A stretch of 47,565 nucleotides of DNA from Myceligenerans salitolerans (GTDB taxonomy: Bacteria; Actinomycetota; Actinomycetes; Actinomycetales; Cellulomonadaceae), in the NCBI RefSeq assembly GCF_017349295.1, contig NZ_JAFMPK010000030.1, positions 14,862 through 62,426 on the forward strand, read 5' to 3'. Shown here in pieces: positions 1 to 47,565 of the stretch. The notes below the pieces were generated by a model that saw nothing but the letters and a program-made list of their open reading frames with translations, had not been told where the DNA came from and did no database searches. The position numbers were made by a program, and so were the translations under genes. Each line of letters starts with the position of its first letter. Position 1 is the first letter of the stretch.

Positions 1-69
1 CCGACCGCTCGACAAAGGACCGACCGTGCTCGACAAAGGACCGACCGTGCCCGACAAAGGACCGACCGC
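1..69. repeat. Three tandem copies of a ~21-bp repeat
   Basis: The unit CCGACCGTGCTCGACAAAGGA occurs at 1-19 (two bases shorter), 20-40 and 41-61, and a fourth partial copy begins at 62. It lies downstream of the GH43 gene and runs into the window edge, so the array may be longer. The copies differ at one or two positions. No function is evident. It could be the end of a repeat-rich gene lying to the left, or an intergenic array. Confidence 0.75.
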
Positions 70-74
70 ATGAA

Positions 75-109
75 CCGGCCCCATGCCGGACCGGACCCGG
101 CCGGGCCGG
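75..109 (-). terminator. Possible weak terminator after the GH43 gene
   Basis: CCGGCCC (75-81) can pair with GGGCCGG (103-109) directly beyond the stop codon of the GH43 gene. The stem is only 7 bp and there is no T-run, so this is tentative. Confidence 0.25.
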
Positions 110-1591
110 CTACTCGCCCGACGGCGGCGTCAGGACCTGGCCCGAGGGGACCGGGGTACCGAAGTTCGGCGTTCCGTCGCCGTTCCAGGTGATCTTCTGG
201 ACACGGGTCTGCCGGGTGGCGCCGCAGCCGTCCTCCGCCGACGGGTTGCCGTGGTAGACGAGCCAGTCCTCCGTACCGTCGGGGCTCTTGAAGAACCCGT
301 TGTGCCCGGGCCCGTACACACCGTTCCCGCGCTGCAGCGCGGGCGTGGACTGCTTGGTCCAGGCGGACGGGTTCATCGGGTCGGAGCCCGTGAGCTCGAG
401 CAGCCCCAGCTTGTAGTCCGGCGTGTTGCACGACGACGCCGAGAACGACACGAACGTGCGCCCGTTGCGCTTGAGCACCGCCGCGCCCTCGTTGACGCGC
501 GCGCCCTGGGTCTCCCAGGAGTACGTGGGCGTGGAGATGGTGGCGGGCGATCCTGTGGTGGTCCACGGGTTGCTCATCCGGACGATGCGGTTGGTCTGGT
601 CCGCGCCGATCCACTCCGAGAAGAGCAGGTACAGGTTGCCGTCGTGCTCCAGGTAGGAGCTGTCGATGTTCCACCGGTTCGGCATCGGCGTACCCATGAA
701 CTCGTACGGCCCCATCGGGGTGTCGCCGGTGGAGCGCAGCACGCGGATCTTCTGCCCGTCGAAGTTGGTCTGCGAGTTGCCCGAGGTGTAGGTCAGGTAC
801 CAGGTGCCGCCGATCCGGTGGAACTCGGGTGCCCAGTGGCTGCAGCAGCGGTCGGCGGCGCCGGCGTCGTCCCACACCACCTGGTCCTGTGCGGTCTTCA
901 GGCCGGCGAGCGTCGGCGAACGGCGCATGATGACCGTGGAGTCCCACGTGGTGGTGGACAGGTAGTAGTAGCCGTCCCAGTACTGGATCCAGGGGTCGGC
1001 GCCGTTGCTGCGGATCGGGTTGCTCAGCCCTTCGGCACCGACGGGGATGAGTTGCCACCGCTGCGCGTCGAGGCCGTTGTCGTCGTACTGCGAGATACGG
1101 GCGCCGCGCTCGGTCGACCACTCCCACAGGTCGAGCGCCTTGCCGGAGAACCGGTTGAGGAAGGTGACGGTCCCGTCCGAGTTCTCGCGGACCTGCCACT
1201 GCTGGTTGGTGGCGTCCAGGTCCTCCCACTGGACGATCTCCGCGCCGTTGTCGGCGTCCCAGCCGTACACGTCGAGCACCATGGACGAGTGTCGCGCCTG
1301 GATGCGGTAGTAGCCGTCACCCGAGTCCAGGAACCGGAACTGCTGGTTCTGGCCGTCGAGTCGGTCCCACTGCTGGAGGCCGGCTCCGGCCTCGGTCGAG
1401 ATGTCCGTGATGTCGAGCACCATGCCCGAGACGGGTGACTGGATGATGTACCACTGCCCGGTGTCGACGGCGGCCCGTGCCGGGGTCCTGGGCACCACCA
1501 CCAGAGCGGCGGCCACCATCGCGACGGCCGTGAGCAGCACCGCGAACGAGAGTCCCGCCCGGCGGCGCACGTGTCGTACGTTCGTCGTCAT
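110..1591 (-). CDS. Secreted GH43 arabinofuranosidase-like enzyme with N-terminal ricin-type lectin domain
   Basis: The product is 493 aa. Residues 1-40 form a signal peptide (basic start, long hydrophobic core, ending near PARA). Residues about 45-185 are a ricin-type beta-trefoil (CBM13-like), with QxW-type repeats at NQQF, NQQW and AQRW. From about 190 onwards is a five-bladed GH43 fold with the expected catalytic triad: D199 in GADPW (base), D310 in NIDSS (pKa modulator) and E368 in NEGAA (acid). GH43 enzymes with this look release L-arabinose from arabinan or arabinoxylan outside the cell; the exact specificity (arabinofuranosidase, arabinanase or xylosidase) cannot be read from sequence. 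The start is the ATG at 1591, preceded by AAGGA; an upstream in-frame ATG at 1699 would hide the signal peptide. A LacI operator at 1682-1695 ties it to the araBDA genes. Confidence 0.85.
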   Translation of the reverse strand: MTTNVRHVRRRAGLSFAVLLTAVAMVAAALVVVPRTPARAAVDTGQWYIIQSPVSGMVLDITDISTEAGAGLQQWDRLDGQNQQFRFLDSGDGYYRIQARHSSMVLDVYGWDADNGAEIVQWEDLDATNQQWQVRENSDGTVTFLNRFSGKALDLWEWSTERGARISQYDDNGLDAQRWQLIPVGAEGLSNPIRSNGADPWIQYWDGYYYLSTTTWDSTVIMRRSPTLAGLKTAQDQVVWDDAGAADRCCSHWAPEFHRIGGTWYLTYTSGNSQTNFDGQKIRVLRSTGDTPMGPYEFMGTPMPNRWNIDSSYLEHDGNLYLLFSEWIGADQTNRIVRMSNPWTTTGSPATISTPTYSWETQGARVNEGAAVLKRNGRTFVSFSASSCNTPDYKLGLLELTGSDPMNPSAWTKQSTPALQRGNGVYGPGHNGFFKSPDGTEDWLVYHGNPSAEDGCGATRQTRVQKITWNGDGTPNFGTPVPSGQVLTPPSGE

Positions 1592-1608
1592 GTTCCATCC
1601 TTCACATC

Positions 1609-1638
1609 GTTGTAAGGGATTTCGCTGTCTTCTTTCAA
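1609..1638 (-). promoter_or_regulatory. Candidate sigma70-type promoter of the GH43 gene
   Basis: On the minus strand TTGAAA (1633-1638) and TACAAC (1609-1614) are separated by 18 bp. They lie just upstream of the ribosome-binding site, in an AT-richer stretch than the surroundings. Transcription would start near 1602. Confidence 0.45.
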
Positions 1639-1681
1639 CTTGCCGGCGCCCCTGTGGCCCGCCAGAACCACCGCCCTGTGG

Positions 1682-1695
1682 TGTGAGCGTTAACA
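1682..1695. promoter_or_regulatory. LacI-family operator upstream of the GH43 gene
   Basis: TGTGAGCGTTAACA has the central CG and imperfect dyad symmetry typical of LacI-family operators (symmetric core GTGTGAGC/GTTAACAC, 1681-1696). It is the same motif as at 6813-6826 and 11010-11023. It lies about 45 bp upstream of the best -35 candidate, so repression may need looping, or the true promoter may lie further upstream. Confidence 0.75.
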
Positions 1696-1784
1696 CCATC
1701 CGGACGGCGCCCCTGTCGCGCCTGCGGGCCGGAGAACCAGACGCCGCCCGGATGGGCGGCCCTCAGGCACGCGAGGATCACCGG

Positions 1785-1836
1785 CCGCCGGGCTGTCGCC
1801 GTCGTCCCGCACGAGGCGACGGCGACAGCCCGGCGG
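1785..1836 (-). terminator. Strong hairpin terminator of the arabinose transporter operon
   Basis: A perfect 20-bp stem (1785-1804 with 1817-1836) with a 12-nt loop begins three bases beyond the stop codon of the last permease gene. There is no T-run on either side, which is common for actinobacterial intrinsic terminators. It also separates the transporter unit from the GH43 transcription unit. Confidence 0.8.
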
Positions 1837-1839
1837 GTG

Positions 1840-2838
1840 TTACGTCTTGCGGAGGGAGAGCGCCCTCTGGAGCACCACGAAGACGAGCAGCAGCACCCCG
1901 ATCACGATCTTGGTCCACCACGAGCTGAGGTTGCCCTCGAACTGGATGACGGTCTGGATGGTGCCGAGGGTGAGCACGCCGAGCAGCGAGCCCAGGACGA
2001 ACCCGGTGCCGCCGGTCAGCAGCGTGCCGCCGATCACCACCGCCGCGATCGCGTCCAGCTCCATCGCCACGCCGTTCAGGGCGTAGCCGGACCGGTTGCC
2101 CATCGCGAACAGCAGGCCGCCCAGCGCGGCGCAGGTCCCGCTGACGACGTACGCCAGCACCTTCGTCCGCGAGACGGCCAGCCCCATCAGCATCGCCGAG
2201 TGCTCGCCACCCCCGACCGCGTAGACCGTGCGACCGAACCGGGTGTAATGCAGCACGACGAACCCGATCGCGACCACGGCCAGCGCGATCACCACGGCCG
2301 CCGTCGTCCGGAAGTGTCCCAGCCACGAGTCCCAGCCGGCGAGCGCCGTGAACGCCGGGTCGTCGATCGGGATGGACTCCGGCGCGATGACGAAGCAGAG
2401 CCCCCGTGCGAAGAACATCCCCGCCAGGGTCGCCACGAACGGCTGCACCCCGAACACCTGGATCATCACCCCGTGCGCCAGTCCGATCAGCGAACCGGTG
2501 AGCACGGCGACCGGGAGCACGACGGCGACCGGCCAGCCGGCCTGCAGCAACGCCGCGATGATCACCGTGGACAGCGCCAGCACGGACCCCACCGACAGGT
2601 CGATCCCGCCGGTGAGGATGACGAACGTCATGCCCACGGCCAGTGCGATCAGATGCGCGTTGTTGATGAACAGGTTCGAGTAGACGATCGGCGTGAGGAA
2701 GTTGTCGTATCGCGTGCCGCCGATCACGAGCATCAGCGCGAGGACGGCCAACGTGCCGAGGACGGGCAGGTACCGGCGGTCGATCCGGACGGCTCGCAGC
2801 AGCGGCCGGGTCGCCCTCTCGGGTGTGGTCGTGGTCAT
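1840..2838 (-). CDS. Sugar ABC transporter permease (YjfF/RbsC type)
   Basis: This 332-aa, very hydrophobic integral membrane protein belongs to the CUT2 (ribose/galactofuranose) permease family. The characteristic stretch GGIDLSVGSVLAL is near residue 80 and AAVVIGGTLLTGGTG is near residue 270. It is expected to form the membrane channel with the second permease, energised by the ATPase encoded upstream. Its ATG overlaps the stop of the preceding permease gene as ATGA, so the two are translationally coupled. Neighbouring araBDA genes, the GH43 enzyme and a shared operator suggest L-arabinose, perhaps in its furanose form, as substrate (inference). It is the last gene of the operon and is followed by a 20-bp hairpin. 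Confidence 0.9.
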   Translation of the reverse strand: MTTTTPERATRPLLRAVRIDRRYLPVLGTLAVLALMLVIGGTRYDNFLTPIVYSNLFINNAHLIALAVGMTFVILTGGIDLSVGSVLALSTVIIAALLQAGWPVAVVLPVAVLTGSLIGLAHGVMIQVFGVQPFVATLAGMFFARGLCFVIAPESIPIDDPAFTALAGWDSWLGHFRTTAAVVIALAVVAIGFVVLHYTRFGRTVYAVGGGEHSAMLMGLAVSRTKVLAYVVSGTCAALGGLLFAMGNRSGYALNGVAMELDAIAAVVIGGTLLTGGTGFVLGSLLGVLTLGTIQTVIQFEGNLSSWWTKIVIGVLLLVFVVLQRALSLRKT

Positions 2839-4007
2839 CGGGTGACCTCCCTCTCGTCGGTCGGCGCCTGGAGCGTCGCGCCCTCGTGCGCTTCCGGCCC
2901 CGCGACGGCGTCGGACGCCGGTTCCGTCCCGGCACCGGAGCCGTCACCGGACGGCGGCTCGACCGCTCCGCCGTCGTCGGCCGCCGCACCGTCCGGCCCG
3001 GCGGGACGACGGCGGAGCGCCGCCACCGCGAACCGCTCGCGCACCCGAGGCGACTGCAGGAGGGTGACCGTCACGACCACCAACGCCATGAACAGCGGCG
3101 TCACGTGCGGGGAGATGCCGAGCACCGTGACGGTGCGCTCGAGCGTGGCGATCACGAGGACCCCGGCGAACGTGCCGGACAGGTTGAACTTGCCACCGCT
3201 CAGCGCGGTTCCGCCGATCACGACGGCGAGGATCGCGTCGAGCTCGATGAAGATGCCGGCATTGTTGGCGTCGGCGGCCATCGTGTCCGCGCTGACGAGG
3301 ATCCCGGCCAGACCCGCGAGCAGGCCGGCCGCGGCGTAGACGGTCCAGGTGAGGGTGCGGGAGCGGACGCCGGCGAGACGGCTCGCCGCCGGGTTGATGC
3401 CCGTGGCCTCCAGCAGCATGCCGAGCGCGGTACGCCGGACGACCACCGCCACCACCGCGAACAGGCCGACGGCGATCCAGATCGCGGTGGGCAGCCCGAG
3501 GAAGAACCCGGAGTTGAGGCCCTTGTACGGCTCACTGGTGACCGTGGTGATGAAGCCGCCGGTGATCAGCATCGCGACACCGCGGCCGGCGGTCATGAGG
3601 ATCAGGGTCGCGATGATCGGCTGGATGCCGAGGACCGTGACCAGGAAGCCGTTCCACAGCCCGAGCAGCAGGGAGAGCCCCAGGGCGATGGCGACCGCGA
3701 CGAGTACCGTCACCGGGCTTCCCGGGTCGGGGCTCGCACTGATGTACTCCAGGGCGACGGCACCGGAGACGGCGACGACGGCCCCCACGGACAGGTCGAT
3801 CCCGCGCGTCGCGATGACCAGCGTCATGCCGAGCGCGATGAGCAGCAGCGGGGCGGCGGCGCGCAGGATGTCGACGGGCGCGCCGAACAGGTGGCCGTCG
3901 GTGACCGTCACCTGGAGGAACGACGGCTTGGCGACGGTGTTCGCCACCACGAGCACCACGAGTGCCGCCACCGGCCAGAAGAGATGATGTCTCAGAGCCT
4001 GTCTCAT
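2835..4007 (-). CDS. Sugar ABC transporter permease (YtfT/RbsC type) with long C-terminal tail
   Basis: The product is 390 aa. It is the second CUT2-family permease of this system, with the family hallmark ATRGIDLSVGAVVAV near residue 70 and AVVIGGTALSGG near residue 265. The hydrophobic part ends near residue 320. The last ~60 residues are a Pro/Gly/Ala/Glu-rich, probably disordered cytoplasmic tail that CUT2 permeases normally lack. The ATG at 4007 overlaps the ATPase stop as ATGA, and the end overlaps the next permease start in the same way. Role: half of the membrane channel for a pentose, most likely L-arabinose from context. Confidence 0.9.
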   Translation of the reverse strand: MRQALRHHLFWPVAALVVLVVANTVAKPSFLQVTVTDGHLFGAPVDILRAAAPLLLIALGMTLVIATRGIDLSVGAVVAVSGAVALEYISASPDPGSPVTVLVAVAIALGLSLLLGLWNGFLVTVLGIQPIIATLILMTAGRGVAMLITGGFITTVTSEPYKGLNSGFFLGLPTAIWIAVGLFAVVAVVVRRTALGMLLEATGINPAASRLAGVRSRTLTWTVYAAAGLLAGLAGILVSADTMAADANNAGIFIELDAILAVVIGGTALSGGKFNLSGTFAGVLVIATLERTVTVLGISPHVTPLFMALVVVTVTLLQSPRVRERFAVAALRRRPAGPDGAAADDGGAVEPPSGDGSGAGTEPASDAVAGPEAHEGATLQAPTDEREVTR

Positions 4008-5539
4008 GCCGCGTCCCCCTCGGCGACGTTCCCTCTGGCGATCAGTTCGACGACCTGGTCCGTCGTCGTCTCCTCGGCGTCGACGGTGGCGACGACCCTC
4101 CGGTCACGCAGCACCGCGATGCGGTGGCTGAGGCGCAGGACCTCCTCCAGTTCGGCCGAGATGAACACGACGGACATGCCCTCGCCGGCGAGCTCCGCGA
4201 CGAGCTTCTGGATCTCGGCCTTGGCGCCCACGTCGATGCCGCGGGTGGGCTCGTCGAGGACGAGCAGCCGAGGTGCGGTCGCCAGCCAGCGGGCCAGGAG
4301 CACCTTCTGCTGGTTCCCGCCGGACAGGTTGCGCAGGAGCGCCTCGGGGTTCGCCGGGCGGATGCCGAGCTGCTCGATGTACTTCGCGACGATCTCGTCG
4401 ACCTGGCGGCGAGGCAGCGGGCGCACCCAGCCGCGCTCGGCCTGCATGGCGAGGACGATGTTCTCGCGGACGGTCAGGCCGTCGACGATCCCCTCGCCCT
4501 TGCGGTCCTCCGACGTGTAGGCGATGCCGCGAGCCATCGCGGCGCGGGGGGTGTGCAGCCTGCGCGGTACGCCCTCGATCCGGGTGCTTCCCGAGTCGGC
4601 GCGGTCCGCACCCGTCAGGAGGCGGGCGAGCTCCGTGCGGCCGGAGCCCAGGAGACCCGCCAGGCCGACCACCTCGCCGGGGTACACGTCGAGGTCGTAC
4701 GGCTGGATGGAGCCCTTGCGGCCCAGGCCGACCGCCTGGAGCCGGGGCACCGTCCCCGCGGGGCGAGCGGTCGCCCCCTGCTTCCGCCCGACGGACTCCA
4801 GGACCTGCGCGGAGCGGCCGATCATGTGCTTGACCAGCTCACCCGCCGGCAGGTCGGAAGTGGCCCACTCGCCCACCAGACCGCCGTTGCGCAGGACGGT
4901 CATGCGGTCGGAGACCGCGTAGATCTGGTCCAGGAAGTGCGAGACGAAGAGGATCGCCACACCGTCGTCCCGCAGGCGCCGCATCACGGCGAACAGGCTC
5001 TCGACCTCGTCCGCGTCCAGGCTGGACGTGGGTTCGTCGAGGATCAGCACCTTGCAGTCGCCGACGGTGGCACGGCAGATCGCGACGAGCTGCTGCACGG
5101 CGAGAGAGTGGGAGTCGAGACTGGAGCCGGGGTCGATGTCCAGCCCCATGCGCTCCAGGTGCCGCGCCGCCTGCCTGCGCATCGACCGCCAGTGCAGCGC
5201 GCCGAGCAGGCGGGGTTCCGCGGCACCGAGCATGATGTTCTCCGCGACCGTGAGGTTCCCGCAGAGGTTGACCTCCTGGTACACGGTGCTGATGCCGTGG
5301 GCGCGGGCGTCGCCCGGCCCGGTGAACCTGCGCTCGGTACCGTCGACGGCGATGGTCCCGGAGGAGGTCTGGTAGACGCCGGTGAGCGCCTTGATGAGCG
5401 TGGACTTGCCTGCCCCGTTCTCACCCATGAGAGCGTGGATCTCGCCCGGATACAGGCGGAAGTCCACCCCTGCGAGCGCGGTGACCGGCGGGAACTCGAC
5501 CGTGATCCCGGTCAGTTCCACGACTGGTTGCGTCGTCAC
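4004..5539 (-). CDS. Sugar ABC transporter ATP-binding protein (YtfR/RbsA/AraG type, duplicated ATPase)
   Basis: This 511-aa protein has two tandem ABC ATPase domains, as expected for CUT2 sugar importers. Domain 1 has Walker A GENGAGKST (about 39-47) and Walker B LDEPTSSLDADE; its signature is degenerate. Domain 2 has the degenerate P-loop GLLGSGRTEL, an intact signature NLSGGNQQKVLLARW and LDEPTRGIDVGAK. Domain 2 probably binds but hydrolyses ATP poorly, as is usual in this family. It starts at GTG 5539 behind an AAAGGG ribosome-binding site. It is separated from the binding-protein gene by 197 bp containing strong competing hairpins, and is coupled to the first permease gene by ATGA overlap. 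Confidence 0.92.
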   Translation of the reverse strand: MTTQPVVELTGITVEFPPVTALAGVDFRLYPGEIHALMGENGAGKSTLIKALTGVYQTSSGTIAVDGTERRFTGPGDARAHGISTVYQEVNLCGNLTVAENIMLGAAEPRLLGALHWRSMRRQAARHLERMGLDIDPGSSLDSHSLAVQQLVAICRATVGDCKVLILDEPTSSLDADEVESLFAVMRRLRDDGVAILFVSHFLDQIYAVSDRMTVLRNGGLVGEWATSDLPAGELVKHMIGRSAQVLESVGRKQGATARPAGTVPRLQAVGLGRKGSIQPYDLDVYPGEVVGLAGLLGSGRTELARLLTGADRADSGSTRIEGVPRRLHTPRAAMARGIAYTSEDRKGEGIVDGLTVRENIVLAMQAERGWVRPLPRRQVDEIVAKYIEQLGIRPANPEALLRNLSGGNQQKVLLARWLATAPRLLVLDEPTRGIDVGAKAEIQKLVAELAGEGMSVVFISAELEEVLRLSHRIAVLRDRRVVATVDAEETTTDQVVELIARGNVAEGDAA

Positions 5540-5607
5540 GTTGAACCCTTTCTCGAGCGCCGTGTGATCCCGCCGGGGTCGGCACCCCGGCTTGCCGGCA
5601 TGTGGGC

Positions 5608-5662
5608 CTGCCCCGGACGCCGGGGCAGCGGCTCCCCACGGGAGGGATGCCCCGGCGTCCGG
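5608..5662 (-). other. Two mutually exclusive RNA hairpins between binding-protein and ATPase genes
   Basis: Hairpin A is a perfect 9-bp stem, 5608-5616 with 5620-5628 (loop ACG). Hairpin B is a perfect 15-bp stem, 5613-5627 with 5648-5662 (20-nt loop). They share bases 5613-5627, so only one can form at a time. They lie in the transcript between a highly expressed binding-protein gene and the downstream ATPase/permease genes, where 3' stabilising stems that set expression ratios are known in other ABC operons. A role in attenuation or RNA stability is inference. Confidence 0.65.
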
Positions 5663-5736
5663 TCCGGCCGAGGCAGCGCGCCGCAGGGGGACGCACCGCC
5701 TCGGCGGCTGGGTGGCCGGCCGGATCGACCTGTGGA

Positions 5737-6738
5737 TCAGTACTGGCGGTCCGGAAGGGCTTCCTTCGCGGCTTCCTGGTCGAAGGCCTCGTCGTGCGTG
5801 ACGATGCGCTCCTCGACGGGTTCACCGGCCACGGTCGCCTTGATGATCTCGGCCAGGTCCGGGCCGAGCAGCGGGTTGCACTCGACGATGTAGTTGAACT
5901 TGCCGTCGGCCAGGGCCTGCATGCCGTCCTTGACACCGTCGATCGTGATGATCTTGATGTCCTCGCCGGGCGTCAGGCCCGCGGCCTCGATGGCCTCCAC
6001 GGCGCCCAGGCCCATGTCGTCGTTGTGCGCGAAGACCAGGTCGATGTCGTCGTGGGCCGTCAGGAAGCCCTCCATGACCTTCTTGCCGCCGTCGCGGGTG
6101 AAGTCGCCGGTCTGGGAGTCGATGATCTCCAGGTCGCTGCCCTCGATCGCCTCCGCGAAGCCCTGCTGGCGGTCGATCGCCGGCGCCGAACCGGTGGTGC
6201 CCTGCAGCTCGACGACCTTGTAGCCCTCGCCGTCGTACTGCTCGACGGCCCACTCGCCGGACCGGGCGCCCTCCTCGACGAAGTCCGAGCCGATGAAGGT
6301 CACGTACGCGTCCTCGACGGTGGTCTCCACCGCGCGGTCGGTCAGGACCACCGGGATGTCGGCGGCCTTGGCCTCCTCGAGCACGGCGTCCCAGCCCGTC
6401 TCGACCACCGGGGAGAACGCGATGACGTCCACGCCCTGCGCGATGTAGTTGCGGATCGCGGAGATCTGGTTCTCCTGCTTCTGCTGGGCGTCGGAGAAGC
6501 TGAGCTCGAAGCCGTTCTCCTCCGTGAGCGCGTCCTTGATGGACATCGTGTTCGCGCTGCGCCAGCCGGACTCCGCGCCGACCTGCGAGAAGCCGACGCT
6601 GATCAGCTCGTCGCCGCTGTCACCGCTTCCGGTGTCGCCGCCCGAGCTCGGCGGCTCGGAGCTGCACGCGCCGAGCGCGAGCAGTGTCACCGCCGACAAC
6701 GCGGCCAGGGTGGTGCGAGCGAAGGTGTGTCGTGCCAT
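5737..6738 (-). CDS. Sugar ABC transporter substrate-binding lipoprotein (YtfQ-like)
   Basis: The product is 333 aa with a lipoprotein signal ending in the lipobox LGAC (Cys25), so it is anchored outside the cell membrane. The mature part is a type I periplasmic-binding fold that closely follows E. coli YtfQ, which binds galactofuranose: compare GFSQVGAESGWR, DAQQKQENQI, VELQGTTGSAPAIDR, SGDFTR-like QTGDFTRDGGKKVMEG, and FAHNDDM. Here the neighbourhood (GH43, araBDA, common operator) argues for L-arabinose, perhaps as the furanose. The ATG at 6738 has GAGGAGGAG in front of it; more upstream in-frame ATGs would spoil the signal peptide. It is the first gene of the transporter operon, under the operator at 6811-6828. 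Confidence 0.9.
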   Translation of the reverse strand: MARHTFARTTLAALSAVTLLALGACSSEPPSSGGDTGSGDSGDELISVGFSQVGAESGWRSANTMSIKDALTEENGFELSFSDAQQKQENQISAIRNYIAQGVDVIAFSPVVETGWDAVLEEAKAADIPVVLTDRAVETTVEDAYVTFIGSDFVEEGARSGEWAVEQYDGEGYKVVELQGTTGSAPAIDRQQGFAEAIEGSDLEIIDSQTGDFTRDGGKKVMEGFLTAHDDIDLVFAHNDDMGLGAVEAIEAAGLTPGEDIKIITIDGVKDGMQALADGKFNYIVECNPLLGPDLAEIIKATVAGEPVEERIVTHDEAFDQEAAKEALPDRQY

Positions 6739-6810
6739 GTCTCCTCCTCGAGAACCCGGTCGGCGTCGACCAGGGATGGTGCACTCGCGGGCATTTCGCC
6801 CGCCTGCACC

Positions 6811-6828
6811 CATGTTAGCGCTCACATG
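6811..6828. promoter_or_regulatory. LacI-family operator/promoter of the arabinose transporter operon
   Basis: CATGTTAGCGCTCACATG is an 18-bp near-perfect palindrome with a central CG. Read on the minus strand it is TGTGAGCGCTAACAT, in which TAACAT can serve as the -10 box for the transporter operon (5' leader of about 65 nt). A bound repressor would cover the -10. It matches the operators at 1682-1695 and 11010-11023. Confidence 0.85.
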
Positions 6829-6894
6829 GCATCGAGCGGAAGGCAGCTCCGTCACGTTCGAGTAACGACAGCACCATGACCCGCTGACAGAAAT

Positions 6895-6933
6895 GTCGGC
6901 TGGTTCCCCTCGACCCGAGGGGAACCAGCCGAC
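6895..6933 (-). terminator. Intrinsic terminator of the araBDA operon
   Basis: A perfect 18-bp stem (6895-6912 with 6916-6933) and a 3-nt loop ACC lie about 28 bases beyond the araA stop codon. On the minus strand the stem is followed by ATTTCT, a modest T-rich tail. Confidence 0.9.
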
Positions 6934-6961
6934 CGTCGGGCCGCCCGCGTCCGGCGATCCG

Positions 6962-8473
6962 TCACAGCCCCCGGGCGAACCGGTAGTACGCCTGGTTGAA
7001 CCGGACCTGGTCCGCGAACCCGCGGCGGGTCGTCGACTCGTCGATCACGAGCAGCTCCGTGTCCGTGATCGACGCGAACACCTCGAACGCCTCGATCCCG
7101 GCCGCCGTGGACATCACCGTGTGGTGCGCCCCGCCGGCCGTCAGCCACGACTCGGCCGACAGCTCGAACGACGGCCGTGGCTTCCACACGGCCCGCGCCA
7201 CCGGGAGGTGCGGCAGATCGGCGGGAGGCTTCACCGTGTCGACCACGTTCGCCGTCAGCCGGAAGCGGTCCCGCATGTCCGCGAGAGAGACGACGACGGC
7301 CCCCTCCACCGCGTCGGCGTCGAACACCATGCGGACGGGGTCCTCCCGCCCGCCGATGCCCAGCGGGTGGATCTCCACGCGCGGCTTCGCGGTCGTGAGC
7401 GACGGGCAGATCTCCAGCATGTGCGCGCCGAGGATGAGCTCCGACCCCGGGGTGAGGTCGTAGGTGTAGTCCTCCATGAGCGACGCCCCGCCGGGCAGCC
7501 CTTCACCCATGACCTTCGCCGCACGTACCAGGACGGCCGTCTTCCAGTCGCCCTCCGCACCGAAGCCGTAGCCCGCGCCCATGAGGCGCTGCACGGCCAG
7601 ACCGGGCAGCTGCCTGAGACCGCCCAGGTCCTCGAAGTTCGTGGTGAACGCCTTCGCGCCCAGACCGTCCAGGAAGGTCCGGAGGGCGATCTCCTGCCGG
7701 GCCGCGTAGCGCAGCGACTCGTGGCGCGCGCCACCGGCTCGCAGTTCCTCGGCGACGTCGTACAGGTCCTCGTACTCGGCCACGAGGGCGCCCACGGCGT
7801 CGTCGGCCACGGCGTCGACGGCCTCGACGAGGTCGTTGACGGCCCACGTGTTCACCGACACGCCGAACCGCAGCTCCGCCTCGGTCTTGTCGCCCTCGGT
7901 CACCGCCACGTTGCGCATGTTGTCGCCGAACCGCGCCAGCGTCAGCTCGCGCACGGCGGCGGCGCCGGCGGCGCCGCGCACCCAGGTCCCCACGCGCGCC
8001 GTCACACGCGGGTTCGACACGTGCCCCACCACCGTGGTGCGCGCCGCACCGATCCGGGTGGCCAGGTAGGCGTACTCCCGGTCACCGTGCGCGGCCTGGT
8101 TGAGGTTCATGAAGTCGAAGTCGATGGTGTCCCACGGCAGTTCGACGTTCGCCTGCGTGTGCAGGTGGAGCAGCGGCTTGGCCAGGGCGGACAAGCCGGT
8201 GATCCACATCTTCGCCGGGCTGAAGGTGTGCATCCAGGTGATGACACCCAGCACGCGGTCGTCGGAGTTCGCGTCCAGCATGGCGCGGCGGATCGATCCG
8301 GCGTCCTTGAGCACCGGCTTCCACACGACGCGCGCCGGCACGTCGTCCGACGCATCGAGCGCGCTCGCCACCTCCTGCGACTGCTCGGCGACCTGACGCA
8401 GGGTTTCCTCGCCGTAGAGGTCCTGGCTGCCGGTGAAGAACCAGACCTCGCGGTCGGCGTAGGGCTTCGACAT
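6962..8473 (-). CDS. araA: L-arabinose isomerase
   Basis: The product is 503 aa, the normal size for AraA. It converts L-arabinose to L-ribulose in the cytoplasm using a divalent metal. The metal ligands of the E. coli enzyme (E306, E333, H350, H450) appear here as E307 (GAEGDWK), E334 (LMEDYTY), H351 (GAHMLEI) and one of H450/H451 (GGAHHTV). The N-terminus [16 protein letters not shown] is typical. The start is ATG 8473, with AAGGAAA about 9 nt upstream. It is the third gene of araB-araD-araA, separated from araD by 139 bp that hold small hairpins (for example GGTCAC/GTGACC) but no gene, and it is followed by a strong terminator. Confidence 0.97.
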
Positions 8474-8612
8474 CGTGAGATTTCCTTTCGTCGTCCGACG
8501 GCGGCCGGGCACGGTCGGCCGTGGGACCGGCAAGCCTGCCGGCCGTCCACGGGCCGACCGCTCACGCAGGTGGACGGTCACTCCGTGACCGACCTCACCC
8601 GGCACCGAGCGG

Positions 8613-9347
8613 TCACTTCTGGCCGTAGACGTTCTGATAACGGTCGTAGAGGGAGTCGATGTGCTTCTGCTCGATCGGAAGCGGGTCGCCGAGCTGGCGG
8701 GAGAGGTGCACCGCGCGGGCGACCTCCTCGCACATCACCGCGGCCTTCACCGCGGCGCGGGCGTCCTTGCCGATCGTGAAGGGGCCGTGGTTCGCCATGA
8801 GCACGGCCGGGCTGCGCGAGTCGCGGAGGGTCTCGACGATGCCGCGGCCGATCGAGTCGTCACCGATGATCGCGAACGGCCCCACCGGGATGGGTCCGCC
8901 GAACTCGTCGGCCATCATCGTCAGCACGCACGGCACGGCCTCGCCGCGCGCCGCCCAGGCGGTCGCGTACGTCGAGTGCGTGTGCACGACGCCGCCGACG
9001 TGCGGCAGGTGCTTGTAGGTGTAGGCGTGGGCGGCGGTGTCCGACGACGGCTTGTGCGCCGCGTCGTGCACCATCGCGCCCTCGAGGTCGCAGACCACCA
9101 TCAGTTCGGGCGCCAGCTCGTCGTAGGAGACCCCGGACGGCTTGATGACGAGCAGATCGGCGCTGCCGTCGGCGGCCCCGCCGAGCTCCGCCGGGATCCG
9201 CACGCGTTGGGAAACGTTACCGGCCGTCCAGACGACGAGACCGTTGCGCGGCAGCTCGGCGTGCAGGTCGGACACGACCTGGCGGGTGCGGGCGATCTCC
9301 TCACGCACCTCGGGCGCGTAGTCGCTGAACTCTTCGGCGATGCTCAT
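8613..9347 (-). CDS. araD: L-ribulose-5-phosphate 4-epimerase
   Basis: The product is 244 aa, a class II aldolase-fold enzyme that converts L-ribulose 5-phosphate to D-xylulose 5-phosphate, linking arabinose to the pentose phosphate pathway. Visible motifs are GNVS (43-46) and KPSG (69-72) for phosphate binding, SSD (101-103), and the zinc ligands H122 and H124 (VHTHS) plus H187 (NHGPF). The ATG at 9347 overlaps the araB stop as ATGA and is preceded by AGGAGAA, so translation is coupled to araB. Confidence 0.96.
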
Positions 9348-11002
9348 CCGGCGTTCTCCTCGGTGGTGGTCAGAGGTTTCACGGCCTCCACGGCTGCCCG
9401 CTCCGCGGCGAGACCGGCCGTGTACCGCTCGAGGTACGTGGCGAAGCCGGCGGTGTCCTCGGCCTCGGGCGTCACGACGTCGACCGCGGCGTCGGCGAAC
9501 ACCTCGGCCGCGAGGTAGTCACCGAGGCTCCGGCCCTCACCGGAGCGCAGGTAGGCGGCCAGGACGGCCATGCCCCACGCGCCGCCCTCACCGGCCGCCT
9601 GCCCGACGCCCACCGGTGCGCCGATGGCGGCGGCCAGCATGCGCTGGGCGACACCCGCGGTCCGGAACAGACCACCGTGGCCGAACATCGCGTCGATCTC
9701 GACGCCTTCGTCCGCGAGAACCCGCATGCCGAGGCTCAGTGTGGCGAACACGCCGTAGATCTGGGTACGCGCCAGGTTGGCCAGGGTCAGCCGGCTGTCC
9801 GGGGTGCGCACGATCATCGGGCGCCCCTCGGCCAGCCCGGCGATCGGCTCGCCGGACAGCTGGTTGTACGCGAGCAGGCCGCCGCCGTCCGGCTCGCCGT
9901 CGAGGGCCGCCCGGAACAGCGCCTCGAAGACGGTGTCGGCGTCGGACGGACCGCCGACGGCCGCCGAGAGCTCGCGGAACACCTCGGCCCACGCGCCGAG
10001 CTCGCTCGCGCCGTTGTTGCAGTGCACCATGGCCACGAGGTCGCCGGCGGGGGTGGTGACGAGGTCGAGCTCGGGGTGGTGCCCGCGCAGGGCGCCCTCC
10101 AGCACCACCATCGCGAAGATGCTCGTGCCGGCACTGATGTTGCCCGTGCGGGGCTCGACGGCGTTGGTCGCGACCATGCCCGTGCCGGCGTCGCCCTCGG
10201 GCGGGCACAGGGGAACACCGGGACGCAGGGCACCGCTCGGGTCCAGCAGCGCCGCGCCCTCGGGCGTGAGCGCGCCGGCGTCCGCCCCGGCGGGAAGGAT
10301 CTCGGGAAGCAGGTCGGCCAGGCGCGAGCCGGTGTCCCCCGGCACCCTTGCGGCGACGAACTCGTCCAGCTTCGCGAGCATCCCGGCGTCGTACCGCCCC
10401 GTCACGGGGTCCACGGGGAACATGCCCGAGGCGTCGCCGACGCCGAGCACCTTGCGGCCGGTGAGGCGCCAGTGCACGTAGCCGGCCAGCGTGGTGAGGT
10501 ACGTGGTGCGGGCGACGTGGGGCTCGGCGTCGAGCACGGCCTGGTAGTGATGGGCGACCGACCAGCGCAGCGGGATGTTGTACCCGAACAGGTCGGTGAG
10601 CTCGCGAGCCGCGACCTCCGTCGTGGTGTCGCGCCACGTGCGGAACGGGACGAGCAGTTCGTCGCCGTCGAAGGCGAGGTAACCGTGCATCATCGCCGAG
10701 ACGCCGATCGCGCCGAACGTCCGGGGGCGGATCCCGTACTGCCGCTCGACGTCGGCCACGAGATCCGCGAAGCAGTCCCGGAGGCCGTCCCACACCGCGT
10801 CGAGCGGGTACGTCCAGTGCCCGTCGACCAACCGGTTCTCCCAGTCGTGGCCGCCGCCGGCGATCGGAGCGTGCTCCGGCCCGATCAGCACCGCCTTGAT
10901 ACGGGTGGAGCCCAGTTCGATCCCGAGGCTGGTCCGGCCCTGTTCGATCGCGTCCCGGACCCTGTCCGGACGCCGTGTCACCACATCGTGCTCCTGCGCC
11001 AT
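9344..11002 (-). CDS. araB: Ribulokinase (FGGY family)
   Basis: The product is 552 aa, an FGGY carbohydrate kinase with GIELGSTRIKAVLIG near residue 27 (phosphate 1 loop), GAIGVSAMMHGYLAF near residue 97, GNISAGTSIFAM in the middle and a C-terminal GHGGLF segment. Position before araD/araA points to L-ribulose phosphorylation; FGGY sequences alone do not fix the substrate. ATG 11002 has no ribosome-binding site, but TAACAT lies 6 nt upstream, so it may be leaderless, with the operator covering the -10. An alternative is GTG 10984, which has an AGGAG 6 nt upstream inside the longer reading frame. It is the first gene of the operon. Confidence 0.92.
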   Translation of the reverse strand: MAQEHDVVTRRPDRVRDAIEQGRTSLGIELGSTRIKAVLIGPEHAPIAGGGHDWENRLVDGHWTYPLDAVWDGLRDCFADLVADVERQYGIRPRTFGAIGVSAMMHGYLAFDGDELLVPFRTWRDTTTEVAARELTDLFGYNIPLRWSVAHHYQAVLDAEPHVARTTYLTTLAGYVHWRLTGRKVLGVGDASGMFPVDPVTGRYDAGMLAKLDEFVAARVPGDTGSRLADLLPEILPAGADAGALTPEGAALLDPSGALRPGVPLCPPEGDAGTGMVATNAVEPRTGNISAGTSIFAMVVLEGALRGHHPELDLVTTPAGDLVAMVHCNNGASELGAWAEVFRELSAAVGGPSDADTVFEALFRAALDGEPDGGGLLAYNQLSGEPIAGLAEGRPMIVRTPDSRLTLANLARTQIYGVFATLSLGMRVLADEGVEIDAMFGHGGLFRTAGVAQRMLAAAIGAPVGVGQAAGEGGAWGMAVLAAYLRSGEGRSLGDYLAAEVFADAAVDVVTPEAEDTAGFATYLERYTAGLAAERAAVEAVKPLTTTEENAG

Positions 11003-11008
11003 GGGAAG

Positions 11009-11024
11009 ATGTTAACGCTCACAC
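11009..11024 (-). promoter_or_regulatory. LacI-family operator overlapping the araB -10 region
   Basis: The motif TGTTAACGCTCACA occupies 11010-11023. On the minus strand it reads TGTGAGCGTTAACAT, and TAACAT (11009-11014) sits 6 nt from the araB ATG. It is the same sequence and register as in the transporter promoter at 6811-6828. Repressor binding would block the promoter directly. Confidence 0.85.
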
Positions 11025-11173
11025 GGCCGGACGACGAAACTCTGTCCCGCGAGGTCCCGCGCCGGCCACGGGCGGCCGCGGCCGACGGAGCAGACGGGCT
11101 GGTGAGCCCGCCGCCGCACGGTGACCGGCGCGTACCCGCCGTCGTGGCCGGCGCCGACCGCGCGGCGGTCCGC

Positions 11174-12280
11174 TCACGCGCCCTTTCGCGGCGGGGCCGT
11201 GGACGCGCGGACCACGAGTTCCGGCGTGATCAGCGCACCGGACGGCGACTTGCCGGCCACCGCCTCGAAGAGCAGCTCGACACTGCGCCTGCCCAGTGCG
11301 GCGAACGGCTGGCGGACCGTGGTGAGCGGCGGGATGAACTGGTCGGCGCCCTGGATGTCGTCGAACCCGACGAGCGAGACCTCCTCCGGGACGCGGAGAC
11401 CCGCCTCCCAGAAGGCTCGCGCCAGGCCGAGGGCGAGTTCGTCGTTGGCGGCGAAGACCGCCGTCGGGCCGTCGCCGGCCAGGATCCGCTCGGCGAGGCC
11501 ACGGCCGACCTCGTACCCGCGTCCGGCCGACCAGTCGGCCACGACGGGCTCCGGCACGGGAGCGCCGCGCTCCGTCAGTGCCGCGCGCCACCCCGCGACG
11601 CGCTGGCGCGCGTCGAAGAAGTCCTGCGGACCGGCCACGTGCAGGACCGTCTCGTGACCCAGGTCGAGCAGGTGCCCGACGGCGAGCCCGGCACCGACAC
11701 CCTGGTCGACGGCCAGGGGGATGGTGCGCTCCACCGCCGACTCCCGCGCCGCGATGAGCACCACCGGGATGGCCGCGTCGAAGGCCGCGACGGCTCGCCC
11801 GACGTCGTCCTGCGGGGCGATGACCACGACCCCTTCGACGGCCTGGCTCATGAAGTGCTCCAGCACGTGGTCCACGGACTCGGCGTCGTACGAGCCGATG
11901 GTGGCCACCGAGGTGAACCATCCCTGCTCCCGGGCGGCCTCCTCGACGGCGACCAGCGTGCTGGTCGGCCCGTAGAGGGCGGAGGAGGTCGTGATCACAC
12001 CGAGCGTGGCGGAACGCGCCGTGACGAGGGCGCGCGCGGCGACGTTGCGGCGGTACCCGAGCTCCCGGATCGCCTGGACCACCCGCTCGCGCGTCTCCGG
12101 CGCGACCCGCGGGCTGCCGTTGAGCACGCGGGACACCGTCTGATGGGAGACGCCGGCCCGGGCGGCGACATCGGCCATGGCGGGCCGGCGCGGGGACCGT
12201 CCGCCTCCGGATCCGTTCGCGGAGGGTTCCATGGCACGGCCGTCCGGCGCGGGTGGTTCGACTGTCACGCACCCGATCAT
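11174..12280 (-). CDS. LacI-family transcriptional regulator, probable arabinose-regulon repressor
   Basis: The product is about 368 aa. An N-terminal LacI helix-turn-helix (MADVAARAGVSHQTVSRVLNG) is followed by a hinge helix and a type I periplasmic-binding-like sensor domain (about 90-360) that would bind the inducer. It lies just upstream of araB in the same direction. The three operators near araB, the binding protein and the GH43 gene are of the LacI type, and this is the only LacI gene in that part of the window, so it is the natural candidate regulator (inference). The start is uncertain: ATG 12280 behind GGAAA is used here; ATG 12232 is possible. No copy of the operator was seen in its own upstream region. 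Confidence 0.88.
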   Translation of the reverse strand: MIGCVTVEPPAPDGRAMEPSANGSGGGRSPRRPAMADVAARAGVSHQTVSRVLNGSPRVAPETRERVVQAIRELGYRRNVAARALVTARSATLGVITTSSALYGPTSTLVAVEEAAREQGWFTSVATIGSYDAESVDHVLEHFMSQAVEGVVVIAPQDDVGRAVAAFDAAIPVVLIAARESAVERTIPLAVDQGVGAGLAVGHLLDLGHETVLHVAGPQDFFDARQRVAGWRAALTERGAPVPEPVVADWSAGRGYEVGRGLAERILAGDGPTAVFAANDELALGLARAFWEAGLRVPEEVSLVGFDDIQGADQFIPPLTTVRQPFAALGRRSVELLFEAVAGKSPSGALITPELVVRASTAPPRKGA

Positions 12281-12337
12281 GACCGATTTCCGGAGCGATG
12301 CATGCATGGCGTCCGGTTTGCGTCATTATGTAGCCCC

Positions 12338-13600
12338 ATGAGGATCCTGCTGACCGCCGGAAGGTTGCTCGTCGCCCACTGGCCGGCGTTGCTCGCCCTC
12401 GGCTTCGCCGGCGTCGCGCTGCGGGGCGCGGCCTTCTGGGGAGCCCTCGAGGTCAGCAGGTGGAACGCGCTCGTCGCGCAGATCGTGCTGCTGGCGCTGC
12501 CGCTCGGACTGCTCCTGCCGGTCATCGCGATGCTCCGCGTCTGTTACCCGTCGCTGGGCAACCTGACGCGACCGCGGACCGCAGCGGCCCCGGAACGCCG
12601 TGAACAACCCCTGGCCGACGTGGCGCTGGCCGTGCTGATCCCCTTCCTCGCCGTGTACGCGATCGAGGGAACGATGGACGCCGACCACGCCCGGTACCTG
12701 AACGACGTCGCCGCCGACGAGTTGTTCGGCACCGCCATGTTCACCGACGAGGGCATCGACTTCTCCGGACGCCTCGGCCTGTGGACCGGGTGGACGCTCG
12801 TGGGCGTGGTGGTCGGCGCGGTGGTGCTGCGCTGGCTCCTCGGCGTGCTCGACCGCAAGGTGCACTTCCTGGGACTGACGCTGCTCGGCGCGGCGGTGGA
12901 GGTGTTCTGGAGCGTCCAGGCCGCCTACGACCTGGAATCCCTCGGCCGGGGAATGCTGTTCATGCTGCAGGACCGGGCGCTCGTGCACTGGTCCGTCGGG
13001 ACGTACACCTCGGCGACGGAATCGGCACAGGGTGAGGCCGTGGCGGAGGCAGGGGCCGCCACCGCCGAAGGACTCGTCACGGTCGTCGAGTCGCTCGACG
13101 TGGTGATCGTCGCGCCCCTCGCCTGGCTCGCGATCGGAACGGTCGTGCTGGGGCGCCGGCTCATGGCACCACCGTCCACGGAGCACGCGTGGCTGGACCA
13201 GACGGCCATGCCCGCATGGCTGCGCAAGGTTCTCGCCGCCGTCACGCAGGAGCTGCGGGACCGCTTCTCGGCACTCGTGCAGGGCCTGAGGATGATCACG
13301 AGGGGCGGTATCGGCGCGATGCTCGTCTTCTGCCTGGCCTACCTCGTGGTGATGCGCGCGCCGGTGGCGGTGGCCTGGATCGTCCGGGCGATCACGGGGC
13401 CGGTCGACACCGACCTGTGGCTGCTGGTCATCTCGCCCTGGGAAGAGGCGGCCGGGACGGCGATCTCGCTCGCCCTGGCCGGCGCGCTGATCGCCGCCGC
13501 GGTGGACACCATGGTCGGGCGGGGCATGACGGTCGCGAGCGGCCCGGACGGGGACGGCGACGAGGAAGGCGCGATCCCGGGAACGTTCGTCGCACCCTGA
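12338..13600 (+). CDS. Multi-pass membrane protein of unknown function
   Basis: The product is 420 aa with roughly eight to nine predicted membrane segments (for example around WPALLALGFAGVAL, IVLLALPLGLLLPVI, DVALAVLIPFLAVYAI, WTLVGVVVGAVVLRW, GIGAMLVFCLAYLVV and AAGTAISLALAGALIAAAV). The C-terminal ~20 residues are acidic and probably cytoplasmic. No known family is recognised. The in-frame reading frame runs far upstream but that part is antisense to araB and the regulator; the ATG at 12338 begins a typical membrane-protein N-terminus. CATTAT lies 8 nt upstream and no ribosome-binding site is seen, so translation may be leaderless. It is divergent from the LacI gene and followed by proC 67 bp later. 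Confidence 0.7.
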   Translation: MRILLTAGRLLVAHWPALLALGFAGVALRGAAFWGALEVSRWNALVAQIVLLALPLGLLLPVIAMLRVCYPSLGNLTRPRTAAAPERREQPLADVALAVLIPFLAVYAIEGTMDADHARYLNDVAADELFGTAMFTDEGIDFSGRLGLWTGWTLVGVVVGAVVLRWLLGVLDRKVHFLGLTLLGAAVEVFWSVQAAYDLESLGRGMLFMLQDRALVHWSVGTYTSATESAQGEAVAEAGAATAEGLVTVVESLDVVIVAPLAWLAIGTVVLGRRLMAPPSTEHAWLDQTAMPAWLRKVLAAVTQELRDRFSALVQGLRMITRGGIGAMLVFCLAYLVVMRAPVAVAWIVRAITGPVDTDLWLLVISPWEEAAGTAISLALAGALIAAAVDTMVGRGMTVASGPDGDGDEEGAIPGTFVAP

Positions 13601-13667
13601 GCGCGAGCCGGGGCGGACGCGCGAGTGGCGCGGTGAGGCACCCGCAGGTTCCTGCGAGGATGTCGGC

Positions 13668-14483
13668 ATGACCGAACGCGTGGCGATCCTGGGTACGGGC
13701 AACATGGGCGAGGCGGTCCTCGCGGGTGCGATCGGGGCGGGCTGGTCGCCGGGCGACGTCACCGCGACCGTGCGCGCCACCGAGCACGGCACGGCCCGCG
13801 CGGCGTCGCTCCGCGAGCGCCACGGTGTCGCCACCACCACGGACAACGCGGCGGCGGTCACGGGGGCGGAACTCGCCGTCGTCGCGGTCAAGCCGAAGGA
13901 CGTCCCTGCGGTGCTCGACGAGATCGCGCCCGTTCTCACGGCGGGCGCCGTGGTGGTCAGCGTCGCGGCGGGTGTCACGACGGCGGCGATGGAGCGGTCC
14001 CTGCGGCCCGGTACGCCGGTGGTGCGCACGATGCCCAACACGCCGGCGCAGATCGGTGCCGGGATCACCGCCGTGGCACCCGGAGCCGCGGCGGACGAGA
14101 CCCATCTCGCGCTCGTCGAACGCTTCCTGGCCGGGACGGGAGACGTCGTCCGGGTCGCGGAGAAGGACCTGGACGCGGTGACCGCGCTGTCCGGTGGCGG
14201 TCCGGCCTACGTGTTCACCGTGATCGACGCGCTCGCCGAGGCGGGCGTGCACGCGGGCCTCAAGCGCGACGTCGCGTCCCGCCTCGCCCGGCAGACGGTG
14301 CTCGGTGCCGCACGGCTCGCCGTCGAGACCGGCGAGCACCCGGCGATCCTGCGTGAGCGGGTCACCTCTCCCGCGGGGACGACCGCCGCGGGGCTCCGCG
14401 TCCTCGAGGAGCGTGCCGTCCGTGCGGCCTTCCTGGCGGCGGTCGAGGCGGCTCGCGCCCGCTCGCTGGAACTGGGCGCCTGA
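13668..14483 (+). CDS. proC: Pyrroline-5-carboxylate reductase
   Basis: The product is 271 aa, the usual ProC length. It reduces 1-pyrroline-5-carboxylate to L-proline with NAD(P)H, the last step of proline synthesis. The N-terminal Rossmann motif is GTGNMGEAVL (about 9-18). VVAVKPKDV, VRTMPNTPAQIG and the C-terminal signature region ALSGGGPAYVFTVIDALAEAG through TSPAGTTAAGLRVLEE are all present. ATG 13668 has GAGGA about 8 nt upstream. Confidence 0.96.
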   Translation: MTERVAILGTGNMGEAVLAGAIGAGWSPGDVTATVRATEHGTARAASLRERHGVATTTDNAAAVTGAELAVVAVKPKDVPAVLDEIAPVLTAGAVVVSVAAGVTTAAMERSLRPGTPVVRTMPNTPAQIGAGITAVAPGAAADETHLALVERFLAGTGDVVRVAEKDLDAVTALSGGGPAYVFTVIDALAEAGVHAGLKRDVASRLARQTVLGAARLAVETGEHPAILRERVTSPAGTTAAGLRVLEERAVRAAFLAAVEAARARSLELGA

Positions 14484-14537
14484 CGCCGCTGGTCACCACG
14501 GCGCCGGACCGTTGCCAATAAGTCCGTTGTGTCTCGG

Positions 14538-14543
14538 TACGAT
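14538..14543 (+). promoter_or_regulatory. -10 box of a probable leaderless promoter
   Basis: TACGAT lies 8 nt before the ATG at 14552. There is no ribosome-binding site at a usable distance, so transcription probably starts at or near the start codon. Confidence 0.45.
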
Positions 14544-14551
14544 CTGGGGCC

Positions 14552-15280
14552 ATGAAGCACGCCCGCAATGCCGCGCCCGGCCTCTCGGGGGTGGCCCGGA
14601 ATCTCTTCGCGTCACTCGGCACCACCGGCAAGGTGGTCACCGGGGCCGTCGCCGCGGTGCTCGCCGCGACACCCTTCGGGGCCTGGAACGCGGTGGCGGA
14701 CGACGCGGTCCCGCTCTCGGCCGGGACTCCCGTCGAGGTGGGGCCGTACGAGGTGCTGATCGAGAAGGTCGTGTCGACCAGGACGCTCGGCGACGTCCGG
14801 CCGCTCGACCCGGCCGACAAGCTGCTCGTCGTGGTCGCGGAGGTCACGAACACCTCCGATCTCCCGGCACATGCGTACCAGCTCGCCGACATCGTTCCCG
14901 CGCCGGTCGGAGCCGGGGTGGTGGACCGCGAGGGCCGGCCCGTGGCCGACGACGTCGCGACCGGGGACCGTCCGCTTCCGGATCGGTACAACATCGCCGA
15001 CGCGGGGGATCTCGACGTCGTCAACCCCGGTGTGACCTACCGGGTCGCGCTCGTGTGGAACCAGGACGGGGACGCTGCTCCCGCGACGGCACGGGTGGAC
15101 CTCGCCGGCCTGGACTGGATCGACGAGGGATTCGCGGGTCTCGACGACGAGTACTGGCTCCCGACGGACGAGATCACCCACAGCGGCAGGTTCGACGTCG
15201 AACCGCCCGGGTCCGCGGGTGATGACGGCGAGGCCGGTGGTGCGGACGGCGGCTCCGGGTCCACGGGGACGGACGCGTGA
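14552..15280 (+). CDS. Membrane-anchored extracytoplasmic protein, first of a three-gene operon
   Basis: The product is 242 aa and of unknown function. A hydrophobic segment at about 25-45 acts as signal or anchor. It is followed by a beta-rich domain (about 50-215) that begins with a short pre-strand and contains LLVVVAEVTNTSD, the layout of DUF4352-like immunoglobulin folds (resemblance only). The last ~25 residues are Gly/Asp/Ser-rich and disordered. Its stop overlaps the start of the next gene as GTGA, so expression is coupled. No enzyme motif is visible. Confidence 0.75.
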   Translation: MKHARNAAPGLSGVARNLFASLGTTGKVVTGAVAAVLAATPFGAWNAVADDAVPLSAGTPVEVGPYEVLIEKVVSTRTLGDVRPLDPADKLLVVVAEVTNTSDLPAHAYQLADIVPAPVGAGVVDREGRPVADDVATGDRPLPDRYNIADAGDLDVVNPGVTYRVALVWNQDGDAAPATARVDLAGLDWIDEGFAGLDDEYWLPTDEITHSGRFDVEPPGSAGDDGEAGGADGGSGSTGTDA

Positions 15281-15891
15281 GCGGCCGCCGGTCTCGGTGG
15301 CGCACCATCCTCTTCGTGCCGGTTGCCATCGGTGCCGCGACCTGGTTCGTCACACAGGTGCCCCAGGACGCCGGCGTCGACCAGCCGTTCGAGGTGGAGG
15401 GCGCCGTCGGCGAGACCGTGCGTCTCGGATACGCCGACCTGACCGTGACGGACGTCCGCGTCGCACAGCGGATCGACGGTGAGGGGGTGGCGCAGGCCGG
15501 CGGTGTGTTCGTGGTGGTCGACGCCGTCTGGGAAGCCGCCGCACGCACACTGTCCATCGGCGGTGCCGAACTCGTGGACGCCGAGGAACGCACGCACGCC
15601 GCGACGGACCGATCCGGCTGCGCGACCGCGACGAGCGCCGCCCCGGCCTACGGGCAGCGCATCACGTACTGTTTCGACGTGGCGCCTGACGCCCTGGAGG
15701 GTGCACACGTCCGGCTCGGGCGCGGCGGCGAGGGCGAGAGCGGCGCGTTCCAGCGGCGGGACGCGGTCGCCGTCGTGGACCTGGGCCTCGACGAGGCAGC
15801 TCTCGACGAGGCAGGCGCGGGCGAGGCCCTGCGGGTCGAGGGACCGGCCCCCGTGGTCGACGCGCGCCCGGGCACGGAGGGGGACGCATGA
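15277..15891 (+). CDS. Membrane-anchored extracytoplasmic protein, second of a three-gene operon
   Basis: The product is 204 aa and unknown. A basic N-terminus and one membrane segment (about 9-24) precede an extracytoplasmic beta-sandwich-like domain: VGETVRLGYADLTVTDVRV followed by GGVFVVVDAVW, again resembling DUF4352-type folds. Two cysteines (in GCATAT and TYCFDV) could form a disulfide. It starts at GTG 15277 inside the stop of the preceding gene and ends overlapping the next start as ATGA. The three consecutive proteins share topology but little sequence, suggesting subunits of one surface assembly (inference). Confidence 0.72.
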   Translation: MSGRRSRWRTILFVPVAIGAATWFVTQVPQDAGVDQPFEVEGAVGETVRLGYADLTVTDVRVAQRIDGEGVAQAGGVFVVVDAVWEAAARTLSIGGAELVDAEERTHAATDRSGCATATSAAPAYGQRITYCFDVAPDALEGAHVRLGRGGEGESGAFQRRDAVAVVDLGLDEAALDEAGAGEALRVEGPAPVVDARPGTEGDA

Positions 15892-16517
15892 CGGTCTCGA
15901 CCGACCGGAACGGACGCGGCTGGTGGCGACGGAACGGTGTGTGGCTCGCGGTTCTGCCGCTCCTGATCGCGGCGGCTGCCGCCGCGTGGTCCTTTCGCCT
16001 CGTGAACCTCTGGTGGCCGACCGAGCTGGTCGACGAGGTCGACCGGGCCGACGTCGGCGAGACCGCCCGTTTCGTCGGTGAGTACTACGACCTCGGACTG
16101 GTGGACCCGGGGCTCGCCAACACCTGGGTGACCCGGGAGGTCGACGTCCGGGTGCTCGACGTGAGGACGGCCGAAGGGCTGCCCCGGTCGGTGGTGGCGC
16201 AGATCGACCGGGTCCCCGACGGTTCGACGGCCTGGCGCGTCGAGCTCGAACTCACCGCCGAGCCGGGTACCGACCTGGGTTCGTGCCAGGTGATCCTCCT
16301 GACCGCCGACGGCACGCGCTACGGCGAGCGCGGCACCGGCAGCGATCCCCTGGGCCAGGGCAACCCCTGCATGCCGCCGGACTCGCTCGACTCGGTCGCA
16401 CCGGAGGACGGGACCTGGCAGACGTCGACCGTGGTGCTCACCCGCGCCGGTGACACGCCCGACGAGGTGTGGCTCTCCTTCGGCAGCCCGCACTACGTCA
16501 CGCTCGACCTGCCCTGA
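15888..16517 (+). CDS. Membrane-anchored extracytoplasmic protein, third of a three-gene operon
   Basis: The product is 209 aa and unknown. One membrane segment lies at about 18-40 (VWLAVLPLLIAAAAAAW), followed by an extracytoplasmic domain starting GETARFVGEYYDLG. Two cysteines (GSCQV and NPCMPP) are positioned as a likely disulfide. The ATG at 15888 overlaps the stop of the second gene as ATGA. The gene is convergent with the next one, 13 bp apart. Confidence 0.72.
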   Translation: MTVSTDRNGRGWWRRNGVWLAVLPLLIAAAAAAWSFRLVNLWWPTELVDEVDRADVGETARFVGEYYDLGLVDPGLANTWVTREVDVRVLDVRTAEGLPRSVVAQIDRVPDGSTAWRVELELTAEPGTDLGSCQVILLTADGTRYGERGTGSDPLGQGNPCMPPDSLDSVAPEDGTWQTSTVVLTRAGDTPDEVWLSFGSPHYVTLDLP

Positions 16518-16530
16518 GGCCGCGCGCCGC

Positions 16531-17178
16531 TCAGAGCGGGAACGCGCGGTAGAACTCCTCGACCACCTCGGCGGGACCCTTCGCCTGAAGCACCGCCGTA
16601 CCGTTGCGCCACGTCATGGTGCGTCGGCCGCCGTCGGCGGGGGTGAGTGCGTACTGGCCGACCACGTCGTCGCCCACCTTGACGTCGCCCGACTTCCTGG
16701 CCTCCCCGGCCGCCTTCACGAGCGCCTCCGCGGACGTCGTCGCCTCGTCGGCGCTCGGCCACTGGACCGCTGTGACCACGACACGAAGGTCCGCGCCGTC
16801 GGTGTACGTCGCCTTCCAGCCCTCGGTGGCCTCCGACTCCTCGGCGGCGTCGGTCTCCGTCAGTTCCGACAACGCGAACTGCAGGACCGCGGACGGAAGC
16901 GCCTCCTGGAAGGCGGTCTCGCCGTCGGGCCGCTGCATCGGCTTGACCGACGGCGTCGGGGGCGACGCCGTCACCGTGACGGTCGGCACCGGATCGGGCT
17001 CCTCGGCGTGCAGGAAGCCCGGCCACACCAGCCCCGCGAAGGCCAGCAGGGACACGAGCACCAGCAGCGCCAGCACGCCCACCACGAGGCGCCGACGACG
17101 GTACACCGTCGGGGACCTACGGACCCGGGGCCGCGGCTGCTGCGCCCGGCCGCCCGATCCCGCGCGCTCGTGGGTCAT
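16531..17178 (-). CDS. Single-pass membrane protein of unknown function
   Basis: The product is 215 aa. It has a basic cytoplasmic N-terminus (about 1-33), one strong membrane segment (LVVGVLALLVLVSLLAFAGLVW), a Thr/Pro-rich linker with a PTVTVTASPPTP pattern, and an extracytoplasmic domain with no cysteines. No family is recognised. The ATG at 17178 has a clear GAGGAGAGG ribosome-binding site, so the much longer upstream frame is spurious. TAGGGT at 17228-17233 (minus strand) is a plausible -10. Divergent from radA. Confidence 0.75.
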   Translation of the reverse strand: MTHERAGSGGRAQQPRPRVRRSPTVYRRRRLVVGVLALLVLVSLLAFAGLVWPGFLHAEEPDPVPTVTVTASPPTPSVKPMQRPDGETAFQEALPSAVLQFALSELTETDAAEESEATEGWKATYTDGADLRVVVTAVQWPSADEATTSAEALVKAAGEARKSGDVKVGDDVVGQYALTPADGGRRTMTWRNGTAVLQAKGPAEVVEEFYRAFPL

Positions 17179-17381
17179 TGTCCTCTCCTCGAGTGAGACG
17201 TCCCGCCGGTCGACGGCGGCGCTACGAACCCTATGACGCGTGGCCGACACGCGCTCGCAGGCGCGCGGTCTGGAGGACCGTCCCGCCCCACGTGACCTCC
17301 ACGGGGTGCGCGCCGGCGCGCACCGCGCCCGGTCTCCGGGTGACCGGCCACCGCACGGTCGTCGATGTCGGCCACCCCGGG

Positions 17382-17387
17382 TACCGT
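17382..17387 (+). promoter_or_regulatory. -10 box of a probable leaderless radA promoter
   Basis: TACCGT ends 7 nt before the GTG at 17395, the same layout as many other genes here. It favours GTG 17395 over the upstream ATG 17365 as the radA start. Confidence 0.5.
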
Positions 17388-17394
17388 CCCCACC

Positions 17395-18864
17395 GTGGCG
17401 ACGACGACCAAGCGGGCCAGACCCGCGTACACGTGCACCGAGTGCGGCTGGACCACCGTGAAATGGGTCGGCCGCTGCGGGGAGTGCCAGGCCTGGGGCA
17501 CGGTGAGCGACTCCACCCCGGCCTCGGCGGGCCCCCGGACCGTCGCGGTGGCACCGACGCGGTCCGCCGCCCGGCCCATCGCCGAGATCGACGTCGAGGC
17601 CGCGCGCGCCATGCCGACGGGCGTCGGCGAGCTCGACCGGGTACTGGGCGGCGGTCTCGTCCCCGGCGCGGTCGTCCTGCTCGCCGGCGAGCCGGGCGTC
17701 GGCAAGTCCACGCTGCTGCTCGCCGTCGCCAGCAACTTCGCGACGGCCGCCACGGACGCCCCACCAGCGGGAGCCACGGCCCACGCCGCCGGAACCGCCG
17801 GCGCCGGTCGCGGCTCCTCGCGGGGCCGGAGCAGCGGGCCCCGTACCGTCCTGTACGTCACCGGCGAGGAGTCGGCGGGACAGGTCCGCCTGCGCGCCGA
17901 GCGGATCGGCGCGCTCGCCCCCAGCCTCCTCCTGGCCTCCGAGACCGATCTGGCCACCGTGCTCGGACACGTCGAGGCGGCCGCGCCCGACCTGCTCATC
18001 GTCGACAGCGTCCAGACGATCGCCTCGGCGGAGGTGGACGGCGCCCCGGGCGGTACCACCCAGGTACGTGAGGTGGCGGCAGCCCTCATCGCCGCCGCCA
18101 AGGAACGCGGCGTGCCCGTCGTGCTCGTGGGACACGTGACCAAGGACGGCACCATCGCGGGCCCGCGCACGCTGGAGCATCTGGTCGACGTGGTCTGCCA
18201 GTTCGAGGGGGACCGGCACTCACGGCTCCGCATGGTGCGCGCGGTCAAGAACCGGTACGGCCCGACCGACGAGGTCGGCTGCTTCGACCTGTCGGAGAAC
18301 GGCATCGAGGGGCTGCCGGACCCGTCCGGCCTGTTCCTCTCGCACACGGGTGCGGCCGCGCCGGGCAGCTGCGTCACCGTGACGCTCGAAGGACGCCGGC
18401 CGCTCGCCGTCGAACTGCAGTCGTTGGTGGCTCCGAGCCCGCTGTCCAACCCCCGTCGCGCCACCAGCGGCGTCGACTCCAGCCGGCTCGCGATGATCCT
18501 CGCGGTGCTGCACCGGCACGCGGGGCTCCGGGTCGCCGATCAGGACGTCTACGTCTCGACGGTGGGCGGCGCGCGGGTCGCAGAGCCCGCGGCGGACCTC
18601 GCCGCTGCCCTCGCCCTGGTCTCGGCGCGGACGGAGGAACCGCTGCCGCCCGCCACGATCGCCGTCGGCGAGGTCGGGCTCGCGGGCGACATCCGGCCGG
18701 TCACCGGACTGGAACGCCGGCTCGGCGAGGTCGCGCGGCTGGGGTACCGGCGCGCCGTCGTGCCGGCGGGAACCGGCGTCACCGCGCCGGAGGGGATGGA
18801 GCTGCTGGAGGCACAGCACATCCGGGAAGCGATGGCACTGGCACAGGCCACCCGGGGCCGGTAG
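17395..18864 (+). CDS. radA: DNA repair protein RadA
   Basis: The product is 489 aa from GTG 17395 (499 aa if ATG 17365 is used). RadA is a RecA-like, DnaB-type branch-migration ATPase used in recombinational repair. Domains: N-terminal zinc finger with C14, C17, C28 and C31; Walker A GEPGVGKST (98-106); the RadA-specific KNRYG motif; and a C-terminal Lon-protease-like domain. An Ala/Gly/Ser-rich insert of ~30 residues lies between the Walker A helix and YVTGEESAGQ, where E. coli RadA has a short loop. It is followed 106 bp later by disA, a partnership seen in many Gram-positives, where RadA modulates DisA activity. Confidence 0.95.
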   Translation: MATTTKRARPAYTCTECGWTTVKWVGRCGECQAWGTVSDSTPASAGPRTVAVAPTRSAARPIAEIDVEAARAMPTGVGELDRVLGGGLVPGAVVLLAGEPGVGKSTLLLAVASNFATAATDAPPAGATAHAAGTAGAGRGSSRGRSSGPRTVLYVTGEESAGQVRLRAERIGALAPSLLLASETDLATVLGHVEAAAPDLLIVDSVQTIASAEVDGAPGGTTQVREVAAALIAAAKERGVPVVLVGHVTKDGTIAGPRTLEHLVDVVCQFEGDRHSRLRMVRAVKNRYGPTDEVGCFDLSENGIEGLPDPSGLFLSHTGAAAPGSCVTVTLEGRRPLAVELQSLVAPSPLSNPRRATSGVDSSRLAMILAVLHRHAGLRVADQDVYVSTVGGARVAEPAADLAAALALVSARTEEPLPPATIAVGEVGLAGDIRPVTGLERRLGEVARLGYRRAVVPAGTGVTAPEGMELLEAQHIREAMALAQATRGR

Positions 18865-18958
18865 CGTGAACAGCGCGTTCATCCGGCCGGTCAGCGGCTT
18901 CCCACAGCCGTTCACGTCACGGCTTTGAAACAAACGGCTGCCGAGGCAACACACGACG

Positions 18959-18964
18959 TAGGAT
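18959..18964 (+). promoter_or_regulatory. -10 box of a probable leaderless disA promoter
   Basis: TAGGAT lies 6 nt before the GTG start of disA, and no ribosome-binding site is present. No good -35 is seen. Confidence 0.5.
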
Positions 18965-18970
18965 TTCTCC

Positions 18971-20053
18971 GTGGCCACGACACCGACGGAAGCAGACGAA
19001 CTCCTCCGCGAGACCCTGGCCGCCGTAGCGCCCGGAACGGAACTGCGTGACGGGCTCGAGCGCATTCTGCGGGGCCGCACCGGCGCCCTCATCGTGTTCG
19101 GCCTCGACGAGTCCGTCGAGGAGATGTGCTCCGGCGGTTTCGAGCTCGACGTCGAGTTCTCCGCGACCCGTCTGCGCGAGCTGTCCAAGATGGACGGCGC
19201 GGTGGTCCTCGACCGTACGGCGGGCCGCATCCGCCGCGCCGCCGTCCAGCTCCTGCCGGATCCCACCATCGAGACCTCGGAGTCCGGCACGCGGCACCGC
19301 ACCGCCCAGCGCGTCTCCAAGCAGACCGGCTTCCCCGTCATCTCGGTGAGCCAGTCGATGCGCATCGTCGCCCTCTACGTGGGCGGCAAGCGGCACGTGC
19401 TCGAGGACTCGGACACCATCCTCGGCCGCGCGAACCAGGCTCTCGCCACGCTCGAGCGCTACCGGGCCCGCCTCGACGAGGTGTCCGGAACCCTGTCGGC
19501 ACTGGAGATCGAGGACCTCGTGACCGTGCGCGACGTGTGCTCGGTCGTGCAGCGCCTCGAGATGGTCGGGCGCATCTCCGACGAGATCAAGGGCTACGTC
19601 ATCGAACTCGGCGTCGACGGCCGCCTGCTCGCGCTGCAGCTCGACGAGCTCATCGGCGACGTCGGCTCCGACCGGGAGTTCGTGATCCGGGACTACGTGC
19701 TCGGGCGCAAGGGACGAACGCTCGACCAGGTGCAGCAGGCCCTCGCCACGCTGTCGTTCCAGCAGCTCCTGGACCTGTCGCAGATCGGGCGGGTGCTGGA
19801 CATGCCCGGCGGGGGCGACGCCCTCGACGCCGCCGTCGCACCGCACGGCTACCGCCTCCTGTCCAAGGTCCCCCGGCTGCCGAACGTCACGATCGAACGA
19901 CTCGTGGCGCACTTCAGCAGCCTGCAGAAGCTCCTGGCGGCGAGCGTCGACGACCTCATGTCGGTCGACGGTGTCGGCGACCAGCGTGCTCGCGCGATCC
20001 GGGAGGGCCTGTCCCGCATGGCGGAGTCCAGCATCCTCGAGCGCTACGTCTGA
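18971..20053 (+). CDS. disA: DNA integrity scanning diadenylate cyclase DisA
   Basis: The product is 360 aa. DisA makes c-di-AMP from two ATP and scans DNA for branched structures. The N-terminal DAC domain carries the catalytic D75-G76-A77 (KMDGAVVL) and R108-H109-R110 (GTRHRTA). A helical spine domain follows, and the C-terminus holds helix-hairpin-helix DNA-binding motifs ([19 protein letters not shown]). All catalytic residues are present, so it should be active. GTG 18971 is used; a -10-like TAGGAT 6 nt upstream suggests a leaderless transcript independent of radA. Confidence 0.96.
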
Positions 20054-20058
20054 CGGTC

Positions 20059-20757
20059 CTACCGGTCCGTGCCCGACGGCGACGGGCTCGGCGTCGCCGA
20101 CGGCTCGCCGCGCTTCGTCCCCTTCTGGTCCGACGACTTCGACGGGGACGGGCTCGGCTCCGGCGGTTCGGGCCTGGTCAGCTGCACCACCTGGCTGGCC
20201 GCGCCCTGGACGTCGGCCACCGTCACCCGTGCGCTGTAGACGCCGGGCTCGATGGGCTTGTCCACGCGCTCGCACCCGGGTGCGGAACGGACGTCGGACC
20301 ACCGCACCTCCTGCGTGTCGACGGACCCGGAACCGAGCAGCAGCATGCGCTCGCCCGTGTCGTCGCAGTCCGCGGACGACCACACCCGCTCGGCGTCCGG
20401 CCCCGTCTCACCGGCCCACACCGTCACGGCGCGGTTGGTGTCGCCCCCGTCGACGAGACACGGCGTCGCGCCGTCGTTCCTGAGCGTCACGGTGAACACC
20501 ACCGGCTCCCCCGCGGTGAAGGTGGTGCGGTCCGCCGCGAGCCGCACGTCCAGATCGTCCGCATCGCAGGTCCTGCCGTTCCCGTCCGGATCCGCCGGCG
20601 CCGGCGGATGGACCTTGGCCTCGCTCACGATCGGTGCCGGCTCCTGCGGCCACAGCGCGGGCACCACCAGAGCCCCCGCCACGACCACCACCGCGAGGAC
20701 CACCACGACCACCAGGGCCCGGCGACGCCCGCCGACCCCCGCCTCCCTTGCCTGCAC
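20059..20757 (-). CDS. Membrane-anchored extracytoplasmic beta-domain protein of unknown function
   Basis: The product is 232 aa. A short basic N-terminus and a very hydrophobic Val-rich segment (about 13-35) are followed by an extracytoplasmic immunoglobulin-like domain (FTAGEPVVFTVTLRNDG) with four cysteines, enough for two disulfides. The tail is Pro/Ser-rich (PEPPEPSPSPS) and ends in a charged, disordered stretch. GTG 20757 is preceded by GGGGAG at a normal distance; the ATG at 21135 lies within mutY on the opposite strand and is unlikely. Convergent with disA, divergent from mutY. No family assigned. Confidence 0.7.
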   Translation of the reverse strand: MQAREAGVGGRRRALVVVVVLAVVVVAGALVVPALWPQEPAPIVSEAKVHPPAPADPDGNGRTCDADDLDVRLAADRTTFTAGEPVVFTVTLRNDGATPCLVDGGDTNRAVTVWAGETGPDAERVWSSADCDDTGERMLLLGSGSVDTQEVRWSDVRSAPGCERVDKPIEPGVYSARVTVADVQGAASQVVQLTRPEPPEPSPSPSKSSDQKGTKRGEPSATPSPSPSGTDR

Positions 20758-20905
20758 CGGCTCTCCCCACGGTCCCGACCACGATCGACGGTATCCACAG
20801 TAGGCAACTACCTCCGTGCCCCCGCGGAGGCCGCGCCGCCCGGAGGTACTTCCTCGCTCCGCCGCGCGACCCGGCGAGCACGGCATCTCCGAGAGGAGAG
20901 AATGG

Positions 20906-21844
20906 GTGCCCGTGACCTCCTCCCCCACCGGGCACGCCGTCCTGCGTGCCGCTGTCACCGACTGGTTCGCCCGCGCCGCCCGCGACCTGCCGTGGCGTGC
21001 CCCGGACCGCACTCCCTGGGGCGTCCTCGTGAGCGAGGTGATGCTGCAGCAGACCCCCGTGGTGCGCGTCGAGCCCGCCTGGCGGTCGTGGATGGAACGG
21101 TGGCCCGAGCCCGCCGACCTCGCCCGCGCCGACACCGCCGACGTGCTGCGCGCCTGGGGCCGGCTGGGTTATCCCCGGCGTGCCCTGCGGCTGCAGGAGT
21201 GTGCCGTCGCCGTGGTCGAGCGGCACGCCGGCGTCGTCCCGAACACGGAGGAGGAGCTGCGCGCGCTGCCGGGCGTCGGTGAGTACACCGCCGCGGCCGT
21301 GCTCGCGTTCGCGTTCGGACGGCGCGCCGTCGTCGTCGACACCAACGTGCGTCGCGTCCTGGCACGTACCGTCGGCGGCACGGCCCTGCCCGCGCCGTCG
21401 TACACGGCGGCCGAGCGCGCCCTCGCGACGGCGATCGCGCCGGCCGACGACGCCGAGGCCGCCCGCTGGGCCGCCGCGTCCATGGAGCTCGGCGCCCTCG
21501 TCTGCACCGCCCGCTCCCCGCGGTGCGACGACTGCCCGGTGGCCGGCCTCTGCGCCTGGCGGGCCGCAGGCTCACCACCCGACGAGCACGCGGGCCGCCG
21601 TCGTACCCAGGCATGGCACGGGACCGACCGGCAGTGCCGCGGCCGTGTCATGGCGACGCTTCGCGCCGCGGACGGGCCCGTGGACCGCGCCGTCGTCGTC
21701 GCGGCGTGGGTTCCCGGAGCCGGGTCGATGACCGGCGGCGATGCCGCCGCTCGTCTGGCTCAGCTGGACCGTGCCGTCGCGGGCCTCATCGAGGACGGGC
21801 TGGCGGAACAGGACTCCACGGGCCGCCTCCACCTCCCGCGGTAG
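20906..21844 (+). CDS. mutY: A/G-specific adenine DNA glycosylase MutY, without NUDIX-like domain
   Basis: The product is 312 aa. It removes adenine mispaired with 8-oxoguanine. Catalytic E44 (SEVMLQQTPV), the helix-hairpin-helix LPGVGEYTAAAVL and the catalytic D145 (VVVDTNVRR) are present. The [4Fe-4S] cluster ligands are C200, C207, C210 and C216 (spacing 6-2-5). The ~95 residues after the cluster do not look like the MutT-related 8-oxoG-recognition domain of E. coli MutY; they resemble a short winged-helix tail ending GLAEQDSTGRLHL. GTG 20906 has AGGAGAG about 7 nt upstream. Confidence 0.93.
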   Translation: MPVTSSPTGHAVLRAAVTDWFARAARDLPWRAPDRTPWGVLVSEVMLQQTPVVRVEPAWRSWMERWPEPADLARADTADVLRAWGRLGYPRRALRLQECAVAVVERHAGVVPNTEEELRALPGVGEYTAAAVLAFAFGRRAVVVDTNVRRVLARTVGGTALPAPSYTAAERALATAIAPADDAEAARWAAASMELGALVCTARSPRCDDCPVAGLCAWRAAGSPPDEHAGRRRTQAWHGTDRQCRGRVMATLRAADGPVDRAVVVAAWVPGAGSMTGGDAAARLAQLDRAVAGLIEDGLAEQDSTGRLHLPR

Positions 21845-21848
21845 ACAC

Positions 21849-23609
21849 CTACGACAGCCGCAGCGGCTGCCACGGCGCGACCCGGTCGGCTCCGCGCACC
21901 GCCTCCTCCGCGGTCTCGTCGTCGGGGGCGCGCAGCGCCGCCAGCTCCGCGTCGATCCGGCTGCGCCAGGCGTCGATCTCCCGCTGCCGCGCGGTGTCGT
22001 CCCAGCCCAGAAGCGGCGCGACGACGTCGGCCACCTCGGTGGCGGCATCGAGGCCGCGGTCCGGGACCTCGTAGACGAGCCGCGTGCGGTGCGCGAGCAC
22101 GTCCTCCAGGTGCAGCGCGCCCTCGTGCGTCACGGCGTGGTGGACCTCCGCGCGCAGGTAGGCGGGCGCGTGCTCCAGCGGGCGCGCGAGAGCGGGGTCG
22201 GCCTCGCACAGCTCCACGAGGTCGGTGAGGTTGGACCCGTAGCGGTGCAGCAGGTGGTCGACCATCGGCGGATTCCAGCCGAACCGCTTCGCCCATGCCC
22301 GGGCCTGACGCTGGACCGCCCTGAGGCCGACCGCACCCGTGAGCGGGATCTGGTGGGTGATGCTCGGCAGTGCGGCCGCTCGCTGCCCGATGGCGAAGTC
22401 GACGGCGTCCTTCGCCATCACCCGGTACGTGGTGAGCTTGCCGCCCGCGATCACGGTGAGCCCCGCCGTGGGTGACGCGACAGTGTGCTCGCGCGACACC
22501 TTGGCGCTCGACGTGCCGGCCTTCGTACCCGGCTGGAGCAGGGGCCGCAGCCCCGCGTAGGTGCCGATGACGTCTTCGCGCGTGAGCGGATGCGCGAGGA
22601 CGGAATTGGCACGGTCGAGCACGTAGTCCACGTCGGCGCTGGTCGCGACCGGGTTCACGGGGTCGAGGTGCCACGGCGTGTCCGTGGTGCCGATGATCCA
22701 GTACCGCGACCACGGGATCACGAACAGCACCGACTTCTCCGTCTGCAGGATCAGCCCGGCACGGCCCTGGATGCGGTCACGGGGCACCACGAGATGGATG
22801 CCCTTCGAGGCGAGCACGTGAAGACCGCCCGCCGGACCGTCCGGCTGGCCGGCCAGTTCCTGCGTCTCCTCGGTCCAGACGCCGGTCGCGTTGATCACCG
22901 CCCGCGCACGGACCGTGATCTCACGGCCCGTCTCCAGGTCGACGACGACGGCACCGTTCACGGCGCCCGTGCTTCCCTGCGTCAGCTCCACCACCTGGGT
23001 ACGGCTCGCGACGTGCGCACCGTAGGACGCCGCGGTCCGCACCAGCGTGGTCACGAGGCGCGCGTCGTCGACCGAGGCATCCCAGTACTGCACGGCTCCG
23101 ACGGCGGCGTCGTGCGCGAGGTCGGGGAACTTCGCCTCCATCTGAGCCCTGGTCAGGTGGCGGTGGAAGGGCATCGGACGGCGGCCGGGCGTCAGGGTCG
23201 CGAGGATGTCGTACAGGGCGATACCGGTCCCGACGTACGCGCGCTCCCAGACGCGGTGCTCCAGCGGGTAGAGGAACGGCACCGGCCGGACCAGGTGCGG
23301 CGCCAGCTCGCGCAACAGCAGGTCCCGCTCGGTGAGAGCCTCGTGCACGAGCTCGAAGTCGAGCATCTGCAGGTAGCGCAGGCCGCCGTGGACCAGCTTG
23401 CTGCTGCGGCTGGAGGTGCCCTGGGCCCAGTCCTGCGCCTCGACGAGGGCGGTCGACAGACCGCGGGTCACCGCGTCGAGCGCGATGCCCGCGCCGGTCA
23501 CGCCGCCGCCGACGACCAGCACGTCGAGCTCGGCGGCGATGTCCGTGCTCGCTTCGAGGGTGGCCAGGGTCTGCGCTCGGGAATCCGCGGTCAGCCGGGT
23601 CGATGCCAT
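21849..23609 (-). CDS. glpD: FAD-dependent glycerol-3-phosphate dehydrogenase
   Basis: The product is 586 aa. It oxidises sn-glycerol 3-phosphate to dihydroxyacetone phosphate at the membrane and passes electrons to quinone. The FAD-binding Rossmann motif VVGGGVTGAGIALDAVTRG lies near residue 31, followed by the family stretch GTSSRSSKLVHGGLRYL, and the C-terminal DAO_C region (LTDLVELCEADP) is present. The ATG at 23609 fits the family N-terminus; a longer frame upstream runs antisense to the argA-type gene. It ends 4 bp from mutY (convergent) and is divergent from the acetyltransferase gene. Confidence 0.93.
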   Translation of the reverse strand: MASTRLTADSRAQTLATLEASTDIAAELDVLVVGGGVTGAGIALDAVTRGLSTALVEAQDWAQGTSSRSSKLVHGGLRYLQMLDFELVHEALTERDLLLRELAPHLVRPVPFLYPLEHRVWERAYVGTGIALYDILATLTPGRRPMPFHRHLTRAQMEAKFPDLAHDAAVGAVQYWDASVDDARLVTTLVRTAASYGAHVASRTQVVELTQGSTGAVNGAVVVDLETGREITVRARAVINATGVWTEETQELAGQPDGPAGGLHVLASKGIHLVVPRDRIQGRAGLILQTEKSVLFVIPWSRYWIIGTTDTPWHLDPVNPVATSADVDYVLDRANSVLAHPLTREDVIGTYAGLRPLLQPGTKAGTSSAKVSREHTVASPTAGLTVIAGGKLTTYRVMAKDAVDFAIGQRAAALPSITHQIPLTGAVGLRAVQRQARAWAKRFGWNPPMVDHLLHRYGSNLTDLVELCEADPALARPLEHAPAYLRAEVHHAVTHEGALHLEDVLAHRTRLVYEVPDRGLDAATEVADVVAPLLGWDDTARQREIDAWRSRIDAELAALRAPDDETAEEAVRGADRVAPWQPLRLS

Positions 23610-23669
23610 ATCGACAACCCACCACGGGACGGGGACTGTGGCAAGAGGAGCGCGCGTACTGTGGGCGGC

Positions 23670-24212
23670 GTGACCGTGAACATCAGGCCCGCCCGGCCGG
23701 CGGACGTACGGGCGATCCGCGCTCTCGTGGAGCCGTACGCCCAGCAGCGGATCCTGCTGGCCAAGGAGTGGGTGGGGTACTACGAGGCGGTCCAGGAGTT
23801 CCTGGTCGCCGAGGTCTCCGCGGACGACGACGGCCCTGCGGCCGGGCCGGCAGACCCCGCGACGCCCGCCGTCGTCGGCTGCGGCGCGCTGCACGTCATG
23901 TGGGAGGACCTCGCGGAGATCCGCACGCTGGCCGTCGACCCGGCCTCGCGCGGGCGGCGTGTTGGACACCAGCTCGTGGAAGGCCTGCTCGACCGGGCCC
24001 GTGACCTCGGCCTGCGCCGGGTCTTCTGCCTGACGTTCGAGGTGGAGTTCTTCCGCAAGCACGGCTTCGAGGAGATCGACAGCACACCGGTCAGCCTCGA
24101 CGTCTACACCGAACTGCTGCGTTCCCACGACGACGGCGTCGCCGAGTTCCTCGACCTGGCCCGCGTGAAGCCCAACACCCTGGGCAACTCCCGCATGCTC
24201 CTCGAGCTGTGA
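23670..24212 (+). CDS. argA: N-acetylglutamate synthase of the mycobacterial (Rv2747) type
   Basis: The product is 180 aa, a single-domain GNAT acetyltransferase. It follows M. tuberculosis Rv2747 over nearly its whole length (YEAVQEF, VVGCGALHV, EIRTLAVDP, VFCLTFEVEFF, VKPNTLGNSRMLL), so it probably acetylates L-glutamate in arginine synthesis. An Asp/Ala/Pro-rich insert of ~17 residues follows FLVAEVSAD. GTG 23670 is used because TACTGT (23657-23662) lies 7 nt upstream and no ribosome-binding site fits, pointing to a leaderless start. The gene symbol rests on similarity to Rv2747, not on the E. coli enzyme. Confidence 0.88.
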   Translation: MTVNIRPARPADVRAIRALVEPYAQQRILLAKEWVGYYEAVQEFLVAEVSADDDGPAAGPADPATPAVVGCGALHVMWEDLAEIRTLAVDPASRGRRVGHQLVEGLLDRARDLGLRRVFCLTFEVEFFRKHGFEEIDSTPVSLDVYTELLRSHDDGVAEFLDLARVKPNTLGNSRMLLEL

Positions 24213-24241
24213 CGCGCGTCGACCACGAGGTCGACGGCTCT

Positions 24242-24247
24242 TAGGGT
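24242..24247 (+). promoter_or_regulatory. -10 box of a probable leaderless promoter
   Basis: TAGGGT lies 6 nt before the GTG at 24254, with no ribosome-binding site. Confidence 0.45.
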
Positions 24248-24253
24248 GGGGGC

Positions 24254-25558
24254 GTGTCCATCAGCTACACCCTGCCCGGCGTCCATGTCACCGATCGCAC
24301 CGTCGAGGTCCCGCTCGACTGGTCGGATCCCGACGACGGGCGCACGCTGACCGTCTTCTTCCGCGAACTCGTCGACCCCACGAAGCGGCGGGACGACCTT
24401 CCGCTGCTCGTCTTCCTGCAGGGCGGCCCCGGCGGCAAGGGACCCCGCCCCACAGGCCCGGACGGCTGGGTCGGCTCGGCGCTCGAGCGTTTCCGCGTGG
24501 TACTGCTCGACCAGCGCGGGACGGGCCGTTCGACGGCGGTCCGCGCGGAGGCGCTGAACGCCCTCGGCGACGCGGGCGCCCAGGCCGAGTACCTCACGCA
24601 CTTCCGTGGGGACGCCATCGTCCGCGACGCCGAGTACATCCGCGACTCCGTCTACGAGGGCAGGCGCTGGACGACCCTCGGCCAGTCGTACGGCGGGTTC
24701 ATCACGATGACGTACCTGTCGCTGGCACCCGAGGGCGTGAACGCGAGCCTGGTGACGGGCGGACTGCCCAGCCTCACGGCGTCGGCCCGCGAGGTGTACG
24801 AGCGCACACAGCCGCGCGTCGCCGGCAAGAACGCCCGGTTCCGCGCACGCTACCCGCACGCCGCGGGGCTGCTCGGGCGGATCGCCGACCGGCTCGCCGC
24901 CGGCGACACCACGCTGCCCGACGGCACCCCGCTCGGCGTCCGCCGCCTGCAGAGCCTGGGCATGGACTTCGGCATGGGCCCGGGCTTCGAGCGCGTCCAC
25001 TGGATGCTCGACGAGGCCTTCGACGGACGCACCCACGACGCGGACCTCACCGAGACGTTCCTGTCGTCCGTCGCCACGGCGACGGACTTCGTGGGCCGAC
25101 CCCTCTACGCCGTGCTGCACGAGTCCATCTACGCCCAGTCCCACACGGGCGCGACGGCCTGGGCGGCGCAGTCGGTCCGTGACACGGACCCCGCGTTCGC
25201 GCAGGACGCCCGCCCGTTGCTGCTGACGGGCGAGATGATCTATCCCTGGATGTTCGAGGAGATCGCGGCGCTCCGGCCGTTCGCCGCCGCGGCCGACGCC
25301 CTCGCCGCCAAGGAAAACTGGGACGACCTGTACGACCTCGACCGGCTGGCCTCGAACGAGATCCCCGTCGAGGCCGCCGTCTATCACGACGACATGTTCG
25401 TGGACGCGGACCTCTCCCTGGCGACAGCCGGCCACGTCGGCAACACGGAAGCCTGGGTGACGAACGAGTTCGAGCACGACGGGCTGCGCGTCGGCAATAC
25501 GTTCGCCACCCTTCTGGACCGCCTCGACGCCCGCGGCGGGCCGCTGCGCCGTCCATGA
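24254..25558 (+). CDS. Proline iminopeptidase-like alpha/beta hydrolase (S33)
   Basis: The product is 434 aa, an alpha/beta hydrolase of peptidase family S33. The oxyanion motif GGPGG is near residues 57-61, followed by VVLLDQRGTGRS (82-93) and the nucleophile S145 in GQSYGG. The C-terminal YHDDMFVD supplies the acid and GHVGNTEAW a His near the expected catalytic position. Members release N-terminal proline or other residues from small peptides. There is no signal peptide, so it is cytoplasmic. It follows argA by 41 bp with its own -10-like box, so the two need not form an operon. Confidence 0.88.
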   Translation: MSISYTLPGVHVTDRTVEVPLDWSDPDDGRTLTVFFRELVDPTKRRDDLPLLVFLQGGPGGKGPRPTGPDGWVGSALERFRVVLLDQRGTGRSTAVRAEALNALGDAGAQAEYLTHFRGDAIVRDAEYIRDSVYEGRRWTTLGQSYGGFITMTYLSLAPEGVNASLVTGGLPSLTASAREVYERTQPRVAGKNARFRARYPHAAGLLGRIADRLAAGDTTLPDGTPLGVRRLQSLGMDFGMGPGFERVHWMLDEAFDGRTHDADLTETFLSSVATATDFVGRPLYAVLHESIYAQSHTGATAWAAQSVRDTDPAFAQDARPLLLTGEMIYPWMFEEIAALRPFAAAADALAAKENWDDLYDLDRLASNEIPVEAAVYHDDMFVDADLSLATAGHVGNTEAWVTNEFEHDGLRVGNTFATLLDRLDARGGPLRRP

Positions 25559-25617
25559 TCGGGCCGGTGTCCGCCACGGCGGCGAGCGGCGAGCCGGTCC
25601 GCGGCGACTTCGCCTCT

Positions 25618-25637
25618 GGTGTGATGTGGCTCACACC
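25618..25637 (+). promoter_or_regulatory. CRP/GlxR-type binding site
   Basis: GGTGTGATGTGGCTCACACC contains the exact CRP/GlxR consensus TGTGA-N6-TCACA with 7-bp perfect arms. It lies about 65 bp before the dicarboxylate transporter start and close to the -10-like TATGGT (25640-25645). A cAMP-responsive regulator probably controls this gene; whether it activates or represses cannot be told. Confidence 0.75.
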
Positions 25638-25700
25638 GTTATGGTGCCAATAGCGCGATTTGTTCCTGACCCAATGGCGGGTCCACCACGGGAGGTCCGC

Positions 25701-27212
25701 ATGACCACCACTGTCACGATTCCCAGCGAAGCACCGCCCACGCCCGCGACACGGCGGCGACGCGTCATCGGCCTGGCCGCCGGCGTCCTGCTCGGTGCAC
25801 TCGTCTACCTGGTCCTGCCCGACGGCCTGAACCCGTCGGCGCGCTTCGTGGCGGCGGTCGCCGTCCTCATGGCCGCGTGGTGGATGACGGAGGCCATCCC
25901 GCTCGCGGCCACGGCGCTCGTCCCGATGGTCGCGTTCCCCTTCGTGGAGAACCTGGAGTCCGACGACGGCGGGCCCATCGGGATGGCCGCCGCCGTCGCC
26001 CCGTACGCCAACCCGATCATCTGGCTGTTCATGGGCGGCTTCGTGATCGGTCTCGGGATGCAGCGCTGGAATCTCCATCGCCGCTTCGCCCTGAACATCG
26101 TCTCGCGGGTGGGGACCAACCCCGTCGCACTGGTGGGCGGCTTCATGCTGGCGACCGCCCTGGTCTCGATGTGGGTCAGCAACACCGCGACCGCGGTCAT
26201 GATGTTCCCGGTCGGCCTGGCGGTGCTCGCGCTGGTCAACGCCCGCGAACCGGACCGGAACCTCACCACCGCGCTCCTGCTCGGTATCGCCTACGCCGCG
26301 TCGATCGGTTCCGTCTCGACCCTCATCGGCACCCCGCCCAACACCTTGCTGCGAGGCTTCGTGCAGGAGGAGTACGGGGTGTCGATCGGGTTCGCGGAGT
26401 GGATGCTGGTCGGTGTTCCGCTGGCCGCGGTGTTCCTCGTCGTGGCGTGGCTCGTCCTGACGCGCGTGGCCTTTCCTCCGTCGTCGCGGGACATCGGGGA
26501 GGAGCGCCAGCTGCTCCGGGACGAGGTCGCCGGTCTCGGCCGGATGAGCCGTGGGGAGTGGACCGTGAGCGCCGTGTTCGCGGCGGCCGCCGTCGCCTGG
26601 ATCGTGTTCGGCGCACTCGGTCAGTCGGAGTCCTTCGTCGCCGCCAACCCGTGGATCGACACCTACGACGACGCCATGGTCGCCGTGGCCGCCGCCCTCG
26701 CGCTCTTCCTCATCCCCGCGACGCGGGACGGGCAGCGCACCCTCGACTGGTCCGCCACCCGGGAGCTCCCCTGGGGGATCCTCCTGCTGTTCGGTGGCGG
26801 CCTGGCGCTCTCGGCCCAGTTCGGGCAGACAGGACTGTCGGCGTGGATCGGCGAGCAGGTCGCGGGGATGGCGGGAATCCCCGTCTGGGTCGTCGTGCTG
26901 GCGGTGATCGTGCTCGTCATCTTCCTGACCGAGCTGACGTCGAACACGGCGACGACGGCGACCTTCCTCCCCGTCATGGCAGGTGTGGCGAGCGGCCTCG
27001 CGATCGAGCCGCTGCTGCTCCTGGTCCCGACGGCCCTCGCCGCCACGATGGCGTTCATGCTGCCCGTGGCGACGCCGCCGAACGCGATCGTGTTCGGCTC
27101 GGGCCAGATCACGATCGGCGAGATGGTCAAGGGCGGCGTGCTGCTCAACGTCGCCGGCATCGTGCTGATCATGGCGACGGTGTACACGCTGGTCGTCACG
27201 GTCCTCGTCTGA
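25701..27212 (+). CDS. DASS-family (SLC13) dicarboxylate/anion:Na+ symporter
   Basis: The product is 503 aa with about 12 membrane segments. The two SNT signature motifs of the family are present (WVSNTATAVMMFP and LTSNTATTATFLP), as is GTPPNTL followed much later by TPPNAIVFGSG. Members import succinate, fumarate, malate or related anions with sodium. The ATG at 25701 has GGAGG 5 nt upstream; a longer frame with an upstream ATG at 25626 would start inside the CRP-type site. Its neighbours ramB and pckG support a role in growth on C4 acids (inference). Confidence 0.9.
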   Translation: MTTTVTIPSEAPPTPATRRRRVIGLAAGVLLGALVYLVLPDGLNPSARFVAAVAVLMAAWWMTEAIPLAATALVPMVAFPFVENLESDDGGPIGMAAAVAPYANPIIWLFMGGFVIGLGMQRWNLHRRFALNIVSRVGTNPVALVGGFMLATALVSMWVSNTATAVMMFPVGLAVLALVNAREPDRNLTTALLLGIAYAASIGSVSTLIGTPPNTLLRGFVQEEYGVSIGFAEWMLVGVPLAAVFLVVAWLVLTRVAFPPSSRDIGEERQLLRDEVAGLGRMSRGEWTVSAVFAAAAVAWIVFGALGQSESFVAANPWIDTYDDAMVAVAAALALFLIPATRDGQRTLDWSATRELPWGILLLFGGGLALSAQFGQTGLSAWIGEQVAGMAGIPVWVVVLAVIVLVIFLTELTSNTATTATFLPVMAGVASGLAIEPLLLLVPTALAATMAFMLPVATPPNAIVFGSGQITIGEMVKGGVLLNVAGIVLIMATVYTLVVTVLV

Positions 27213-27299
27213 GCTCCCGCACCGGGCCGGCCGGTGGGGACGACGTGGACGTCGCCGCACCGGTCGGTGGTCGTCGCGCCGTGCCCGGCCGGCGATCCG

Positions 27300-28052
27300 T
27301 CACCCGACCAGCAGACTCGGCACCGAAGCCACCAGGTAGGTGTTCGCCGCGACGACCTGGCCCGGGGCCAGGTCGGGCTCGCCCGTGGGTACGCAGAGGG
27401 TCACCTCGAAGCCGCCGGTGCGGACCTGCGCCGCCGTGAACGCCTGGCCGGTGCGTTCGACCTGGTGCCGGGTCACGTCGAGTACCGTGCCGTTCACCCG
27501 GGCCACGGCGTCGACCTGCATGGTGAACGCGCCGTCCGGGCTGAACGACTCCGGCTCGAACCGCATCGGCTCGCCGGCCTCGTCCGCGGCGTCCTCGCCG
27601 GCGAAGGTCATCCGGCTGGCGTCGGACGCCAGGAACTCCTCAGACCCGTCGAACACCTCGACGGAGCGCCCGAGCCCCACGATGCAGGCGTCCGCGGCGG
27701 GCACGTCCTCGGCGTCACCCAGCAGCTGGAGTTCCTCGAGCTCACAGGCCACGCCCGCCAGAATGCCGTCGTCCGCGTCCACGATCTCGGCGATGGCGAG
27801 GCCGCCGTCGGCGGCACGCACGTCCGCGAGCCGCGCGCCGAGCGGTCCCGCGTACGACGTCGTCACCGCCCGCACCAGGTCCCCTTCGGTGGTGATGATC
27901 AGCCGCGCCCCGGTGGCGTCCGTCCAGACGTAGAGTGTCGCGTCGCGCTCCTCGGCGATCACCTTCGCTTCGGGGAGCACCCCGTGAACAAGTTCCCGGA
28001 ACCCGCTCCGGGTCTTCACGTCCAGTCCGACACACGCGAGATTGGTAGCCAC
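27300..28052 (-). CDS. Conserved hypothetical protein of unknown function
   Basis: The product is 250 aa, soluble, acidic, with no signal or membrane segment. No domain is recognised. The N-terminal half looks like a repeated beta/alpha fold (ATLYVWTDATGARLIITTEG) and the C-terminal half repeats a similar size. GTG 28052 is chosen because TAGTTT (28061-28066 on the minus strand) lies 8 nt upstream, matching the leaderless layout of other genes here. Convergent with the DASS transporter gene. Confidence 0.65.
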   Translation of the reverse strand: MATNLACVGLDVKTRSGFRELVHGVLPEAKVIAEERDATLYVWTDATGARLIITTEGDLVRAVTTSYAGPLGARLADVRAADGGLAIAEIVDADDGILAGVACELEELQLLGDAEDVPAADACIVGLGRSVEVFDGSEEFLASDASRMTFAGEDAADEAGEPMRFEPESFSPDGAFTMQVDAVARVNGTVLDVTRHQVERTGQAFTAAQVRTGGFEVTLCVPTGEPDLAPGQVVAANTYLVASVPSLLVG

Positions 28053-28170
28053 GGGCCCAGAAACTACCTGCCGGTGCTGTGAACTCGTATACGGACCGGT
28101 CATGGCACGACCCGCCGGAACGCTCGAAGGCGACCGGTGCCCGCGCCGCCCCGGCGCCGTCGTCACGGCC

Positions 28171-29667
28171 TCAGCCGGGCGCGTGCCGGTCCAGGAACGC
28201 GTACACCTCGGCGTCGTCGACCCCGGGGAACGCGCCTCGCGGCAGGGCCGCCAGCACCTGCTGATGCATCCGCGCCGACGGCCAGGCCGCGCCGGACCAC
28301 CGCCGCGCCAGTTCCGGCGCCGGGCGCGCGCAGCATGCCGGGTCCGGGCACGTCGACATCTTCCGCACCCGCGTGTCCCGGCCACGGAACCACTTCGCGT
28401 GGGCGTACGGCACGCCCACGGTGATGGAGAAGGCTCCCGTGTCGCCCGACCCGGTCTGCGTGGAGCACCAGTACGTCCCGGTCGGCGTATCGGTGTACTG
28501 GTAGTACTCGGTCGCCACGTCGCGCCGGTCGAACGCCTCGCGCGACGCCCAGCGGCGGCAGACGAGCTGCCCCTCGATCGCGCCCGTCGGGTCCTGCGGG
28601 AAGCGGAGGCCGTCGTTCTCGTAGCCGCGGAAGAGGGCGCCGTCGTCACCGACACGCAAGAAGTGGAGCGGGATTCCGAGCCTCACCGTGGCCAGGTTCG
28701 TCAAGCGCATGGCCGCGGCCTCGTGCGTCACCCCGAACGCGTCCCGGAAGTCCTCGACCGCCAGGTCCCGCTCACGCTTGCGGTCCTCCAGGAAGGGCAC
28801 GGCGGCGAACTGCGGCACCAGGCAGGCCGCGGCGAAGTAGGTGATCTCGACCCGCTGCCGCAGGAACTCCGCATAGGAACGCGGCCGCTCGTGCTCCAGC
28901 ACCCGGTGGGCGATCGCCTGCAGCGCCAGCGAACGCAGGCCGTGCCCGCCGGGCACGGAGGCGGGGGGCAGGTAGATCCGGCCGTTGTGCAGGTCGGTCA
29001 CGCTGCGCGCCGACCGGGGCAGGTCGTTCACGTGGAGGATCGTGAATCCGAGACGCTCGGCCAGGACGGCGACGGTGCGGTGCGTGAGCGCCCCGCCCGT
29101 GTAGCCGGCGTCTCGCACCAGGTCCTCGGCGAGGTGTTCGAACTGGGGATAGTAGTTGTCCCGCGCCTGGCGCTCGAGCCGCAGCTCCGTGTTGGCCCGC
29201 CGAGCCTCCTCGGGCGTGGCGATCGCCTCCTCGGCGCGCCGGGCGAGCTCGTCGTGCAGACCGACGAGCTGTTCCAGCACCGGCGTCGGCAGCTTCTGCG
29301 ACGGCCTGACCGACGGAAGCCCCAGTCCCGCGAAGAGCGGCCCGCGCTGTGCGCGGTCCAGTGCGATCTCCAGGGCCGCACGCCGCGACGGCGGCTCGGG
29401 ATCGAGGAGGTCGTTCAAGGGCAGGCCGAGCACGGTGGCGATCGAGCGCAGCAACGAGAGCTTGGGCTCACGGCGACCGTTCTCGATGAGACTCAGCAGA
29501 CTCGGTGCGGTGTCCACCTGTTCGCCGAGCCGGTCCAGCGTGAGTCCGGCGGAGGTCCTGGCGTGCCGAACGCGCCGGCCGAGGGTGATGAGGTCGGTGC
29601 CGTCGGTCGTGCCGGGCGCGTCCGGCGAACCTGCGGCCGGTGACCGCCGCGGCCGGTGCTCCGCCAT
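28171..29667 (-). CDS. ramB: RamB-type XRE-family transcriptional regulator (short-chain fatty acyl regulator family)
   Basis: The product is 498 aa. An N-terminal XRE helix-turn-helix (about 28-85; SAGLTLDRLGEQVDTAPSLLS) is followed by a long helical region, an IrrE/ImmA-like peptidase-related domain (around FTILHVNDLPRSARSVTDLHNGR, including HRVLEHE) and a C-terminal RamB-specific domain with clustered cysteines (STCPDPACC). RamB proteins sense acyl-CoA-like signals and control acetate, glyoxylate and propionate metabolism in Corynebacterium and Mycobacterium. ATG 29667 has GGGAGG 6 nt upstream. It is divergent from pckG, with a 16-bp palindrome between them. The family assignment is good; the target genes are inference. 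Confidence 0.87.
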   Translation of the reverse strand: MAEHRPRRSPAAGSPDAPGTTDGTDLITLGRRVRHARTSAGLTLDRLGEQVDTAPSLLSLIENGRREPKLSLLRSIATVLGLPLNDLLDPEPPSRRAALEIALDRAQRGPLFAGLGLPSVRPSQKLPTPVLEQLVGLHDELARRAEEAIATPEEARRANTELRLERQARDNYYPQFEHLAEDLVRDAGYTGGALTHRTVAVLAERLGFTILHVNDLPRSARSVTDLHNGRIYLPPASVPGGHGLRSLALQAIAHRVLEHERPRSYAEFLRQRVEITYFAAACLVPQFAAVPFLEDRKRERDLAVEDFRDAFGVTHEAAAMRLTNLATVRLGIPLHFLRVGDDGALFRGYENDGLRFPQDPTGAIEGQLVCRRWASREAFDRRDVATEYYQYTDTPTGTYWCSTQTGSGDTGAFSITVGVPYAHAKWFRGRDTRVRKMSTCPDPACCARPAPELARRWSGAAWPSARMHQQVLAALPRGAFPGVDDAEVYAFLDRHAPG

Positions 29668-29733
29668 GTCGTCCTCCCGTCCGTGCGCGCGCAGTGTGCG
29701 CCAGATCACGAGCACAGCAGCTCGCCGATTCAG

Positions 29734-29739
29734 TATATG
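29734..29739 (-). promoter_or_regulatory. -10 box of ramB
   Basis: TATACT on the minus strand, in an AT-rich patch unusual for this region, is a near-consensus -10 about 65 bp before the ramB start. The 16-bp palindrome at 29742-29757 falls between it and the expected -35 position. Confidence 0.5.
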
Positions 29740-29741
29740 TA

Positions 29742-29757
29742 AAGATCGGCCGATCTT
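29742..29757. promoter_or_regulatory. 16-bp perfect palindrome between ramB and pckG
   Basis: AAGATCGGCCGATCTT is a perfect inverted repeat. With one mismatch each side it extends to 29739-29760 (GT...AC ends). Its place inside the probable ramB promoter, and upstream of pckG, makes it a likely operator for both genes. It does not resemble the published Corynebacterium RamB site as I recall it. Confidence 0.7.
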
Positions 29758-29835
29758 CACAGCCTGTGGCGTGGAAAAGTGGCCCCATCCGAGTGACAGT
29801 GGAAACCCAGCCACTTGTTGCAGATGGGAGACAGC

Positions 29836-31776
<1,941 letters not shown>

Positions 31777-31844
31777 CCGGAGCGCCACAGACCCCCGGCC
31801 GGGAAATTGAGGCAGACCGGCCGGGAACACCCCTTCTGAGGGGC

Positions 31845-31882
31845 GCCGGTGCGGGAGGTCCCACAGGGCCTCCCGCACCGGC
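31845..31882 (+). terminator. Intrinsic terminator after pckG (possibly bidirectional)
   Basis: A perfect 14-bp stem (31845-31858 with 31869-31882) encloses a 10-nt loop and is followed by ATACTTTC. It lies 69 bases beyond pckG and 71 bases beyond the stop of the convergent small secreted protein gene, so it may serve both. Confidence 0.8.
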
Positions 31883-31952
31883 ATACTTTCGGCGGCGTAG
31901 ATCCGCGGGACCGCACGGCCACGTCGCGCGACCGCCCGACCGGCCGGAGAGA

Positions 31953-32462
31953 TCAGCCCGTGCAGACGTTCTTCAGAGTGCTGGTTCGGGTCGCACCGTT
32001 CCAGAAGATCTTGCCTCGCACGTTGACACAGCGGAGGCCCGTGGCACGAACGGCCTGAGACTTGTAGCGGACCGTGCTGCCGTCCGTCACACCGCCGTAG
32101 TTCGGGTTCCAGACCTTGATGACGGTGTACCGGTACTTGCCCCAGCTCGCCCCCGCGTGGGCGACTCGGGCACACTTCTTCTTCCCGCCCTCGCTGAAGA
32201 CGTTCACCCACCCGATGGTGTGGCTGCCCGCCTTGATCGCCTTGTGCCGTATCCGGTTGCCGTCGCACCTCTCGACGGTCCGGACGGACCAGGCGGACTC
32301 CGCGGCAGGCGCGGCGACGTCGGCGAGCGCAGCGCTCTCGGACGAGGTCGTGGCGCCCGAGGGTGCCGCCGTGGCGGCTCCGGCCGCCGGCAAGGTGAGC
32401 GCGAGCGTCGCCAACATCGCGACGCCGCCCCGGCCCACCCGCCTCCGCAGTTCCGTGATCAT
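31953..32462 (-). CDS. Small secreted basic protein, weakly SapA-like
   Basis: The product is 169 aa. It has a clear signal peptide (RRR start, hydrophobic core, likely cleavage after AAGAATAA). The ~100-residue mature core is Lys/Arg-rich with four cysteines (VERC, KKKC, GLRC, KNVC), probably two disulfides. The spacing of the strands around GWVNVFSEGGKKKC and the final GLRCVNVRGKIFWNG recalls Streptomyces spore-associated protein A, but the similarity is weak. Function unknown; extracellular. ATG 32462 has GGGGAGAG upstream. Divergent from the TrmL-like gene. Confidence 0.75.
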   Translation of the reverse strand: MITELRRRVGRGGVAMLATLALTLPAAGAATAAPSGATTSSESAALADVAAPAAESAWSVRTVERCDGNRIRHKAIKAGSHTIGWVNVFSEGGKKKCARVAHAGASWGKYRYTVIKVWNPNYGGVTDGSTVRYKSQAVRATGLRCVNVRGKIFWNGATRTSTLKNVCTG

Positions 32463-32570
32463 GTCTCTCCCCTTTCCTGGGTACACCCGCTTCGAGCACG
32501 CGGCGTGCTCGGTACGAACCGCTGGCCGGGCCTCTCCTGACGATGTCTTCCGGATGGAGAGAATGGAGTC

Positions 32571-33086
32571 GTGCCACACCTCGCCGATGTCTCTCCGCCG
32601 CCCGAGCCCGCCCTCATCCACGTCATGTACCACGAGCCACGCATTCCGGGCAATACCGGTTCTGCGATCCGGCTCGCGGCGGTCACCGGCGCACGCCTGC
32701 ATCTGGTGGAACCGCTCGGCTTCGAGCTGTCCGAGGCGAAGCTGAAGCGGGCGGGACTCGACTACCACGATCTCGCCGTGACGGACGTGCACGCGTCCTT
32801 CGACGCCGCGCTCGGCGCCCTGCCGTCGTCCCGCGTCTTCGCCTTCACCACGCGCGCTGCCACCCGCTACACGGACGTCGAGTACCGGTCCGACGACGTC
32901 CTCCTGTTCGGTCCCGAACCCACGGGCCTGCCCGACGACGTGCTCGCCCACCCCCGGGTCACGGCCCGGCTCAAGATCCCGATGCTGGCGGGCCGCCGCT
33001 CCCTGAACCTGACGAACGCGGCATCGATCGCCGTCTACGAGGCCTGGCGCCAGCGCGACTTCGCCGCATCGCCAGACGTCACCTGA
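32571..33086 (+). CDS. trmL: tRNA (cytidine/uridine-2'-O)-methyltransferase, TrmL-like SPOUT enzyme
   Basis: The product is 171 aa, a single-domain SpoU/SPOUT methyltransferase. The three family motifs are complete: EPRIPGNTGSAIRLAA, LLFGPEPTGLP and RSLNLTNAASIAVYEAWRQ. These form the AdoMet-binding trefoil knot. TrmL methylates the ribose at the wobble position of certain tRNAs; the target is inferred from the compact length and motifs. GTG 32571 is the likely start: GAGAAT lies 6 nt upstream and no good ribosome-binding site is present. Confidence 0.87.
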   Translation: MPHLADVSPPPEPALIHVMYHEPRIPGNTGSAIRLAAVTGARLHLVEPLGFELSEAKLKRAGLDYHDLAVTDVHASFDAALGALPSSRVFAFTTRAATRYTDVEYRSDDVLLFGPEPTGLPDDVLAHPRVTARLKIPMLAGRRSLNLTNAASIAVYEAWRQRDFAASPDVT

Positions 33087-33139
33087 GGGTAGTCAGCTCC
33101 TGCGACCGGCCCGAGCGGAGTCCGCCCTGGCGTTTCCCG

Positions 33140-33145
33140 TAGGCT
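33140..33145 (+). promoter_or_regulatory. -10 box before a possible leader peptide
   Basis: TAGGCT lies 6 nt before the ATG at 33152, the same layout as the leaderless genes elsewhere in the window. Confidence 0.4.
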
Positions 33146-33151
33146 GCCGCC

Positions 33152-33199
33152 ATGCACGTTGCGAACACCGCCCCCCGCTCCTCGGAGACGAGCCGATGA
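33152..33199 (+). CDS. Possible 15-residue leader peptide coupled to the DUF808 gene
   Basis: The open frame encodes MHVANTAPRSSETSR and its TGA overlaps the ATG of the DUF808 gene as ATGA. TAGGCT 6 nt upstream could give a leaderless transcript beginning at this ATG. Translation of the leader would carry ribosomes to the start of the membrane protein gene. No amino-acid run typical of an attenuator is present. It is too short for coding statistics, so it remains a candidate. Confidence 0.4.
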   Translation: MHVANTAPRSSETSR

Positions 33200-34170
33200 G
33201 CGCCGGTCTTCTCGGACTGCTGGACGACGTCGCCGCGCTCGCCCGCCTCGCCGCAGCGTCCATCGACGACGTCGGTGCCGCCGCCGGCAGGGCCACCGCC
33301 AAGGCCGCGGGCGTCGTCATCGACGACACCGCCGTGACCCCGCAGTACGTGCACGGCGTCACCGCCGAGCGCGAGCTCCCGATCGTCAAGAAGATCGCCT
33401 GGGGCTCGATCCGCAACAAGCTGCTGATCATCCTGCCGATCGCACTGATCCTGTCGGAGTGGGCGCCCTGGGCGCTCACACCGATCCTCATGGTCGGCGG
33501 CGCGTATCTCGCGTTCGAGGGCACGCACAAGATCCTCGGCTGGTTCCACAAGCACGAGGACCACGAGGTACCGGCCGTCGTCAAGGGCGAGCAGTCCGAG
33601 AAGTCGGTGATCTCCGGTGCCATCCGCACCGACCTGATCCTCTCGGCCGAGATCATGGTGATCGCCCTCAACGAGGTCGCGGACTCGTCCTTCTGGTTCC
33701 GGCTCGGGGCCCTGATCGTGGTGGCGATCATCATCACCGTCGTCGTCTACGGCGTGGTCGGGCTCATCGTGAAGATGGACGACGTCGGACTCCTCCTGGC
33801 GCAACGCGAGTCATCGGGGAGCCGACGGGTCGGCCGCGCTCTGGTCGAAGGCATGCCGAAGCTGCTCGGCGCCATCTCCGTGATCGGCACGATCGCGATG
33901 CTGTGGGTCGGCGGTCACATCCTGCTGGTGGGCCTGGACGAACTCGGGTGGCACGCCCTGTACGGCTGGGTGCACGGCATCGAGGAGGCCATCCACGGCG
34001 CCGTCCCGGGCATGGGCGCGGTCCTCGCGTGGCTGTTCAACACCCTCTGCTCGGCCATCCTGGGCCTGGTGGTGGGCGGCGTCGTCGTCGGTGTCATGCA
34101 TCTGCTGCCGCGCCGCAAGCGGGCGGCGCCGGAGGAGACGACGGACGCCGCGCCCGCCGAGCAGGCGTAG
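33196..34170 (+). CDS. DUF808 family (YedI-like) inner-membrane protein
   Basis: The product is 324 aa. It begins with the family's helical region LLGLLDDVAALARLAAASIDDVG and IDDTAVTPQYV, then has about five to six membrane segments, including NKLLIILPIALILSEWAPWAL and GALIVVAIIITVVVYGVVGL, separated by the family stretch AFEGTHKILGWFHKHE. The charged C-terminal tail is cytoplasmic. Function is unknown in any organism. ATG 33196 is preceded by GGAGACGAG. Convergent with the ThuA gene, 14 bp apart. Confidence 0.88.
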   Translation: MSAGLLGLLDDVAALARLAAASIDDVGAAAGRATAKAAGVVIDDTAVTPQYVHGVTAERELPIVKKIAWGSIRNKLLIILPIALILSEWAPWALTPILMVGGAYLAFEGTHKILGWFHKHEDHEVPAVVKGEQSEKSVISGAIRTDLILSAEIMVIALNEVADSSFWFRLGALIVVAIIITVVVYGVVGLIVKMDDVGLLLAQRESSGSRRVGRALVEGMPKLLGAISVIGTIAMLWVGGHILLVGLDELGWHALYGWVHGIEEAIHGAVPGMGAVLAWLFNTLCSAILGLVVGGVVVGVMHLLPRRKRAAPEETTDAAPAEQA

Positions 34171-34184
34171 CGAACCCGGAGCGC

Positions 34185-34919
34185 TCAGGCGAGGAGCCAG
34201 GCAGCCGCCGCGCGCAGGAACGCGCGATGCGACCGCGACGCGTAGGAGCGGACGTCGTGGCCCAGGCCGGAGTAGACCGTGCGTCCGCCGTGGGCCTCGT
34301 TGGCCCAGGCCACGCCGTGCACACGGGTGCCGTCGGCGGCGCCGAAGCCGGACTCGGCCGGACCGCGCGTCGTCAGGAGGACCCGCGAGGACTCCGCCAC
34401 CACGAGATGGCAGTACCGCTCGTCGTACGCGTCGACCACGCCGGCGCCGTCCCGGGCGTCGGCGCGTCCGTCGGTGACCGGATGCCCGGGAACGACGTCG
34501 AACACCGCGTCGCCGATCGGCGGATGCATGGAGACGCCGGGAATCCACCGCCCACCGAGGATCGCCTCGAATCCCGGCGCGTCGGCGAACGTGTTCGCCG
34601 CCTGGTGCAGCGCGAGGATCGCCCCGCCCGAGCGCGCCCAACCGGCGAGACGCTCGTGGAACGCCGTCCAGTCCCCGTCGGCCCCGTCGAACTCCGGATC
34701 GGTGCGGCCGCGGCCGGAGTTCAGGACCAGCAGACCGGCGCCGTCCAGGTCGCCCAGCGCGTCCCGCCACGTCGAGCGGACCTGCACGGCGACGTCGTCC
34801 CGCTCCACCGCCCCGGGTTCGCCGAGGATGCGCGCGACCTCGTGCGAGGTGGCGGCATGGTCGTGCCAGGGGTCCTCGTACCGCCCGCGACCGGCCAGGA
34901 CAAGAATGCGCGTCGTCAC
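34185..34919 (-). CDS. ThuA-domain protein (class I glutamine amidotransferase-like)
   Basis: The product is 244 aa. ThuA-like proteins have a glutamine-amidotransferase fold and occur with sugar oxidoreductases; ThuA itself is needed for trehalose/sucrose catabolism through 3-keto sugars. The expected segments are seen: ILVLAGRGRYEDPWHDH, the core GGAILALHQAANTF, the ligand stretch GRWIPGVSMHPP, and GHPVTDG. The usual nucleophilic Cys is replaced by an ALHQA context, normal for this family. GTG 34919 has TAGGAT (34927-34932, minus strand) 7 nt upstream, so it is probably leaderless. Confidence 0.85.
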   Translation of the reverse strand: MTTRILVLAGRGRYEDPWHDHAATSHEVARILGEPGAVERDDVAVQVRSTWRDALGDLDGAGLLVLNSGRGRTDPEFDGADGDWTAFHERLAGWARSGGAILALHQAANTFADAPGFEAILGGRWIPGVSMHPPIGDAVFDVVPGHPVTDGRADARDGAGVVDAYDERYCHLVVAESSRVLLTTRGPAESGFGAADGTRVHGVAWANEAHGGRTVYSGLGHDVRSYASRSHRAFLRAAAAWLLA

Positions 34920-35166
34920 GACGCCGATCCTAGGCGCGCCGGCGACGCCGGACGCACGGCGTCCGCGACGTCCCCCTCGGAGGCTGGTCGGACGGCCCGG
35001 ACCGGCTGTCGGAGTACTTCGCCATCAGGTCCCGGTTCCGGCGCGGTCCAGGGGCGCCTGACGCCATCGTAGGGAGGGCCACCGACAGTGTGTCCCGGCG
35101 TCGGGTGACCCGTCGACCAGGGTGCCCGAGCACGTGCCCGGCGGCGCGCCGCTCACGGCGCCGCAC

Positions 35167-36417
35167 TCAACGCAGCGGGTCGAACGCCCTGATCTCCTCC
35201 GGGGTCCTGCCCGTCATGATCCTGGCCGCCAGCGCGCGTCCGGTCGCCGGGCCCAGCACCATGCCCCACATCCCGTGGCCGCCCGCCACGTACACGCCGG
35301 GGGCGGCCGTCGCCCCGACCAGAGGCAGCCCGTCGGGGGTGACGGGGCGCGAGCCCACCCAGACGTCGGCACGGTCGTCCAGGTCGACACCCTGGAGCAG
35401 TCCGCGGACCGAGTTGGCGATCGCGTCGACCCGGCGCTGCCGGAGCGGCTCGTCCGGGCCGCGGAACTCCATGGTGCCCGCCACCCGCAGGCGGCCCTGG
35501 TACGGGGTGCAGGCCACACGCCGTGCCGGGAAGTAGAGGGGATGGTCGATGGGGGCGCCCTCGACCGGAACCGTGAACGAGTAGCCACGTCCCGCCCGCA
35601 CCCGGGTTCGCACGCCGAAGGGCCGGGCGAGCTGCGGCAACCATGCACCGGTGGCGAGGACGACGACGTCTGCGGTCAGCTCGTCATGGCCGGCGACGGT
35701 CACGCCCGCCCGGCCACGCCCGCCCGGCCGTACCGGCCGCACGCCGGTCACCGGCGCGTCCGCGACGATCTTCGCACCCCGGGCGATCACGGCACCGGCC
35801 AATGCCTGCACGAACGGTCCCGGCTCGATGAACCGCTGCCCGCCCAGTTCCCAGACGGAGGTGACCGCCGAGGAGAGGTGCGGTCCGCCGTCCGGCACCC
35901 TGCGCAACGGAACCTCCTGGCCCGCGGCCGCGACGCCGTCGAGCTCGTGGACGAACGGACCGACCTGGCTCTCCTTCTCGAAGCCGACCACCCAGCGCGA
36001 CGGATGGGTGTCGGCGTGGACGCCCTCGGCGACCAGCTCGTCGTACGCGTCGAGGGCGAGCCTGTCGATCGGCGTGAGCGCGTCCATCGCCCGCCGCCAG
36101 GCACCCGGCGTGGCGTGCCGCATGAACCTGGCGAGGAACGCCCACAGGCCGGCGTCCCAGCGGAACGGGACGGACAACGCGGCATCCGGGTCGAGCAGGG
36201 CACGCGGGCCGTAGGTCCAGAGCGAGGGGTCGGCCAGCGGCATCGCCATGCCCGGGGTGAGCCAGCCGGCGTTGCCCCAGGAGGACCCGCCGGCGACCCC
36301 GGTGCGATCCAGAACGGTCACCTCCACACCGCGTTCCTGCAGGTGCCAGGCGGTGGCAAGGCCGACCATCCCGGCGCCGACGATGATCGCGGACTCGGGC
36401 GGGGCGGGTACGTGCAC
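35167..36417 (-). CDS. DadA-like FAD-dependent D-amino-acid dehydrogenase
   Basis: The product is 416 aa. It is a DAO-family flavoprotein with the N-terminal FAD motif IIVGAGMVGLATAWHLQERG (near residue 10), GVAGGSSWGNAGWL as in DadA enzymes, and the C-terminal VGSRPVTPDGLPLVG plus GGHGMWGMVLGPATG. It probably oxidises D-amino acids or similar amines at the membrane; the substrate is not readable. GTG 36417 is chosen because GAGGAG lies 5 nt upstream; the ATG at 36501 is poorer. Divergent from the geranylgeranyl reductase gene. The 247 bases on the other side (34920-35166) hold only the ThuA promoter. Confidence 0.86.
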   Translation of the reverse strand: MHVPAPPESAIIVGAGMVGLATAWHLQERGVEVTVLDRTGVAGGSSWGNAGWLTPGMAMPLADPSLWTYGPRALLDPDAALSVPFRWDAGLWAFLARFMRHATPGAWRRAMDALTPIDRLALDAYDELVAEGVHADTHPSRWVVGFEKESQVGPFVHELDGVAAAGQEVPLRRVPDGGPHLSSAVTSVWELGGQRFIEPGPFVQALAGAVIARGAKIVADAPVTGVRPVRPGGRGRAGVTVAGHDELTADVVVLATGAWLPQLARPFGVRTRVRAGRGYSFTVPVEGAPIDHPLYFPARRVACTPYQGRLRVAGTMEFRGPDEPLRQRRVDAIANSVRGLLQGVDLDDRADVWVGSRPVTPDGLPLVGATAAPGVYVAGGHGMWGMVLGPATGRALAARIMTGRTPEEIRAFDPLR

Positions 36418-36550
36418 GGGTACTCCTCGGAACGATTCGGCGACGGCGGGGCCCCTCGTCGTCGAGTGCCTCGATGATCCCATGCTCCGCCGTGCTTTCA
36501 CAGCCCGCCCACCACGCGTGTGAAGCCTCGCGACCGTCCTCGACAGCCAC

Positions 36551-36556
36551 TAGTGT
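36551..36556 (+). promoter_or_regulatory. -10 box of a probable leaderless promoter
   Basis: TAGTGT lies 8 nt before the ATG at 36565; no ribosome-binding site is present. Confidence 0.45.
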
Positions 36557-36564
36557 CACTGGCG

Positions 36565-37917
36565 ATGAGCAGCGAACTCGTTGAGCAGCAGCCTGCGCGC
36601 ATCCTGGTCGTCGGCGCCGGGCCCGCCGGATCCGTCACCGCGATCGCGCTGCGCCGCGAACTGCCCGACGCCGAGGTCACCCTCGTCGACAAGGCGACCT
36701 TCCCGCGGGACAAGACCTGCGGCGACGGCATGGGGCCGGGCGCCCGGCGCATCCTGGAGGATCTCGGGCTGCGGGACGTCTTCGCGCCGTTCCACACGCC
36801 GACCGGCGTCACCATCACCGGCCCGGGCGGAGCGACCGCGTCGATCGAGGACTCCACGATCGCTCACGGCGACTTCCGCGGCTACGTCGTCCCGCGCCTC
36901 GACCTGGACGAGGCGCTCAAGAACGCGGCCGTCGCCGCCGGGGCACGGTTCCGCGAAGGCGTGTCGTTCAAGGGCATCGAGCTGCTCGACGGCGGTCACG
37001 TGGGGGAAGGCGTCGTGGGCGGCACGGCACGAGACGACGGCCCGGGCTCCCGGGGCCCGGCCGCTCCCGACGGCGCCACGACCGCCGTCGTCCACCTCGG
37101 GCAGGCAGGCAGGACCACCGCCGAACCGTTCGATCTCGTGGTCGGTGCCGACGGAGCGTACTCCGCGGTGCGGCGCGCGCTCGGGATCGGCCGGCCGGCC
37201 AAGAAGCACACGATCCTCGCCATGCGCGCCTACGCCACGGTGAAGCACCCGGATCTCCCGCTGTCCGACACGCTGCGCTTCGACTTCATCGACGAGCTGC
37301 TGCCGGCGTACGGGTGGCTGTTCCCGCTGCCGGACGACCGGGCCAACATCGGGATCGGCATTCCCGTGGACCTGCTGGCGGCGCGCGACCGGAAGCTGGG
37401 CGAGCTGTTCGAGGTCTATCTCGCGGACCTGCGGCGACGCGGGTTCGACCTGTCGGACGTGGGCGAGGTGGCGACCCACCAGTTGCCGCATGCCGGCGCC
37501 CGGCAGGCCATGACGGCCCGCCCGTATCCCGCCGTGCTGATCGGCGACGCGGCGGCCACGATCAACAGCCTCTCCGGGGAGGGCATCTTCTACGCGATGG
37601 CCGCGGGCGTGCAGCTCGCCGAGCACCTGGCCGCGGCCCGGGCCGCCGGCGGGGACGCGGTACTGCGAGGAGCCGAGGCGGCGCGGACGCTGCGCAGCTT
37701 CGAGCACACCTTCACGCGGCGCTTCGCCCACCACCACCGCACGTGCGGCCTCGGGCAGCGGCTGATGCGGTCACGGAAGTGGGCGCGGTTCACCATCGGC
37801 TCGGTCGGGCGGGACCAGTCGGCCATGGCGACGGTGACGTCGATGATGTTCGACGAGGGCTCCGTCAGCCTGAGCCAGGTGCTGCGCGCCGCGGTCCGCG
37901 GGACGGTACTCCGCTGA
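36565..37917 (+). CDS. Geranylgeranyl reductase family flavoprotein
   Basis: The product is 450 aa. It has an N-terminal FAD motif (ILVVGAGPAGSVTAIALRR), the hallmark DKTCGDGMGPGA of the geranylgeranyl reductase family, VGADGAYSAVRRALG, and the third FAD-contact region VLIGDAAATINSLSGEGI. Family members saturate double bonds in isoprenoid chains; in mycobacteria the related MenJ reduces a menaquinone double bond, a likely role here (inference). About 25 residues rich in Gly/Pro near 150-180 form an insert. Located on the membrane face. Confidence 0.85.
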   Translation: MSSELVEQQPARILVVGAGPAGSVTAIALRRELPDAEVTLVDKATFPRDKTCGDGMGPGARRILEDLGLRDVFAPFHTPTGVTITGPGGATASIEDSTIAHGDFRGYVVPRLDLDEALKNAAVAAGARFREGVSFKGIELLDGGHVGEGVVGGTARDDGPGSRGPAAPDGATTAVVHLGQAGRTTAEPFDLVVGADGAYSAVRRALGIGRPAKKHTILAMRAYATVKHPDLPLSDTLRFDFIDELLPAYGWLFPLPDDRANIGIGIPVDLLAARDRKLGELFEVYLADLRRRGFDLSDVGEVATHQLPHAGARQAMTARPYPAVLIGDAAATINSLSGEGIFYAMAAGVQLAEHLAAARAAGGDAVLRGAEAARTLRSFEHTFTRRFAHHHRTCGLGQRLMRSRKWARFTIGSVGRDQSAMATVTSMMFDEGSVSLSQVLRAAVRGTVLR

Positions 37918-37976
37918 CTCCCGCACGCCCTGACCTGCCTTGCCATGCGCACCGGCGGCACCGGCGGCACTATGGC

Positions 37977-38008
37977 TTGGCCCTCACACAATGTCAGGCG
38001 GGAGAACT
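37977..38008 (+). promoter_or_regulatory. MerR-type promoter with dyad operator in a 20-bp spacer
   Basis: TTGGCC (37977-37982) and AGAACT (38003-38008) are separated by 20 bp, the stretched spacing of MerR-family promoters. The spacer holds the dyad CCTCACACAATGTCAGG (37982-37998), in which 6 of 7 arm bases match. AGAACT is 6 nt from GTG 38015. The regulator probably controls its own gene, with a leaderless transcript. Confidence 0.6.
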
Positions 38009-38014
38009 GGATCT

Positions 38015-38827
38015 GTGATGTCCATCGGAGCGTTCGCGCAGATCGGTCAGGTGACCCACCGCATGCTGCGGCACTGGGACCAGTCCGGTCTGCTCACGCC
38101 CGCACACATCGACGAGTTCAACGGAAGCCGGTCGTACGACCCGTCCCAGCTCCCCCGCCTGCACCGGATCGTGGCCCTGCGCCAGCTCGGGTTCGGTCTC
38201 GAGGACATCTCGGCGATCCTCGCCGAAGGTATCGAGACGGACCGGCTCGCCACGCTGCTCCGGCGACGCCGGGCGGAGCTGGACCGGGAGCACGCGCTGG
38301 CCACCGTCCGACTCTCCGACGTGGAACGGCGGCTCCGCTTCATCGAGAAGGAGAAGACCATGTCCAGCATCGAGATCATCACCAAGGACCTGCCGGCGGT
38401 CCGCCTGGCGGCGCGCACCATCACGGTGCCCGTGCAGCAGACGGAGCTGCCCGGCGTCGTGGGGCCGGCCTTCGAGGAGATCGGCAAGATCCTGACCGCG
38501 GAGCACGGCCGGGGGAAGCTCGAGCGGCCGATCGCCATCTACGAGGAGGTCGAGGACGGGACCAAGGCCGTCGTCGGCTACGCCTACGACGGCGACGCGC
38601 TCGACGGCTTCGACATCGTCGAGCTGCCCGCCGTGCCCGACGCCGCCTGCACGGTGCACCTGGGACCGATGAAGGGGGTCAAGGACACGTGGCTGGCCCT
38701 GCACGCGGAGATGGCGGAGCGTGGCTGGTCGCCGTCGGCCCCCTGCCGGGAGCTGTACATCCGGGCGGAGCGCGAGGACCAGTCGGACTGGGTCACGGAG
38801 CTCCAGCAGCCCGTCACGCGGGAGTAG
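38015..38827 (+). CDS. MerR-family regulator with GyrI-like effector-binding domain
   Basis: The product is 270 aa. The N-terminal winged helix (IGAFAQIGQVTHRMLRHWDQSGLL) and dimerisation helix (to about 115) are of the MerR type. From about 125 a GyrI-like small-molecule-binding domain follows (TVPVQQTELPGVVGPAFEEIG ... CRELYIR), as in BmrR, which senses hydrophobic cations and drugs. No efflux gene lies next to it, so it may act mainly on itself or on distant targets. Start GTG 38015 or ATG 38018, three bases apart. Confidence 0.88.
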   Translation: MMSIGAFAQIGQVTHRMLRHWDQSGLLTPAHIDEFNGSRSYDPSQLPRLHRIVALRQLGFGLEDISAILAEGIETDRLATLLRRRRAELDREHALATVRLSDVERRLRFIEKEKTMSSIEIITKDLPAVRLAARTITVPVQQTELPGVVGPAFEEIGKILTAEHGRGKLERPIAIYEEVEDGTKAVVGYAYDGDALDGFDIVELPAVPDAACTVHLGPMKGVKDTWLALHAEMAERGWSPSAPCRELYIRAEREDQSDWVTELQQPVTRE

Positions 38828-38853
38828 TACGCGGTCCCGGAACACGCTCGCGC

Positions 38854-38890
38854 CGTGGTCGGGAGCTCGTGCAGGGCGCTCCCGACCACG
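38854..38890. terminator. Bidirectional hairpin terminator between convergent genes
   Basis: A perfect 13-bp stem (38854-38866 with 38878-38890) with an 11-nt loop lies between the MerR regulator stop (38827) and the UxaA-family stop (38905). Beyond a one-base bulge at 38891 the stem continues for about five more pairs. Confidence 0.85.
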
Positions 38891-38904
38891 AGCGCGGGCC
38901 GGCC

Positions 38905-40749
38905 TCACGTCACGGCGCCGACGTGCCAGGGGATGAACTCCTCGGCGCCGATCTCCAGGTCCTCGCTCACCGTGTGTTCTCCTGACGCGACCGCGAGGAC
39001 GAGGTCGAAGATCTGCCGCCCGACGTCCTCCAGCGACGCCGTGCCGTCCACGATCACTCCCGCGTTGACGTCCATGTCCTCGGCCATCGCCGAGTACATC
39101 GGCGTGTTCGTGGCCACCTTGATCGAGGGTGTCGGGCGGCAGCCGAACACCGATCCGCGGCCTGTCGTGAAGACGACGACGTTCGCCCCGCCCGCGACCA
39201 TGCCGGTCACCGACACGGGGTCGTAGCCCGGCGTGTCCATGAACGTGAGACCGGCCCTCGGCGCGACGGGTTCGGCGTACTCGTAGACCGCGGACAGAGG
39301 AGCGGTGCCACCCTTGGCCACGGCCCCGAGCGACTTCTCCAGGATCGTGGTGAGCCCACCGGCCTTGTTGCCCGGCGACGGGTTGTTGTCGAGCGTGCCG
39401 CCGCCCGCCGCGACGTAATCGCGCCACCAGTCGATCCGGTCGAGCAGCTTCCGTGCAACGGCGGGCTCCGTGGCGCGCGCGGTGAGCAGGTGCTCCGCCC
39501 CGTACACCTCGGGCGTCTCCGCCAGGACGGACGCGCCCCCCAGGGCCACCAGCCGGTCCGACGCCCAGCCCAGCGCCGGATTCGCCGTCACGCCGGAGTA
39601 GCCGTCGGAGCCGCCGCACTCCAGGCCGAGCACCAGCTCCGACACGTCGCACTCCTCACGCTGGCGCGCGTTGACCCGCGGCAGCATCTCGCGTACCGCG
39701 GCCACGCCCGCGCGGACCGTCGCGCGGACGCCGCCGGACTCCTGGATGGTGAGCGACCGGACCACCGTGTCGGCCGGGATGGAGGCCAGGAGCCCGGGGT
39801 CGACACCCGTCACGGAGCCGGCGACCGCATCGGTACCCGACGACGGTGTCCCGTTCGTGTCCGCCCCGGCGTCCGACGACGGCGGCCGGCTCGTGTCCGA
39901 CGACGGCGCCGGCCCGGCGGTCTCGTCGGCACCGGCAGGCTCCCCGGTCGGCCCCGACGTGAGGCCGGGTGCGCCGATCGCGGGCATCCCGAGATCGACG
40001 CTCCGGCCCGACCGCGCCGACAGGGCCGCACCGGGGACCATCTCGCACCCGAGGCCGAGGACCAGCAACCCGGACACGTTCGGGTGGGCCGCGTGCCCTC
40101 GCAGGGTGCGCAGCAGCATGCGTCCGCCCTCGGACTCGGGCACCATTCCGCAGCCGCTGGTGTGGGTGAGCGCGATGACCCCGTCCACGTTCGGGAACTC
40201 GTCCAGGGCGGCGCCGCGGAACTGGTCGGCGATCATCCTCGCCGTCGTCGCCGAGCAGTTGACGCTGGTCAGGATCGCGAGGTAGTTCCGGGTCCCGACG
40301 CGGCCGTCGGCCCGGCGGTAACCGCGGAAGGTCGGCCGGGCGGCGTCGTCGGAATCGGTGACGCTCGTCGTGGCGATGCCTGCGGCGGACCGTCGACCGC
40401 CCTGGCCCGACGCGGCCGGCCGATCCGGCCCGTTCCCGCCGTCGTCCGATGTCGTCGGGCCGGTGCGGCGGAGGGCACGAGCGGCCTCGTCGTCGAAGGC
40501 GAGGTTGTGCGCGTGCACGTGGTCGCCGGGGACGATGTCCGCCGTCGCCACACCGATGACCTGTCCGTACTTGCGCACGGGGGCCCGGCGGCCGACGTCG
40601 GACAGCGCGATCTTGTGTCCGCGCGGCACGGGCCGCGGGCCGACGGTGACGACGTCGCGGCCACCGCTCACGGCCTCGCCCGGCGCGAGATCCCGCAGGG
40701 CGATCCCGACGTCGTCCTCACCGTTCAGCACCAGTACATCGACGCCCAC
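38905..40749 (-). CDS. Altronate dehydratase family (UxaA) protein with SAF domain and unusual insert
   Basis: The product is 614 aa, longer than the ~495 aa of E. coli UxaA. An N-terminal SAF domain (about 1-85) is followed by a low-complexity linker, then the UxaA core: GYRRADGRVGTRNYLAILTSVNCSA, HTSGCGM, GLECGGSDGYSG, NPSPGNKAGGLTTILEKS and FTTGRGSVFG. All conserved Cys/His segments remain. A ~65-residue Ser/Asp/Gly/Pro-rich insert lies between LGLGCE and TIQESGG. Family members dehydrate D-altronate or related sugar acids to 2-keto-3-deoxy acids. GTG 40749 has GGGAG upstream. It follows the sugar-binding-protein gene but a strong hairpin lies between them. Confidence 0.85.
   Translation of the reverse strand: MGVDVLVLNGEDDVGIALRDLAPGEAVSGGRDVVTVGPRPVPRGHKIALSDVGRRAPVRKYGQVIGVATADIVPGDHVHAHNLAFDDEAARALRRTGPTTSDDGGNGPDRPAASGQGGRRSAAGIATTSVTDSDDAARPTFRGYRRADGRVGTRNYLAILTSVNCSATTARMIADQFRGAALDEFPNVDGVIALTHTSGCGMVPESEGGRMLLRTLRGHAAHPNVSGLLVLGLGCEMVPGAALSARSGRSVDLGMPAIGAPGLTSGPTGEPAGADETAGPAPSSDTSRPPSSDAGADTNGTPSSGTDAVAGSVTGVDPGLLASIPADTVVRSLTIQESGGVRATVRAGVAAVREMLPRVNARQREECDVSELVLGLECGGSDGYSGVTANPALGWASDRLVALGGASVLAETPEVYGAEHLLTARATEPAVARKLLDRIDWWRDYVAAGGGTLDNNPSPGNKAGGLTTILEKSLGAVAKGGTAPLSAVYEYAEPVAPRAGLTFMDTPGYDPVSVTGMVAGGANVVVFTTGRGSVFGCRPTPSIKVATNTPMYSAMAEDMDVNAGVIVDGTASLEDVGRQIFDLVLAVASGEHTVSEDLEIGAEEFIPWHVGAVT
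39838..39912. repeat. Imperfect repeats inside the UxaA-family gene
   Basis: CGACGACGG starts at 39838, 39874 and 39898, each followed by GTGTCCCG- or GGCCGG-like sequence, with spacings of 36 and 24 (multiples of 12). They encode the recurring PSSD/PSSG pattern of the insert and suggest it grew by in-frame slippage. Confidence 0.6.
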
Positions 40750-40859
40750 GACGACTCCCTTCCACCGTGCCGCGTCTCGCGGCCGACCGTCCCAGCATTT
40801 CCCGCCCGCTCCCGGCCGCACCACCGCACCCGCACCGCGACCCCCGCGGGCCCCCGCCG

Positions 40860-40904
40860 ACCGCGGTCCGGTCCGGGACCGTGGCTTCCGGACCGGACCG
40901 CGGT
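40860..40904 (-). terminator. Strong hairpin between the sugar-binding-protein and UxaA-family genes
   Basis: A perfect 17-bp stem (40860-40876 with 40888-40904, 11-nt loop) lies 18 bases beyond the binding-protein stop. It should end most transcription of the transporter operon or protect its 3' end, leaving the UxaA-family gene with read-through or its own promoter. Confidence 0.75.
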
Positions 40905-40922
40905 TCAGGCGGTTCGGTGAGG

Positions 40923-42251
40923 TCAGTCCGCGATCGCCGCGTTGACCTCTTCCATGAACATCGTCGCGGCCTCCTCCGGCGTGATGCGTTCGAAGACCAC
41001 CTCGGTGTTGATGCGCTCCATGATGTCCTGCATCTCGGCCGACCCGTTCGGCGGCACGGGCGAGGCGTCGACGATCTCGTCGCCGAGGTCGGCCATGAAG
41101 TCGGCCACCTGCTTGTCGGCGTCCGTCAGGTCGTCGGCGATGACCTCGCGCATGTCCGTGTTCGCGGGCAGGCCGCGGTCCGTCAGGTTGATCTTCGCGG
41201 CCTCTTCGGAGTTGAGGAGGAAGTCCACGAACTTCGCCGCGGCGTCCGGGTACTCCGTCGTCGCGGACACCGAGTAGAACATGGCCGGCTTGTAGTACAT
41301 GCCCGTGCGCTCGAACTCGGTCTCACCCGGGTACCGCAGCAGCTGGATGTCCTCGCCCGACGCCTCCGACAGCGCGCCGAGCTGGTTGGACCAGAAGGAC
41401 GCCATGCCGCCCACGTTGGTGCCCACGAGCGACCCCTCGGGCCCGGCGTGCTGGTACTCGATCGTGCGCGAGGCGTCGGGCTGGCCGCCGTCGGCCATCA
41501 GGTCGAGCGACGTCTGGAAGAACTGGGCGACGGTCTCCTCCGACACCCCGATCTCACCGTCCGGCGTCCACAGGCTCTCGCCCTTCTGCCGGGCGAGGAT
41601 GTTCAGGCCGGCCTCGTTGAAGCCGTAGTCCTGAGCGCCCCAGACGCCTTCGCCGGCCCCCTCGGACACCGCGTTCGCGACCTCGACGTACTCCTCCCAG
41701 GTCCACGACGTGTCGTCGGGGATCTCGACCCCGGCCTCCTCGAAGACTCCGGGGTTCGCCACGATCGCGTAGGCGTTGATCCCCGTGGGCAGCGCGTACT
41801 GCGTGCCGTCGATCCGACCACCCGCGAGGATGCTCTCGTCGATCTTCGACGTGTCGATGTCGAGCTCGCCGAGGTCCGCGAGCACGCCGCGCGTGGCGTA
41901 GTCGGAGACGTAGCGCTCCTCCTGCGTCATCACGTCGGGGGTGTCACCCGCCGCCACGGTCGTGGAGAGCTTGTTCCAGTAGCCGTCCCAGTCGGTGAAG
42001 TCCGGGACCACGGTGATGTCCGGGTTCTCCGCCTCGAACGCGTCGATGATCTCCTGCGTCGCGGCGTGGCGCTCGTCCGACCCCCACCACGAGAAACGGA
42101 TCTCGCACGGGCAGTCCTGGGCCTCGACCTCGCCGGTGCCGCCGACGCCGGAGTCGCCGCCGCCGCACGCGGACAGGATCAGGGCGGTGGCGGCGGCTCC
42201 CGCCGCCACCGCGGCGCCGCGTCGGCCACGCTGGTTGATTGAGGTACGCAT
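40923..42251 (-). CDS. Carbohydrate ABC transporter substrate-binding lipoprotein (CUT1)
   Basis: The product is 442 aa, an extracellular solute-binding protein of family 1. A signal peptide ends in the lipobox LSAC (Cys29), followed by a Gly/Ser spacer and the SBP domain (EIRFSWWGSDERHAATQEII near residue 50). A Cys-x-Cys pair (DCPC) just after the spacer is unusual. Ligand unknown: CUT1 proteins bind oligosaccharides, glycosides or polyols. AAGGAG precedes ATG 42251. It is the third transporter gene of a divergent locus with the LacI fusion. Confidence 0.9.
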   Translation of the reverse strand: MRTSINQRGRRGAAVAAGAAATALILSACGGGDSGVGGTGEVEAQDCPCEIRFSWWGSDERHAATQEIIDAFEAENPDITVVPDFTDWDGYWNKLSTTVAAGDTPDVMTQEERYVSDYATRGVLADLGELDIDTSKIDESILAGGRIDGTQYALPTGINAYAIVANPGVFEEAGVEIPDDTSWTWEEYVEVANAVSEGAGEGVWGAQDYGFNEAGLNILARQKGESLWTPDGEIGVSEETVAQFFQTSLDLMADGGQPDASRTIEYQHAGPEGSLVGTNVGGMASFWSNQLGALSEASGEDIQLLRYPGETEFERTGMYYKPAMFYSVSATTEYPDAAAKFVDFLLNSEEAAKINLTDRGLPANTDMREVIADDLTDADKQVADFMADLGDEIVDASPVPPNGSAEMQDIMERINTEVVFERITPEEAATMFMEEVNAAIAD

Positions 42252-42355
42252 TTCTCTCCTTCTCGATGACGAGACGTCGTCGTTTCAGTCGCTCGGAGGT
42301 TCGGTGGCTAGTAGGTACAAAGGCTCGCGGCAGCCGCGCCCGTGGGTGCGGCGGC

Positions 42356-43282
42356 CTATTTGATGCCCGTCGTGGCAATCCCCTTGACCAGGTACTTCTG
42401 GCCGAAGAGGAACACGAGGAACACCGGGATCAGGGAGACGATCGACATCGCGAACAACGCGCCCCACGAACTCTCGCCCGTGGAGTCGACGAACGTCCGT
42501 AGTGCGATCGGCACGGTGTACATGTCCGGCTTGGTGAGGAAGATCAGCTGGCTGAAGAAGTCGTTCCAGGCCCAGATGAACGTGAAGATCGCGGTGGTCG
42601 CCAGGGCGGGAAGCGCGAGCGGCATCATGATCTGCCAGTAGATGCGCAGGTGCCCCGCGCCGTCGATCCGTGCGGCCTCGTCCAGCTCACGCGGGATCCC
42701 GCGGAAGAACTGGACCATGAGGAAGATGAAGAAGGCGTCCGTGGCCAGCAGTTTGGGCACGATCAGGGGCAGGAACGTGTTGATCCATTCGAGCCGGGAG
42801 AACATCACGTACTGCGGCACGATGATGACGTGGATCGGCAGCATGATGGTCATGAGCATGATCGCGAACCAGAAGTTGCGGCCCCGGAACTTCAGCCGGG
42901 CGAAGGCGTAGGCGGCCAGCGAGCACGACACCAGGTTGCCCAGCACGCAGCCGAGCACCACGATCGCGGAGTTGATCAGGTAGCGGCTGAACGGGTGGAG
43001 CAGGGCGCTCCAGCCGTCGGTGTAGTTGGACAGGTCCACGTCCGTGGGAATCAGCCCGGGCTCGCGGAAGATGAGCGCGTTCGGCTTGATCGAGCTCGCC
43101 AGCATCCACAGCAGCGGATAGAGCATGACGAAGCCGAAGAGGATGAGTCCGGCATGCTTGAGCGCGCTCGTCACGGCCGACCGGGCGCGGCGCCGGGTGC
43201 CACCGGCACGCCGCACGCTCCGCTTCGGGGACGACGACGGTTCGGCGAAGGTGACCTTCGAGGGCGTGGCGAGATCAGTCAT
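42356..43282 (-). CDS. Carbohydrate ABC transporter permease (MalG type)
   Basis: The product is 308 aa with six membrane segments and a basic, extended N-terminus. The EAA loop EAARIDGAGHLRIYWQIMMPLALPA, which contacts the ATPase, is complete. Its ATG lies 8 bases inside the end of the preceding permease gene and has no clear ribosome-binding site, so translation depends on coupling. There is no ATPase gene in this locus; a shared MsiK-like ATPase encoded elsewhere is expected, as for many actinobacterial CUT1 systems. Confidence 0.92.
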   Translation of the reverse strand: MTDLATPSKVTFAEPSSSPKRSVRRAGGTRRRARSAVTSALKHAGLILFGFVMLYPLLWMLASSIKPNALIFREPGLIPTDVDLSNYTDGWSALLHPFSRYLINSAIVVLGCVLGNLVSCSLAAYAFARLKFRGRNFWFAIMLMTIMLPIHVIIVPQYVMFSRLEWINTFLPLIVPKLLATDAFFIFLMVQFFRGIPRELDEAARIDGAGHLRIYWQIMMPLALPALATTAIFTFIWAWNDFFSQLIFLTKPDMYTVPIALRTFVDSTGESSWGALFAMSIVSLIPVFLVFLFGQKYLVKGIATTGIK

Positions 43283-44201
43283 CGTAGTGAACCCAATACT
43301 TCGAGGCGAGGAAGTTGACGAGCGTCATTCCGCCGATGATCAGGAGCAGGAACCACGCCATGGCCGACGCGTACCCCATGTCGAGGTCCGCGAACCCCTT
43401 GCGGTACAGGTAGAGCGTGTAGAGCAGGGTCGAGTCGGCGGGGCCGCCGTTCCCGCCGCTCACCACGAACGCCTGCGTGAAGTTCTGGAAGGCGTTGATG
43501 AGCTGCAGCACGAGGTTGAAGAACACGATCGGCGTGAGCATCGGGACCGTGATCGACCAGAACTGGCGCAGCCGTCCCGCGCCGTCGATCGAGGCCGCCT
43601 CGTAGTACATCCGGGGAATCTGGCGCAGCCCGGCGAGGAAGATCACCATCGGGGCGCCGAACGTCCAGACGTTCAGGATGATCAGCGTGTTGAGCGCGTG
43701 GTCCGGGTGGGAGACCCAGCCGGTCCCCTCGATCCCCACGAGGGCCAGGACCTGGTTGACCAGGCCGTCGGCGCCGAAGATCTGCCGCCACAGGATCGCG
43801 ATGGCGACGCTGCCGCCGAGCAGCGAGGGCAGGTAGTAGACGGACCGGTAGAGCGCCAGCCCGCGCATGCCCTTGTCGAGCACGAGGGCCAGCGCGAGCG
43901 CCGCCGCGAGCTGGAGGGGTACCGACACGAACACGTAGGTGAACGTGACCTGGAGCGACTGGAGCAGCCGGGGGTCCTCGAACATCCGCACGTAGTTGTC
44001 GACGCCGATCCACGTGGGTGCCGACAGCAGGTCGTAGTCCGTGAAGGACAGGTACAGCGACGCGGCCATGGGGCCGGCCGTGATGAGGAACAGCCCCACG
44101 AACCACGGGGCGAGAAAGAGCGCGGCCATTCGGCCGTCGCCCTTGCGTCGCTCGCCCGCGGTTCTCCGCGTGCTCGCGACCTCTTGGATCACGCTGGACA
44201 T
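43275..44201 (-). CDS. Carbohydrate ABC transporter permease (MalF type)
   Basis: The product is 308 aa with six membrane segments. The EAA motif is EAASIDGAGRLRQFWSITVPMLTPI. It pairs with the MalG-type permease to form the channel. The ATG at 44201 has GGAGGG close by. It is the first gene of the transporter operon, divergent from the LacI/DUF6807 fusion gene, with two palindromic operators in the 149-bp region between them. Confidence 0.92.
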   Translation of the reverse strand: MSSVIQEVASTRRTAGERRKGDGRMAALFLAPWFVGLFLITAGPMAASLYLSFTDYDLLSAPTWIGVDNYVRMFEDPRLLQSLQVTFTYVFVSVPLQLAAALALALVLDKGMRGLALYRSVYYLPSLLGGSVAIAILWRQIFGADGLVNQVLALVGIEGTGWVSHPDHALNTLIILNVWTFGAPMVIFLAGLRQIPRMYYEAASIDGAGRLRQFWSITVPMLTPIVFFNLVLQLINAFQNFTQAFVVSGGNGGPADSTLLYTLYLYRKGFADLDMGYASAMAWFLLLIIGGMTLVNFLASKYWVHYDD

Positions 44202-44282
44202 TCCGCCCTCCGGTCATCGTCGACCTCTTGCTTCCCGGCGATCCGGCGCCTCGTGGAGAGGCCCGCGAACGGTCGCCGCACC

Positions 44283-44296
44283 GGGAAACCGGTTGC
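44283..44296. promoter_or_regulatory. LacI-type operator A (transporter side)
   Basis: GGGAAACCGGTTGC is a palindrome centred on CC/GG at 44290/44291, resembling GAAACCGGTTTC. It lies just downstream of a possible transporter -10 (TACGTT on the minus strand, 44305-44310), where a bound repressor would block transcription. Confidence 0.7.
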
Positions 44297-44318
44297 TGTG
44301 CCAGAACGTACCACATGA

Positions 44319-44331
44319 GGAACCGGTTTCC
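44319..44331. promoter_or_regulatory. LacI-type operator B (regulator side)
   Basis: GGAACCGGTTTCC is a second copy of the same palindrome, 34 bp from operator A centre to centre. It lies just before the -10-like TACCTT (44339-44344) of the fusion gene, so the regulator probably controls its own synthesis. Confidence 0.7.
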
Positions 44332-44338
44332 CATGGTG

Positions 44339-44344
44339 TACCTT
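44339..44344 (+). promoter_or_regulatory. -10 box of the LacI/DUF6807 fusion gene
   Basis: TACCTT lies 6 nt before GTG 44351. This supports GTG 44351 as a leaderless start over the upstream ATGs at 44315 and 44333. Confidence 0.5.
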
Positions 44345-44350
44345 CACCAC

Positions 44351-46366
44351 GTGAACATCAGGCGCCCAGCAGTGACGATCGGCGACGTGGCCGCGGCCGC
44401 GGGCGTCTCACGTGCCACGGTGTCGCGGGTGATGAACGGGCGCAGCACGGTCGCCGCGGAGATCGCGGAGCGCGTGCGGGAGGCCGCGGAGTCGCTGAGC
44501 TACCGGCCCAGCACCGCCGCCCGCAACCTGGCCCTCGGCCGCACGCGGACCGTCGCCCTCGTGATGCCCGACGTCGGCAACCCCGTCTTCCAGCAGATCC
44601 TGCACGGGGTCATGGCGGCGGCCGACCAGGACGGCTACCGCGTGCTGGTCGCCGACACCGCCGAGGACCGCAGCCAGGAGGCCGCGATAGCACTCGAGGC
44701 GCGACTGCGCTGCGACGCGCTCGTGCTCGTCTCCCCCCGCATGCCCGACGACGACCTCGCGCGGCTCGTGCCCGACGTCGAACCCGTCGTCGTGCTGAAC
44801 CGCCAGGTGCCTCCCCCTGTGGATCAGGACGGCGCCGCCGGCGGGGGTACCGCCGCACCGAGTCTGCTCGTGGACTACGAGGACGCCGCGGTCCAGGTGA
44901 TCGAGCACCTCGTGAGCCTCGGCCACCGCCGGCTCGTCTATCTGGCCGGCCCCACCGCGTCGGCGTCGGACGCGCAACGGCGCGCCGGCATCCGGCGCGC
45001 GCTGGAACGCCACCGGGCGCTCGACGTACAGGAGATCCCCGCCGGCCCGGACATCGCCGCCGGGCACGCGGCGACCGGCGCCGTGCTCGCCGGCCGCGCG
45101 ACAGCGGCCGTCGCCTTCAACGACCTGGTCGCGTTCGGTCTGCTCGCAGGATTGAACGAGGCCGGCGTCGCCGTGCCCGCCGACATCTCGGTGGCCGGAT
45201 TCGATGACATCGACCTCGCCCGCTACGCGACACCGGCGCTCACGACGGTGGCCGTGCCGCAGTCGGAGCTCGGCCGACACGCCTGGAAGGAGCTAGCCGC
45301 AGTGATGGACGACGATGCCCAGCCTGCACGGTCCGCCCGTTTCACCACGGAGCTCGAGGTGCGCGCCAGTACCGGTCCAGCTCCGGTGGGACCCGAGCGC
45401 GTGCATGCCACCGACCGCGCGGTCCCCGCCGGGGCGGCCGGACCGAACCCCGCCGGCCCCGTCGAGGACGGGCGAGCCGCGCCGGACGCGGCCCTGACCT
45501 GGGAGGAAGGACCGGACGCACTGGTACTGCGCGGCCCCGCCGGGACGCCGCTCGCGCGGCGGGAGACCGGCGAGCGCATCCCGCCGGTCCATGCACCACG
45601 CCCGTACCTTCACCCGGTGCACACGCTGGGCGGGACGCCGCTGACGGACTCCGGTCCGGTGGACCACCGGCACCACTACGGCGCGGGAATGGCCGTGGCG
45701 GACGTCAACGGCACGAGCCACTGGGGTGGACGCACGTTCATCGAGCACGTGGGGCCGACGCTCCTGCAGAACCACGGCCGGCAGGTCGCGCGCGACCTGC
45801 GGCCCGACGGCAACACGCTGACCGAGACGGTGGCCTGGCTCGACGAGCACGGCAGGCAGCAGCTCGTCGAGGACCGGCGGGTGACCGCCCGTCTGCTCGC
45901 ACCTTCCGGAGCCGCGGACGCCGTGCCTCCGGGGTGGGTGCTGGACTGGCGTTCCGTGCTGCACGCCTCCGACGGCCCGCTGGAGATCCGGTCACCCGCC
46001 ACGAACGGTCGGCCGGGCGCGGGCTACGGGGGCCTGTTCTGGCGGCTGCCGATCGCCGACGAGACCCGTGTCCTGTCGGTCGCCGGCGAGGGCGAGACCC
46101 TGGCGCACGGCAGCGGCTCGCCGTGGGTGGCGTTCGTGCAGCGGCACGGTGACCGCCCGACCACCCTGGTGCTCGTCCAGCCCGGCACCGTGCGGCCGTG
46201 GTTCGTGCGCTCCGCCGAGTACCCGGGCGCGTGCCCGGCACTGGCGTGGGACGCCCCGCTGCTCGTACCCGACGGCGGCATGGTGCAGGTGGGCCTGGTC
46301 GCCGCGCTGTTCGACGGCGAGCTCGGCCCGGCGCAGGCCGCCGCGGTGGCGGAGGCGGTCGTATGA
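44351..46366 (+). CDS. LacI-family regulator fused to a DUF6807 (PmoA-like) domain
   Basis: The product is 671 aa. Residues 1-339 form a complete LacI protein: helix-turn-helix (VTIGDVAAAAGVSRATVSRVMNG, 8-30), hinge, and a sensor domain ending in TTELEVRAST. A Pro/Gly/Ala-rich linker (about 340-378) joins it to a DUF6807/PmoA-like domain (about 379-671; PF14100 from memory), with HPVHTLGGTPLTD, DHRHHYGAG, a WGGRTFIEH segment and the C-terminal VPDGGMVQVGLVAALFDG. DUF6807 has no established activity; in other genomes it occurs as a separate gene near sugar oxidoreductases. GTG 44351 is chosen from TACCTT 6 nt upstream. The stop overlaps the oxidoreductase start as ATGA. No frameshift sign is seen at the join. 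Confidence 0.85.
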   Translation: MNIRRPAVTIGDVAAAAGVSRATVSRVMNGRSTVAAEIAERVREAAESLSYRPSTAARNLALGRTRTVALVMPDVGNPVFQQILHGVMAAADQDGYRVLVADTAEDRSQEAAIALEARLRCDALVLVSPRMPDDDLARLVPDVEPVVVLNRQVPPPVDQDGAAGGGTAAPSLLVDYEDAAVQVIEHLVSLGHRRLVYLAGPTASASDAQRRAGIRRALERHRALDVQEIPAGPDIAAGHAATGAVLAGRATAAVAFNDLVAFGLLAGLNEAGVAVPADISVAGFDDIDLARYATPALTTVAVPQSELGRHAWKELAAVMDDDAQPARSARFTTELEVRASTGPAPVGPERVHATDRAVPAGAAGPNPAGPVEDGRAAPDAALTWEEGPDALVLRGPAGTPLARRETGERIPPVHAPRPYLHPVHTLGGTPLTDSGPVDHRHHYGAGMAVADVNGTSHWGGRTFIEHVGPTLLQNHGRQVARDLRPDGNTLTETVAWLDEHGRQQLVEDRRVTARLLAPSGAADAVPPGWVLDWRSVLHASDGPLEIRSPATNGRPGAGYGGLFWRLPIADETRVLSVAGEGETLAHGSGSPWVAFVQRHGDRPTTLVLVQPGTVRPWFVRSAEYPGACPALAWDAPLLVPDGGMVQVGLVAALFDGELGPAQAAAVAEAVV

Positions 46367-47550
46367 GCTCCCGCGGCACCCGGGGGCGCGTCGCGCGGAT
46401 CGCCGTGGTCGGTGTGCACGGGCACGGTGCGTCGCACGTGCGGCGGGTCCATGAGCTCGCGGCTCGCGGTGAGGCGGAGCTGACGGCCGTCGTCGACCCG
46501 CGCGAACCCGACCCAGGAGCACCCGGGGAGTCACGGGCCCGGTGGTTCGCGAGTCTCGGCGACCTCCTGTCGCAGGGCGAGCTGCCCGACGTCGTCGTCC
46601 TGTCGACCCCGATCCACACACATCTCCCGCTCGCGCAGGCGGCGATGGAGGCCGGCATCGACGTCCTGCTGGAGAAGCCGACCGCGGCCTCGCTCGCCGA
46701 GCACGAGGCGCTCGTCGGCGTGGCCGAGCGGACCGGACGCCGGTGCCAGGTCGGCTTCCAGACGTTCGGGTCGCACGCGTTGGCCGCCGTGTCACGGATG
46801 ATCGAGCGCGGAGAGGTCGGCCAGGTCACGGGTATCGGCGCGGTCGGCGCCTGGGTACGGACGGCGTCGTACTGGAGCCGCTCGGCGTGGGCCGGCCGCC
46901 GGCACCTCGACGGGCACGACGTGGTCGACGGCGTCGTGACCAACCCGCTCGCGCACGCCGTCGCGACGGCGTTGCGGATCGGCGGTGCGCGCCGGGCCGC
47001 CGACGTGGCCTACGTCGACACCGACCTGTGGCGGGCCAACCCGATCGAGGCCGACGACACGTCCTCGGTGCGGGTGGTCGCCGCGAACGGCACCCGGTTC
47101 GGCTTCGGGCTCACGCTCTGCGCGGACGAGCGGACCCCGTCCCGCGTCATCGTGTACGGCACCGAGGGCACCATCACGCTGGAGTACGAGTTCGACCGTG
47201 TGCTGCTGCGGACCGGCGCCGTCACGGCCGAGAAGGAGTACGGCCGCACCTCGCTCCTGGAGGACCTGCTGGCCGTGCGCCGTACCGGCGGGCAGTTGCT
47301 CTGCGACGTCGCCGAGACCGGCGCCTTCATGCGGGTTCTGGAGACCGTGCGGACAGGGCCGGAGCCGCGCGCGATCGTGTCCGGCGACGGCACACATGAC
47401 ACGGCGGTCCCGGACGGTGTCATGGAGTGGCGCGGCGAGGGAGGGGACCGCCGGCCGGTGATCCACGACGTCGAGCGCTGGTGCGAACGTGTCGCGGCCA
47501 CCCAGAAGACGTTCACGGAACTCGGCGCCCCCTGGACCGTCCGGCCCTGA
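46363..47550 (+). CDS. Gfo/Idh/MocA-family oxidoreductase
   Basis: The product is 395 aa. The N-terminal NAD(P)-binding motif G17-V-H-G20-H-G22 (a variant GxxGxG), the family motif EKP (104-106) and TPIHTHLPLAQAAMEAG are present; the C-terminal domain has NPLAHAV with a His and a Tyr-rich segment (GYE-like EYEFDR). Substrates in this family are sugars, inositols and sugar acids, often oxidised at C3; the substrate here is unknown. GGAGG is 7 nt before ATG 46363, which overlaps the fusion-gene stop as ATGA. It ends 15 bases before the window edge. Confidence 0.9.
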   Translation: MSSRGTRGRVARIAVVGVHGHGASHVRRVHELAARGEAELTAVVDPREPDPGAPGESRARWFASLGDLLSQGELPDVVVLSTPIHTHLPLAQAAMEAGIDVLLEKPTAASLAEHEALVGVAERTGRRCQVGFQTFGSHALAAVSRMIERGEVGQVTGIGAVGAWVRTASYWSRSAWAGRRHLDGHDVVDGVVTNPLAHAVATALRIGGARRAADVAYVDTDLWRANPIEADDTSSVRVVAANGTRFGFGLTLCADERTPSRVIVYGTEGTITLEYEFDRVLLRTGAVTAEKEYGRTSLLEDLLAVRRTGGQLLCDVAETGAFMRVLETVRTGPEPRAIVSGDGTHDTAVPDGVMEWRGEGGDRRPVIHDVERWCERVAATQKTFTELGAPWTVRP

Positions 47551-47565
47551 GCGACCGCCCGGGAC

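Follow-up and report, generated by a model that had tools for sequence, protein, structure and literature searches.

What is a DUF6807 domain, a member of a family to which no function has been assigned, doing at the end of a repressor? The question is raised by one gene in a 47,565-nucleotide stretch of a Myceligenerans salitolerans contig (hereafter the window), in which an earlier note, made from the letters alone, had recognized a complete LacI regulator joined to a complete DUF6807 domain of unknown activity. Profile searches bear out both points. The stop-free frame, which the list of open reading frames opens at TTG 44228, continues to 46366 and encodes a LacI helix-turn-helix (HTH; PF00356, 59.6 bits, cut-off 27), a periplasmic-binding-protein-like (PBP) effector domain (Peripla_BP_3, PF13377, residues 184-341, 117.2 bits, cut-off 26.5; PF00532, 78.8 bits) and DUF6807 (PF14100, presumably the family formerly labelled PmoA; 194.4 bits, cut-off 27, profile positions 8-269 of 270). 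An N-terminal HTH and a PBP-like effector domain, both over their cut-offs, place the protein in the LacI family. The AlphaFold2 (AF2) model consists of two well-folded parts, the PBP domain being modelled as folded, with a low-confidence linker between them (table). Translation may begin at ATG 44333 just as well as at GTG 44351. A third candidate, ATG 44315, is conserved within the genus; since it overlaps candidate operator 2, this conservation may reflect the operator alone.

Features of the locus, in positions of the window
Feature	Position	Strand	Basis or remark
UxaA/GarD-family dehydratase, start codon uncertain	38905..40755	-	PF20629/PF04295/PF08666
SBP, transporter's substrate-binding protein	40923..42251	-	PF13416/PF01547
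PERM2, CUT1-type sugar ABC permease	42356..43282	-	PF00528; nearest NCBIfam GlcU/UgpE/MalG, below cut-off
PERM1, CUT1-type sugar ABC permease	43275..44201	-	PF00528; nearest NCBIfam UgpA/MalF, below cut-off
Candidate operator 1, GGAAACCGGTTGCT	44284..44297		Palindrome pattern search
Candidate operator 2, AGGAACCGGTTTCC	44318..44331		Palindrome pattern search
LacI-DUF6807 fusion gene	44351..46366	+	671 codons from GTG 44351; homologous fusions in relatives
LacI helix-turn-helix, residues 9-54	44375..44512	+	PF00356
PBP-like effector domain, residues 66-341	44546..45373	+	PF00532/PF13377
Disordered linker, residues 348-377	45392..45481	+	AF2 pLDDT <50
DUF6807 domain, residues 398-667	45542..46351	+	PF14100; modelled beta sandwich (AF2, Foldseek)
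GFO1, Gfo/Idh/MocA oxidoreductase	46363..47550	+	Overlaps fusion gene by ATGA

That two genes were joined artificially, through misassembly or as a pseudogene, is very improbable. In the relative G021 the LacI and DUF6807 halves do lie in different frames. Nevertheless, the earlier note had looked to absence from close relatives as grounds for doubt, and all three same-genus genomes compared (L034, L046, L047) carry the fusion uninterrupted, as do 59 distinct sequences when all fetched loci are taken together. Furthermore, both halves are under purifying selection, with a dN/dS of 0.07-0.10 for DUF6807 against the three same-genus genomes and of 0.28-0.51 for the linker within the genus; the DUF6807 values against other genera (0.32-0.55) rest on high dS and are given no weight. 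The fusion of LacI and DUF6807 is thus real, and neither chance nor a sequencing slip.

The fusion was found in 18 of the 24 PF14100-positive genomes (source genome counted) and in 45 of the 80 fetched named loci, among carriers that include Promicromonospora, Isoptericola, Cellulomonas, Demequina, Microbacterium, Kribbella and others. The HTH, PBP and PF14100 architecture therefore recurs across actinobacteria. The description of DUF6807 as normally separate holds in so far as separate genes exist, but it does not fit these 45 LacI fusions or the further copies joined to an oxidoreductase. The gene order UxaA-SBP-PERM-PERM, divergent from fusion-GFO1, is found again in several genera, as read with a simple high-GC gene caller that may miss small or low-GC genes. 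Phylum-wide, at least two of 246 genomes (source included) encode a full-length fusion, a lower bound because no more than five candidates were scored in each genome and LacI paralogues compete for these places. A plasmid search returned LacI-only proteins among the matches listed (20 of 3,973 records), with one exception, which matched in two pieces at 31.8% identity.

The immediate neighbour provides a clue to the domain's role. The stop codon of the fusion (TGA, 46364-46366) shares bases with the ATG of GFO1 (46363-46365), an ATGA coupling correctly read from the letters. GFO1 has both the Rossmann domain (PF01408, 65.3 bits) and the C-terminal domain (29.7 bits) of its family, each over cut-off, and solved relatives and NCBIfam offered weak general matches only for a more precise name. 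Judged by the context of the stop codon, ATGA or GTGA stands at the fusion stop in 34 of 40 GFO1-adjacent fusions. In total, 80 of 113 distinct DUF6807 domains adjoin a GFO1 homologue (64) or are fused to one (16, in Actinomadura and relatives); such a homologue lies within 700 bp of 40 of the 59 distinct fused copies and of 24 of the 38 distinct standalone ones. The link to an oxidoreductase pathway proposed earlier is thereby strengthened, and gene context gives good support to the view that DUF6807 would belong with the pathway of the oxidoreductase. In the gene orders of the named loci a second DUF6807 gene was seen in one of 45 fused loci (L075), so that the fused copy beside GFO1 is usually the sole one.

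The divergent operon suggests which pathway this may be. Profiles identify PERM1, PERM2, SBP and the UxaA-family gene, as anticipated in the earlier note. The dehydratase has its SAF, second and C-terminal GD_AH domains all present, and a search of the genome gave no other PF20629 gene; the one NCBIfam model that it matched is galactarate dehydratase, at 353.6 bits, below the cut-off of 730.85. Between the operons lies a pair of AACCGGTT palindromes, 34 bp apart. Exact sites of this pattern number four in 4.58 Mb, two in the window and two elsewhere, one of them upstream of a gene for a PL9-like pectate lyase (resembling 1ru4, E 7.6e-36). Even, CG-centred and near the fusion's own promoter, as is typical of the LacI family, the palindromes are candidate sites. 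Two such sites (at most one mismatch; spacing 34-35 or 46) occur in 28 of the 39 evaluable GFO1-adjacent loci, L073 not being evaluable since its contig begins inside the LacI part. The UxaA-family dehydratase and the site upstream of the lyase point to a pectin/galacturonate repressor; the pathway, unnamed in the earlier note, would be that of pectin and galacturonate.

Other loci share this flavour: L043 has a PL1-type lyase and L037 a PL11 one. The second DUF6807 locus of the source genome (L033) contains UxaC, ManD, a mannitol-dehydrogenase-family enzyme and a PL11 lyase, and the oxidoreductase next to its standalone DUF6807 is not GFO1-like, scoring 25 bits against GFO1. A search of the source genome gave no match to GH88/105, GH28 or PL22, a gap that unidentified galacturonidases could fill. 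The supposition that KduI and KduD are also absent proved wrong, both being on C33 and over cut-offs. In the 22 PF14100-positive genomes searched (all 24 but G018 and G041), GH88/105 matches stronger than E 1e-80 occur in three (G013, G027, G036), and weaker ones over cut-off in five others, four of which (G014, G023, G034 and G056) have GFO1-adjacent fusions; some genomes with the fusion also encode GH28, including two of the same genus.

The DUF6807 domain itself is modelled with high confidence (AF2 pLDDT 95.5). Foldseek places GH36 and mutarotase-related proteins among the best matches (E 2.4e-4 to about 3e-2), with weak TM values (at most 0.48 among the best 50 rows) and the unrelated YidC and a viral capsid protein in the same list, so that the resemblance to galactose-mutarotase-type sandwiches is weak. 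By sequence, no solved relative was found at E up to 1. The domain set (loci L054 up) comprised 80 domains after those shorter than 230 aa or containing X were left out; alignment A3 holds 62 of these and alignment A4 holds 38 of 44 fused loci, each with the window copy added. Of the residues that we chose as core (R417, H421, P436, D438, H439, H442, W458, E507, R509, R554, Y559, W564, R565, W617, R620, D655), the window domain keeps 16 of 16. All 54 domains without a LacI partner retain H439 and R554; both residues are changed in the fused domains of G013, G027 and G036, which have no adjacent GFO1. In the tree of all 113 distinct domains these three form one clade, and the correlation of GH88/105 with residue loss thus represents a single event. 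In eight Microbacterium fusions that adjoin GFO1, H421 is replaced (H421D or H421N). Faster drift of DUF6807 in fusions away from GFO1 was also considered, and the DUF6807/LacI distance ratios gave no clear difference (1.18 GFO1-adjacent, 1.23 other fusions).

Local LacI-family regulators of glucuronate and galacturonate use are known, namely ExuR, KdgR, UxaR and UxuR (PMC4052901, available text). The protein described here resembles them in its HTH and PBP domains, its even CG-centred palindromes and its local transporter and catabolic operon, but adds a third, enzyme-like domain; the words "fused" and "fusion" are absent from the main text of that report. In the open-licence PMC literature, none of the matches listed names a LacI-DUF6807 fusion, and one paper mentions DUF6807, in passing. 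Standalone DUF6807 proteins have the same core residues and often the same Gfo/Idh/MocA partner, without an attached regulator. The Actinomadura-type fusions (L112 and others) share the C-terminal DUF6807, CUT1 genes and, in L112, sugar-acid-type neighbours, but there the partner is a dehydrogenase instead of a repressor.

In this context, we put forward, at slightly better than even confidence, that the protein is an operon-local pectin (oligogalacturonide/galacturonate) repressor whose tethered enzyme or enzyme-derived DUF6807 domain acts with GFO1 on galacturonides. The domains, their conservation, the cluster, the candidate operators and the model are observed, whereas catalysis, the ligand and the binding of DNA are inferred. 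In the absence of substrate, the LacI part would sit on the two palindromes between the operons and on the one upstream of the PL9-like lyase gene, holding down the lyase, the transporter, the UxaA-family enzyme, the fusion gene itself and GFO1; a pectin fragment in the PBP domain would release the DNA. DUF6807, an enzyme-type sugar domain presumably co-produced with GFO1 through the gene overlap, would work with it (perhaps also with a second oxidoreductase, GFO2), most likely on a uronide-derived keto- or unsaturated sugar, and so take the role that a separate DUF6807 gene has in related clusters. Lineages in which no GFO1 is adjacent keep the domain fused, and there it may be a sugar sensor only. 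A bolder version, which we hold tentatively and consider rather unlikely, is a catalytic transcription factor: the C-terminal domain and GFO1 would open or transform (unsaturated) galacturonides by an oxidation-elimination route replacing GH105/PL22, the reporter of the inducer also removing it. The levoglucosan pathway LgdA/B1/B2/C, in which two dehydrogenases flank elimination and hydration and the glycosidic bond is opened via a 3-keto sugar, is comparable in its two dehydrogenases and in the LacI and ABC genes nearby, but its substrate is an anhydroglucose and its middle enzymes are annotated as sugar phosphate isomerases/epimerases, not as DUF6807 (PMC7676230, available text).

Two other roles of the domain need to be weighed. 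It might be purely a second sensor, enzyme-derived but without turnover, that modulates the LacI part on binding a sugar from pectin or elsewhere in the plant cell wall, which we regard as possible though unlikely. In its favour, 19 of the 59 fused copies have no GFO1 neighbour within 700 bp, some lying near genes for GH43 (L075, L076), pectinesterase-like (L087) or pectate lyase (L081) proteins; 15 of these 19 keep all core residues, so that a sensor role fits them too. The three fusions with altered H439 and R554 still keep the domain, and in G048 (L039, L040) and L075 a standalone DUF6807 adjoins GFO1 while the fused copy does not. MocR regulators, which join GntR to an aminotransferase-like domain, likewise house an enzyme-derived domain within a transcription factor, although in them the enzyme fold does the sensing, whereas the present protein has a complete PBP domain as well (PMC5320631, available text). 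Against pure sensing speak the intact core of the window domain and the usual lack of any other DUF6807 beside GFO1; a linker modelled as disordered would also be poorly suited to allosteric coupling.

That same linker, variable in length among homologues (12-72 residues), would suit a plain enzyme that shares the regulator's gene so as to be co-expressed, with no regulatory effect, as would the overlap with GFO1 and the fusion of DUF6807 to the oxidoreductase elsewhere. However, repressors are usually produced in small, autoregulated amounts, which makes a repressor gene a strange home for a catabolic enzyme, and fused copies persist without an adjacent GFO1; we consider this role improbable.

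Under the preferred reading, a repressor with a tethered domain acting with GFO1, DUF6807 gains from its locus a likely substrate class, the pectic uronides, and a partner. The three GH88/105-bearing genomes are a natural residue-loss experiment for the domain, and the response of the fusion's promoter could report on it. Should the domain be active, a pectin-sugar enzyme would form part of the very repressor that controls the pectin genes. This could account for the way in which an actinobacterium that has a pectate lyase but no GH88/105, GH28 or PL22 completes the breakdown of oligogalacturonides. The fusion, kept in many actinobacteria, may represent a novel strategy for dealing with pectin sugars.

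A LacI regulator and a complete DUF6807 (PF14100) domain are encoded by one uninterrupted frame, as the earlier note had claimed, and profile searches resolve its product into a LacI helix-turn-helix, a PBP-type domain and the full DUF6807 domain, in that order. The proposed ATGA overlap was likewise borne out, the TGA stop of the fusion overlapping the ATG of GFO1, a Gfo/Idh/MocA oxidoreductase gene, as was the divergence from a CUT1 transporter and a UxaA-family enzyme: profile matches identify two CUT1-type ABC permeases (PERM1, PERM2), a substrate-binding protein (SBP) and a UxaA/GarD-family dehydratase (UxaA), the only PF20629 gene found in the genome. The translation of the latter shows that its second domain is separated from the C-terminal one by a long stretch of low complexity, rich in Pro, Ser, Gly, Ala and Asp. 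The window ends with its contig, C25. About 9 kb from the fusion lies a ThuA-family gene (PF06283, 53.4 bits versus a cut-off of 33.4), a family tied to keto-sugar routes.

Coordinates of the features discussed (window positions unless a contig or locus is named)
Feature	Position	Strand	Remarks
LacI-DUF6807 fusion gene	44351-46366	+	frame from GTG; ATG 44333 equally possible start
UxaA-family enzyme	38905-40755	-	
ThuA-family protein	34188-34919	-	
Candidate operators	44284 and 44318		
Candidate operator	C34:66307		~130-140 bp upstream of called start of a 1233-aa pectate lyase-like protein
Pattern match	C35:5108		inside gene resembling ABC ATPase
Standalone DUF6807 cluster (L033)	G000:C34:12000-28000		ManD, UxaC, LacI, mannitol-dehydrogenase-family enzyme, another oxidoreductase, cupin, CUT1-type genes, PL11 rhamnogalacturonan lyase
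Oxidoreductase-DUF6807 protein (Actinomadura)	L112:6825-8735		
Cryobacterium row	L099:6389-10919		GFO2-type oxidoreductase, DUF6807, GFO1, isomerase-like TIM barrel

PF14100 is present in 24 of 59 genomes (our own and others of its genus, family and order), and 18 of these 24, our genome included, carry the fusion. The earlier note had named absence from all close relatives as a refuting outcome; all three same-genus genomes carry the fusion. A named scan, whose loci are the top-ranking 80 among 559 confirmed stretches, yielded 45 fusions, in Promicromonospora, Isoptericola, Cellulosimicrobium, Cellulomonas, Demequina, Kribbella, Microbacterium, Agromyces, Brachybacterium and other genera. Phylum-wide the fusion is rare, with at least two carriers, our genome among them, in an even draw of 246 genomes. 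The earlier view that DUF6807 is normally separate holds for 38 of the 113 distinct domains across all loci and fails for the 59 fused to LacI and the 16 fused to an oxidoreductase. In the latter, mostly from Actinomadura, Herbidospora and relatives, DUF6807 forms the C-terminus of a Gfo/Idh/MocA protein; the Actinomadura example L112 neighbours an SDR epimerase-type protein and an enolase-superfamily protein closest to talarate/galactarate dehydratase, below that model's cut-off. DUF6807 has thus become linked to its oxidoreductase as well as to a repressor.

In a quick, midpoint-rooted tree of the 113 domains, the LacI fusions sit in a single 66-row group (SH-aLRT 98) that includes seven copies of other kinds, and the fusion state requires a minimum of five changes, two of them forced by the starred branches. 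Within the genus, dN/dS is 0.07-0.10 for the DUF6807 part, 0.12 for the PBP part and 0.28-0.51 for the linker. This recurrence across genomes and the low dN/dS therefore argue that the fusion is a maintained protein and not an accident. One of these seven copies is that of genome G021 (L026/L038), where the LacI and DUF6807 halves lie in different frames at the linker, a candidate real split or assembly error; G021 also has a standalone DUF6807 adjoining a GFO1 homologue.

Several genera share the order UxaA-SBP-PERM2-PERM1, divergent from fusion-GFO1. At a distance of at most 700 bp, GFO1 accompanies 40 of the 59 fused and 24 of the 38 unfused copies, and the stop context of the 40 GFO1-adjacent fusions is ATGA or GTGA in 34 and CTGA in six. 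In Nocardiopsis, Streptomonospora and Thermobifida, similar transporter genes are found near a second oxidoreductase type (GFO2) and GFO1, with DUF6807 and LacI as genes of their own, some loci having less than the full set.

The 4.58 Mb genome contains four matches to the candidate operator RRNAACCGGTTNYY and one to the same pattern read backwards; allowing at most one mismatch, the window holds three matches versus 0.44 expected. Of the 39 GFO1-adjacent fusion loci that could be evaluated, 28 have two candidate sites, spaced 34-35 or 46 bp, and one has a single site. In the remaining ten, whose genes all run in one direction, the stretch scanned holds no site; their promoter is presumably located ahead of the transporter genes, beyond that stretch. 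Among the 19 fusions without adjacent GFO1, nine have a candidate site, three of them two. Some of these fusions have GH43 genes (L075, L076), a pectate lyase (L081) or a pectinesterase/GDSL protein (L087) next to them or close by; there, the fusion may control plant cell-wall genes of other kinds.

The protein downstream of the C34 site, probably secreted, matches pectate lyase 1ru4 (E 7.6e-36), presumably a PL9 enzyme, and a PL9 module. Gene order in L034, L046 and L047 versus L138 suggests that the end of C34 follows that of C25, which would place the lyase and GFO2 beside GFO1. On C34, the genome's standalone DUF6807 is accompanied by UxaC and ManD, both above cut-offs; KduI and KduD are encoded on C33, together with a KDPG-aldolase-family gene and a sugar kinase. 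A scan of ten large neighbours flanking the clusters in relatives found one PL1-type pectate lyase and one PL11 lyase. These pathway genes and lyases therefore point to a pectin/uronate context for both of the genome's DUF6807 loci.

Pectate lyases release unsaturated oligomers, yet searches of the genome for GH88/105, PL22 and GH28 matched none, which may be a gap in the pathway. Across 22 genomes, PL22 had no match (E. coli control positive) and GH28 was present in eight; only G013, G027 and G036 have GH88/105 (PF07470) matches better than E 1e-80. Weaker matches above cut-off (1e-24 to 4e-11) occur in five others, four of which have the fusion beside GFO1, and matches below cut-off in four more. 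In G013, G027 and G036 the fusion, with no adjoining GFO1, shares a cluster with UxaA and the GH88/105 gene (in the annotated cluster, L048, also with GH28, KduI and KduD), and its DUF6807 has changes at H439 and R554, two of 16 conserved core positions; each of the 54 domains without a LacI partner retains both residues. This fits DUF6807 and GFO1 standing in for GH105, as a correlation that counts as a single event because the three genomes form one clade.

The levoglucosan route, in which four enzymes perform oxidation, elimination, hydration and reduction according to PMC7676230, offers a workable chemical model for DUF6807/GFO1, and the Cryobacterium row resembles the make-up of that keto-sugar pathway. 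The structural comparison proposed in the earlier note, run on an AF2 model of the domain (pLDDT 95.5), gave GH36 enzymes and mutarotase-related proteins among the best solved Foldseek matches, all weak (best E 2.4e-4, TM ≤0.48) and interspersed with unrelated proteins. The whole-protein model has a disordered linker (348-377) and a pTM of 0.60, so it gives no mutual arrangement of LacI and DUF6807. Two observations count against the fused DUF6807 acting with GFO1 on a uronide-derived sugar: all core residues are intact in 15 of the 19 fusions that have no GFO1 next to them, and eight Microbacterium copies carry H421D or H421N though beside GFO1. The main rival is that DUF6807 in the fusion serves as a sensor only.

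Regulators with enzyme-derived domains, such as MocR, are already known; the LacI-DUF6807 fusion is a variant apparently undescribed in the open-licence PMC papers searched, and an entry for this architecture may already exist in domain databases. On the established domains, conservation, cluster and candidate operators, we propose that the repressor would block expression of the lyase and the pectin operons unless its PBP domain is occupied by a pectin fragment, and that the tethered DUF6807 would work with GFO1 on a uronide-derived sugar.
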